Positions 1-64,000 of a DNA stretch of 64,000 nt are shown here, piece after piece. Source of the DNA: Anoplopoma fimbria (lineage: Eukaryota; Chordata; Actinopteri; Perciformes; Anoplopomatidae); NCBI RefSeq assembly GCF_027596085.1, contig NC_072451.1:9439098-9503097 (forward strand), in the 5' to 3' direction. A program made the translations under genes and the position numbers. Every line of letters begins with the position of its first letter. Positions within the stretch are counted from its first letter, which is position 1. The notes beneath the pieces were generated by a model, which worked only from the letters and a program-made list of their open reading frames with translations, had not been told where the DNA came from and made no database searches.

Positions 1-420
1 AGTATGAAAGCATAATCAGGAAATTGTAGTTTTAGTATTAAGTAAAAAATGTCCCCTGTGACTGTTATACAATTATATATTCTATCATTAGCTTATTATA
101 ACTCATGCATTAATGAAAAAGCAGGATTTTACTGTTTATTGTAAAACAGTAATCGATATAATAATGATGAATAATTGTGAGAAACGGGTATTTAAATGAT
201 TCTTGAAATTAGAACACCATAAAAAGTATTGTATTTAACTTGATAAACCTGCAGAAAAGGTTATTATTTATGTTGGTTATAATAACACATGCATGTTCAG
301 CACTAACTAAAACCTGAGAAGTGATAAACAGGACATTTTCCAGCTCAGCTTCAGTGTAAATGGAGCCATGTTTCAAAGAAAATGTCTCAATGAGAGACTG
401 AGAGATAAATACACTGGTTG

Positions 421-422
<2 letters not shown>

Positions 423-487
<65 letters not shown>
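423..487. repeat. (GT)n microsatellite
   Basis: Uninterrupted dinucleotide GT run of about 65 bases. Apparent open frames on both strands here are artefacts of the repeat. Confidence 0.97.
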
Positions 488-489
<2 letters not shown>

Positions 490-588
490 CACTGCTGACA
501 ATCCTCTTAATGCTGTGGAGCAGCTCTGACCCTGACAACACGGCGTCACCTATCAGTCCAACACACACTGTGTTCTGGGAGGGGTGTG

Positions 589-621
<33 letters not shown>

Positions 622-2284
622 GGGGGGATACACTTTATGTACACACACACACACACACTCTCTCCTGGGGAGGGTGATAGTTCTCGCCGGAGTCGGAGCC
701 AAGAAAAGGGATTGGAGGAGCTCTGTGGTTATCAATGGAGACCAGTGACCACTGGGATTCACACTGGGATGACTGGGAAATGGTTTGTGTATGTGTGTGT
801 GTGTGTGTGTATGTTTGTGTGTGTGTGAGAGACATTCCAACAGCATGTTCACACTGCAAAAACAAATCTTTATTTGTTTGTGACTCAGTTCTTGAAATCT
901 CTTTTTCCTTCAAATGGAAAAATCTGTGAAATGAATTCACTTGTTTCGATACCAGACAGCTTGATGGAGGAATATAGTCAGACTGAAGTACATGTTCTTG
1001 ATTCCTTTATTATTGTCTTATTTTGAAGGTCTTGCGACGCAGTTCTTAACATCCATCTTTGAGCTATTGTGTCTGATTCAGAATTCAAGGCTTTAAAAAA
1101 ATGATGACGCAAAAATGGCGAGGTGGATGGTTAGTTGTGTAAAGTGTTTGACACCAGAGACATCATCTGTTAACATCTTGTCTCAAACCAACAGACAACA
1201 CTTTTTTATCTTTCAATCAGCACGTGCCACATAACCGCAACTTCCTCGAGTTTGATTCCAGTCTTGAGACCTTTGGTTGCATGTCACACCCATCTCTCTC
1301 TGTACTATAAAATAAAGGTAAAAACATAATTAAACATATGCAACACATCTCACATTTAGTGATTCTAGCAGTGTGTCCTCCTTATTCTGACCTCCTTCGA
1401 GACCCTGAAGCTCATTTCCAGAAACTTGGGGTTATTTCTCATTTTATAATTCACGATTATATTTAATATGAATTCAACCTTTTCAAGGTAAATCTCAGAG
1501 CCGAATAGTTTCTGTTGTGTTTCTTGCAGTGTGGTGTTGTTTAGCTGAGTCCAAAGTCTCATTGTTTGCACATTGCATTATGGGTGATTCATGGCATGTG
1601 TGCGTCTTGTTTTCGGCGTTAACGAGGTTGGCGCTGACTTGATTTAAGTGAAATCTGCCTATTGTCTGCTGGTATTACATGTACACACACACGCAAATGG
1701 GTGAGATTATCACTCCTGGGTGTGTGTGTGTTTGTGTGTGTGTTCCCCAGGAGACAGTGGACAATGAGCGTCTTTTCAAAACAAAAGCAGAAACAGGCGC
1801 ATCCCCACGGTCACAATAGGAGTCGTGTACTAGCCGCTTCGCTAGCCGGATTACCGCGGCGCTACCAGCGGCAGGATAACTCTCTAATCCTGCCAGCATA
1901 TCTCAACATTCATTCAACACCAGCACCACCAGGCAGTGCAGGGTTGGTTGGGGGTGGGGAGGGGGTTAGGGTTGTGCATGTGGTGTTTCTTGATCAAATT
2001 AATTAGCAGTGAATAAAGACGCAGCGTAAGAGCATTAGCGCGGCGGAATCCAGCCCTAGCTTGTTTTCTTAGTTTAGTTTATCAGCGAGATCCAGGACTG
2101 TCCATCGTTAATGCTCACACACATTCACACAATGTATAAATGCATACATATATATACAGCATAATTAACACATGCACATGGAATGATTGGTAGTATGGAT
2201 CCAGGTCCAGAGGGGATTGTGTTTTGTTAATTAACAGCAGTGTGAAGGAAGATGGGTGAGCTGTGGATTCATAAGCAGCTGACA

Positions 2285-2660
2285 ATGGTTTGGATGGATG
2301 GATGGATGGAAAGACAGACGGATGGATGGATGGACAGATGGATGAACGGAGGGATGGATAGATGGACGAACAGATGGATAGATGAACTGATGGACGGATA
2401 GATTATCTGATGGAGTGATAGATGAACTGATGGATAGATGATGGATGACGGATGATGAATGGATGAATGGAGGATGGATGATATATAATTGATGGATGAT
2501 GCACGGATGGATTTACCGACGGATGAACTGATGGAATAGATGTATAGATGGAAGGATGGACAGACTGATAGATGGACTTATGTCCGAATGGAGGGACTGA
2601 TGGATGGTTGGATGGTTGGATGGTTGGACAGATGGACGGACATCCAGTGGGAATGACAGC
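2285..2660. repeat. Degenerate (GGAT)n minisatellite
   Basis: Imperfect tetranucleotide units of GGAT/GATG type with substitutions (ACGG, ATAG, AACT) run for about 375 bases. The HPSVHPS-like peptide read on the - strand is a repeat artefact. Confidence 0.9.
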
Positions 2661-3120
2661 TTTCTGACATGTGCAAACTACCAAGTGGAAGTACTGGGAG
2701 TTTTCCTGGTGGGCTGCTACACAGATCAGTGTGATACAGGTGATCGGTTCAGTTGAGGGGGCCCTATGTGGTTTAAATGTGAGGTCCACCTCCCCACGGT
2801 TCCCAGGTCCGGTTACCTGGTTCAGTAACATTAAGCCATTTCTTCCTCTCCAGGCTGCATGAGAGCAAACATACCTGGGTGTGTCATTCTTTAACAGTAC
2901 AGATTGGGGTTATAAGATATGAGGCAGTGTCACGTTATGCAAACAACAACGTAGAAGAAATCCGGGAATGGAATCTATTTCACCCTAGTGACAGTGGAGA
3001 CCAACTGCTACATCTGTGAAAAAAAAAAAGTGAAATAATTTGAAATAAACAGACGGGACACTGACAATGTTGCTGACTCGTTTTACATGAATAACACGCT
3101 GTTGTTATGTGTTGATTAAG

Positions 3121-5893
3121 GTGATTCCATGTTGGTGGTGGATGAGGGCTCCTCCGTCTGTCTGTGTGGGGGGGTCCTCGGGGCCTCAGACCCTGACAGC
3201 CCCCCCGACCGGCTGACCTTTCACCTGGAGACTCCTCCTCTGCACGGCTTCCTGGAGAACACGCTGCCGACGCCCGGATCCGAGAAGAGCAACGCAGGAG
3301 TGCGAGTCGGTCAGTGTGTGTGTGTTTGTGTGCGTGTTTGTGTTTGGCACACACCTGACCTGACTCTAGCGTAACTCTCCTTTCCCAGAATCCTTCAGTC
3401 TCGTCCACCTGACCTCCGGTTTCATCAACTACGTCCAATCAGAGAGCAAAGGGGTGGAGCCGACCGTTGACCAGTTGTCCATTAGCGTGAGCGACGGGCT
3501 GCACCGCTCTGCCCCCGTCCCCTTCTACATCATCATCAATCCAACCAATGACGAGGTGCCTTCGCTGCTGCTCGCCAACTTCACTGTATGTCCAAGACAA
3601 ATTTATTTTTTACCAAAAACGAACAATGATAAACATTTTTCTTCCATCCATTATCCTCATGGGGGCGCTAGCATAGGTGGAGAGTAATTCCCCTTCTCCG
3701 CCTCCCACAGGTGAAGGAGGGCGGGATGAGGGAGCTGACTCCGTCCATACTGAACGGCTTCGACCTGGACGCCCCCCTGGACGTCCTGACCTTCATATTG
3801 CTGCAGCCGCCGGCTCACGGCAGCCTGATCAACGGCATCTACGGCACAGAGACCAGCCGCTACAAGGAGATGGGGGCCGACCTCCTCCAGAGGAGCCTCC
3901 CCGTCACCTCCTTCACCCTGCAGGAGCTCCGACAAGGTAAGAGGGACGCCTAGGAGGTCGCTGCGTCAAATAGATGTACCGACAAATAGCATAAATTCTG
4001 TAAGTAAGTACTGTACTATTAAAGTAGAGCATACCGTTTTAGTTGTTTGCATGATTTTCTTGCCCCTTAGTTGCCCCTACACTTATCACTTTCATAATTA
4101 AACTTTTCTAAAATCCTGTTTCAATGTTTATTTCATTGTCAAAAGTAATCCAGTTGTTGTAGATTTTTGCTTACAGTGCAAATAAAAAGCTGCTAGAATC
4201 TAACCAACATGACTTCTCATGGTGCAGATTCACCAAAACGTTCTGGCTGCACTAGCTTAAAAATGTTGTTAGCATCACCATTAGCATGTTGGGAACTGTA
4301 GTGCTAGAACTCAGTTCATGTTTATCCCACGTACGAGACATAAATCCATGAATATAAGCTTTTCAGCCAATGGTCCACCACATTAGTCCAGACTGAAATA
4401 TCACAACAGCTATTGGATGGATGTTCATGAACTTGACATTCATAGAGGATGAATCTGTCTGGCTTTGGTGATTCTCTGAATCTTCACATAATGCTACCAG
4501 CCGGTCCAAGTTTAAGTGTGTCCAATGTTTCTGTTTATCTGTCATCAGTTCTGTTTGTGTTGTGTTTTACACTGTCACTACATTACACTATTATTCATCC
4601 TCTGGAAACCATGAATCTGTACAATATCGCATCACAATCCATTAAATATCTGTTGAGTGATTTCAGTCTGGAGCAAAGTGGCCAGACTGCTATCGTAGCT
4701 AAGAACAGTGTCAGAGCACGAATAATGCTGCCGTTCTGACAAATGATAACTTTCTGTATTGCCCAATTTATTTATGCAATGTTGTGATGGCAAATAAAGT
4801 CAGTGAAAACTGAGCCAAAAATGGGTGGGAGAGGAGGAAAATGATACATGTTCTTGTACATTAGTTGGCTACTTATCTCTACTTTCTACAAAAAATAAGC
4901 AGTAAATAGTCGCCCAAACCGCGATACAATCCCGCGTCCTGCAGCTGTTATATATACTATATTTATATATATGTAGAGCTGCTTACCTGCCTGTTCATCA
5001 CACCAATTATCATTGGACCAACAGTGTAAATATTGCATTCTGTCTGTCTTGTTGTTTGGTTTGGGAGGACGTCCTCATTTTACGTGTATTTGGCCAATAA
5101 AAGATTAGCATGAAAACAAAAAAAGCACTTTAAATTGATAGACGAGGTCCCGCCCTCAGGGAGGACAGCATCAGACCTCCTCTGCCACCACTCCCTCACC
5201 TGTCCTGCAGGTGTCACTGTTGAGGCAAATTAAATCATAATTTGGTTGGATTTTTTTCAAAGTAAAAAACATTATAATATTATGAAATATAAACGATACT
5301 GAGATTTGTAAATGGTTTATTTCAACCACTTACTGTTGTTCATATTTTGATCTTCCTCTAGAGGCGGAGCTCATCCTCTGTACTAGTATGCGAGTGTATA
5401 CATAGGTGTAAGTGTGTTTGCACATACAGTTTGTATGCAGATGTTTCTGTGCGTTATCTCTTTAACATTTCTGCGCAAAAATACATTTCTTTATCCCTCC
5501 CTCCCCTTCCCCCTCCTCCTCCTCCCTCTGCAGGCATGAGGATCGTGTACATGCACGATGACACGGAAACCCTGGAGGACGCCGTGGCTCTGCGGCTGAC
5601 AGATGGCGTCCACACAGTCCAGGGGACGGCTCGGGTCACCGTGCTGCCGGTCAACGACGAGAAACCACGACTGCTCAAGTACACGCCAACACGAGCGCAC
5701 GCACGCACACACACACACACAAACACAAACACGAACGCACGCACACACACAGATGTGAGCCGATATGAGGATTTAGTGCTTAATGCTTGTTAATATGATA
5801 TTACCAGAAATAAGTGACTGTGAGAGGCTTTAGGTCAAGGTCGCCAGACAGACGCAGAAGTTTTTGCTTTGCGCATATGAGTAGCTTCTATTT

Positions 5894-5951
<58 letters not shown>

Positions 5952-8801
5952 TTATATATATATATATATATATATTTTTATATATATATATATATATATT
6001 ATATCATCATTCATTTATAAGTACCTCATACAACTCCAATTCGAAAGACCTAAACCATCCATTTTAATGTCTTTATATCATGCTGGGTAGTTAAATCTAT
6101 AATAACACATCATCATTTGTTATATCATTTATAATTACTATTAATCAGAATGGGGAAAGTACTTAAAACTGTCAAATAATTGTAGTGGAGTAAAGAGTAC
6201 TATATTTCCCTCTGAGATATAATGGAGTAGAAGTATAACATTGCGTAAAATGGAAATATTTAAAAGTATAATGTACTTAAAGCGCTTTTTTTTCTTTGGT
6301 TGCCTTAACACACAGACCGTAGTTTATTTTGACTCAATCACACACCGTTCTGCTGCCACAAACACTCACTATAGAGCACCAAAAGTGGATTTATCCGCCG
6401 CTGAAAATAGTCCCCAACATGACTGAAATGAAATGAAGCTATATATTTAATTTTTTTCAAAGATTATTTTTAAGAAGTCGACAGTATTGAGAGACGGCCT
6501 AACATGTTGTTGGTTTGGGTCTAAATATGAGAGCGATGATAACCAAAATATAGAATAACACCAGAATGAAGCTTTGAAATTATATTCCTTGGAACACACT
6601 GATGTGTACATATTGTCTTGTTTTACATTTTAATTTGTATTTTTATGTTGATGCCCTCTGACGCGATAATCAAAGGAGTCTGCTAAAGTAAAAATCCAGA
6701 AGAGCTAAGCAGGAGGGGACGGGGTCAGGGGAGTCAACACGGGGTGGGAGTACAAGGGGGAGTGACCTGTGTGTGCACATGTGGCGGGTCTCTCTGCATG
6801 AGTGGGTGTTCACTCCTTCACCTCAAAGACCCATAATATTTTCATTCCAACGAGCGAGTGATTTGGAATTTGCATCCTTGACTGGGTTCCCCATGCTGTA
6901 CCCCCCCCCGCCCCCGCCCCCTCACCCTCATGTCCGCTGTCCCCAGATCAGCCGTCGGTGTGCGTGGGTGCGCTGGCACAGGCCCGAGCTGGTACTGTAA
7001 AGGCCACTGAGGCAGAAGTAACGCCGGGACTTGGCAGATGCCAGCCTCCCTTGTTTTTCTTTATTTGCGTTCCTGCAGGACGGACGTGGCAGCTTCCTCT
7101 CCTGCGTGGATTTTAGTTCCGAGTGAGGAGGCAGCCAGACGCTTTCTGATGTTCACCGACCCCCACACCCCCATCCAACAACACCAATGTCCCACATCTC
7201 CATGATCCCCACTTGGAAAAAACCTGCTCTCACACAAACTTCTTCCTGCTTGTGTCTGCAGTTTTATCACATCAAAGTTGGACATTTCAACCACACATCC
7301 CGTTTTTTTACTTTCTTCTTGAAAGCTCACTAATACAAAATGAAGTCTAAAGTCTATTTTGCTTGTTAAATAGTTCCAACGCCACTAAAAGAAAAGTCCA
7401 GAACTGGATAAAACTAATCCAAACGTCAGCTTAGTTCAAAAAATGAATGTTGAACATGCAGAGTTATAGCTTAGTTATTGTTTTCCTCTTCTTCGTCGGT
7501 GTCATCAGGAACTCTGGGTTGGAGTTGGGCTCCGGCGAGAGCAGGGTGATTTCCAGCGTGGCTCTGGAGGCCCAGGACCTGGACACCCCCCCTAACCAGG
7601 TGCACTACTTCCTCAACGCCGCGCCGCGTTTTGGAAAACTGCGGCTCAAGGTGAGGAAACAACGCTGTTTCTCTTTTAAGTTTTCCACCTCAATATTGAA
7701 GACATTTTGTTTGGTGCTCACCTCTTCACAGGGCTGAAAGAGGCAGTGCTGTACTAAAGTACAGATTCAAGGTACCACTAATGTAATTAGCTTGAGAATT
7801 TTCATCTTATTTAACGTTATAATTCCACTACATCCCATAGGTAAATATTGGACTTTTTACTAAACTTACATTTATTTAACAGCTTTAGTTATTTTTTGAC
7901 TGACAGGAATGTTTAATTGCACTACGAGTACTTTTAATTCAAGTACATTCAGCTGATAATACTTACATACTGTTATAAAAAGTTTTGAATGCAGGACTTT
8001 TACTTGAAGTGGATTGTTTTTGCAGTGTTGTATTACTACTTTAACCGAAGTAAAGGATATAAATACTTCATCTGCCACTGGAATTACTGTTTAAGAAAAT
8101 GTTTTGGGCCTTTAAAAATAAACTATATATTTGTGAGGTGCTTTTAAAGATCTGCAGTAGGAACCAATGGGTTTTGAGCTGAGAGCCACAGACAGGAAGT
8201 CAGACTGAATTGAGAGAACACGGTTTTGGTTTTGATCTAAACATGAGATTTGTTGACAACAACAACAAATCTATAGAAATTCATTTCTTCTTTCTTATCA
8301 TGTAAAGATTTGGCCTTGTTTTGATTAAAAACAGTATATTTATTTTCCACTCCACTTGTGACGGCGCAGACAGAGTCGGGTTGGACCGAGCTGTCGGCGG
8401 GTCAGAAATTCACTCAGGAGGACGTTGAGATGAACCGCCTGTGGTACGCTCACACCGGAGCCGCCGCTGCTGCCGGGTTCAAAGGTCACGACAGCTTCCG
8501 CTTCACCCTCAGCGACCTGGACAACGAGAGCCCCGCGCAGAGCTTCTTCATCTCCGTCCACACCGTGCGGAAAGGTCAGAGGCTTTGCTTTAGAAAGACT
8601 CCTCGTCCAGGGGCGGATTAAAAGTTGAGTTTTCCAAAGTTCTTTCCTGATCTGGAATCAGCAGGAAACGATTTTAGCTCCAGCTGGTTCATTTAGAGTT
8701 TGAAGCCGGCATGGACGAAGAGTTCTATAATTGTTCAGAAAATACAACAAGTCGCATGACAACTGACTAAAGTTACAGCAACAATAAGAAGCATGTCCCC
8801 C

Positions 8802-8893
<92 letters not shown>

Positions 8894-11800
8894 CTCCACA
8901 CCTTCCCACACTTGAGCCCCTCTGCGGTCCCTCTGGCCGGTCCTCGTTCATGTATTATTGAGCGACCCCCCCACCCCCACCTCCAGCTCAGCGTGCCAGC
9001 TTTGCCAGTTGGGTGAACACGGTGCGACGAGGCCTCGGCCCTTCTGGCTGCGGGCCCTCTGATCCTGGAGGAGCGGAGGTGAGAAATGACCGGCCTCCTC
9101 AGCCGGTGAATAATTAACGGAGGAGGAGGTGGAGCAGCTGTGGAGGGGCGCTGGCTCGTGTCCTCTGGGTGCTCCACCTCCTCCTCCAACAACAACGCTC
9201 CAAAAAACTGAGACATTGAGGCCTGTTTTTTTTTTTTAAATGTGTTATCTTGCCAAGTTGAATTTGAATTTATCCTCTTTTCAAAGAGATTTCACTTTAA
9301 CGTTTGCCAGTCGATGGAGATACATCAGCAGTTTTTATTTTAAGCGGTTCAGGTGGGAATTTTAAAGGGACAATGACACTGTTTTGCATATTGGCCTCTG
9401 TGAATCCGGGTTGTAGGTGGGAGTAGACAAGTCCCCATCACTGCGGAGGCACCTCCCTTGTATGTATGTGAAGAATTGCTAAGAAAACATTCACACAGAT
9501 TCCTATAGAACCAGTTATACGTTTAAAATATAGTCACCAAACTCCCATTAACAAACTGTTCTAATCTACAAAAGTACAAGTTTAAACAGACGACGAGAGG
9601 TCTCTTCTGTTCTGTGCTTAATTCAACTTAAGAGAAAAACAAAAGGAAAGCAAAAGCCACAAGCCTGTGCTTCATGAAACCTGTTTTACTTTCCTAAACT
9701 GCCATTTTTATGTAATCTTCTTATTTCTATCTAATTTCAAGCGGGTTGCCGACACAGTGCTGCCTCAGGGACTCTGCTAAAGGCTGAGCCTGAATCTGAA
9801 TCTAATAAGATAAAGTTGAAGAACTGCTGGTAAATAATTAGCTTCTTACAGTGTTTTACAAGATAAACAAAATATTATCGTTGTAGCTCACAAATCCATA
9901 TCTTATGTTTTTACGACTCTAAATACATTTAAAAAATATGTTTATTTTTAAAAATAGAATGCATTTTTTTATGTATAAATATCTGAATTGTATTATTTAT
10001 CAATATATGAATTAATAACAAATTAATAAAAAATATTACATTTTACAAATGTATATAATAACATAATAAATATGTATAAATTAATATACAGTCTCAAGGC
10101 AGGAAAAGATAAAACTGATTTAGAGGAATTTACTGCCTTGCTGCAATTGGTATAAATGAAATAAGTTATCAGCTAAAAGCAGCTTCATCTCTTATGTGAA
10201 TCAATTATGTTATATACATTGAATGTGTTGTAACTCTGTTATGTTGTTCATTCTGTACACATGACATCTATTGCATTCTGTCCATCCTGGGAGAAGGATC
10301 CCTCCTCTGTCGTTCTCCCATAGGTTTCTTCCTTTTTTCTCCCTGCTAAAGGTTTTTTTAGGGGAGTTTTTCCTGTGCCGATGTGAGGGAAGGACAGAGG
10401 ATGTCCTATGTGTACAGATTGTAAAGCCCTCTGAGGCAAATTTGTGATTTTGGGCTATATAAAATTAAATTGAATTGAATTGAACAAGAACCATGTATGT
10501 CGCCCCCCATTCCAATGATTTGACCTTTAACCTCTGGCTGCCTCCAGGCGACTTGGTGCTTCTGAGCAAGGCAGTGCGTCTGATGGAGGGGCATCGCGTC
10601 GTCCTGAACACCGACATCCTGCTGGCGTCAGACTCGGCCGGTCGTCCGGAGGAGCTGGTCTACGCGGTGTCGGTCCCACCGCGACACGGCCTCGTCCACG
10701 CCGTCCAGCAGCCGGGCGTCCCCCTGACCGCCTTCACACAGTTGGACGTGGCCGCCCACCGGGTCTGCTACACCCACGACAACAGCCACCAGGCGGAGAC
10801 GGACTTCTTCAGGTGAGAATACACCCGCTCACGATACATGTTTTTAATATTGAAATTAAATCAGCATCATCTTGGTCATTTAGGGCTCTCTGAATGAAAA
10901 ACATTAAGATCCCAATGGACTATCCTGATTAAAATATAAGCCAAATAAAAAAAAATCATTAAAAACATAACAATATTTGATTTACAAACAAATACAAATA
11001 CATCGTCTCTAAACCAAACCCATTCTTGTTCCACTGTCTGTGTTGAACAGCTGTTTGACTTTGGCCCTCTCTGTAAAGAGAAGCTATTTTGCAGCACAGC
11101 ATGCAATTCTGCACACATCAGGAGAAAAAATGGCAAAATGATCGGCCTACATATTGTGAGAGGGAACGATATTTCTGTTGAGAAAAGTATCACACACAAC
11201 ATTTGGCAAGAAAGAAACTGGGCAGCGAGACGAGAGAGAGAGAGAGAGAAAGAGAGATAGAGAGAGCATCCGGAGACGAGAGGCTTTCTCTGCTGCAGTA
11301 TGTTTATCTGCTTTTCCAGCCAATTTGGCAGCAGCAGGGGGTTTTTTTTAAAGGAGGGAGGGGGAGAGGGGGCTGTGTGTTGGGGTGAGTGTGACCTGGA
11401 GTGTGTGCGGACCCCGGGTTTGTCACCCAGACCTCTGCTGCCCCGACCGGCTGGTTTATTCTGGCTCTGAACGAGATGGTCAGATCACAGCCAAGACTCA
11501 GAGACTGAGGGACCGGAGGACGGCGAGACGGGGAGACGAAAGGGGGGAGAGAGGCTGACAGACAGAGAGAGATGGACACAAAGAGAAAAAGAGAGAGACA
11601 GACAGACAGAAAGACAGACAGAAGGAGAGAAAGAAGGACAAACAGAGAGAAAGACTAACAGAGAGACAGAAAGAGATTAAGAAAGAAAGACAAACATGGA
11701 CAAATAAGGAGACATGCAGACAGACAGACAGACATGAAGACAAACAGAGGGACAGACAGTATCAGGACAGAGGAGGATGTTAGGTTGCTCTGTCAACTAA

Positions 11801-12012
11801 GGTGTAGCCAAATCTGAAGACCACACACCTGTGCTTCATTGTGTGTGTGTGAGATTGTGTGTTTGTTGCCGTGACAGCAGATGATGAATGGGCATTACTA
11901 GGAGAATAACAACAGGCGTTGGCACGACGACGACGGCCAGAGCGCCGGCCACAGACGGCCATCCCTGGGCAAATATGGCCGACATCGGAGCCAGATGTTA
12001 CGGCAGGACATG

Positions 12013-12074
<62 letters not shown>

Positions 12075-12188
12075 GGTGGGTGGGTGGTGGGTGGGTGGGT
12101 GTGGTGGCCTGTGTGCCGAGGCCCAGGGCAGTTAGTCAGCTGCAGGGCTAAGAGGCAGATTGTGTTGGCAGAGGGCTGAGAGGGGGAC

Positions 12189-12219
<31 letters not shown>

Positions 12220-15200
12220 CAGAGTGACAATTGACAGTGCAGTGGACCTGAAAAATGAGCCGTGTGTGTCTACAAATGAAAACAGGCCTTTATGTGAGTG
12301 ATTGATGACTGAAGCTGCCGTCAGTGTTACTAAAGAGACAGTCATGAGATTAATTACTGTCAATAATTTAAAATCAAGCTCCTCACAAAGACACTTATTT
12401 AAATGAATTATTAGCATTTCACACACATTTTTTTATATATTTTTAAATCTGTTTTGCAAAATTAAAAAATATTATTCAAACAGCCTCACAATAAAGGAGC
12501 TACGCCACTCATTTAGTCTTCAACTTCAATTCAGTTGTGGGACTTTCAAGAGACAGAATCAACAAAGAACGATTCAAATCTGTGCAGCAGAAGAAAAGAT
12601 ATCCCGACTTTAAGTAGTCCAAAAACATTGACTAACGACTGTCATTACCTATCTGTCTCTCATCTCTTCTTTCCAATCATCTTTCTACAAATAAAAGGAG
12701 GAAATGCCCCAAAAAAGGGAAGGGAAAGAAAGAAATGCCAAAAGCTAAAACCATCAAAATGTATATATATTTTCTAATCTGTTATTATTTCGTGGGGACA
12801 TACAGTGAAACGCATCTTCCCAAAATTCAATTCAATTCAGTTTATTTTGTATAGCCCAGAATCACAAATTACAAATTTGCCTCAGAGGGCTTTACAATCT
12901 GTACACATGCGACATCCTCTGTCCTTCCCTCACATCGGCACAGGGAAAACTCCCCAAAAGAAAGCAAATGTTCCACAATATGTGGATCTTTTAGAGAAAC
13001 AGCTGAATTAATACGAAATGAAAACGTATGTAATGATAAAAAGTGAAAACTAACTTTGATTCTGGAGCGACAGAAAAGTTAATTCTACTTTTTGGTCCAT
13101 AAACTAAAAAAAATGACTTATATTTGGTGTTTCAGTTGCAACTTATGCAACAGAGTCATATTTTTCCTCCTTATAGTAATATTAAATGTGTGATTAACTT
13201 GTAATTACGTCCTTAAAGGCTTTACTGATAATGATAGATTGATAAACAGTTGGTATAATCTCAGATCTGCTCCTAACCAAACTGTCTTTTGTCTTCACAG
13301 TTTTGTCGTCACCAACGGCGACTCGTCCCGCAGCGGCACCCTCCACTTCACCATCGAGCACGGTGACCGCATCCCGCCGACCCTCCACCTGAACACGGGC
13401 CTCCGGCTGCAGGATGGCTCCACGGAGACCGTCTCCTCCGACCGGCTGCAGCTCACCGACCCCGACACCACCGCCGCCAACCTGAGCTACGTCATCACTC
13501 AGCTGCCACTCCACGGCAAACTGCTGCTGAGAGGCGTCCCTCTGTCACCGCCGCTGACCTTCTCCCAGACGGACGTGGACGAGTTGAACCTGGCTTACCG
13601 GCACGACCCGGGTAGCCCGGCGGACATTGACAGGTTCTACTTCCTGCCGATGGACGGGATCAACAGAGGATACCTTGAGTTTGGACAGCTGAGAGAGGAG
13701 CCGGCTGTCTTCAACATACAGGTGAGCACAACACACAATAGTATAGTTTTCTATTTCCTCCACTCAGAACTCAGACAGTCTGTGCTGAGCTGGAAGAAGT
13801 ACTCGGATAGTTTACTTGATTAAAAGTACGAATACCACACAGCGAAAATACTACACTAGTAAAAGTCCTTCATACAAAGATATTAGCAAGCATAACACTT
13901 TATTCCAACTACTAAAAGTAGAAGTTCGTTATGACGAATGGCCCATTTCCGAATTTTATTTTATTTTATTTCAATATATTTTATTTTATTATATTTAATT
14001 TTATCTTACATTTTTATAATATTATTTAATATTAACAGCAATAAAAGTGTATATGAAGTAAAAGGCAAAGGTCAACGTTAAAGGTCTTACTGTCTGAGTC
14101 ACAGATGGATGAATAAGGGCCATGTTGGATTTATTTATTCATGTAAATATACTTTTAAATATATGTATTATTTGTTGAAATTCAGTGATTATATTCCAAC
14201 GTTGTTATATTTTGATTTCGGGCGGCAACTCATTATTTCATGGAAGATTATTGAATTGTTTAGATCATAAAATAGTGTTGAAGGTGACGTCTCATTTTGT
14301 CCCTCCAGCCGTCCAAAATCCCAATACACCCCCGTGTCCTGGGATATTAACAGTAGTGGGAAGCAACTAAAACTAAAATATTTCACGCTTCCACCTTCAC
14401 AAATGTGAGGATCTACTGCTTTTAATGAATGTATTACATTATTTTGATGTTTGTTTCCTGATTATACTTTTCAATATATTATTAGTACTTTTACTGAAGT
14501 AGAGAATCTGAGTACTTCCTCCACCACTTGATTTTAAAGTAAAGCACTTTATCTTTACGTTTGCTGTCCAAAAACGTCCTTCAATTTTCCTTTAGAAATA
14601 ATTGGGAAATTGGGGAAAAGCAGGAAAGAATATTAAACCAAGAACCAAAGAAAATAGTTGGAGGAAACGTAGAAACTTCAATCATGTACAAGAACATGTT
14701 TAATAGTTGTGACATTCAGTTTTTCACTCTTTACTCAGCTGCTTGTTACACATGACAGGAGTGACACCCAGTGGCTGAAATTAAGAACTGCTCGTCTGTT
14801 TCTTTTCTACTGTTGATCTCTGACTTCCTGTTACCAAACGTCCAGCAGAGGAAGCTTTATTAGTGTCTCTCTTTCTGTATTCATATAGCTGGTGGACAAA
14901 ATAACAGGAACATTCTGAGTGATGGATTTACATGTTCGGGACTTCCTGCTTGTCTTCCTCTACATTTCAGAACCAAATGTTAGAGAAGTGATTACTTTGC
15001 CGATCATATTTTAAGATAAGATCATTTGAATCCAAACTTTAATCATCCTGAGAAAAATTGTTGGTCAGCAGTTGCAGTACAAAGCAGGAGAGAGTGCAAA
15101 TATATAGAGCACAAATAAAAACATAATATAAACATTAAATATAATCAATAAGGTACAAAGGTGTCTTGTCTTGTAACATGTGTAAGCTCCTTATTGATGG

Positions 15201-18200
15201 CTTTTATGAATTTGTGTTTAAATTATTGTATTTTTACTACATTTATGCTGCATTTCTTGTTACTGTTCATCATTACTTTTCACTTGTTCCATAAAACAAG
15301 ATTAAACAAACACAAAACTGTTCAGCAAAGTTACCAATAACTTTATTAGCCAGATAGATGTAATGTAATGTAAAAAATCTAAAATGACCAGAACCTCTGA
15401 ATCAAAGTACAGTTTGACATTAAATGTATTTCGTTACATCTCTCTGAGATTTGCAACAGTTCAACCTTGCCTCCATATTTTTTTATATGTTATCTTCCTA
15501 AAAATTAGATCTCCTGCGTTCTTCCTAATGCCTTTTTTAAATATAATTCTCCTGCTGTGGATCAGGTGGATCGCGTGGATAGGTTACCTCCCAGTCTGAC
15601 CAGCAGGCGGAGTCCCAGTACAGTGGTGGATCTGGGCGGTGGGCGATACGGCATCCTCATCACTTCCAAACATCTGCAGGCCTCCGATCCTGACAGCCCC
15701 ACGGAGGAGCTGGAGTTCTCCATCACCAGACCGCCACACTTTGGCTACCTGGAGAACGCCCTCACAGGTGGGCTGTTAGTTTAAAGCTTTAGTGAGAGAT
15801 GTTTTAGATATAGATGTTAATTGAATGTTCCCTTGGCTTTAAACTTCCTGTCCTTCCAGGAGCTTACATCAAAGGCCGCTTCACCCAGCGGGACGTGGAC
15901 CAGCGCTCTGTGGTGTTCGTCCTCCCGGCCGACATGGAGGTGACGGCCGACAGCTTCCTGTTCCGCCTCACTGACCCGGCAGGAAACACCATGCTACCCG
16001 AAATGTAGGTTTTGGAGAAGGAAAAGGATTAGACTGATTCACAGGAACTGAAATTTGTTAATTTATTAGAAAAGACTTGGTCCAGTCAGTGTGTCGACTA
16101 TGACGGGATATTAGGGCCATGGTATTGTAGGTTAACCCCCCCCCCCAGGCTCCATCATTTTATTCTATTGTACCTACAATGGTCCTAATTCACTGCAGTT
16201 GTTGACACCTCTAATTAGACAAAAATGATCATGCTTAAGAAGAAATACTCTTAAAGTAGCAATACCACTGTGTAAAAATATTCTGTTACATTCCAAAAAA
16301 TGTTTAAATGAATAAAAAAAATAGGTGATACTTAAAGTACCAAAAGAAAAAATACTCATTACGCAGAATGATGTTCTGCATAATGAGTATGTTCAGTATA
16401 TGAAGGGGTCTCCTGCAGACTGGAGCTGTCCTGGTCCCGGGTGGAGCTGTCGGCGACCTGCTACAGAACCTGCGAGACCTCTGGGACGCTCCAGATCCAG
16501 ATCCAACGCAGCGGGAAGAGCATGGACCCAGCGTACGTCGCCATCCAGGTACGAGTGTGGCGGCCTTCTTCCACAGCCTCCAGAATCTGTGAGCTGCTGT
16601 TTGACTTTAAAAGTGCTGCGAATTAAGAATATTATCATAATTACATTAATGAGTGTTGTTGTTATACGTCCTCGTTTGCACAGGTGGAGGAGGGATCGGC
16701 TAAACCCGGCAGGGACTTCACTCACAGCACAGCCGGTCTCATCCAGTTCGATCCAGGTCAGACTCTACTGGACTCTGTTCAGGTCCACTGTGCTTCATTT
16801 AACATAAGAATCATTTCAAAACTGTGACGGACAGAAAAACTCTCTCCTGGTTGAATCATTGGTGCAAAAAACACTTTAAAAAAACAAGATTCTGCTTCAG
16901 AAGAGAAGTCCAAAACAAATCCCAGAGAGCATTGCTGTAGGAAACATCCAATCAGACAGCTTCAGGTGGATTGTTGATCTTTGTAGAACCCATTATGAAA
17001 ATTCATCAATTTTGAATCATTTTGTATTTTCGGTAAATTTAGCAACTCTTGTGAGGCGTTTGGTTGATGTTTACGGTTCCGGCTGCTCCTGCAATATAGT
17101 GATTTATTTTGATCCCGTCTTTTGTTCAGGAGTCAGTTTGAAAACCTGGAACATTTACCTCATGGATGATGGTCTGGAAGAAAACCACGAGACCTTCACT
17201 GTCACCCTGAAAAACCCCAAAAACGCCGTCTTGGGACAGAGGAGCTCCGCTAGCGTGGAAATCATCGACCCCAGAGGAGGTAGAGCTATATCGTTTTGTG
17301 TTTTTGATTTGTGGTAGTTTTGAAAATCGTTGTCTAATAAACGCTCTTTCTGCTGTCTACTAGGACGCTGCGATCCAGACGACCTGAAGGTGGAAGAGGA
17401 TGAGACACGACTCCCACCTCCTCCTCCTCCTCCTCCTCCTCCTCCTCCTCATCCTCCTTCCCTCCCAGATCCTCTGGAGAAGGAGGACGCTGTCACTGAC
17501 ATCGAGGCGGAGCTACTGTGGGAGAACCGGCCTCACCCTCCACGAGGCGATGTCCCAAACCGCCGGCCCTACCTGGACTACGGAGACGGGGAACCACAGG
17601 ACCAGGCGGGCCCCGGCGGCTACGGCCACGTCCGCTACCACAGCAGGCAGCTGCCAGGGGCGGCCACTGGGAGCACTGGGAGAATTGGCCACAGGGTCAG
17701 ACATGGAGGACTGAAGGTTAGTGTTGCTTCCAGTTATTATTGCTGCTGGAAATTGCTTAAAGGATAATTCTGGATAATTAAAAGTCTGACATATTATAGT
17801 CTTTATTCTTCTTTCTTTATCTATTTTTCTTTAACTTTTTTGAGCATGCTGAATTGCTGAAAATGCTTAAATTGATATGTGTGTTAATTTTCTGCAAAAA
17901 GCTGATGTTTGAGTGTTTTGACTGCCGTTGTTCAGGTCCATCGGTCCGGAGAGAGGAGGTCTGAGGAGAAGGTCTGGACGGTAAGACTTGCTCGTTTGTC
18001 TGCAGTTGGATGAAAAACACACAGACTCACCCGTGTTAACATCCGCCTGGTTCTCCTCAGTTCCACAGTCTGACTCCTCTCCGGGTGGAGGAGCTGAAGC
18101 AGGGGGACGCCGGGTGGAGCCAGTTGCATCCCGGTCGCCCCCCGCAGGACCTCCGAGTCAGAGAGCCTCCTCAGATGGACCATCCAGGACCCAGACACCA

Positions 18201-20155
18201 ACCGGAGCTACGCCAGCGCAAGGTGCAAACACACACTTCATCTCAGCTTTCCTGTTTTTATTTTTCCTTGTGAAGAATAAATATCCAATACATCTAAATC
18301 AATCTTCAGCTTTTTATAAATGTGAACTACATTTACACTGATCCTTCAACACCCCCATGGTGTTACCGCCTGTAAAAGCTGTATTAGCCAGGCTGACCTA
18401 TAAACAGTCAGAGTTGGCCTCATTGTTCTGTGTTCAATGTTGTGATAATTCTGCTTTTTTTTTAGACGGGGAAGGCGATCAGCAGCTCCTGTCCTGACGG
18501 TTGGACTCACTACAGGAGGAACTGCTACATGGTGGGCTCGTCTGTTGCCAGCTGGGCCAGCGCCGAGAGGAGCTGCTCTCTGCTGTAAATAACACAAAAA
18601 GCACACTTTTACTTTTGTTTTATTCATTTTCTAACATCAAAGCATAACAATTATTTTTAAACTGCAGTTTGGGTTTTATCACCAGAGTTTTATCCATAAT
18701 TTCTATTCCTTTTGATAAAATAAAATAGAATTATGAATGAAAAAATTGTCAGGAAGGTAATATAAACTAAGTTGCAGTAAACTGGATTATCCTCTTAAGC
18801 ATTAGAGAAGTTTTTTATAAAAATATTTTGTAATCTCTGGAGGTGATAGTGTGCAGGATTCTGTGGTTCAAGGTGTTCTTATGCTGTTTGTCTCATTCGC
18901 CTTGAGGATTTTAACAGTGTGGAAGATAAACAGGTTTTATCAGCACCTTTTTTTGTTGTCAAATTTCTTTGAAAAAAATAAGAAGTTATATGTCAACCCA
19001 ATATTCATATTCTTTTAGCTCTGTTTTTGGTCTCCACCAACTCCTGTGAAAGATATCAGTCTCTTTAGCTGCTAAATGCTCAACTATGTTCTCCTGCTAG
19101 TCTCGTTCTGTATCTGTCTGTTGTTTGCTGCTGAGCAGGTAGTTTTCAGTGGCTTTTACTGCTTTTTCACTGAAAAAAATGCTGTGAAATTGGTGAGAGT
19201 GAACCAGAACAGTACAGTCGTGGGCCTGGACAGCTAAACAAGCGAAAACTTCTGTAAAGATGAGTGGAGTTCCAGATTCGGTTGATAATTCTCTGAGGTT
19301 CATCGCTACCAGTCACACTGACACTTTATACATATTTAAAGTAAAAATATTGATTATAGCTTATTTAAAGAAATATGATAATTTAACCAGATTTTTTTTA
19401 CAAGGATTTAATCACAACAGTTAAATAAAATCATTGAACAGGGAAATGTGTTCTAGCCTATTCATAATGTACTTAAATGAAAAATAATATGAATAAAAAG
19501 TTGATGAAAAGATGAAAACTGTTTAATCTGTTATAATGCTTCTTGTAAATTTAGGCATAAACCTGAGTTAAGGTGCCTGCACATGCATCAAGTTTCAGTT
19601 TCTTGAAGTTGTATCAGTATGTGTGAACACAGCTGTAAACGTTTGTCATTGTGTGTCAGGTTTAACAGCAGTCTGACCAGCGTGCGGTCCAGAAGAGACA
19701 TGGCCTGGCTATGGAAGTTCGCAGGGAGGAAGCCATTTTGGATCGGTGAGTGGCAAGATGGTGACAGCAAAATAGCCGAACTTGAGTCTTCAAGGACTAT
19801 GTCCACTACTTATATACAGTCTATGGTAAAAAAAATACACTGGATTGAAATTTGTCAAGCAAAACTCAGACGTTAAAGTCAAACAGATTTAGGCTGAGAA
19901 TATTAGAGTTGCATCTCTGAATCCTTGGCAGTAATTGTTGCTAACTCTGCGTGTCTCTCAGGTCTGTCTGGAGGTGCGGGTCGCTGGATGTGGGCTGATG
20001 GTCGGACGCTCTCCTTCTCCAGACTGAGGGGGTCTGAAACCGGCGTCGGCTCGGACTGCGTGCTGGTCGAAAACCCCAGAAGCTGGATCTCCACAAGCTG
20101 CTCCCCTGAAACTCAACACACATTCATCTGTTCGTCGCCAGCTCACACTCACTGA
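3121..20155 (+). CDS. frem1: FREM1, 3' half: extracellular matrix protein with CSPG repeats, Calx-beta and C-type lectin domain (19 exons, 5'-partial)
   Basis: Exons seen: 3121-3309, 3389-3585, 3711-3936, 5534-5678, 7509-7650, 8370-8574, 10548-10812, 13301-13721, 15566-15767, 15860-16004, 16419-16548, 16684-16756, 17130-17279, 17364-17716, 17936-17980, 18061-18222, 18466-18584, 19660-19745, 19962-20155. All have AG/GT borders and the phases join without a break, giving about 1149 codons ending in TGA at 20153-20155. Domain order is six CSPG repeats, Calx-beta, Pro-rich linker, C-type lectin. In the FRAS/FREM family only FREM1 combines CSPG repeats with a terminal lectin domain. FREM1 works with FRAS1 and FREM2 in a basement-membrane complex that holds epidermis to dermis, notably in fins. 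Mammalian FREM1 has twelve CSPG repeats, so repeats 1-6 and the signal peptide should lie left of the window; the first exon here starts mid-codon. Exons are GC-rich against AT-rich introns. Whether this is the a or b paralogue cannot be told. Confidence 0.95.
4250..4520. repeat. Dispersed fish repeat in frem1 intron (tentative)
   Basis: The stretch with AGCTATTGGATGGATGTTCATGA, CATTCATAGAGGATGAATC and GTTAGCATCACCATTAGCATG resembles a widespread teleost interspersed repeat known for these phrases. It is diverged and no ends could be set. The rest of intron 3937-5533 is AT-rich and shows nothing else. Confidence 0.4.
5897..6003. repeat. (AT)n microsatellite in frem1 intron
   Basis: About 107 bases of alternating AT interrupted by two short T runs. 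It is self-complementary and prone to slippage and cruciform formation. A CA-rich tract lies upstream at about 5697-5750, directly after an exon donor. Confidence 0.95.
7745..8085. repeat. Dispersed repeat, AAGTACTT/ATACTTC family
   Basis: The sequence opens GTGCTGTACTAAAGTACAG and closes AAATACTTCATCTGCCACTGG. The phrases for adding AAGTA/TACTT and the closing TACTTC-CTCC-CACTG recur at 6165-6270, 13780-13870, 14345-14530, 20320-21050 and 36240-36400. They look like copies of one teleost non-autonomous element. Most copies are incomplete and heavily diverged. Confidence 0.55.
8804..8890. repeat. (CA)n microsatellite in frem1 intron
   Basis: An uninterrupted CA run of about 87 bases between exons 8370-8574 and 10548-10812. 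A GC-rich unique patch follows at about 8940-9130. Confidence 0.97.
10196..10488 (+). repeat. LINE-type 3' tail copy ending in (TTGAA)n
   Basis: About 290 bases nearly identical to 49478-49779, ending in repeats of the pentamer AATTG. A shorter inverted copy is at 12823-12958. Shared phrases include CTGTCCATCCTGGGAGAAGG and CCTCTGAGGCAAATTTGTGA. A short constant 3' end with a pentamer tail is typical of a non-LTR retrotransposon or a SINE that uses its tail. The family name is not asserted. Confidence 0.7.
11225..11760. repeat. Purine-rich GAGA / CAGA tract in frem1 intron
   Basis: Three purine-biased stretches: GAGA runs at about 11230-11270, a G-rich patch at 11340-11380, and AGACAGA-type units at 11575-11760. 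The Ser/Leu-rich peptides read on the - strand are artefacts. Confidence 0.8.
12013..12220. repeat. (GT)n, (GGGT)n and (CA)n microsatellites in frem1 intron
   Basis: GT run 12013-12066 passes into GGGT/GGTG units to about 12100; a CA run follows at 12191-12220. Unique GC-rich sequence lies before it (11880-12010). Confidence 0.95.
12823..12958 (-). repeat. Truncated copy of the (TTGAA)n-tailed element
   Basis: Reverse complement of the last ~135 bases of the 10196-10488 copy, starting with AATTCAATTCAATTCAGTTT. It is truncated at its 5' end, as expected for target-primed reverse transcription. Confidence 0.7.
13780..14530. repeat. Diverged dispersed-repeat fragments in frem1 intron
   Basis: Phrases at 13780-13870 (AAGTACTCGGATAG, AGTAAAAGTCC) and 14345-14530 (ACTGAAGTAGAGAATCTGAG, TACTTCCTCCACCACTTG) match the family described at 7745-8085. 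The intervening AT-rich stretch shows no other structure. The rest of the intron to 15565 shows nothing that I can name. Confidence 0.5.
16419..17279 (+). other. frem1: FREM1 Calx-beta domain exons
   Basis: Exons 16419-16548, 16684-16756 and 17130-17279 encode a single Calx-beta domain. Visible signatures are VEEGSAKPGRDF (the ExGxAxxGxDF strand), a following IQFDPG turn, and DDGLEENHETFTV (the acidic DDxxxExxExF Ca-binding-type motif) ending VEIIDPRGG. This is the place expected for the one Calx-beta of FREM1, directly after the last CSPG repeat. All three splice junctions keep the frame (phases 0, 1, 1). Confidence 0.92.
17364..18222 (+). other. frem1: FREM1 linker exons with a polyproline tract coded by a (CCT)n microsatellite
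   Basis: Exons 17364-17716, 17936-17980 and 18061-18222 make the low-complexity linker between Calx-beta and the lectin domain. Codons 17414-17449 encode twelve prolines in a row from an almost pure CCT repeat, followed by H-P-P. The rest is rich in G, R, P and acidic residues with no recognised fold. The exons are in frame (phase 0 at the last three junctions). The tract is probably length-variable between individuals. Confidence 0.85.
18466..20155 (+). other. frem1: FREM1 C-type lectin-like domain exons
   Basis: Exons 18466-18584, 19660-19745 and 19962-20155 encode the terminal domain. It opens with CPDGWTHYRRNCY, then the helix with SWASAERSC, then FWIGLSGG, GRWMWADG, and the closing cysteines in SDCVLV, ISTSC and FIC. 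That is the six-cysteine long-form CTLD layout plus the WIGL core. No EPN, QPD or WND sugar/calcium motif is present, so calcium-dependent sugar binding is unlikely; protein binding is more probable. The protein ends 8 residues after the last cysteine. Confidence 0.92.
19750..19830 (-). repeat. Dispersed repeat fragment within the lectin-domain intron
   Basis: The stretch with CAAGATGGTGACAGCAAAAT, AGCCGAACTTGAGTCTTC and ATATACAGTCTATGG is the reverse complement of part of 54640-54760. It is a short fragment placed directly after the donor of exon 19660-19745. Confidence 0.65.
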
Positions 20156-20260
20156 GAGGTTTACCGCTACTGTCATAACAGCCTCTGTGAACATGTTAAA
20201 GTCATATTTAATGATACGCGATGATGCTGCTCTGTACATTAGTTTTCATATTTTTGTCAT

Positions 20261-20266
20261 AATAAA
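20261..20266 (+). terminator. Polyadenylation signal of frem1
   Basis: AATAAA lies 106 bases after the frem1 stop codon, on the same strand, giving a short 3' UTR. It is the first canonical hexamer after the stop. Confidence 0.7.
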
Positions 20267-20319
20267 GATCGCTGCACAAACCGATGTATTGGTCTTTGAA
20301 TTTTAGATGGAGATCAGCG

Positions 20320-21055
20320 CTTTTTAATCAGGTACTGAACTTAAGTACAAATTTGAGGTACTTGTATTTTACTTGAGTATTTTCTTTAATGCCGCTTTAT
20401 ACTTCTCTTCCACTACATCTAGGGAAGTATTGTACTCTTTTACTTCACTACATTCATTTGACAGCTTTAATTACTTTACAAGCTAAGATTTTCACACACA
20501 AAACAAGAGTTTATAAGATATGTTGGTATTAATTAAACTAACCAACAGTTAATACACATACAGCTTAAACAGTTTTTGGATTAATCAATTAATGGATACG
20601 TTTCGGACGTTTCATGGATCTAGCTAAATAAATGTTAAGATTTGTTGTTTCCTTTCAATAATGTTAATTATTGTAATATATTTATCATATTGTGAAATTT
20701 GGACTTTTGATTGTGAAGGTGTCACTTTGGGCTCTGGGTAAATGTGACGGCATTTCTTACTATTCATTTAAACCAAACAATTGATCGATTAATGGAGAAA
20801 ATTATCAGCGGAATAATCCATAATGAAAATAATCATTAGTTAATATATCAAAATGAGCTTCAGCTCAAACAACTACAACAGTAAAACCCTGCTCTAACAT
20901 TAATGCATGAGTAATAATAAGCTAATGATAATAAGATATAATTGTTTAATAGTCACGGGGACATTTTCTGCATTGAGTACTTAATTTTCTTCATATGGTA
21001 TTCGTATTTTTACTTAAGATAAGGAACTGAGTACTTCCTCCGACACTGGTTTCCA
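20320..21055. repeat. Longest copy of the AAGTACTT-type dispersed repeat
   Basis: It opens with AGGTACTGAACTTAAGTAC, contains TTTTACTTCACTACATTCAT and ends TTTTTACTTAAGATAAGG and GAGTACTTCCTCCGACACTGG. It is AT-rich with no coding capacity. Between here and 21800 nothing else was recognised. Confidence 0.55.
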
Positions 21056-21835
21056 ATCTAGCGTTTAGCATTAAAAAAAGATGTAACTATCTCTATTCTT
21101 AATTACATGCCTCATTATGTTGTGAAATAATCAACAGCGCCAGTATTCAGAGAATAAGCTGAATGACCTGTTTTCATTTTTTACATTTTTAATGACCTTT
21201 TAGTTCTCAATTGTTATTTCTGGATAATTTACATTTAAAATGATACCATGGGAAAAGTTTTTATCTTTTGAAATAATCTCGTTTCTATCATCCACAGGAT
21301 TTGTCAATGTCATAATACTAAGTACTAGACCTATTTGGAAATTACCTCCATTGAGTGTTTTTCACGATGTTTCTGCCTGCGACTAACTGCCCCTTGGGTG
21401 TGTTTTTTTAACCAGGTGGATTTAGTGATTTGAGGCCATCAGGCAAAATCTGTCTTGCTTTACGTTTCTCCCTATCTCTAACTTGGAATGTTGTTATTGG
21501 CAGTTCAATCGGGAGAGACTTCAATAAAATGTAACAATTTATTACACATGCATAAGAATGAATAATACAAGGTCTTTGGCTATTGGACTCCATGGCCAAG
21601 CCGTATAACAGAGGGGCACAACTCTGAGATCAGCAAAGCACAATCCCATACAAGAGAATTATTTTATATTGATATATAAAATAAATACCTTACCTACTGC
21701 CGCAGAGAACTCCTACGCAGAAACAGAAGATTAGTCATGTGAGAAGGTTACGGGTAAAACTTGTTAGGATCAGCTTGCACGAATTGAAGTTAAGCCATGG
21801 TTAAGAGGGGTCTAGTAAATTATCGGATAGGGTAG

Positions 21836-21918
21836 GGTCTTGATAGACCACAGACAAGGATAGGGGGGTCTCGATAGACCGCAGAACAGGATACAGCGGG
21901 TCTAGGTAGACCACAGTA
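21836..21918. repeat. Short tandem repeat, about 35-bp unit, three copies
   Basis: GGGTCTTGATAGACCACAGA, GGGTCTCGATAGACCGCAGA and GGGTCTAGGTAGACCACAG follow each other at about 35-base spacing. The core GGTCTNGATAGACC is itself an imperfect palindrome. Confidence 0.75.
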
Positions 21919-22309
21919 AAGTCAAAAATATTTTTGAAACGGGCCAAAAATATTAAATTGAATGCCATAAATCAAACTGTGAATATATGGAGGTTTGAAA
22001 TGGCGAACGTCACTGCAGTAGCAAATGAAAGCACACAAGGTGTTTATGAGAACCGGTTTAAGAGGCATGCCAACAGAAACACAAAACAAAGTGAAAGTAC
22101 TCCAAGCATGTTCCCACGGTGGAGAGTGCTAAACCCCTTTCTCATATAAATCTTGGCTGACTCCATTTATTTCCCCATGGGGGAAAAGGCTTTGCTCTAG
22201 GAAAGCATCAGGGTGTGTCAAGTGGGAACTGTTACTGAGACTGGATAGGCCTCTGGACAGATGCTCCGGAAAGTCGGGAATTTGAAACAGGAAAGTGAAT
22301 CAGCTAGTG

Positions 22310-22880
22310 TGTTATAATGACCGGGCTAGTGACCGGGCTGTGATAATAAAGTTATGTGTGACAGCTGACCACGTGATGCTTCTCATGAAAGGCATGATAT
22401 CTTTCGAGGAGGAGCGCCATCTGTTGATGATGTCGACAACAGCTTGATTATCACACCTTACAGAGATGCGCTTTGCATTTCCAGTGCCGGCCCTAGACAA
22501 AGCAGGCCATGGCAACGGGATAAATCTCATACAGAGCTGAGGACTTATCAAACTGTGAAAAAGAGGGAGGCCAGTGGCTAGCAAACCATTTGCCTTGATA
22601 GAACCCCCCAAAACTCACGGATGGCGCCCCATCCGTATAAAATTTCAGCGAATCAGAGGAATAGACCAGATTGTTGTAAAAAAATATTACGCCATTCCAT
22701 TGTTCCAGCAGAAGAGACCAAAACCGTAGGTCGGAGCGGCACCTGTCATCAAGAGATATGACATTGTGTAAATTGGACACGGAGGACCCCATGTCCAACA
22801 AGCGGGAGATGAAATAGCGTTCCTGGGGAATGACGCGCATGGCTAAATTGAGATGGTCGAAGGGGGAGCGTAACTGTTGT
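22310..22880 (-). mobile_element. Decayed DIRS-type retrotransposon fragment (RT end plus RNase H)
   Basis: Read on -, one frame (22493-22852) gives RVIPQERYFISRLLDMG, then RSDLRFWSLLLEQWNGV, YTDGAPSVSFGGFYQGKWF and SALYEIYPVAMACFV. A shifted frame (22312-22495) continues with RCDNQAVVDIINRWRSSSKD. This order, RT thumb then a YTDG RNase H start, an E in the second helix and a CDN third catalytic segment, is that of DIRS1/Ngaro elements. The frameshift between the two parts and the missing polymerase core show a dead copy. No tyrosine recombinase or terminal repeats were found. Confidence 0.7.
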
Positions 22881-22899
22881 TTGGTTATGTTTTTTGCCG

Positions 22900-23734
22900 C
22901 GCAATATGATTTAGAAATATGATTTAGAAATTAAACGATAACTTCTCGTTTCACATGCTGCATAGACAGAGGTCTCCTGGGGGAAAGACGAGTGTTTGTT
23001 TAATCCAACTGCCTCCCCTCCCTCCTCCCCGTCGTGACTGTTTGCTGTCTTTATACTTCCTGGTTAATGATTACGTGGATTACATACAGATATACTATAT
23101 TGTATTTACCACGCATGTGACATCTTTTATTAGTCCACAGAGTGAAAGTTACGATTATTAACAAGAATTAAGACAATACTGTACGTACAATATGATACTT
23201 TTTAATTGCATAGTTAAGAATTTTACATGCATTTCAGTGGCATGTCTAGACTCTTTAGATAGTAGTTAGGCACTGACTCAGGCAGGAGTGGCATGAAGTA
23301 CATTTGTGCTCATAAACACATGTCAAAAAACATTAAGTTACCATTTCTGACTTCAATACTAATATCTACATTAATAACTAACATTACAGTATCTTACAGC
23401 AACAAAATACAAACTAAGGTTCAGTCTCTGAAAAGGCAAACAGCAAATCATGGTTTAGAATTATGGGATGGCTGGACACTGAAACATTTACAGTTCACAA
23501 ACCATTTTTGGCTAAATCTTGTCCTTACAGAAAACTTTACAACCATCAATCACATTGTTGCACAAAATTTATTTCAGGTTAACTTGTTCGATGAAGTTTA
23601 TAATGATGTTACAATGTATAGTCAAACAAAAAAAAATACAAAAGTATTAAGGGCTAGATCAATGGTTCTCAAATGACATTTGGGAGCTCCAGAGTTCTCT
23701 ATTTCTTCAAGAAAAAGTTTACTTTCCCTGTGTT
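22900..23734. other. Intergenic, nothing recognised
   Basis: AT-rich sequence without a recognisable gene or repeat. An open stretch at 23293-23676 (+) has no similarity that I can name and AT-driven composition. Confidence 0.5.
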
Positions 23735-25085
23735 GTGCTTGTGTTGCCCTCATATGTACAAAAATGAACTAAGCTTGACTTTTGAATTATGATATTTGCC
23801 AAATGCGTCACATCTGCAAAATAATAATAAAAAAACTCCTCAGAAAGTGGATGATATATGTAAGTATTAAATGTCATTAAATGTAATATAAAAAACAAAC
23901 AGTAAATAAGCAGCTATATTGAGCAAGAGGATGTTATATAACTCTTCAATCCCTCTGATTATAATATGCTCGTGTGCTTTTATGAGGTGTGTTTAAAGTT
24001 CCATGACAGTGAATCACTGGCTGTCACACCTGTTTCTCAAAAGGTACAGTTCATGCGTCAGTTGTTTGTTCAAAAATGAGCTAAGATTAACTCCTGTGAT
24101 ATCTGCACCTTAAAATAAATGAGTAGGAGATTGTTTGGCAACTATGCCACATCTGCAAAATAATTTTAAAAACTTCTCAGAAAATGTATGATAAATGTTA
24201 ATAAAATATTAAATGTAATTAAAAGGAATATTAAAATCAAACAGTAAATAAGCGGCTATATTGAGCAAGAAGATGTTACATAACCCTGCAATCTGTCTGA
24301 TTATAATATGCTCGTGTGCTTTTATGAGGTGTGTTTGAAGTTCACTGGCTGCCACACCTGTTTCTCAAAAGGTACAGTTCATGCATCAGTGCTTGTGTTT
24401 AACTACGCATATTGTATTTGCACTTGCAGATAAATGAAAAGAAGGTAATTTGGCAAATGTGCCACATTTGCAAGAGACAACAACATCAAAACAACAACTC
24501 CCTTGGAAAGTGGATAATAAATGTTAAGAGATTAAACCTCATAAAAAATAATATAAGAGCAAACATCTATAGATAGAGCTACAGGATCATCATAACAACC
24601 TGAAATATGTCTGTTTAATCAAATGCCCATGTGCTTTTATGAGGTGTTTTTAAAGTACCATCACAGTGAATCACTGGCTGTCACACCTGTTTCTCAAAAG
24701 GTACAGTTCATGCGTCAGTTGTTTGTTCAAAAATGAGATTAACTTCTGTATTATGATATTTGCACTTTAAAATAAATGAATATGATATTGCTTGGCAAAT
24801 ATGCAACATCTGCAAGAGTAAACAAAAACAAAACAACAAATACTCCTTGGAAGATTGATAATAAAGGTTAATAAAACATTAGATGACATAAAAATAATAT
24901 AAAAACTAACTTCTGCAGCTATATTGAGCTACAGGATCACCATATAACCCTGCAATCTGGCTAATTATCAAATGCTCATGTGCATTTATGAGGTGTGTTT
25001 GAAATTCGGTCACAGTTAGTTCACAGATTTTTTCACACTGTGTAGTTCATGTCTTTGCCTTTCTGATGCACTTGTTGTACAATCA
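23735..25085. repeat. Four tandem ~330-bp units downstream of the SAMD9-like gene
   Basis: The marker CACACCTGTTTCTCAAAAGG occurs near 24020, 24350 and 24678, at spacings of 328 and 329 bases; a worn fourth version is near 25020. Other shared phrases: TGCTTTTATGAGGTGTGTTT, GGTACAGTTCATGC, and ATTGAGCAAGA-GATGTTA. Units differ by small indels and substitutions. The last unit runs up to the SAMD9-like stop codon, so the array covers the expected 3' UTR and flank of that gene. No TTTATT (AATAAA on -) was seen close to the stop. Confidence 0.85.
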
Positions 25086-25091
25086 GCTACC

Positions 25092-28000
25092 CTAGTTTTC
25101 ATACTGGATATCATATGCCAGGGGTCCATTAATGGCAAAGCCAAGGTAGAAAGAAACTTTTTCTGTGCTTGAACCACTTCTTATACCAGCAATTAAAGCT
25201 GGACGCACAGGGATTTTCAGTTTGCCATAATTGGCAAACACCTCTCCTTGTTCAGTCGTTCCACTGACTCTGTGAAGGCGGTTAATAATTGCTTTGTTTT
25301 TAAATATATCTCCATTCCGCCAAAGTTGCGACAAGGTATCACGGCGCATCTCTTTAAAATTCTCATCTAGTTGGCGTTTAGAAACAAGCCTCTTGAGTCC
25401 CTCTTCTTTCCCAAGGTAGAGGAGGGCAATAGTGTTCCTTATTCGAAATGATAAAAACAGGCGCTTCGATTTCCGAATTGCTCTCACATATGTCTCAATT
25501 TCTGTGTTTTCATGCCTAGGACTTGGCCAGAGTAACAGCATAGCCAGGTAGTATGGATCTGGGAAGGGATACTGAAGTCCTACTTCTTGGAGCGTTTTCA
25601 AAAGTAGAGTAGAGAGGTAGCTGTAACTCTTTACATGTTTAGATTTTCTTCTCAAAACGTAAAGAACTATGTTTGACAAAATGTAATTGATGGTTTCCTT
25701 TGTCTTTTGTTTTTGGTTGATAAGTTGTTGTTGTTGTAAGAATGCATAGCATTCTGTGATCTTCTCAATCTCCACGGCAGGATTGTCCAAAAGCTGAAGA
25801 ATTCCGGAAAATGTATCTGCATGTTTCTCTTCAAGAAACAATCTTCGCTCCTCAATAGCGATTTCCAAATTGAGATGAGGATGTTGTTCTTGTTTTATTT
25901 CCTCTGAAGTAGTGCAAAAAAGAGATACATACTTTTTAAAAAGTACACTGACAATCGAAAGAAAATCTAATTTAGAGGTGTTCGCTTTTATATTTGTGAA
26001 GTAAAAGACAAGAAGTTCGAAAATTTCTTTTACTTCAGATTTTAAACTCTGTAGAAAGTGTTCGTGTTCTTTGATTATCTCCACATATCTGTTGTTGAAC
26101 TCATTGTCCTTCTTATACACACTGGTGATTGGGATTGTTTTTTTCAGAAAACTCTGCAAGTACTTCTTCTTCATTGGATGATTTTCCTCAAAGAAGGGCA
26201 ATCTGCTCAATATCTCAAAGACCAGGAAGGCAATATCCAGCACCCCTACATAGCCATTAACATCATATGACTTTCTGGGATAGTCATCTGACTCATCATC
26301 AGCAGCTTCTGTCTCAGGTTTGTCATCTTCATTTGCCAGCTCTTGAGCCCTTTTAAATGCTGCAATAGCATTTTCTGCTATTTTAATGTTTGTTTTTAGG
26401 TCCTCTGGATTGCGTGAAGTTTCCTGCTTTTCTCTGTGGTTGTTAGATTTTAAATTGCTTTTGTGAATCTGCCCAATTGTGTCAAATGTGTATGGGTTTT
26501 GTCTGATGTTCTTGGCCTTTTCAGCCCATTGCAGAGCCTCTGGGAAGTCACTCTCCTTGATGTACAAATATCTCGCAAGGGCCTGAGGAATAGACGCACT
26601 TGTCACAAACCTGGATGATGCTTTCACAAAGATGTCTTGGACAGTTTGTCTCCCTTGATCTTGGTGGATTTTGCCTATAAGAGGAGAAAATGGTTCTCTC
26701 TCATCTCCATCTTTCTTGCGCTGCCTTTCAATCAACATTTGTTGAATAGAGAGCATGAATCTGTGTTTGACAACACCAATACTGAAGAACAGATCACAAT
26801 GAAGAATCTCCATAGTGATATCACTTACTTTTAGTAAGTAGCTTCTCTCCAACTCTTCCAGACATGCAGATGCTATGGAGTGATGAAGGATGCGGATTCC
26901 TTTGTATCCTCCCAAGTCTTCAACTGTGTCCATGATGAGAAAGTTTGAGTATGGCTCCATTCTGCCCATTATGCTGTCCCCCGACCATTGTATCATTTTC
27001 ATCCCCAGAAAATCTTTACAGAGGGAAAGAGAGATTTCTGATTCTGCCATATAAGTGTTAAGTAACACTAGAAAGGCAAACAGTCTGGCCTTATTTGAGC
27101 TGTAATCAAAGTTCTCCAGTGTGTTACGAGCAAGATCCTTGATGTACTTTTTGTCAAAGTTGCTCTTCATGATCATGAAGCTGTAAAAGTTTTCAGGTTT
27201 TTCATGAGTTTCTTGAAGTTCTTTGAGCTTCTTTTCAAACTCCTTCTGCTCTTCTTGTGTCAATGAAGCAGTTATGAATTGACTTTGTGCTGTGTTCTGC
27301 TGTTTGTATTGCTCCTTTGGGCTGTGGGATCGAACACAGTTAAGGATGATGACTTTGCAGTTTGGTGCGTCAACCACATTCATGTTTAAGCCATACTCTA
27401 CTGCTTTATGTATGCAGTTCACAAGTATGTGAGGATTCTCGGCTTCTTTTGAATCATCGACTAACAGCAAAACTGGAGATGGTTTCTCACTTTCAAGTTT
27501 CATGAGCGTACTGACTTGATTGGCAACTTCTTTCTTTGGCAGTGTGTTGTCCTTCAGTACAGCACACCTGAACTCTTGACGGAGATCCCACATCACATGC
27601 ATTGCTAAAGTGGTACCTCCACAGCCTGGATGATGAAACAGATTGAGTAGGGCACACATGTTTTTGGAATCCCTTAACTGAGACCTTATCATCTTCTTCA
27701 CATTTTCGTACTTGTCCCGTTTAACAAATGGCTTCTCTTTGTCTTTGTCACAGAAGTAGAAGTTCCACCATTTGACTTTGCCTCCTTTGTAGAATTCCTC
27801 CTCAACTCTGATTCTGTGGTCATGAAACTCTGAACTGTTTTCATCAATTGTGTTTTCACACTGATTCATACACAAAATATCCAGAGCTGCCAACAAGTCT
27901 TCATCCTTCTGCTTTAGAACAACAAAACTAGAACCAGAAGAGGGAAGCAACCTTTCGGATGACTGATTGAATGGTCCCAGTGCCATTACGGTTCCATTGA

Positions 28001-28702
28001 CCTCACTGAGGGTCAGATCATATATTGATCGTGGGTCGATGTCAGATTCACACTTTTCTTGTACAAGCTTCCGCCATTTCTCATACATGCCCTGAGATTC
28101 ACAAATAGTGATGATGCTTTCCTCTTTTGTGTGTTTGATGAAAGATTTGTAGATGTCAAAGATTGGGTCTTTTTCAGTGTCCACAGGTGAGAGTAAGAGG
28201 AAAATTATGAGACTTCCATTGTGTAAAAGAACGTCAGGGTTGCAAATAAATGAAACCAACTGCTCTACATCTCTGCAAGATTTCCTCAGCCAGTTTTTAT
28301 AGTCTAACTCCTTGTTTGACTCACCATCAAGGTCATGTCTGCCATTGCAGAAGACCCAGCTGGTGTGTTTGTAGAGGTTAAGGCCTTTTATCACTGTTTC
28401 AGTTTGTCCTTGATACTGTGATGGTGTATGCAGATTGGCCACCCTTGACTCTCTGTAGAAATGACACAATCCACCTTGAGCAACAGAGTTAGGGTCAAAG
28501 TCCAACACACAAAAGGGTTTCAGCTTATTCAAAAACAGAAGATACTCTACTTGTTCTGGACTACTCTTGTTGACAACAACAATAAATTGGTCATAGTTGT
28601 CCAGTGAGTTCCCACCGCAAGTTAACAGATTCTTAAGTTTTTCACCCTGGTTAGCTTCTTTCTTCAAAACGTCTTTCGAAAGACTCTGCTGTTCCAGTTG
28701 AC
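25092..28702 (-). other. samd9l: Large single exon: SIR2-like, P-loop NTPase, TPR-like and C-terminal SAMD9 core
   Basis: This 3611-base exon holds 1203 codons without a stop before TAG at 25094-25092. It starts at acceptor TTTACACAG at 28704-28703. Only about a dozen residues (QLEQQSLSKDV...) separate the PYD from the SAMD9 homology, which begins with GGNSLDNYDQFIVVV. Family markers include SRVANLHTPSQYQ, WVFCNGRHDLD, GGKVKWWNFYF, VKRDKYE, the Walker A GCGGTT and a hydrophobic Walker B ending DD. A long single core exon is also how mammalian SAMD9/SAMD9L are organised. Confidence 0.95.
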
Positions 28703-30336
28703 CTGTGTAAACAGTAAAATAGATGCATTATTGAGTAAAAGAAGACATTCAGAAAACAACATCTTAGGTAAAGGCTGGTTTTCTTATTGTCATTAAATCC
28801 AATGTAAAAAAAAGTAAAACCACAGTGTATTGTTGTGAGACTCTACCAGTTAAGATGTAAATCTTTAAAATCACTTCACAGAAATATATAGTCACAGTAA
28901 TTTCCTAAACCTCAGGTCAATATAGTTTTTTTCTCAAAAGTACAGTAAGAAATGCAGTGCAATTGTTGGGGACATTGTTTCAGTGGTTTTGGTCTTTGTT
29001 TATTTTAAGACTTAATTAAATGTGTCGATTAGAATGTGTCAACAAGCTAATATAAGAAACATTACTAAATAATGCAGACTATCAGCAGAATACAAAAATA
29101 ATGTATTTTCAAATGAATGCAACTTCACAAATTGAATAAATATCGGTTGTCTTACCCATTTTCTTTTCCAGCTGACGAGCAAGTTCTCGCTGATTGATTT
29201 CTTTTAGAATGTCTTTTGTGACCTGTAAAGCCTCCTTGCTTCCATAATGGTCAGTCATTAACTTAGTGGTGTCCATGGTGTCCTTGCCCTCCAGTTTACC
29301 TCGAGGAATAGGTCCATGCTTGGATTTACTGTATTCTTGTAAGTAGAAATTAAAATTCTTTAGGTCATCTTTTAGAAGGTTGTCTAGGGTTTTCTGGATC
29401 TCCACAGGGATCTTTAGTATGTCTGATGGGACTGTGCTCTGCAGGAAGAAACAGAAATAAATCTTAAGTGTCAACTTTACGAAGTTACCCGTGTCCATAT
29501 AAAATTTTAAAAAAAGTATTTGTGTGCTAACTAAATATTTGTATTGTATATCAAAATGATCTATACATGCTGGATACAAGAATGCATATACTACAAACAT
29601 ACTGTAGAGATTTTACCATATTAGCTCCTTGTCTCCCGGGTCCTAAGTCGTGTGGATTTGGCTGCTGATTTCCCTCCTTCTCTGAAACCATTTGGAATGG
29701 CAGCTGTGCCTTTTCAGATTCCCTTCCCACAATTTTGTCTGTTTTTGATTCAATTTTATATAAGGAATCTGGTTGTTTGATTGCTATGGCCTGAGCCAGA
29801 CACGATTCATGTTGAGTGGGTTCTGGAGATTCTTTTTGGTCTGTGCTAGTGTGAAGGATTGGTTGCAGTGTTAGCTCAGGTTTTTTGTTCAACTGACGGA
29901 GTTCTGCCAGAACCTTCACGGCAGGACCATTTTTCAAATCCAGATCCAGAAAATCCTGCTTTTTGAAGCAAACAAGGCAATCTCCAGACACATCTTCCTG
30001 TTGGAGTCGTTCTGCATATTTGCTATATAACCTAACATGCTGCAGTAACCACTGGTTTACTTGCTCCTTTGTCCAGTTTTTCACATATCCTGGGAACTGT
30101 GGTTCATGTTGTGATCCTTCTTTCAGACTTTCTAGATAAGATGTGATTTTTACAGCAGGACCATGCTTTATTTTTAATTCCAATATGTCTTTCTTTTCAA
30201 AGACAACTAAAATGTCTCCAGACACTTCCTCTTCAAAGAATTTGTCGGCATATGCCTCATGAACTTTGACCACTGTCATCAGCCACAGATGGACGTCTGC
30301 CTTGGTCCATTTTTCAATTGAGGGTGGCAGCTCCAT
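25092..30336 (-). CDS. samd9l: SAMD9/SAMD9L-like protein with tandem SAM domains and a PYD (3 coding exons)
   Basis: Coding exons on -: 30336-29617, 29438-29156 and 28702-25092. Donor and acceptor sites are canonical, phases are 0 and 1, and the joined frame gives 1537 residues, close to the ~1580 of mammalian SAMD9/SAMD9L. ATG at 30336 is chosen because the SAM domain starts at once after it. Order: SAM ~8-72, SAM ~85-150, polar linker to ~240, PYD ~245-330, SIR2-like ~345-600, P-loop NTPase with HHPGCGGTTLA at 691-701 and VLLLVDD at 745-751, TPR-like ~1030-1100, C-terminal OB-like segment (KLKIPVRPALIAGI...). Family members are interferon-linked cytosolic antiviral and growth-restricting factors. 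The AlbA_2 domain of the mammalian proteins is absent. The frame is intact, so the gene is probably functional. Confidence 0.95.
29156..29438 (-). other. samd9l: Exon encoding a pyrin (PYD/DAPIN) domain inside the SAMD9-like gene
   Basis: The 94-codon exon reads IQKTLDNLLKDDLKNFNFYL, then GPIPRGKLEGKDTMDTTKLM and ALQVTKDILKEINQRELARQ. This is the fish PYD layout: LxxLxxxDLKxFxxxL, IPxxxLE, DxxxLMxxxYG, AxxVTxxILxxINxxxLAxxL. It is a self-contained exon (phase 0 in, phase 1 out), which is how PYD exons are arranged in fish NLRs and other inflammasome genes. PYDs pair with PYDs of adaptors such as ASC. Family assignment is by motif; a death-fold relative is the only serious alternative. Confidence 0.85.
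29617..30336 (-). other. samd9l: Exon with two tandem SAM domains
   Basis: Two homologous halves are visible. WTKADVHLWL...FFEEEVSGDILVVF matches WTKEQVNQWL...LQQEDVSGDCLVCF, and LELKIKHGPAVKI matches LDLDLKNGPAVKV. The pattern W(T/S)xxxVxxWL ... GxxL ... DL.L..GPAxKI is the SAM fold of the SAMD9 N-terminus, duplicated here. A polar linker of about 90 residues with no fold follows. Donor ATG|GTAAAA at 29617/29616. Confidence 0.93.
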
Positions 30337-32907
30337 TGTTGAGCATCTCAATTTGGATTAACCTAAAGCGAGTTGAGTAAAAGATTAAAATGATGAAATA
30401 ATAGTAAGAAATCTAGTAAAAATGATGAAAACTGAAATGTGACAATAACAATGATGACCAAATGATCAAAATAAATTAAAGCTGCAAGCAGCGATGATCG
30501 GGCCCTCGCACTGCACACGTGGTGGGGTACCGGCGGGACGCAGGCTCAAGAGGCGGCGAACGCCTGCGACAATCGGACACCGCGTCCAATAGTTAGATGC
30601 ATACAAATACAGAAATTGAACAAATTACTGTAGCGGCCCCTATTGGATGAACGGAACGAAAATTTCAGGGCTTGTTCCAGGATGCGATGCTGACATATTC
30701 TGCAAGTTTCGTGATGATAGGCCAAACGGTTCTCAGGTGATGCCTGTTGTTGTACAAAGCCCCTGTTATGTTCACTGCTCCATATCTTGTAAACGCAATG
30801 AGATATCAACAAGATTTTTACAACTATTGATGATATTGATTGTGTGATAACACAGAGAAAGTTGGAAGCAATAGGACTCTGCATTTAGGATATGTATGCA
30901 AAAATGTGCATACAGATGGAACTGGATATGTGTGTAGAATTTCAAGTCAATCGGACTTACGGGATGAGGGCCGTGGCCTTTCAAAATCGGAATTTTGTAG
31001 GGGGCGCTATCGAGTCATGCCTTGTGGACAGATGCTGCAAATTCCGTGGTTATAGGTCAAATGGTATTTACGTTATGTGTATTGATGTAGGAAGCCACGC
31101 CCCTATCAAGTTCATTGGTCCATATATTCTAAACGAAATGAGATATCAACAAGCTTTTGATAATTTTTGATGACATTGATCCAATAATGATCCACAGGAC
31201 ATTTGGTGGAAATCAAACTAAGCGTTCAAGAGGAGTTTGCAAAAATGTGTTTTTCAGAAAATACAAAATGGTGGAAATTTTTGGTAGGCGGAGCTTAGGG
31301 TCCCAAGAGGATTATTTGTAGAGCTCATGGAGGTGCATAAGTGTGTGAAATTTCAAGTCAAATGGACTGGTGTCCGAATGAAAGTTTGTCATTTTCAGGC
31401 ATTTTAAGGCATTCAGGCCTCCTACAGAATTTATGCAATCGACTTCAAATTTGGTCAGGATGATCTTTAGAGCTTCATGATCAAATGTTACTAAAATGGT
31501 GAGTTTTGATCCAAGGACCTTGGCGTGGCGTGGCCACCAATTTGTGGCGGTCGCCATGAAAAAGGAAGTTGTTGTAACTCCAAGGTACATAGTCCAATCT
31601 GGCCAAAATCTCTTGTGCATGATGCTGGTTCAGGGCTGAATTCCAATGCAAAAAAAATCACAAAAGCATAGCGCCACCTACTGGCAAAAGGAAATGACAA
31701 GCTTTATACTTTGATGTACTGCCCCTAGCCAGTGAACCAAATCGACTTCAAATTTGGTAAGGAAAGCCTTAAGACCTTCTTGATGCATCATCCTAAATAT
31801 TGTTGGATTTCATTGAACCCCGTTGCCGTGGCAACGCTTTGTTCGCCATGAAAAAGGAAGTTGATTTTTCTGTGGCTTGGGATGCTCATGAACTCATGGA
31901 TCTTCTCACACGTGTAATAGGTGATGTAAATAAATATTTCGTATCAGATTTGTGCTTTGCCGTTTAAAATTGCCTCGATAGCGCCCCCTACAAATTTTCA
32001 AATAAGCTGCCCCAGCGCTACGTTTGACCTAGATGCATGAATTTTGGTAGGCGTATGTATCTCATGTGGACTTAAAAAAAAAGCCTCTTGGGACCATGGT
32101 CCAAACCAAACCGGAAGTCAGCCATTTAGATTTTTGTGTGCATTTTCGTCACTTTTTCGGCCATTTACAGGCGCTACACTTTGACGAACTCCTCCTAGGG
32201 AATTCATCAGATCCACTTCAAATTTGGTCAGTACAATCTAAAGACCTTAGTGATTAAAAGTTATCAAAGGTTTGTTGTTTCGCGGAATGCCGTTACCGTG
32301 GCGACGCGTTGTTCGCCATGAAAACGAAGGTGTTTTTAAAGGTCTAAAAATGCTTGAAACACAACCACAGTTGGCACACACAGTAAGAGTACAAAATGTA
32401 GTTGCCTGATATGATTTTAATGCATCAGAGTGAAAAGTCGTCTCGATAGCACCCCCTGCAAAATTTCGATTTTGAGAGGCTACGGCCCTCCGCCTGTATG
32501 TCCGATTGACTTGAAATTTTACACACATATCCAGTTCCATCTGCTCTACAAACCACTCACTCTAACTCTTAGGCTCTGCCTCCTAGATTTTCCGCCATTT
32601 TGAATTTTGTTAAAAACACATTTTTGCATACATATCCTAAATGAAAAAACCAAATAGGTCCCTAGTGCTGCATAAGAGGTAAGAAAACTGCTGTGCAGAG
32701 TAAGTTTGGAACTTGTTAATACAAACTATTTCATGTCCTGACAGACACCTCATGCTCTAATAATCCGTGTCTTAAATTACATTTCTAGCATTGGATCATT
32801 TAAAGCTATGTCTGTATAGGAGAAAAACAATATTATAACAGTGTGATTAAGTGGGTGACATAATGTCTGTCTCTGCCTCTGCTTCTATACCCTCTGCGGT
32901 TCTCCAG

Positions 32908-33027
32908 GTCAAAGTGTCTCTAGACAGTTTGATGGACATTCTAACCAGCCTATCAGATATCGGGGATTGTGTGGCCAGAGTTGAACACCTGCTAAAGGAA
33001 CTTAAAACACTGGAGGAGAAGGCTCTG
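32908..33027 (+). other. Exon-like open segment of 40 codons, unknown protein
   Basis: It is bounded by acceptor CTGCGGTTCTCCAG and donor CTG|GTAAAT, and reads VKVSLDSLMDILTSLSDIG and CVARVEHLLKELKTLEEKAL. The peptide has heptad-like leucine spacing, so a coiled coil is likely. The length is exactly 120 bases, phase 0 on both sides. It lies inside the insertion in the inverted-repeat element, on the strand opposite to the SAMD9-like gene, with a CA microsatellite after the donor. I do not recognise the parent protein. It may be a captured or stranded exon, or chance. Confidence 0.4.
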
Positions 33028-33035
33028 GTAAATCT

Positions 33036-33048
<13 letters not shown>

Positions 33049-33107
<59 letters not shown>
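33049..33107. repeat. (AC)n microsatellite
   Basis: Pure AC run of about 59 bases, preceded by a CTCTCT tract. Confidence 0.97.
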
Positions 33108-33110
<3 letters not shown>

Positions 33111-34004
33111 CTTAAGGTAATTTCAAGCAGTCAAAACCAAACATATACACTACTTCACCCTTGTATGATTTGTAACTAATTACTTTATTCTTAGCAATTA
33201 AATCATGTATTAATGCTTTATTTATCACATTCAAGTGATTTATAAAGAACAACTGATAAGTACAAGTCTCAGCATCCTTATCTTTTAGCTCTTTCGGTCA
33301 TCAGGAAAATCCTCCAATGTACCAAAATGAATTCATAAAAAAACAAATAGACATGCATGAGTCCTATTGCTTTAAAACTTTCTCTGTGTTATCACACAAT
33401 CAATATCGTCAATAGTTATACAAATCTTGTTGATATCTCATTGCGTTTACAAGATATGCAGCAGTGAACATAATAGGGGCTTTGTACAACAACAGGCATC
33501 ACCTGAGAACCGTTTGGCCTATCATCACGAAACTTGCAGAATATGTTGGCATCGCATCCTGGAACAAACCCTGAAATGTTCATTCCGTTCATCCAATAGG
33601 GTAATTTGTTCAATTTCTGTATTTGTATGCATCTAACTATTGGACGCGGTGTCCGATTGTCGCAGGCGTTCGCCGCCTCTTGAGCCCGCGTCCCGCCGGT
33701 TTCTGACGCGCACACAGTGCGAGGGCCCGATCATCGCTGCTTGCAGCTTTGATTTAGATTCTATTTGTATTCAGTTGGTTTAATAAAAACATGTAGTTGA
33801 GGAGGAGTTCAGAGGAGGATCAGAGAAGAAGAACAGACCACATCTCAGAAACTCTTCAGTCCTTATTTGATCTTTAGAAAGGAACCAAAGTGACTTTAGA
33901 GTTCAGTCTCACCAGAAGAAGTTACATAAATACTAGTTATTAATAATACTAGTAGACCAAAGAGTCCTTCAGGAGTCCCTCAGAGAAAAGAGTCGCTTAC
34001 TAAC

Positions 34005-34110
34005 CTTTAGATGAAGAGAAGAAGAAGCTGCGACATCACGAGCTGCAGAGTTAAACTAAAGTGAGAACAGGAAGGGAGCGGCCGTGGGAGGAGAGAGGAA
34101 ATGTTTTAAG
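34005..34110 (-). other. Possible non-coding first exon of the SAMD9-like gene
   Basis: On -, CTTCATCTAAAG ends in a strong donor GTTAGTAAG at 34004. It could pair with acceptor CGCTTTAG at 30364-30363, 26 bases before the start codon. The 5' end was not located. Transcript evidence is needed; the pairing is inference from splice-site quality and position. Confidence 0.35.
34053..34067 (+). promoter_or_regulatory. Weak ISRE/IRF-like site
   Basis: AAACTAAAGTGAGAA has three A-rich half-sites at the 2-base spacing of an interferon-stimulated response element, but the first two lack the usual G. It lies next to the possible first exon of the SAMD9-like gene, a family known to be interferon-induced. 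Confidence 0.3.
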
Positions 34111-34779
34111 AGACATGATACGTCCTTTCCTCTGTAGCGGCACATGAAGTGACGTCTGTTTCTGATGACGGCAGCACAGCTGGAGCTGCAGACAGCACAG
34201 CTGGATAAGTATCCTTTAAGGGTTTTAAAAAATATATGACTCCAAACACAAAAGACACATTATATCAACCACCCAAGACCACATTTATTAATATGTCCTG
34301 GATTGCAGATGATAAACTCTTTAGGAAAAGCAATACTAACAGAGATATGTGTTAATGCTAATTAACCCTTCAAATGCACTACAGTTCACTCAGTGCCATT
34401 CAGCAGCTGAATGTAGGACATCATTAGGTGTGTTGATAAACTACCAGCTGTAACTCATGACGTTTATGATAAAAAAAAATAAAGGTACCAGGCCTAAAGA
34501 AGTGTCAGACAAAAGATTTTCACTAAGAAAAAGAAGAAGATGTCCCTAAACGCTTTGCTGAGCGCTTAATTAATATATAATATGCTGCAGCACGAGCAGG
34601 AGCATTCAAGACGCAGAAGGGCGAATTTAAAGCATGCAATAGTGTGTTTAATAAAGGTATGCATCATACACACATCAAGTTTAATGCTGTATGAGTGGTT
34701 TCACAAATTAGAAGAATTAAATGTTATATAACTTGGAATCACAGTTTAGAAAAGCTAGGTGTGGGAAGTAACTATATAC

Positions 34780-34950
34780 AGGCTGGGGCGCCAGTCCATG
34801 GAGGCCATTTTGAGGATTCTGCCATCAAAGAACACACAAGGCTGGTTGGCACACGGCTCATCATACAGTGTGGTGTCCCGGGCCTTCAATGTTCCAAAGT
34901 CAACAGTCTGCAGACTGGCGCACACAGTGCGAGGGCCCGATCATCGCTGT
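34780..34950 (+). mobile_element. PIF/Harbinger-like transposase scrap joined to an inverted-repeat end
   Basis: Frame 34759-34971 reads GWLAHGSSYSVVSRAFNVPK then STVCRLAHTVRG. This resembles the helix-turn-helix part of Harbinger (HARBI1-type) transposases, where a SYxxVxxxFxVxxSTVxxxV pattern is usual. The sequence then runs directly into CAGTGCGAGGGCCCGATCAT, the same end found at about 33713-33733. It is a short dead fragment. The junction may reflect an insertion or a shared family. Confidence 0.5.
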
Positions 34951-34999
34951 TTTTATTTTTCAATGTTGTGAGTTTTTCAATGAAACAAAATGTAATTAA

Positions 35000-37900
35000 G
35001 ACACTTTTTTGGTAGAGGTTTTTCACAATTTGTATTAAAAAATCAAAATAAATTGAAATGTACACCATTGTTCTGTCCCATAATGATTTTTTTTGTCTGT
35101 AATACTCTTATAAATTATATTTTCAAAGTAAGCCTTGTAGAATCTCCTAATGAAAAGATAAACATATTTGCATACTTTTCTACTCTCTGCAGTCGGTGCT
35201 TGTCAGTCTCCACCAATCATTTACATTACATTTACATGTAATCCTGATAGATAGGATGTGGTGCACTCTTGTAGTCATATACAGTCATGTCCACATTTAG
35301 TATCAAACACTATCTTTTTTACTGAGTTTGTTTTTATGTATTGCACTCTACATACAATTTACCTACTGACACATTTAGCAATTTCCTGTCAAAAGCTCAA
35401 GTCAGAGAAATAAATAAATAAGAAAGCAGTCCTGAGATTTTACACAAATGCTTACCACAACAGATATAAATTAAAATCGGATATTCAGAGGAAGTTGTTG
35501 TTTAGTATTTAAATTGAGAAGTGTGTTTCAAAGCATGAAAAGACAGATAATTTCCCTCCATTTAAATCCTTTGTCGCCTCATTAAACTGGATTTCAACCA
35601 CTGACCATCTCTCCTCGAATATGAGATTAGTAATATATTTCCTTAACAGATTTAACCTGCATGGTCTATTGCTGAAATTAATACTGCTCTACGCAGTGAA
35701 AATGTTACCTTCCGTGATGTCTTCACCCTGATTGCCAACACCTCCACATCTCGTCAGGAAGCATCGAGAGGACTCAGAAGCCTATAAACCCAGAAGTCTC
35801 TTTCGTGACTTTAAATGAGAAAAAAGCCGATGTACAAGGCAAAAACAAAACCGTGGGCAGGCAGAGGTAAAAAAAAAAAAAAAAGTCTGGCAGAGAGGTT
35901 GAGGTAGAGACATGGCCTGGGCAAAACTGTTTACATCTGAAAAAATCAAGGCTTGAAAAAGTGGCTTGAGAGCTTTGCAAAACCACAAGACAATCTGGTA
36001 AAGGCTTGACGGAGACTGAGGCTTCCTGATATGGCACGATTGCACCTATCACTACTGCAGGGAGCAGCTCTACAGAGACACACCGACACACAGCAAGGCC
36101 ACTGGAGAGCTGGAGAACCAGATCCGTCTGCTTTATAAACACAGTGGTTATATCAACAGAATAATAAAACCTTTGTGGAGTTCACCAATGTTTTGACCGC
36201 GAGTAAACTCAACCATGTTGTGTTTTTCAGTGCTAGATTTAGTGATTTGATTGGAATACTCTACAGTAGAAGTCCTGCATTGAAATGAAATACTGTTCAT
36301 ATCAAGTGAAGAGTAAAAAGAGAGGCATTATCAGCACAATGTACTTAAATTGACTTAACCTCCATTCACTGGGCAGCTTTGAATTTTATATGATTCTGGA
36401 TAGTTGGATAGATGAGTTGGACTTTTTTTTTGTTAAGTGTTTTGAGGGCGTGATTCAATACTTTACATATCTTAACATAATGACAGATTAAAGTTGTTTG
36501 GGCCCCTTTTAGTTTCGGCGCCCAGACTGCCCCTTTTTTCCCCTGAACAGGATGTAGGCCTATTTCGCCAATGTTTCTGACCTTAATAGCTACGGCTTGT
36601 ATGTCATGGCAGGTGTATGCTCAGTACGTAAGCGGCTCTCAAGAAAGCTGCAAACAGCAACTCTACACACCCGGCATTCGGAAAAAAAGGCATGTTTTGA
36701 ACAGGCATTGCACTAGTTTTATCAAAGTATCAAAGTAAACATACTCATTATGCTGCACACAAAATATGAACAATACGTGCAATATCTGTAATATACAAGT
36801 TGTAATGCAAACACTTGAGTTAATAGTGGGTAATGCAAAGGTAATGGTTTGGTAATGTTCATATGAAAACATGTAACAGTTTGCAATAAAGAACATGTAA
36901 ACCTGTACCTTTACATGGAGAGCTGAGGTTTTTGTGATATTATGAGGGGGAGTTCGGTGTTCAGCAAAGTCTGAGTCTAATATCCACTTTCGGAGTGTGG
37001 TAATCTAGAGTGCATTTAGTGCCCGTCCAACTCCACTTTTGCGATGGATAAAAGACGCACAATCTGGGCGCAAAGTGCGGCCCAAGGGGTTGTATTCAGC
37101 CTGTTAATTAATCAGAGGTGTGTATTGTGAGTAGAATAAGTTTATCTTCATTTTACTGTTGGACTTCACAAGGCTCTAGAGTTTTTGGAAATGTTATATC
37201 ACACAAGTTAAAAATAATCCTACATAGCCGTCCCTAGAATTTTCATACTTAAGACTTAAGATTTAATTACCGTATTTTGAGCAGTTACAGGTTGGAACTA
37301 TTGTCACAATAAGGTCTGCGCTTCAAATTTCTCAGAAATTACTTGATTCAATTTCACTTGAAACAGCTCAGCACAAAAGTTCTTAATTAATGACGAAATA
37401 CTCATTACTTTTTATTCAATTAACACAGGAGTCTACAAAAAAATGCTCGTTGGCAATGGCGGGGGTCAAATCTCCACTGATCTACCCCGATCACTTTTTT
37501 TTCTGTAAAAAATCTTGTGTGTCAAGAGGCATTACCACTCTTTTCTCTTTTAGTTTCATTGATCTTTGTTTTAGAAAGGTAGAGAAAAAGGTGAACTTCA
37601 ATGAACAAAGCTTTACATCATAAAAGCACAACTAACTACAGCACAACTAGTTAAAATTCAGTGAGGCAGAACGAAAACAGACAGACGAGTTTAATTAATC
37701 CGCACTGAACATATGGAAAAACACATTCACAAGACATTTAAAACATAAATTAAAAATATGAATATAATTTACAAGAAACTGAAAAGGTGAAAGAAAGAGA
37801 GTGTTAATAATTTTGTGCTCCTCATGGAATTAAAAGCAAGGAGAACAAAATTGTTCTAAAAAAGCGTTTAAAGGTGTGACTTTGAAGATTTAATAGACGC

Positions 37901-38400
37901 GACAGCCTTTTACAATACATTACATAACATTAATGTCAGGAAAGATCTAAGTCTAGAATGGAACCCTAAACCTGCAGAAAAAAAAACCCCGTCAATGTCA
38001 TGTTCTCTGCGTCAGCAAAATGGTGCAATACTGCCACCACAAGGACAGCAGTGGGAGACCATCAAATTGGTTAGAAATGAATGATCTCCTGCAATTTCAT
38101 TGAAATTGTTTACATCTGGAACAGAACGATGAGTCTTCCTCATCAACACAACATCTATTATGGTGCTTCACTTGAACTGTAACAATTCAATAAGTAAATT
38201 GATAAATCAATTAGTAAACAAACTCCTGTTAGACTTTCATAAAATCCTTCAATAAAGTTATACAAAGCAAAAGTGAATCAGACTCTGGGTTAAATACTGA
38301 TGAAATCTGAAGGCTTTACAGCAGTAAATTTATGTAATTTAGAATACATTTAAACATACAGTATGAGTGTGTAGAGAGTGAGAGGTACATTTGTTTTTCT
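35000..38400. other. Intergenic, mostly unrecognised
   Basis: AT-rich DNA with stop codons in all frames. A worn dispersed-repeat stretch lies near 36240-36400. A hint of decayed repeat lies at 36950-37130 (GCGCAAAGTGCGGCCCAAGG, CTGTTAATTAATCAGAGGTG). The block 35680-36170 has a coding-like texture on + but is broken by stops and I cannot name it. Confidence 0.4.
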
Positions 38401-38439
38401 GTGTTTCATTCCAGTTGAGAAAATTAAGTGTGAGTGAGC

Positions 38440-38625
38440 CTTGTCACGTCCATAGTAGTTGGTCACTAACGAAGCCCATGCCCATGATGTCCTTATCTTC
38501 CAGTTTGCTCCAAGGAATGGGTCCTTACCCTTATACTCTGAGTCAGTGTAATGTCTTAGTTACAAATGAAAAGACTGCAGATTGTAGCAAGTTTATCTAG
38601 AGTATTCTTGATCAATGTAGGCAAC
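38440..38625 (-). pseudogene. Decayed second copy of the SAMD9-like PYD exon
   Basis: On -, the segment reads GPIPWSKLEDKDIMGMGFVS and then SDQLL, matching the PYD exon's GPIPRGKLEGKDTMDTTKLM and the following TDHYG. Upstream, in a shifted frame, KNTLDKL matches QKTLDNL. Frameshifts and several stops break it. The nucleotide match to 29230-29400 is visible over about 170 bases (for example CCAGTTTGCTCCAAGGAATGG against CCAGTTTACCTCGAGGAATAGG). Same strand as the intact gene, 9 kb upstream of its PYD exon. No SAM or NTPase remnant was recognised nearby. Confidence 0.75.
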
Positions 38626-38649
38626 TACAAATTGTCCTGACAGGTCCTC

Positions 38650-41100
38650 ATCGATAAACATGGTGTTTTTTTATGACTTTTTGGACATACATTACTTACA
38701 TAAATTTCTTGCACATATTATACTATGGCTTTTTAAGACTTTTTTTTAGATACTAAATCATGACTTTTTACACATAATATATTATGACTTTTTAATGAAA
38801 TTTTTTCACACAAAATATGGCTTTTTTATGACTTTTTCTACTATACTATGACTATTTTGGACACACTAAACTATGATATGTTTATGACTTGTTTTGACAT
38901 ACTATGCTATGGCTTTTATAAGACTATATACGACATAGTGTACTATGTATTTTTAGACATCCTATACTTAACCTTGTTGTAAGATTTTTTTAGATACTAT
39001 AGTTTAACCTTTTAACACTTTTTAATGATTTTTTGACATCCGATACTATGGCTTTTTAATTCATTTTTTTGACCTAGTACTATAACCTTTTTTCAACATA
39101 TTATGCCATGGCTTTTCCTTTCATTTTTAAATGATAGTATATTATGCCTTTTTTTGACTAACTATTCTATCTATTTCACTCGACAAACAGCTCGACTATG
39201 TCTTTTTGAAGTCTTTTTACCACATGCTATACTATGGCTTTTTAAGACTTTTTTTGACATACTATATTATGGCGTTTTAGGACTTTTTGAACGTACTATA
39301 CTATGACTTTTTGGACACACTATAATATCATTTTTAATGATTTTTTGACTACCATACTCTGGTTTACTCATTACTTTTTTGACATACTATAATATGACTT
39401 ATATATTCGACACAATATACTATGGCTTTTCTGAGACTTTTTTCAACATACTATATTATGACTTTTTTGACATACTATAATATAACTTTTTAATGTTTAT
39501 TGACATACAATACAATGGCTTTTTTATGACTTTTTCGACTATACTTTTTTTTTTAAAGACTTTTAATGCCAAATGATACTATTGTTTTTTATAGAACTTT
39601 TATGCCATACTGTACTGTGACTTTTTTCCGACATATTAAGCTATGGCTTTTTAATACTTTTGTTTTAACATAATATATTATGACTTTTTAAATACTTTTT
39701 AAATGAACTATCCTATGAACTATCCTACAACTAGGAGCTGCACTGTGGTGCCTTCACGTAATGTCAGCTGTGATTGGCTTTAGCCACCCTGCGACCCCGA
39801 CAAGGATAAGAGGTTGCGGATAATGATGGATGGATATGCTAAAGCTATTTTCTGTTATACGAAATACTAATTAAAACTATTACTTTTTAAAAAATATACT
39901 ATACTATAACTTAATGTTTACAATATTATTATTATTATTATTATTATATTATATTCCTTTATTGACAGGAATTGATTGATTAATATGACAATTTTAAACA
40001 TGGTATATGATGAGATAGACATACTATAAAATTACCTTTTTGCCTTCTATACAATGGTTTTTCTCAACATACTAAACAAGGTTTTTTATGACTTTTTCCA
40101 CAAGAGTCACTAAATAATGATTTTTTTTTAACATACTATACACTTTTATTATTTATTATCTTATTCTTTACTTTTTATGACATTTTTTGACATATTATAC
40201 TATGAGCTTTTTTCTACTTACAACACTGACTTTTTTTCGACAATCTTAACTATGACAATTTTAGACATTTAATTATAGTATTTGTTTCAATAAACTGTAC
40301 TATGACTTTTTAGGATTTTGTGCAACAAACTATATCACTACTTTTTTGTTCTTTTGCGATACTATACAATGGCGTTTTATGAAATACTATAGGATCACAT
40401 ATTAGGATTTTTTTCAACATACTATACTATGTGTCTAAACCCAAAGACATTTTAGGCATACTACTGTAAACTGTAAACTTTGACATACGACACTATGAAT
40501 CTTTTTGGACTTCCTAACCTATGACGTTTTATAATTTTTTTTCTATGTTCTATAATATGACTTTTTCATTACTTTTTGACATAGTGTTGTGCTCAGTTGT
40601 TTCTGGACATAAAAACAGAACTCAGACAAAATCAGGAAACTAGTTGAAGTAGAGTTTATTCAAACAAGATGAAATAGAGACTATAATAAGCCAGTCCAGA
40701 GTCTCACATCAGAGCAGAGCAGATAAAGAGAACACGGCCAAGGCCTTGAGAAAGTTGAGGAGGAGCTGGGAGAGGCAGGTAGGAATGGATCTCAGGCAGA
40801 GAATGAATCTAAGGCACAGGTAGAAAATGACTTTCTTTGTGTCTTTTTTCACCATACTTTACTTGAATTTGGTAATGAATTCTTGACATAATATACTACA
40901 ACTTTTTTCACTTAAGATTTCTTTTTTTTAATGTATACTACTGTATACTGTGACATACTACACAATTTATTTTTTAGACTTACTATGCTATCACGTTTTT
41001 TTTACACTTTTCAACATACTATAATATTACTTTGTCAGTTATTTTTCAGTTTACTATACCTTAAAGTACTTTGACTCCATGACTTTTTTGACACACTTTG
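38650..41100. repeat. Degenerate AT-rich satellite built on ACATACTATACTATGACTTTTT
   Basis: About 2.4 kb of irregular units with the phrases ACATACTATA, CTATGACTTTTT, TATGGCTTTTT and TTTTTGACATACTAT, spaced roughly 20-60 bases apart. It is broken by unrelated sequence at 39720-39960 (including an ATT run) and by an LTR-like piece at 40595-40830. No coding capacity; short Leu/Phe-rich open frames are artefacts. Confidence 0.85.
40595..40830. mobile_element. LTR-like fragment, copy 1
   Basis: It shares AACAGAACTCAGACAAAATC, AGTAGAGTTTATTCAAACAA and CCAGTCCAGAGTCTCACATC with 41090-41270 in the same order, at roughly 75-80% identity by eye. It is inserted in the AT satellite. It is probably a stray LTR of the gypsy family next door. 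Confidence 0.5.
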
Positions 41101-42480
41101 TACCCAAAATCAGAACTCATGACAGAACTCCGACAAGATCCGGAAAGTAGTTAAAGTAGAGTTTACTCAAACAAGACGGTGTGGATATTTAAGGAAACTG
41201 GTCCAAAGTCTCACAGCAGCATAAGGAAGGCAAAGAGAGCAGGGCCACGGGATAGACATATAGGGCCTCTGCCACTTAGCTAAGAGACATCCCATGATAT
41301 TGGAAGAAGAAGCAGAATTGTATGGCACCTGGTGAAGGGCCTGCGTCGATCCACTTTGTCATAGCTCTGCTTTTGACACTACTGAGCCCTGACCAGATAT
41401 CAGTTGGCCAGCTTCTGGAACTGTTCAAGCTTGTCTCACATCTTCAATACATCTTTTGACCTCTTTAGGTCATTCCCCAGGCCTACTTCCAGCACATCAA
41501 GCGGACCCTGTACTGAAAGACTACACAGGAGCACAAATTTAGGGAAAACCTTTTGGGTCACCTCTCCGTAGGCAAAAAGTAGAAGGGGGAGTCACTGGTC
41601 CTAGTGTGCCCCTAAGTCTTCCTAAGACTTCTCAGCATGAATTTAATGGTATTGTTGAAACATTCAACAAGGCCATCCATCTATAGGTGATAGGGTCTAG
41701 TCTTCACTTCTCTCATCCCCAGCAGGTTGCAGACTTACCTTAGGAAGTTAGAGGAACCCCCTATGCAGAATGCCTCAGGAAATCTTGTAGGGTGGTCACA
41801 AACTACAAAAAATATACTTGCCTTGCAGAGTATGACTACAATGTCCATAGCAATGCGGGTGAAAGCGTGTCTATCACTGACATGGTGATAAGAGGACCTG
41901 TTCCTACCTGGTGCTCTTGCCAATAAAAGCAAGTTAAGTAACCTAAGTCACCTACCCAAGGTACACACCAATCTAGCCGCAAGACTTTAGGCTTCAAGCT
42001 CTTTGGAACAAAGAACCGTTCTTCCATCCTGTTGCAGCGATACAGTTCCTCACCCTATGGGAGAAACGACTCCCTGCTACCTCTGTGACCTCAGTAGAGT
42101 GAGGGACACACTTAGGAAATTAGGACACTAGACTTGGGTCCTGCCTATGAAGCTGGGCTATGTCATTAGTATGACCATTAGCTAATCACTTTCTGGCTCT
42201 GGAACTGACTAAACGATTATTGTTCCCCTTAATGTATCCTGAATCCTCTGCCCTCTTCCTTGCACAACACAACTTCTCTGTCTGCAAAAGGTTGGTCACC
42301 CCACCCTAGACGTGGCTCTGCATGGTGCTCACTGTGTTTGGAACTGGTGTCTGCAATCATACCCTTACATGCGACACTGGGTTTCAATTCCTCTCGACTG
42401 GCTGTTTTATTCCAAAGGACGGGCAGATCCTTGCCTAACACCATTTTGTAAGGCAGTTTCAAAACTGAAATAAACACATA
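41090..42480 (-). mobile_element. Decayed Ty3/gypsy retrotransposon: integrase region and adjoining LTR-like end
   Basis: On -, broken frames give the integrase zinc-finger neighbourhood (FFVPKSLKPKVLRLDWCVPW, LGYL.CFYWQ), then the core with DRHAFTRIAMDIV and FFVVCDHPTRFPEAF, then the YHPQTDG-like segment (near 41670-41700), and a C-terminal QKQSYDK near 41375. A piece at 42229-42477 (LKLPYKMVLGKDLPVLW) fits sequence ahead of the polymerase. Stops and frameshifts are frequent, and reverse transcriptase and RNase H are missing. The LTR-like repeat at 41090-41270 lies where a 3' LTR should be. Confidence 0.75.
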
Positions 42481-43870
42481 ATGTTAACAGATGTTGCGTT
42501 GACTTGCATGGTTTAATCAAGCTCTACTAAGTAAAAAGGAGTATTGGGTCAAGGTAAGTTAAAACGCTATCGTGATGTGTTCAAATGTGATACTGTAAAA
42601 TGTAGTTTTTGGAGAGAAACAGTATTTTGGATGAAATGTTTTTCACATTAATATAAAATAGATATTACAGAGGGAGTTATGACCTGTTTCAGTTCCTAAC
42701 AGTAGCTCTAAGCAGCTTACAATACTAATTAAAACTACTAATGTCAAGTTTTTTTAATAAAAATACAATAACTTATTTCCTATTCATTTGAATTACATTT
42801 TTCTGCAAATCACTTTAAGCATGTAAACAAACCACTAACCAGTCAGCTGTGCACTAGGAATCAGACTGGTTAACACTTAAGAGATTGTTGATATTTGGGA
42901 ACTTCCTACGTTAGTACTTTTTAAGTGCAAAACACGTTTGACACAATTTAACTTACAGCATCCAGGTAACGTTCAGCTCCCTGGCTTTCTCCCTCCAGCC
43001 AGCTGCCACCTTACATTTTGTGACATCTTGTGGATGGATAATTGAGTCCTTATTTCTCATAAAAGGAGAGAAAAAAAACTATGAATATTAGAGAGAATAA
43101 AAACACAATACATATTTGCCTACATATAAAGGGTTAGAAAAACAAGCAAAACTGGCCCAGTGCACCAAGTAAACAAATCTTGAATTCTACCATTAGACTG
43201 ATGGCTAGTTGGCTTTATACATGCATCCTAACTAAGACTTATAGCAGTTTACTGATGTCGTTGCTGTTGTGTTTTTCTTTTGTAGGCTTGGCAGAAACCT
43301 ATCAATGAATTAAAAGTGTTGCTTAAGATAAATTATACGCCTGCAAAAAATGATTTAGTTTGAGCAAACAGATCTATTCCCTGCTCAATATATGCATTTG
43401 GATGATTGCTTTATCCATATTAATGTGCAATTATAACCCCTCTCAATTAGTTAGTTTTTTGCTTGCATGTTTTTCCCTTGTTGGTGACTTTAAAAATATC
43501 TCGTTGTCATATTTGCTTAAATTGTCACTATACCCTGCCAGTTGTACATGAGACAGATAATCAGGTTCCTCTGCCATCTTTTTAGTGCTCCTTATGGAAT
43601 TTGCAAGATTCCGCTGCGCTTGAAGAAAAACATCCAGAGCCAAGGAATTTCTAAAGAAAGATTCTGTTACTATATTGCTTATTTCTCTTCCCAAAAGTTT
43701 TCAGTATGATATTTTAGTGAAATGATTAACTGTAAAATAAGATTAATAAGTTTGCTCTGGCCGCTGGGCAGTTCTTGGTTTTGGCTTGACTGTTTTCAAC
43801 ATGATGGCTGGGTCACAAAATGTATCATTTTACAGCCAAACAGTAACCAAAATACATTTCTGAAAACATT
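42480..43870. other. Intergenic, nothing recognised
   Basis: AT-rich unique sequence with short random open frames only. Confidence 0.5.
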
Positions 43871-43873
43871 TGA

Positions 43874-44032
43874 GGTGGCGGCTGTGGCACAGTGGAGAGC
43901 AGGGTCGTTCTCCATTCAAAGGATCAGTGGTTCAATACCTGGCTTTGGCAGTGTGTAATATAAGCTTTGAGCTACTGATTGTAAGTTGCTTTGGATAAAA
44001 GCATCTGCCAAATGACTGTAATGTAATGTAAA
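43874..44032 (+). mobile_element. tRNA-derived SINE (V-SINE type), internally deleted
   Basis: It starts GGCGGCTGTGGCACAGTGGAG (box A-like), has GTGGTTCAATACCTGGC (box B-like), then jumps to TTGTAAGTTGCTTTGGATAA and ends in a TGTAATGTAATGTAA tail. This head and tail are those of fish V-SINE families. About 130 internal bases present in the 50008-50303 copy are missing. Confidence 0.8.
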
Positions 44033-44039
44033 TAAGCAA

Positions 44040-46165
44040 TGCATTAACAGAATGTTGATTCATATTTGATCAGCGCTTCCATGTTTGACAGTTTAATTGA
44101 AATTCAACAGCAGTGATTAACACTGTATAAGAGACTCCTCGGATTGGTTGTGTTCTTTCGGGCTCTGTGGAATCTTGCAAAGGCCATTGACAGCACTAAA
44201 AGGAGGCAGAGGAACCTTAGTTTTCACTGATTATCTGTCTATCTTTTTCTGTACTACAGTGAGGATAAAGAAACAGTTTGAGCAAGCATGTTAATTTTTT
44301 TATTTTTATAAAAGTTAGCAATCTCAGCTTTAAACTGTTGCATGATATTGTACAAAAGTAATAGTGAAATTGTTTACATGATAATTTGGCCTCATATCGA
44401 GCATTTAATGATTAAGTTTAAAGTTTGACAACTGCTGCTTACTTAATGTAACTCATATCTTTAGGTTTTCTGGACTGACATTTTCTAGTCAATTCATGAC
44501 TTTGAGTTTACTCATGACATGAGTTGCCCAAACATAGTTCTTTTTAGGTTTGAAAACTTCAAATGAATTATCTACTTAACTTTTTTCAATTTGGAGGCAA
44601 CTTTCCTGACTTATTTATTTTCAAAGTAAATTCAACTTATTACAATTCACAGTGTGCTTCCTAGTTGGATTACATCTGGTCCAGTTACAGGTGGGAAGTT
44701 CAGAAAGATTGTGTGGTTCAGAAGATTGCTCACTAACTTTTGCCTGCTGGCTAAACTCCTGAGCCTCCTCCCTTTGACAGTCCATTGGCACTTAGGAATT
44801 CTTTGGACTAGTTGGTCTCTGCATGGGTGCCTATTACTGGCCTGGAGCCACCACTGCCAAAATTTGTAAAACAGTCCAGTTTGAATATCAAGAAAGGTTT
44901 AGGTAGGCAGACTCAGCATACTGATTGAGTTCACAGAGTTGAATATTAACTTGCATGCCTTTTCAATACATGTTCAACTCAGGCAAAATTACTAAAAAAT
45001 AACATGGAAAATAACTTCACAAATCAAATCAAGGCACATATTTATGTCAGCACAGCTTCACCACTCCTCTCTGTCCAGGAGCAAAATTCAAACTTGCCCT
45101 ATACTGTGTGTTCAATTCACACCTAGGCAGCCTCGACCATATAACACAACAACGAAGGTTGACCCACACAGTAACCTTAATACAAAGAAATCCCTAACAT
45201 TTTTGGGCTGAGCTCAATTAACATTACCGATTGGTTCTGTGTAAGGTAGGAAAATCCTCACACATTGCTGTGGAATGCATAAAACAAACAAAATAAATAT
45301 TTGACCAGAAAAGCAAAACCCTCCACATGGTATGGCCCAGTGATGTCAGCCATGACACCACCAACAACTTAAAATCAGGAAATGCTGGGCTGGCCCCTCC
45401 AATTGAGTAGTCCTGCATGGAAGGTCTGCACAATTGAACAACCAAATGGTAATAACGAACAAAGGCACAAACACATAAACACAGCTACAACCTGCAACTT
45501 ATTTGAGGTAACTAATACTACTTAATGGCTGTGTCTTTGCCTTGATGTGCTTTGATGCAAACAGTAACATAATGCTACAACAAACAAACCCAGGATGGTA
45601 AGTGATGTAATGTTACAATAGCAATAGTAAATTATAGCAACATAAACACTTGTGAAAAATAATCTTCTGTAATATAAAATATATAACTCTATTGTCAGCC
45701 TATCATCTTGCTTCTGTTTCCTTTTAAAACAGATTCTGTCTCGTACATTCATGCTGATTATTACACGTGCCCCTCATCAGCCAAGTGTCTGTGTGTGTGT
45801 GTTTACTACAAACGACACAATTGGCAAACGTTCACGTTACCTTTTTTCCTGTCTCTCATCAGTAGGAGCTAGCAATATCCTATTCCTCAGCAAAGGCGTA
45901 AACACCTTTTCCCATTTGTTCTCCTGCTCAGGCAACTCCATCTGCTACCCCTGGTCACTCTGTGGAAGTAACCACCTTATGGACGTCATGCAACCTCGAG
46001 CTAAATCCAACAGGTGATCGAGGCGCTTTTCGAAACTATACCACTGTTTCATTCTCTCTGCGTCCCCTGTTTGATGGGGAAACTATGACCATAAATACTA
46101 CAATACTGTTGGGCCTCGATAAGCCTTAGGGAGGGGGGGATAAAGGAGCATGTTCAACTTTCTCA
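44040..46165. other. Intergenic, nothing recognised
   Basis: AT-rich sequence. No exon with convincing splice sites and homology was found. A short GTGTGT tract lies at 45790. Confidence 0.5.
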
Positions 46166-46177
46166 GATGCTCTAAAG

Positions 46178-46527
46178 CAGTGGTTCTCAACCTTTTTTCA
46201 GTGATGTACCCCCCTGTGAAATACTTTTTTAGCCAAGTACCCCCTAACCAGCGCAAAGCATTTTTGGTTGAAAAAAAGATGTAATACTAAGCGCTCTGCC
46301 AACAGTGTCTGATTTATTAAACTGTCAACACTGACGATTGCATAGTTGCATTAAATTCAGTTTATGAACTTACTCTTATATTTTATTGAATATTTATTAA
46401 ATAACAATGTTTAAAGGATTTTTGAATGGATGCTAATTTTAAATATATTTTTTAAAAATCTCACGTACCCCCTGGAGTGCCTTCACGTACCCCCAGGGGT
46501 ACACGTACCTCCATTTGAGAACCACTG
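46178..46527. mobile_element. hAT-type MITE with perfect 8-bp target-site duplication
   Basis: The 350-base element starts CAGTGGTTCTCAACC and ends with the exact inverse of the first 13 bases. It is flanked by CTCTAAAG at 46170-46177 and 46528-46535. An 8-bp duplication and CAGNG-type ends are hAT hallmarks. Internal phrases TGTACCCCCCTGTGAAATAC and AGCCAAGTACCCCC are arranged near-symmetrically. No coding capacity. Confidence 0.93.
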
Positions 46528-46569
46528 CTCTAAAGGACAGAACTGGTTTAATTTTGGAGATCTCGATAA

Positions 46570-47565
46570 CAATTGATAACAACATGGCTAGACTACTTTC
46601 TTGACATGTTGCTCCAGGCTGAAGTTACCTCTCCGAACGCCAACAGTTCATTCGCATCAATAAGTTCAACTCTGACACAGCCCCAGTCTCTCAAGGTGTC
46701 CCCCAAGGTTTGGTATTCGGTTCCCTCCTCTTCATCCTCTACATGCTCCCCCTTGGTAACATCATACGCCACCATGGTCTACATTTACACTGCTATGCTG
46801 ACGACACCCAGTTCTACATCTCCACCAAATCCATCAGCCCCACCAACCACTCCACCATCACCAACTGCCTCACAGATATAAAGACCTGAATGCAAGCCAA
46901 CTTTCTCAAACTCTACAGCGACAAATCTGAAATCCTCATCATCAAATCACTAAACAAATCCCCCCACAACTTCTCCCTCTGCATCGATAGCGCCACTGTT
47001 GCTGCCTCCACACATATGCATAATCTTTGTGTCATTTTTGATCTAACCCCCTCTTTCGAACGCCACGTCAATCACATAACTAAAACCGCCGTCTAAAAAA
47101 CATTGCTAAACCACGCCCCTCCCTCTCCTCCTCAGCAGCTCCTCAGCATCTTGTACGGCACAGCCACCAAATCATCAACAAACTACAATACATCCAAAAC
47201 TCTGCTGCCCGTCTGCTCTCCTAATCCCGCACCGGAGACCACATTACCCCAGTCCTTCAGAACCTCCACTGGCTCCCCATACAACAAAGAATACAGTTCA
47301 AGATGTTCCTCATAACATACAAAGCCCTTCACAACCTGGCACCTTCATACCTTTTGGACCTCCTACACCAACACACTCCCACAAGCAACCTCAGATCCAC
47401 CGATGCCAACCTCTTCACCCCCTACTCGGTCTAAGCACCGAACCTGGAGGGACGGGGCCTTCCCCATTGCTGCCCCCCTCCCTCTGGAACTCTCTCCCTC
47501 AGCACCTCAGACATTCCCTGTCACTCGCCACTTTCAAAACTGCACTTAAAACTCATCTATTTAGG
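46570..47565 (+). mobile_element. L2-like LINE fragment: reverse transcriptase to C-terminus, broken
   Basis: Joined frames give [34 protein letters not shown] and MQANFLKLYSDKSEILII, then the end segment SLWNSLPQHLR and TFKTALKTHLF. The GVPQG, YADD and KSE(I/V)L(I/L)I order is that of the L2/CR1-like clade. Several frameshifts and stops are present, and the endonuclease and 5' part of the RT are missing. It ends abruptly where L1 sequence begins (about 47566). Confidence 0.85.
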
Positions 47566-48800
47566 ACTTCCGGTTAGAGGATGTAGTGAGTTGACGCACG
47601 TGGAGAGGCTCCCGACCAATTTGGATATTTTACCTTTAAGACCTCCTTTGTTTTTTATTTTTGCCGCACAGCAAGTTGTCGAACGTGCTATGAACACATC
47701 TGGGTAAAGAAATGACATCGAAACATAATAAGCAAGGAGGATTACAAACTCACACAACTCGGGCTACTTCGCTATCTGCAAAGCTAGCTAAAATGACTGC
47801 GGGCTCCGACTCATCCTCAGGTGAGACAACTCACCCAGCCCTCGAAGGTGGACCGCACCGGACCGCTACCAGAACGTGGTTCCACCAAGTCCAGGCCTTT
47901 TATTGTGTGCTTTCACAACTACTCAGATAAGGAAAAAATATTAAGATGTGCCATGAAACACGAATTAAAGTACCATAACGTGACTCTGAGAGTTTACCAG
48001 GACATGAGTGTGACCCTTGCCAGAAAGAGAGCGGCTTTTAATGACATTAAACAGAAACTGTACAGAAAAGGGATCCGCTTCGGACTGTTGCACCCGGCCC
48101 GCCTGCGTGTCACCTTTGAAGGAGAATCCATCTACTTCGACACCCCCGAAGAAGCAAAAGCCTTCTACGACCGACGGATAACCGGTTAAAGAAGTCACGG
48201 CATCAAAAGATGGTCCCAGAAGCAGGCGCACATAGGCCTGCATGTATGTACACTACCCGTTTCGTGATAAGTGGACGTTTTTTCTTTTTGTCTGTTTTTC
48301 TCCAACTTTTTTGGGTGAAATGCGACATTTTACCAAATCTTACAACTCCACTTTTCCTAATTCACCTCTAGACTCAGTGTATGAGAACATTCTCAACACC
48401 CAACCAAAGGTAAAAGGATTTATATCCCAAATATATCAAATCATCAACTCATCAACTCAATTACTGAGACTAACATTGGTAAAATCAAAGCGGATTGGGA
48501 AAAATAACTTTGCACGAGCATTCCAGATTCATTTTGGAACCAAGCCCTTATAAGGGTCAATAAAAGCTCATCGCGTGCACGGTTAAACTTACTACATTTC
48601 AAGGTACTGCATCGCCTGCACTACTCTAACTCCAAACTTTCGAAAATGTACTCTAATGTGGTAGATAGCTGCAATAGATGTCATAATTCACCAGCAGATC
48701 TTACTCACATGTTTTGGAGCTGTCCACAACTCACAACTTACTGGGACAAAATATTCAAAGTCTTATCAGACTCGCCTTGGTCCAGCCCCTAGATATGCTG
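47566..48800 (+). mobile_element. L1 retrotransposon with 5' end and ORF1 but endonuclease and RT deleted
   Basis: After a 5' leader, ORF1 is read from 47712 and, after a frameshift near 47840, to 48189. The C-terminal part RPFIVCFHNYSDKEKILRCA, VTLRVYQDMSVTLARKR and LHPARLRVTFEGES is the L1 ORF1p RRM/CTD. From about 48300 the sequence resumes in the far 3' part of ORF2, with KGFISQIYQII, LNLLHFKVLHRLHYS and the Cys-rich CNRCHNSPADLTHMFWSCP. The whole endonuclease-RT stretch, several kb in a complete L1, is absent. Small frameshifts show that the copy is dead. Confidence 0.85.
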
Positions 48801-48907
48801 CTATATGCCTAGACAGCCGGGGAACTACCTAGGATACACTGAGCTCCTCTCTCCTCTTCTCTCACTCCCTCTTTATGTATTAATCTCCTATTTATGCACA
48901 TTACTGA

Positions 48908-49435
48908 TTTTGCTTCTTCCCCGGAGTTCTTGTGCTTTCTCGCCTCGCAGGTTCCCAGGAATCGGGGTTATATTTGGACTGTCATCGTGCCACCTGCTGA
49001 AGCCCCGCTGACACCCACTACTACTACCACTATCATTATTAGTCACATTACTATTATTATTGCCTGTACTATTACGCTTATTGACTTGCTTCTACCCTGG
49101 AGTCTTTGTGCTTTCTCGCTTCGCAGGCTTCTATAAATCGTGGCTGTACCTGGACCGTGGTCATGCATCCTGCTACGACCCTGCTGACACCGACTGCTAC
49201 CACCATTATTATTACTAGTCACATTACTATTACTATTACCTGTACCATTAAGCATTTTAGCTTTACTTCCACCCTGAAGCCCTTTTTGCTTTCTCGCTCT
49301 GCAGGTTTCCATGAATCGTTGTGGTACCTGGACCGTAGTCGTGCCTCCTGCTGTGAGCCGACTGACACCCACTGCTACTTCGATTATTATTATTAATCAC
49401 ATTACTATCCCTATTTTCATAATTATAATTCTACT
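48908..49435. repeat. Tandem array, about 175-bp unit, three copies
   Basis: Units start near 48909, 49086 and 49260. Each has a CTTTCTCGCNTCGCAGG-type phrase, AATCGNGG, a TGGAC(C/T)GT stretch, CTGCTGACACCNACTGCTAC and a run of ATTATTA/CATTACTAT. The array lies between the L1 3' end and the (TTGAA)n-tailed element, so it may be part of a LINE 3' region. Confidence 0.8.
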
Positions 49436-49477
49436 ATAATAATTGCTGCTGTTATTATAAGTAGTCTTATTATATGA

Positions 49478-49779
49478 ATAATTTATGTCATATACATTGA
49501 ATGTGTTGTATCTCTGTTATGCTGTTCATTCTGTACACATGACATCTATTGCATTCTGTCCATCCTGGGAGAAGGATCCCTCCTCTGTCGTTCTCCCATA
49601 GGTTTCTTCCTTTTTTCTCCCTGTTAAAGGGGTTTTTTAGGGGAGTTTTTCCTGTGCCGATGTGAGGGAAGGACAGAGGATGTCGCATGTGTACAGATTG
49701 TAAAGCCCTCTGAGGCAAATTTGTAATTTGCGATTCTGGGCTATACAAAATAAACTGAATTAAATTGAATTGAATTAAA
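49478..49779 (+). repeat. LINE-type 3' tail copy ending in (TTGAA)n
   Basis: Near-identical over about 290 bases to 10196-10488, including ATACATTGAATGTGTTGTA at the start and AATTGAATTGAATTAA at the end. Confidence 0.75.
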
Positions 49780-50007
49780 AGGCTAATAGCTGTTTATTGT
49801 TTATTTAGAGCCCAGAACCGTACCTTTTTTTAGTAGCTTGGAGAACTGTACTAAGCAAGATTCGCATATGTTCAGTGACAACAAGATCTCTAAGGAAGAG
49901 GGTAAGGTTGGGGCAGTGACTGAGGCACATAACCTGAGAGGAAGACCTAGTGACGCAGTGCAGGTGTATTCATTCATAAAGAATTTGAGATGTTGCCTTC
50001 AGGCAAA

Positions 50008-50303
50008 CATTACATTACATTACAGTCATTTAGCAGACGCTTTTATCCAAAGCGACTTACAATCAGTAGTATATTACATATCATTCACCCATTCACACAC
50101 TGATGACAGGCTACCATGCAAGGTGCCACCATCAGACTCTAACTAACATTCATCATCCAGTCCACACCGATGGCAAGCCTTCGGGAGCAACTTGGGGTTA
50201 AGTGTCTTGCCCAAGGACACATCGACTGCCGAAGCCGGGTATCAAACCACCGACCCTCTGATTGGAGAACTACCTTGCTCTCCACTACGCCACAGCCGCC
50301 CCA
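50008..50303 (-). mobile_element. Near full-length tRNA-derived SINE (V-SINE type)
   Basis: On -, it starts GGGGCGGCTGTGGCGTAGTG, has a box-B-like GGTGGTTTGATACCCGGC, the body phrase TGTCCTTGGGCAAGACACTT, and the tail GCTTTGGATAAAAGCGTCTG followed by TGTAATG repeats. It is the longer relative of the 43874-44032 copy. It is a pseudo-tRNA head, not a functional tRNA gene. Confidence 0.85.
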
Positions 50304-50309
50304 AACGGT

Positions 50310-52500
50310 TTAGAATGCTAATTTGCAAGCTAAATCGGAAGAAAAATAATAAATTGTGACTTGATTATTTATTATCCGGTTTTATTACACCTGGTTTTAT
50401 TATTCGAAACTGTTGTCTTTTGGCCCTTTTTTCTCCCTTCTTTTGCCCAGTTCATCTGTTACAACACCCGTGATCTTGACCAATAGAAACACAGGGTGTG
50501 ACACTAAACGGTGACTGTTTGTTTGCAGGTGTATTCAGTGATTGACTTCTAAGAGGTGAATATCAACAAAGTATCTCTAGCTGAAATATTTTATATTACT
50601 ACTAGGTTTTATGTCTCCAGGTCAAACATTTGATCTAGATTGAATCAATCATTGAGGAACATATACAAGCAGTATAAAGTATGAACAATGTACCAGGCCC
50701 TCTCTTCATGAGGTAAATAACATATAACCTATCTATGACTTATATTCATTAGGAATACGTTTTGATCGTAACTGTCCAACTTCTATACATTATTGCTCTC
50801 TATACTGAATGTAAAGAACACTGTTAATCCAGCAAATGCATTTTTGTGTGTTGAGTTTGTTGTGGTTCATTTCAAGGAGGTAAAGAATAACTTCCCAATT
50901 TCACGGTCCCAGTGAGGACACTGAGGACATGAAGGCAAGTGTATAAATGCCAAGTTTGAGATTATGTACTTCAAGGACTCTGACATCCAGATAAGAAATG
51001 GTCTTGTTAAAGAGAGTGTTAGATATGAGAGGCTGTATTCAAACAGAGGTCTTATAGTTCCTCTGTCGTGCTGCAGGTGTCACTCTTGTATTTGTGTAAA
51101 TGTACATGTGCAATGACGGATGCAGTCAAAGGGAGGCCCTGTTGTTAAAGGAATGGAGACTGTTGTTGGGGCAGGAGAACCAATCCCGTTCCTATGTTGT
51201 TCTGATACCTGTAATAAACCCTGATAGAAGCAAGACAATCCAGAAACAACAGTAATAATCAAAGGCTGATACTTAGATTCAACCACCAGCATTACGTTTA
51301 ATAACATATAGTTAGGCTGCATAGTTCTCCACTTCTATAAACCAGAACGTTTCAGTATGTTATTGTTAAAGCAACACAGAGACACACGTCTTCATCTTTT
51401 AGGTGCATGCAACTGTGAGGGCAGTTCAGTCGGACAATAGTGGGAAGAAAATTGCTGATAATAAAGATTTTATTTTACATTTAGATGTGATGGCTATTAA
51501 TATTCAGTGCAGTTAGATTAATAGGAGATGTAGAGAGTCAACAGAATAAAGCGAAAACAGAGATAATGGAATCCCACACTGCTAACAGCGCTATAGCTTC
51601 TGCCGGACCAGGTCTCTCTAGTCCCTCAAAAAAAAACTATTTTCTCCTAAACCAGAAGACGGGAAGTTGGTGGTGAATAATCTGCTGGAGAACAGACTGT
51701 AGGATGTAGCACAATTCCTTAGCTTTCTGAGGGAACGGTCCATTGGAAACAAAAGCAGAACCTGTGATACTAGCTACACCTTATGTCAACGGTTTCCTGT
51801 TCGGATGTTTGGTGAGTCAAATAATGAATAATGCCACTCTGCTATACAAATCCCTGTAATAATGCAATGTATAAATTAAGCACTTTTTAAAACATCAAAA
51901 GTTGACCAAACTACTCTACGATCAAATATAGCAATGACGATAAAAACAAGACAGTAAAAAATATACAAATATCGTTAAACCATAAGAACAACGAACACCA
52001 TAAACACAGCTCCCATTATCTCCCTGTAACATACAGGAATCTAAACAACTTAATACTGGTTCGGACTCCAATTATCAGTCCCCCCCACAAAATTACAAAG
52101 ATTGAAAAATAAAGATTTTTTGTTTTAAACCAACAATACTTTGGTCTTGGTCATATCAAATATACATAACATTAATACACTATGTTATAGATATTTCTAT
52201 CTCCGGTCACTGTTATATTGCACTGCATATTGTTTGATGTGTTTGCTTTTCCTTTACAACAAGAGTTCTCAAACAGTCATAAAACGTACCATTTATAATA
52301 ATATGGTTGAAACTTTCTCTAATACTTTAATTAAGGTATTACAACTGGGGATCTTGCAAACAACTTCAACTCAAAAATAAGAAAAGACAGCATTGCATCT
52401 ATTAAAAGTAAAAATGTAAAAAAACAAAAAGCTTGCGGAAGAAATGGAGTGGTAGTCAACTTCAAGAGTAAGTTTTGCCAGGCAAAGCAACAGTGGACAT
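50310..52500. other. Intergenic, nothing recognised
   Basis: AT-rich sequence with no supported exon, repeat end or RNA gene. Confidence 0.45.
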
Positions 52501-53060
52501 AGAAACTTCTTCATGAAATCCACTGACTGACTACAACCAAAAAATAAAGCAGGTCGGACTGTATTTCTCCTATAAAATCATTAACAATAATATCAGCAAT
52601 GCTGAAGTGTTTCTTTCTGCTATTGATCAACTTATTAAACCTCATCTCAACCCCCATCGGAGATGCTTTCCACTGAATATTGTGAGCAATTCGACACATT
52701 CTACAATATAAAAATTATTGACATCAGACAGATCATTAGTGTATCAAGATCTGGAAATGAGCCCTCCCTCCAAATCTCCAAGAATATTACATCACTTTGA
52801 CCCCGTAGACCTTAAAATAACTGAGGTCCTCCATCTGCTGCTTTGTACCACTCCTTTTTAGAATGTTTTAACAGCACTTCATGTAAAACAAATTATTAAC
52901 TGCTCTATTCTTCTTTGTGTCCTGCAACATTGAAAAACAGCTTACAGTCATTAGACCACTTTTAAAGAAAAGCAACCCTTGCCTCTTTAGAACAGATCAT
53001 GTTCATATTAGAGACTCTTATAAGAGGCCAATCTAACCATAAAAAAATACAGAGGTTACC
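52500..53060 (+). mobile_element. Very worn LINE reverse-transcriptase remnant (tentative)
   Basis: Broken + frames give AEVFLSAIDQLIKPHLNPH, FDPVDLKITEVLHLLLCTTP and LKTAYSH-TTFKEKQP, the last similar to the LKTAxVxPLLKKxN step common before the RT fingers in L2/CR1-type LINEs. Stops are frequent and no catalytic motif is left. Confidence 0.45.
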
Positions 53061-53744
53061 ATAAAGGATAATTCCCTGTATTGTGTCTTTACAACTTTGG
53101 TATTATTTCTGCCAGTAATTTTTAGCAGTTGTAGTAACGTTAAATAAAAGATACTGACAGATTAGACAGAACCAGAAACATGAGGTGTCAGGTGATTGCA
53201 AACAAACCCCAAGATTAGTCAAACCTAATTGGCAGAGACAACAAAGGTGACAGCTAAATTATTACTCTAACTGTTGATCATAAATATCCCCATCAGACTT
53301 TAATGTAGTAATGTCACTGGGTTTTTGGGATATCAGCAGCTCCTTTGGTGAATACAGTGTTGTTATAACTCACATATTAGTCAAAACTACTAAAAGAAGG
53401 ATCAAGTTGCACCTGGAAATTATCCCTTAATGAAGCACTGTGGCTGAACTGTTTATGAGGGCTGACATTATTTAGTGAGTAAATTTCGTTCAGAGGAAAC
53501 AGATAGCAAGGCAACCCTTGTCTTGCCGTTGTTTTAGCATTAGTGTAAAAATAAACTCCAGAGAATCGGTTGTTGAGAGATGAACCGCAAACCCAGCAGG
53601 GGCTTATTGTGAAACCAAAACCCAGAGCAGCGGCCTTCAATTTACCCAAGGCATTTTGATCATTGCCAACCCCCTGATCCACTTCTAACCCCGGCCGCAC
53701 TCGCCTCACAGACTCGACCCCAACTAATGGCACCTTGTAAAGTT

Positions 53745-53915
53745 GGAGACGAGAGCGGGGGGGCGGGCGTTGGAGAAGCCGCGGCCTTCTCAAAATAGCA
53801 GCGGATCAATGGGGACATCATCAGAGGGATGCTGCCATTAGCTTCTGGCGAGGCCTGCTATTACTGAGAGATCACTTGCAATGAGGAGCTGTAATGTGGC
53901 CTGAGGCGAGACCCC
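53745..53915. promoter_or_regulatory. Candidate conserved non-coding element
   Basis: A GC-balanced, non-repetitive block containing GGATCAATGGGGACATCATC, ATGCTGCCATTAGCTTCTGG and CTATTACTGAGAGATCACTT stands out from AT-rich surroundings. It lacks a convincing reading frame. The texture resembles vertebrate conserved enhancers; conservation has not been tested. Confidence 0.25.
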
Positions 53916-54406
53916 CCCGCCAGTACCACACACTCGCTCTCACACACACAACACACAAGATGCCACAGAGACGCGGTGGCTGCTGAGTGAGGGGAGCACT
54001 TCTGCAGGCAGTTCTTATTAAAGGGACATAATGTGTAGTGTGTAAGCGGGGTTTAATGTCGCTGATGCTCTGGTGAACAAAATGTTTGCAAGTGTGTGTT
54101 TAATGTCTTCTGGAAAAATAGAAAAAAAGGAACCACAATGTTTGTGTCTTAATTATACAGTGGTGAAAATCAACACTTATCTTAAAGGACACACACACAC
54201 ACACACCTCCTGGTTTTAATTGCCAGTTGGTAATTGTTGCCATGTCGACAGCAACTTGTACTCTCTTTAACATAAGGGAAATAAAGTATGTTAAGACGCA
54301 GAAAGCAAAGAGTAAAAAACATGTTTCAAAGTTTTACCTTTAAAACATTTTGTTCTTTAATAGAGGTCTTATTTTATTTCAGCTAGACATCTGTTTCTCA
54401 GAATGA

Positions 54407-54540
54407 GGTGGATAGTGCAGCTGAGGTTGCTGGTTCACTATTCGGTTGATCAACGGTATGAACCCCAGCGTCCATGTCAAAGTGTCCTTGGGCAAGAAAC
54501 TAAACCCCAAATGGCTCCTGAAGGCTGAACCAATGATTAC
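54407..54540 (+). mobile_element. tRNA-derived SINE fragment, second subfamily
   Basis: GATCAACGGTATGAACCCCA (box-B-like) followed by TGTCCTTGGGCAAGAAACTA and CCCCAAATGGCTCCTGAAGG is the body of a fish tRNA-derived SINE related to the copies at 43874 and 50008. The head and tail are worn. Confidence 0.6.
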
Positions 54541-54629
54541 ATTATCTCCTGATGAGAAGTTTGTATCGCAGCAATCTGTCGTCAGTATATGTGCGTGTCA
54601 ATGGGTAAACGTTGGCACGTAGTGTAAAC

Positions 54630-55140
54630 ACAGACTTTATATTTAAGTGGACGTAGTCATCGTTACGTCACCCATTGGTTGATAGACTGCCGTTATGAAA
54701 CCTTAAGTTCGGCTATTTCGCCGTCACCATCTTGGAATACGGCCGTCTCAATCTTGGCATTTTTGCATCTGATGAACAGAACTTACCATATTTGGAAGGC
54801 AAAGGGGTGAAGTACAGGTTCTGGTAGCAGAAGCAACCTGTCAATCACACTAAAGCCCTAAAGCATACCCTGCTTTATGGTCTATTTTTCTCTAAATGGA
54901 TCATAATTTGCTGTATTGAAGAAGACTTGAAACTAGAGATTGAGACCATAAACTCATATTTACAATGTTTACTGAGGAAATAAATCAAGAGAAAAGTAGA
55001 GTCATTTTCTCATAGACTTCTATACAATCAGATTTTTTTGCAACCGGAGGATTCGCCCCATGCTGGTCAGTAGAGATAACGTAACTTTTAAAGCACTACC
55101 GCATCGGCTTCACTTTTCAGATTCGAAGGTTGCCGCCTTG
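54630..55140 (+). repeat. Dispersed fish repeat, long copy
   Basis: It contains AGTGGACGTAGTCATCGTTA, GGCTATTTCGCCGTCACCAT, CATAGACTTCTATACAATCA and ACCGCATCGGCTTCACTTTT. The first part occurs inverted at 19750-19830. The phrases belong to a common teleost interspersed repeat family; exact ends were not set. Confidence 0.65.
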
Positions 55141-55149
55141 TTCAGACTG

Positions 55150-56730
55150 AGTGGTACCAAACCTGACAACCTTGCTGTTGCTCACAGTAGCTCACAAATA
55201 AATATTTCCATATACGCAAAAATGCTTGACAAGCTTTACTATAAGATCTGTTTGAATATGCATTGCTTGGTAAAGCAATTAAAACCTTAAGTCTTGCAGT
55301 TTTAAAATAATTTGGGCACAAAACCAGCATAAATAGAAATTATGTGATATGCGAATTGATGTCATCACAAATCTATGGCATACACAATAAGGCACACACA
55401 ACAGTAGCGCCCTAATTGTTTGGGTATTGCCCTGTGTTTCACACACTCCACATGGTTAAGTGTTAATCAAAGATTTAATCCTTTTCATCCTTTCTGGCAA
55501 GCAAACAGTCTCATATAGAAATCTAACTTCAGCTCAAAGACTGCTGCGTGTTTATGTCAGCCTTAAAAAAAAAGCCATGTCATTGGAACAGACAGATTAG
55601 GAGCCACAGGTTGTATTGTGTTTCTGTTAAGGCATTATAGCAAGTACTTATGAACACATCAAAGGTTCATGACAGACGAAGCTCTGCTAGCTCTATTTAA
55701 ATGGACTTCTGTCTTCAGCTTCACATGCTTTCTAGTATAATCCCATAATGTGTGTGTATATCTCTTTTTTTCCCCAGTGGTGTTCCCACATGTATGTGTA
55801 GACCTGTGAAGGAGAAGAAGACATAGTGTGCATGTCTTAATTTGTCGGTCCTTCTCTCTGTGGTTACATCAGTTTATCTCTCCTTTGTGTCTATATTCAG
55901 CTTTTAGCTTCGTATGGTTACAACCAGTGTCATTGTGTAGCTTTTTTCAGCCTCACTGTTGCTGTCTGTTATTTTGTTTCCAATATTGCACATAAATCAA
56001 AAAGCATTATTTGTTAGTTGTTACAAATTGGAAGCCTACAATAATTTGATTCATCTGAAGCATCAATCACAAAACAAAACAAGCAGTACAAAAATAATTC
56101 AATCCTACCTGATTTACCTCCAGTTTATGGGGCTACCTTGCCATGTTTTACCGCCCATTCATTCAATAATTTCAAATCTATACATAAGCCTAGAAAATCA
56201 TTGAGGTTTCCTTGGTTTGCAATAAGATGCAGAGATCAATAAGTAAGAATCAAAAAAGGAAAACAAGATTAAGTGGTTTGAGATTATCTACTAGAATTCT
56301 CGGTAGGTAGTAAGAGTGTCCATCTTGAAAAGGTTGCTGCAGTTAATTCGATGTGTTTGTTGCACAAGTAAAGGCAGATTTTCCAAGTACAGAGTAAAGC
56401 CTCAGGACTTTAACATCAGACAGTCAGTCAGTAGAGCGAGGTTGGGGGGTTTTGTGGTCCAGTCGGTGGAAGTCCAATAAAGGGATTTATGTATCAAAAG
56501 ATTTATCCCGCTGGAAGAGAGTTGGGGTCTAATGTTGTCTTTTGCGGAGAAGTTTGTACTAAGCTGTAATAGCTCTCCTGTGATTTGTCACTGTCGACAC
56601 AGTTTGCTACAGAATTCGAATGTCTTTGTCAAAGTTGATGTTGATGCGAAAGATTCTCCAGATTTACCCCACAACTGAATCAGTTGATCACAGCAAATAC
56701 CATTGAAATAAGTTGATTTCAGTGTGAAAT
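55150..56730. other. Intergenic, nothing recognised
   Basis: AT-rich unique sequence without a supported gene. Confidence 0.45.
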
Positions 56731-56734
56731 TATA

Positions 56735-57065
56735 CTAAATACTGATGGTCTTTCTATGTGCAAACTCTGGCATTTGTTTTCCCTGATGTCCAATGTGCAC
56801 ACTTTGGATCCCAGGGAACTGGACGTGCAAACTTGTCGTCTTGGCTCGTGTATTTCTTTATTCCATTCGCTGTGTAGATGGATGTTCCCCACATGTTCCC
56901 AGAGCTGAGAATCATCCGCCTCCATATGGAATGGATAAAAATATCAGCGATGCGAGCGCCGCTGTGGGAGGACATTTGTACAAGTGTCACATCTCTGCTC
57001 CGCTGTAACTTCCTGACCGACTTGGTTCCGGTGTTTAATCTCTGGCAAAGATTTACGAGGTGAAT
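56735..57065. promoter_or_regulatory. Candidate conserved non-coding element
   Basis: About 330 bases with balanced composition stay open in several frames on both strands at once, which points to few stop triplets rather than to a protein. Phrases such as TGTTTTCCCTGATGTCCAAT, CATATGGAATGGATAAAAAT and GACATTTGTACAAGTGTCAC look non-repetitive. GACATTTGTACAAGTGTC is a near-perfect inverted repeat. Enhancer function is inference only. Confidence 0.3.
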
Positions 57066-57879
57066 CCTCTTCCTGTTCTTCCTCGATGTCTGTCTCTTCA
57101 GTAATCCAGCTCTTGTCTATCTTTGTTTTTTTTTATTGCCATTGTGTTTAAATCCTAACTGTGGTCATTTTTTTCCCTTCCTGAAGTCTATTTCTTGATC
57201 TGTACTTGGTGTTTCATTGTCTTTCTTTTCCTTTCTGTTACCACTCCGTTCACGTTCTCTTGGATTGTTCTTGTTGGTGTTTCTCATGGCATTCACATTT
57301 GCAACGGAGCTCAAGGCCTCGTTACGCTGACGGTTTTAGCGTCTGGTTCGGTGCAATTTGATGAACAAAAATGAGTTATGCTTCATTATGCATTCAGTAG
57401 TCCTGGTGCTCCTGATGTACCAGTTCTTTCAGGAAGTTTGTTAATTTTTGTGAGGTTCTTCAATAATTCTTCACTCCAATGTCTGACTGCCCTCTCACAT
57501 TCTGTGGGAAAACACTTGACATGAAATTCGAACAAAACCCAAACAATCACACGCAAGGAGAGTTTTAAGGATTCTTTTGTTTCAAAACTTTGGTTTTATT
57601 ATCAAACAGTTTTGGCAATCATTCCTCCCTGTTATAAAAAACATTGTTTTAACAAGTTAATTGCTAAGAACCTATCCTAAAAAATCCACTGTAGACTTAA
57701 AGTTGTTGGATTCATTAAGGGTACCTCTGCTCACTCGAGTGTCGAGCACAAGTTACTGTAGGACAGTTGCACTTCTCTAAACTGAATGTTAAATTGAAGG
57801 AACTCAAGCTTATGTGTGCTTGTTTCTACACAGTCTGAGTTATGGACTCAACTGTGATTTATTAGGACAAGGCTTACAG

Positions 57880-58790
57880 TATGTCAACACCGGGAAGTCA
57901 GTCCAAACGGGCAAACAAATTCCGATAAGGGGCACGCATGAAATCCAAATCAGAAAAGCAGAGATTCAAGACAATAAAGGCATTGCAATGCGTAGAGTTT
58001 CTTCTGTCCTGATGTCAATAGGGAGTTTGTTCCACCATTGTGGAGACAGGACAGTAAACTTTGTTGAGCAGTAGCCAGATCCCCTTCGTCATGAGGGAGT
58101 GTCAAGTAGGATTGGCTGTAGCAGAGCATAGTGGACCGGCTGGGGTGTACGGTTTTGACCATGTCCTGGATGTAAGTTCACAACATGACCATACGCAAGT
58201 ACTGGTGTCTTTAGCGGGATTGGAGCAGCCAACAGGAGCCAGAGCAGGGATGCGGAGGAGGAGCAGTCGCCTGATATAAGACGGAATTGTCAAGTCGTTT
58301 GACGTTGCCCCTACTCTAAACGATTTACATGGAGGCGTGGGAGGTTCAATTTTGCCAACCCATCGCTAGAAAGCAACATAACTGCATGAATCTAATGGCA
58401 CTTTGAAGTTGACCGGTGATGCGTTGCCCTGACAACGTACTTTGTGCTGGCGTTTTAAGAGTGGAGTGGCACGAGTAACAAGAGAAAGTAAAAAAAAAAA
58501 AAAAGACATTGCGATAATGACATTTCATGATTTATATGTAAAATTAATTTCTTAAAATTCGGATTTAAAAGATTAAAGAGAAGCGTCAAGAGTCTCAAAC
58601 TTTTTTAATTGAGAAAACCACTGCTTCTTGTCACATTGCCGAACTAATCAGTCCACTTAAACTCGGTGGTCTGGACGGATTCAAAGGTCTGGACCCAGGC
58701 AAGAGGAGCAGGGTAGTGATGGAGAACTTGGGTAGGGTGAAGACAAGCCGGACTGCTGCATTCTAGATGAGCTGCAGATGAACTGCAAAA
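57880..58790. repeat. Fragments of a dispersed fish repeat (tentative)
   Basis: GTCAATAGGGAGTTTGTTCC, TGGCTGTAGCAGAGCATAGT, GACCATGTCCTGGATGTAAG and, at 58680-58770, CTGCTGCATTCTAGATGAGC resemble stock phrases of a long teleost interspersed repeat. Unrelated sequence separates the pieces. Confidence 0.45.
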
Positions 58791-58799
58791 CCAAACTGT

Positions 58800-61700
58800 T
58801 GTTGTTTCCATGCTTTTTTTTTGCTTTTTTTGGCTGACATGTAGTTTGTTGCAACACACACTTAGGATTGCCAAGTAACTGACTACTGAGTATGTTGAGA
58901 TTGTAAATTCTGATCTTGCAACAGTGTTTCCTCGTGATAAAAAGAGTAAATATGTTGGGAAAAAACTAAGTACTGTATTTGATTACATTTTAAAGGTAGT
59001 TGAAAATCCCACTCTCTTCTTTACCACATCTGTCCAACACCTGCATGGGGTGATGTAACTTTTATATAAAAACCACGATCGCGTCATCAAACATGCATTT
59101 TTAAGCCCATCTTCAAGCAATTAGGCCACAACTTGCCATGATGGACTATTGACAGCTTTAGCCGAGCTCATTGAGGTTAATGTGTTTCCAAGAGCCTCAC
59201 AGCAGAATGTTGTAAACAGTAACATGAGGCAGTTTGTGCTGTTGGCCCTAAACCCTCCTCTCTCTGCCTCTGAGAGACACACAGATGACCGTTATCTTTT
59301 TGGTTTGGTTTAGAATCTTACCCTCAGATGCCACAGATTAGATATTATAGTAGGAAGAAAACAAAACAACAATAACCAAGAAAATGAACAATAAACATAC
59401 ACTAAATAAAAAGATAAATAGATATTGTACGTTAGAAAGGGAATAGGTAGAAATGAACACTTATAAGGCCCCCTTCTCTAACTTGAATATCCGAAAGCTG
59501 GGGTCGGTAGCATTGGAGGAAAACAGCAACACTTGATTTAAAAAAAAAGTATCCAGTTGAAAGACCCGGCCCAGTGTTGCTAACTCTTTTGCAATGAAAG
59601 TAGCTAGCAGCGCTAGCTCCAAAAGCGGCTAAATCGGCCCCCCTCCAAAGACATTTCCCCCCAATTCTCATTATGAATGTAAACAAAGAACATTGCTATT
59701 GTTAGTAATTACAGCTGTTAAGCTAGCAGCTTGTGGAAGACACATATTGATGATCTATTGATGTCACACTATTTAAATAACTTCTATATAATTAAGTGCT
59801 TTCTTTTCTGATGCTGTTTTGCTTTCGAACATCTCTGGAAGTGAAGTCCGGCTCCACACAGCTTCCTGAGCAGGTTATCGCTGGAGACCCGCCCCTCCTC
59901 CACCCTAATTGGTAGGAAGGAAGCAGACCGGCTATAGTGTTGTTCTTGGCTAAGCCACCGCCTTCACAAACACAAGCGTACTCGCAGACACATAAAGGAC
60001 GCACACAAACAGTTTCACTATCGCAACGTGTGTGCGAGTTGTGCGTCAGGCCGCGTAGTTGAGGAAGTCATCGGTCCATGCTGTAAGACAGGGTCTGCAC
60101 TGAGGGCAGCTCTGTTTGGGTTTTTGAGGAAATCAGAGTGGACTGCACCCTCATCTGCACTATTGTGTGTTCAATTTAGGTCAGAGTGCAGGCCAAAGGT
60201 CAGGGGTCAGTGTTTTTGATAACCAGGCTCAGTGCTGCATCAGAATTGCTTTCTTCTCATTTGCCCTGGCTCAATTCTTGAATGAGAATATTTTTATTTT
60301 TTCAAAACAATACGTTCAAATCTCTTGACAATCAGTTTGTTATTCACAACATATTTTGATTTCTCATTAATTAAAGCAAATTGCATGTGTTTTGGCACCT
60401 GTGAGCAAAAAGAGTGACTACGATTGTTAACTCAGTGAGATTGTCCTTCTCTTTATATTATGAGTTGGCAAAATGATTGATGCATACATACATACATACA
60501 TGTTTATTTCATAAATATCTATGACATGGTGTTACACACTGTGAGGAGGTACACAATGTTTTTGTTGTAGTTTTTAAGGGGGGGGGGCATGTTTATCATT
60601 TTGTGGCATGTTTTCTATTCACTGTATCTCCACTGCATCACAGAATGTGACAAGCTAATCCATGTACACACTCCAATGTGTGTTTTGTGAGTTCCTCAGC
60701 TGTGATTTTAAGAGATCATTTTTCAAAATGAATAATGTGATTGTTCTTTCTCCTGCCAACACCAATGGACTTGCTGCCACATTAACCACCTGTGTTTACA
60801 TATATCCTGCACTGAATGAATGATATACTATATCTTAATAAAGGTAATGTTAGATCCAATTTTGCAGGCTTGACGGACAATTTCTCAAATGTACTTCTTA
60901 AATCAACCAAAGGCTTCTAAATGATTCAGTCACTAGTCATTAGTGCTGCCTATGGTGGACCTGCTAGAATAGTCATGAACTAGAAAACCTGTCCCATCTG
61001 GTGCTCAAAGTTCACAAGAACACTCTAGGAATCTAAAAAATATTTTGAGCCAGATCTCTGCGGGAGCCTGCCTCTCAAATCTCCGGCTCCAAAATGAAGG
61101 AAAGTTGGGAGTGAGTCAAAAGTATAATCCAACAAGACCTCAAGTCAATGACCCAGAGTAATTCACTTTAGAAAATACCGTGGAAAACAGACTGAAATTG
61201 TGTTTCTAATGATATTTATCAAGCGAGTGGCCATCATTAAGTGTGGCAGGTGAAATCCCTGAAGATCTCCGTCTGTTGCGTGATTAAACTGTGTAGTCGG
61301 GTCTTCAGTTGTCCGCATGCTGAAGCAGTTAAGGGGGGATGCTGCAACTCCTGACACTGATACAATCTGTGCAAGAGTGCAGGAGAAGAGGGGGGAAACA
61401 TTTTTTTGGAGAAAAAGTCTCACACGGAAAGAGGGGGGGGGGGTCTCAATGTCTACAGAGACATGAGACGGACAGAGAGATGTTGAAGCAGCAAATCAGA
61501 CAAAGTGAGGAGGACAGATCAATTACAGTGGAATGACGGCCAACTTGTTCAAGTCGAATGTAAAGCCATCTTATCCTTTGCTAATGAAATAGTGTCTGCT
61601 GTAGTGAGGAGTATATATATATATGTATATGTATATCCTAAATTATGTTAAAGCTAGAATTCGGGGAATTGTAATAAAAAATAGTAACTGTAGCGTCTTT

Positions 61701-63950
61701 GATGTACTGGCTGTATGGGCTGAATGCTTGTTTGGTAGGGCAGGGTCATTTTTGAGATTTTATTTTCATGTTCTGATACTATTAAAATAAATTTAGTCGT
61801 ACGTTATTTGAGAAACATACCATGTTTTATTACAAAACATTTTTTTTGCTCTAATGTCAGGAAATATTACAGGCAAACTGATTTTTCTTTCAGGATGGAC
61901 CTTTACCGTGCCAGCGGTTTATAATTTTTAGCCAAGCTTACAGATGTTCGCACTGGATCCCCCGCAGATTTTACATTTTCTTCATGTCATGTCACCACCA
62001 GCTGAGTTAAAGGCAGTTCCCGTGCGCTCAGTACTGTATTCATCCTGCCTTGTAGAGAGTAAGGGGTTAGCCCACCTAAAAGAACATCAACATCATCAGC
62101 CTCTAACACAAATTCATGCCACTCTTCAAAACACCGGTGTAAGGGCTACTCTCACTGCAAAACGGTACATCAAATATTTTCTTTCTTTCTTCATTTTGAT
62201 GTAAATCAGTAACAATCTGTGAACAAAATGAGGAATTTGACAAGAAATCAGTACTTGACTTTTTATTGTATATCGACACATTTGTGTTGATACTGAAAAA
62301 ATGTATTGAGGTTCGATACAAAGTTACTGGGTTGCACCAATCACGGAGGCAAAACTATCATAAATACCCATGAAGATGTGAAAGAACAGTACTTTGAAGC
62401 TATTAAAAACTAGCCTTTGATTGTTGAAAAAACGTCAAATGAATCGGAGGAAACTGAGAGCGAAAGAGAGCTTTCTGCTGAACATCCTCAGCCTTTATCT
62501 GCAAGTAATTCAGACCAACCTCCAGCGCATTGGAGTGACAAAGGTAGAGAAGCCCTCTGGGAGCCCACGTGCACAGGCCGGGCCGTGTACGACTCCCAAA
62601 TGTTTCTGTTCGCTCTGGCCTCTGGGCTGCTGCCAGAACCCAAAGCCAAGGAATGAGAAGGGGAATTCTGCCTCAGCCGATGGGAACAATCAACCCAGAT
62701 TCTCCTACTCTTCGTCTCTCTCTCTCTTCGGCTTAGTGCACTAGATAAGATCCAGTAAAATAAGCACTCTGCTAAAAGAATTTTGTTTTTATATTATAGT
62801 GAATGTAGATTTCAATGATGTGGACATCAGGCCTTTAATGGCAGCTTGCAGATCAGCAGATGGCTAGAGCTTCTCTATTCACTGGGAATGTTAAAGATCC
62901 TGTAAAGAAGGGCCGAACAGTTTGAGGAAAAATGGTAAATGTTGTGATTTAAATTCAAATTTTATTTTTCAAAACTGTCAGTTGGAGAAAAAACAGCTTA
63001 CCGGTAGGCCGAGACAGTTTGTTGTACGAAAATTGCAAATTTAGTTAACGACTCAAGTAATTTAAGTGATTCATATGCACAATGAAAGAAATAGTTGGCA
63101 AGGAGAACTTTTTGTTTTCATGCTTACATTGCTGATATAAAATACATAAAAAGAAAATAATGCAAGTAAAAATAACTCTAAGACATAAAACAGTGCAGAA
63201 GTCAAAATAGGGGAACAATATAAAACTAGAAAATTTCGCAAGAAATTTTGACTGTGTGGCTGCTACTGCCCGAAGACATTGCATATAATAACAGTTCTGA
63301 CAGCTGTATCAATGAGGTTCATTTAGGGTTAGTTTGGGGTTCATTTGAGGTTCATTTGCAAATAAAAGTAAGTCCATTCACATAAATAATATTATCAACA
63401 GGGAGAAAAGACTCTGCCGAACGTGTTGATGTAATTTTTATGTTGATATGTTTTATGTGTGTGTGTGGTAGAAGCCAGTCACAACAGATATGAATTAAAG
63501 CAGCGAGCAGCACATTATCAACCCACAGCGCATTAAATTCCGTAAAATCACATGAAACAATCTTAAATGTCAGCCATTTTGTATAGTTCAACCTCAAAAA
63601 AACTAATCTATGAGCCTGAACTATACAGGTTGTTAGCTAGCTAGCTAAATACTCAGTTAATGAGAGTCAACAGCAACTCGCCTAAGACGAGAAGTCAAAG
63701 AGGTCAAAAGAAGCTGAAGAACAGTATTTAAACAAAAGCCATAAAACAACGAGCAAATCACAATTCTACTATCAGAAGAGTCTAATGGGATTCATCGTGC
63801 TGTCTGTTTCCCCCAGCAATGGCAGATTCATTGGGTAAAAGGTTCATCCAATCAGAGTAAACTTCAATTTTTAATAAAAACTACTACTTTCAATGATGGG
63901 GTGAAATTCACACACACACGAGCTCATGCACACAAACACACACAGAAACG
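58800..63950. other. Intergenic, no gene recognised
   Basis: AT-rich DNA. An unusual GC-balanced patch lies at 59100-59250 (CACAACTTGCCATGATGGAC, AGCCGAGCTCATTGAGGTTA). A moderately GC-rich, Glu/Ser-coding open stretch lies at 62417-62744 with no identifiable homology. Small simple repeats are at 60485 (CATA) and 61613 (AT). Confidence 0.4.
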
Positions 63951-63953
63951 TGT

Positions 63954-64000
<47 letters not shown>
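63954..64000. repeat. (CA)n microsatellite running off the window
   Basis: A pure CA run reaches the last base of the window; looser CA-rich sequence begins near 63910. Confidence 0.97.

Follow-up and report, generated by a model that had tools for sequence, protein, structure and literature searches.

The SAMD9-like gene of the sablefish (Anoplopoma fimbria) raises two linked questions. Its predicted product carries a pyrin domain (PYD), the part that usually triggers inflammation, ahead of a SAMD9-type core. Has this domain taken the place of the tRNase (AlbA_2) effector, and if so what would it do there? We address these questions using the whole stretch of DNA analysed (64 kb, hereafter the window), the sablefish genome, and homologous proteins.

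The gene model and its product

On the minus strand, three exons joined in frame (Table 1) encode a product of 1537 residues in which SAM-SAM-PYD is followed by a SAMD9-type core. A previous sequence-only reading had placed the splice junctions at 29617/29438 and 29156/28702. Both are canonical GT..AG junctions, and the frame and the length are as it claimed; the architecture that it described is likewise confirmed, by Pfam for the SAM and PYD domains and by phmmer alignment for the core. When the PYD exon is removed in silico the frame is broken and an early stop follows.

Table 1. Features of the sablefish SAMD9-like gene (window coordinates)
Feature	Position	Strand	Residues	Remarks
Exon 1, SAM-SAM and linker	29617..30336	-	1-240	start codon to donor; open frame, GT donor
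SAM domain 1	30121..30312	-	9-72	Pfam SAM_1; exon 1 matches Polyhomeotic SAM structures (phmmer)
SAM domain 2	29890..30084	-	about 85-149	Pfam SAM_2/SAM_PNT; family SAM profile, 80.6 bits
ATG where NCBI model P0001 (1322 aa) begins	29689..29691	-	216	
Intron 1	29439..29616	-		178 bases; GT..AG
Exon 2, PYD exon	29156..29438	-	241-334	plus one base of codon 335
Pyrin domain	29178..29399	-	254-327	PF02758, 72-79 bits; phmmer to PYD structures
Intron 2	28703..29155	-		453 bases; GT..AG
Exon 3, SAMD9 core (SIR2-like, P-loop NTPase, TPR, OB)	25092..28702	-		includes stop codon; alignment to human SAMD9 chains
P-loop HHPGCGGTT	27609..27635	-	691-699	lysine-less Walker A of SAMD9

In the 1537-residue product Pfam reports SAM_1 in two stretches (best 9-72), SAM_2 (best 85-134), and SAM_PNT over the same regions, and the SAM typical of vertebrate SAMD9 members is thus present twice. 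The PYD call is upheld by a PYRIN match of 72.3 bits (E 3.8e-20) against a cut-off of 22.9, and phmmer matches this region to the PYD structures of Pyrin, NLRP10, ASC, and NLRP3. Beyond SAM and PYRIN, Pfam at E <= 1 gives just DUF2852 (E 0.97, far below its cut-off). No NACHT, FISNA, or LRR is matched in the product, while NLR exons elsewhere in the sablefish genome do give FISNA and NACHT.

The exon 3 query (1202 residues) aligns over residues 13-1199 with human SAMD9 chains (9zjr and others) at E 7.7e-250, and the homology begins right behind the human tRNase part and takes in everything from the SIR2-like part through the OB fold. (Note that the names SIR2, TPR, and OB are taken from work on SAMD9 and from this alignment, not from profile matches so named.) The P-loop has the absent lysine, the GGT/S, and the upstream histidine by which the SAMD9 Walker A has been defined (PMC5445408). 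A P-loop of this type occurs in 66 of 69 aligned rows; 14 of the 69 read GA for GG, and three are off the pattern. The spacer between PYD and core, put at about a dozen residues in the sequence-only reading, is indeed short, measuring 16 (331-346).

Are the three exons really joined? The public NCBI protein P0001 is identical to our product except that it begins at residue 216 and so is without both SAMs. Among the 120 listed homologues from the PYD search, SAM-SAM-PYD is found in 73, PYD without SAM in nine, SAM-SAM without PYD in four, SAM only in five, and none of the three in 23. Judging from the listed homologues without a PYD, PYD-less isoforms or models do exist, and some of these models look intron-derived. 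The P0001 start and the nine PYD-core homologues would both fit an annotation mix, in which the main transcript does not bring together all three exons (SAM-SAM, PYD, and core) and the real protein is PYD-core, possibly alongside separate SAM products. Such a mix is nevertheless very improbable given the canonical, in-frame junctions and the 73 homologues with the complete arrangement. Furthermore, five SAM plus PYD homologues of 1522-1555 residues (source tag lgn) are found on contigs as short as 5177-6057 bases, which would fit spliced transcripts better than genomic DNA.

Control by an interferon response element was also considered and rejected: the only strict match in the window (19591-19602) lies on the downstream side of the gene, and 42 of 100 shuffles contain one match or more. 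A looser pattern gives four matches in the window, below the mean of 5.08 expected by chance; of the four, one (37775-37784) is 7.4 kb upstream.

From tRNase to PYD

Pfam matches no AlbA_2 in the 1537-residue product. This silence is no proof of absence because Pfam reports none in the AlbA-type sablefish paralogue L010 either, which disqualifies it as sole test (PF04326 is in the precomputed annotation of 4 of the 120 listed L010-type homologues). We therefore used a purpose-built tRNase profile. It matches 119 of the 120 listed L010-type homologues, most of which belong to its building set; as independent controls it matches a second AlbA-type paralogue, L011, and, from a third search, 26 of 34 proteins, among them those of zebrafish, conger, and frog. 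With this profile there is no match in the sablefish product, in the 120 homologues listed from the PYD search, or in any frame of the window at E <= 10. A leftover or separate AlbA_2 exon, which would have undermined the exchange, was accordingly not found within the 64 kb.

Individual residues agree with this. The acidic and basic residues of the SAMD9/SAMD9L tRNase-SA are E184, E196, E218, D241, K198, K214, and R221 (PMC12331169). They are not present in the aligned columns of the sablefish PYD-type protein. In L010 and L011, the two SAM-AlbA_2 paralogues of the sablefish genome (a lower bound, with paralogues counted exon by exon), they are conserved or conservatively replaced (K214R in L010, R221K in L011). 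The proposal that a PYD has taken over the position of the tRNase on a retained SAMD9 core is thus well supported, by Pfam, the tRNase profile, the core alignment, and trees.

How old is the exchange? In two core trees the 18 sampled rows of the PYD clade, which run from characiforms to perch-like fishes and include one (P0245) without a detectable PYD, form one clade with full support, nested among AlbA-type relatives. A clade so placed indicates one old swap of tRNase for PYD, with a single origin in the sampled set. Salmonids possess PYD-type copies as well (P0099, P0103). Conservation was measured in the 68 homologues of 1480-1580 residues, the 52 of the 120 listed that fall outside this length being left out; SAM1 is covered in 67 of them and SAM2 and the PYD in all 68. 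The conservation of SAM-SAM-PYD-core across many species argues that it did not arise by chance.

A later tandem duplication probably gave rise to the second SAM, judging from the three sampled characiforms in which a PYD was detected, all of which carry a single SAM. A SAM tree (65 columns) fits a tandem duplication postdating the split from characiforms, with weak support. As to the source of the PYD, derivation from a particular sablefish PYD gene was tried with a PYD tree (39 rows, 80 columns) that gives no resolution: the SAMD9 PYDs are not one group in it, and two long rows fall among them.

Possible output of the pyrin domain

Outside the cyprinids, fish NLRP3 uses PYD-PYD contact to recruit ASC and activates caspase-1 (PMC9978379). 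In the sablefish genome a PYD and a CARD exon share a strand of C20 with 2.7 kb between them, and a CARD adjoins caspase (C14) exons. These neighbourhoods make signalling via ASC and a caspase plausible for the SAMD9-type PYD.

The interface roles of the ASC residues are known, and R41A in ASC disrupts filaments (PMC7830601). In the 69 aligned PYD rows the K21 equivalent is K in 66, the D48 equivalent is D in 57, and the D51 and E13 equivalents are acidic in 66 and 54, respectively; all four count in favour of ASC recruitment. The equivalent of R41, a type-I contact, is basic in just 32 of the 69. This position varies in other PYDs of the sablefish genome too (sequences compared by eye), so the variation is not peculiar to SAMD9-type PYDs.

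Could the PYD serve oligomerisation or regulation instead of recruiting ASC? It might act as a scaffold with the two SAMs, as a decoy damping NLR/ASC signalling, or as a dock onto the two tRNase-type paralogues that sablefish retains. The poorly conserved R41 equivalent counts against ASC recruitment and suits such roles. So does the position of the PYD, which is internal behind two SAMs, not N-terminal as in NLRP3, and in 67 of 69 rows separated from the core by just 13-18 residues; so too does its conservation, which is below that of the core (median identity 60% versus 69-77%) and of the SAMs. Set against these points are the well-kept K21, D48, and D51 equivalents, the coverage of the PYD in 68 of 68 homologues of 1480-1580 residues, and the variability of the R41 position in other sablefish PYDs, and we consider an oligomerising or regulatory PYD the less likely reading.

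We lean towards ASC recruitment, and read the sablefish protein as rather likely to be a member of an old teleost subfamily in which the tRNase effector was replaced once by a PYD, the STAND-like core was kept, and the output runs from PYD to ASC. The protein would be autoinhibited at rest, as proposed for SAMD9, with the C-terminal part sensing a cue from virus or damage. The core would then open in a nucleotide-dependent way and oligomerise, aided by the two SAMs, and so gather the PYDs; the clustered PYDs may nucleate ASC and a CARD caspase, and the predicted output is inflammatory cell death, not tRNA cleavage. The P0001 start, the listed PYD-less homologues, and the deviant P-loops count against this reading.

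More tentatively, one may picture a 'SAMD9 inflammasome'. In this view a SAMD9 sensor would have lost its anticodon nuclease and gained a PYD in its stead no later than the common ancestor that characiforms share with higher teleosts; a cue that stops translation via mammalian SAMD9 would here cause ASC nucleation and cell death. If so, cores with a tRNase (C16, C11), a PYD (this gene), and perhaps a CARD (C7) would exist side by side in one animal.

Comparison with known systems

Mekhedov, Makarova and Koonin described in 2017 a fish SAMD9 subfamily with both SAM and Pyrin (PMC5445408), and the sablefish protein resembles it in having SAM and Pyrin on a SAMD9 core. The inflammasome analogy for SAMD9 and the loss of AlbA_2 in some members are also in that paper. 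The replacement inferred in the sequence-only reading stands; the pairing of SAM and Pyrin in fish SAMD9 proteins and the inflammasome analogy are not new, and the novelty is smaller than that reading assumed. The portions of the main text of PMC5445408 consulted do not state the exact tRNase-PYD exchange, its single origin, or its breadth, and give no number of SAMs, PYD-for-tRNase placement, or date.

Like NLRP3-type sensors, the sablefish protein combines a PYD effector with a nucleotide-binding core that is STAND-like; it differs in that this core is SAMD9-type, with no NACHT, FISNA, or LRR match, and in that the PYD stands behind two SAMs. Another parallel lies in the same genome. At C7:4.948-4.952 Mb (L039) a SAMD9-type core exon shares with the PYD-type gene a death-fold exon on the same strand. 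In this case it is a CARD exon on the 3' side, downstream of an 892-residue exon without PYD or tRNase, the two being known as separate exons.

A 2025 trout study reported induced samd9-like genes potentially acting via tRNA-Phe (PMC12648952). Copies of the PYD type would not be predicted to act in this way, which calls for caution in reading fish samd9-like genes as tRNases.

Human and rabbit SAMD9/SAMD9L share with the sablefish protein the core of SIR2-like part, lysine-less P-loop, TPR, and OB fold, and an N-terminal SAM. They have one SAM and then an anticodon nuclease, whereas the sablefish protein has two SAMs, a PYD, and no tRNase match. In one model SAMD9 is a STAND-like sensor whose effector is a nuclease (PMC13245274). 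A natural paralogue with the core retained and the effector exchanged offers a ready-made way to test this: should the core be a modular sensor, its activation would be expected to yield specks, not tRNA loss.

Gene structure and distribution of the SAM-SAM-PYD form

The three exons of the sablefish gene join to give 1537 residues. Both junctions proposed in the sequence-only reading (29617/29438 and 29156/28702) bore up when checked against the sequence, and omitting the middle (PYD) exon breaks the frame and leads to an early stop. A domain-profile search of the product likewise upheld the PYD call; beyond SAM and PYRIN, the sole Pfam match at E ≤ 1 was DUF2852 (0.97). Solved PYDs resembling the PYD exon in a sequence search of structures are those of Pyrin, NLRP10, ASC and NLRP3, and with exon 3 as query human SAMD9 chains aligned over residues 13-1199 of 1202 (E 7.7e-250). 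The public Anoplopoma fimbria protein (1322 residues) is identical to our model throughout but begins at residue 216, and so is without the two SAMs. Elsewhere in the window, an exon-like frame at 13194-13823 on the plus strand has a Cadherin_3 repeat and may belong to a neighbouring gene of FREM/FRAS-like type.

Features of the sablefish gene and its product (nucleotide positions in the window)
Feature	Position	Strand	Remarks
Exon 1	30336-29617	minus	in-frame join, GT..AG junction
Exon 2 (PYD exon)	29438-29156	minus	in-frame join, GT..AG junctions
Exon 3 (core)	28702-25092	minus	in-frame join, GT..AG junction
Start of public NCBI model (residue 216)	29689-29691		SAM-SAM part omitted
SAM region 1	residues 9-72		Pfam SAM_1, SAM_2, SAM_PNT over the two SAM regions
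SAM region 2	residues about 85-149		Pfam SAM_1, SAM_2, SAM_PNT over the two SAM regions
PYRIN	residues 254-327		Pfam 72.3 bits, cut-off 22.9

The survey of other SAMD9-like genes found SAM-SAM-PYD in 73 of the 120 homologues listed (of 211 found), or 74 of 121 counting the sablefish protein. The remainder have none of the three domains (23), PYD only (9), SAM only (5), SAM-PYD (4), SAM-SAM (4) or repeated modules (2). Some of the PYD-less models look like intron read-through. The repeats, SAM-SAM-PYD twice plus a PYD in P0012 (Nibea albiflora) and SAM-PYD twice in P0075 (Prochilodus magdalenae), could come from fusion of tandem genes or from joins made in annotation. Among the 68 listed homologues of 1480-1580 residues, SAM1 is covered in 67 and SAM2 and PYD in all 68; median identities to the sablefish protein are 69% (SAM1), 74% (SAM2), 60% (PYD), 69-77% (the four core parts) and 37% (the SAM-PYD linker). 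Five homologues (1522-1555 residues) lie on contigs of 5177-6057 bases, a size that suggests spliced transcripts.

The SAM-SAM-PYD-core structure is real and well conserved, and the sequence-only reading had it right. It is less new than had been claimed, since Mekhedov et al. (PMC5445408) already report a fish SAMD9 subfamily with SAM and Pyrin. At title and abstract level, in literature mostly without subscription journals, we found no experiment on this subfamily, and the teleost inflammasome review PMC9978379 does not contain the word SAMD9. Interferon induces samd9-like genes of fish, and induction is also described in gill pox (PMC6612602, PMC7509425); the passages concerned do not name the subfamily.

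PYD and tRNase as proposed alternative effectors

Pfam proved an unfair judge of AlbA_2 absence: it reports none in L010, an AlbA-type SAMD9 paralogue on C16, even though phmmer matches the region concerned to tRNase domains of human and rabbit whose structures are solved. Because Pfam misses AlbA_2 in L010 and in most L010-type homologues (the precomputed column has PF04326 in 4 of 120), we made a profile of our own, based on the tRNase part of proteins of the L010 type. Of the 120 L010-type homologues, the majority of which are among its building sequences, it recognises 119; it scores 420 bits against L010 and 151 bits against L011, the C11 paralogue, which was not used in building it. The same profile finds nothing at E ≤ 10 in the sablefish PYD-type protein, bearing out the predicted absence of AlbA_2, nor in any frame of the 64-kb window, where an AlbA_2 exon might have lain; the PYD-search homologues, 120 of them listed, gave no match either. 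A third search added 34 proteins: the profile recognises 26 (from zebrafish, carps, conger and frog, among others), 5 are of the SAM-PYD or SAM-SAM-PYD type, 3 lack both PYD and AlbA, and no protein combines the two. The precomputed Pfam column shows no PYRIN for any of the L010-type proteins listed (120), so none of the 274 proteins of the three sets was observed to carry PYD and tRNase together.

Of the tRNase residues, both sablefish paralogues, L010 and L011, retain E184, E196, K198, E218 and D241, whereas L010 carries K214R and L011 carries R221K (human positions mapped by us from the alignment of the L010 region to the solved domains; residue roles from passages of PMC12331169, section 6). 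AlbA-type proteins departing from these seven residues include P0265 (V at 218, H at 221) and one frog half (E at 221). A third kind of locus, L039 (1661-5179; C7:4.948-4.952 Mb), holds an 892-residue SAMD9-like exon without tRNase or PYD, followed on that strand by a CARD exon some 0.55 kb further downstream; if joined, the two would possibly make a SAMD9 core that ends in a CARD.

Origin of the PYD clade

In a tree of 41 core sequences, the 18 PYD-clade members form one clade (SH-aLRT 100) spanning characiforms (Colossoma, Hoplias, Astyanax, Salminus), salmonids, pike, cods and percomorphs. A second tree, with another model and the long L011 row left out, recovered it with 100/100 support and in 200 of 200 bootstrap trees. 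No PYD could be detected in one member, the Salminus protein P0245. Among those in which it was detected, the three characiforms have a single SAM each and the remaining 14 have two. The clade's closest relatives are SAM-AlbA proteins from carps, zebrafish, conger and Salminus, which may form one group (support 58/23). No carp-family PYD protein occurs among the matches listed (120 of 401).

As the AlbA-type rows also include frog, L010-type proteins and L011, replacement of AlbA_2 by PYD is the simplest direction, in agreement with the counting of AlbA_2 as part of the ancestral SAMD9 core in passages of PMC5445408. Salminus brasiliensis has both an AlbA-type protein of the sister group (P0271) and P0245, so a gene duplication preceded or accompanied the swap.

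Predicted signalling through ASC

Near 22.07 Mb on C20, exons for a PYD and for a CARD share a strand, with 2.7 kb between them; if joined, they would make a putative ASC-like gene. PYD and CARD exons are densely packed at C20:22.03-22.08 Mb (L030, L027, L035, L042 and L043), perhaps as several ASC-like genes, in contrast to the single ASC gene that the review PMC9978379 gives for many fish. CARD exons also adjoin exons of caspase (C14) type, as at C3:15.374-15.376 Mb. Two other loci, L019 (439-1866) and L022 (265-1704) at C13:27.60-27.62 Mb, are single frames of 476-480 residues with a PYD; L019, the one given a domain scan, also has a DM9 repeat.

SAMD9 is modelled, in passages of PMC13245274, as an autoinhibited, STAND-like protein in which opening and oligomerisation activate the N-terminal effector. 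With a PYD in the effector position, activation would be expected to cluster the PYDs, which would in turn nucleate ASC. Besides the PYD, CARD and C14 exons of the genome, we count in favour of this route the SAMD9 P-loop pattern, present in 66 of 69 aligned PYD-type proteins (52 GG, 14 GA), and the equivalents, in our hand alignment, of ASC residues whose roles are given in passages of PMC7830601: K21 (K in 66), D48 (D in 57), D51 (62 D, 4 E) and E13 (33 D, 21 E). Counted against it are the R41 equivalent, R or K in just 32 of the 69, and the internal position of the PYD; that the PYD is instead a scaffold or regulatory part seems to us less likely. We judge the ASC route moderately probable, and the inflammasome-type function first proposed for this protein plausible.
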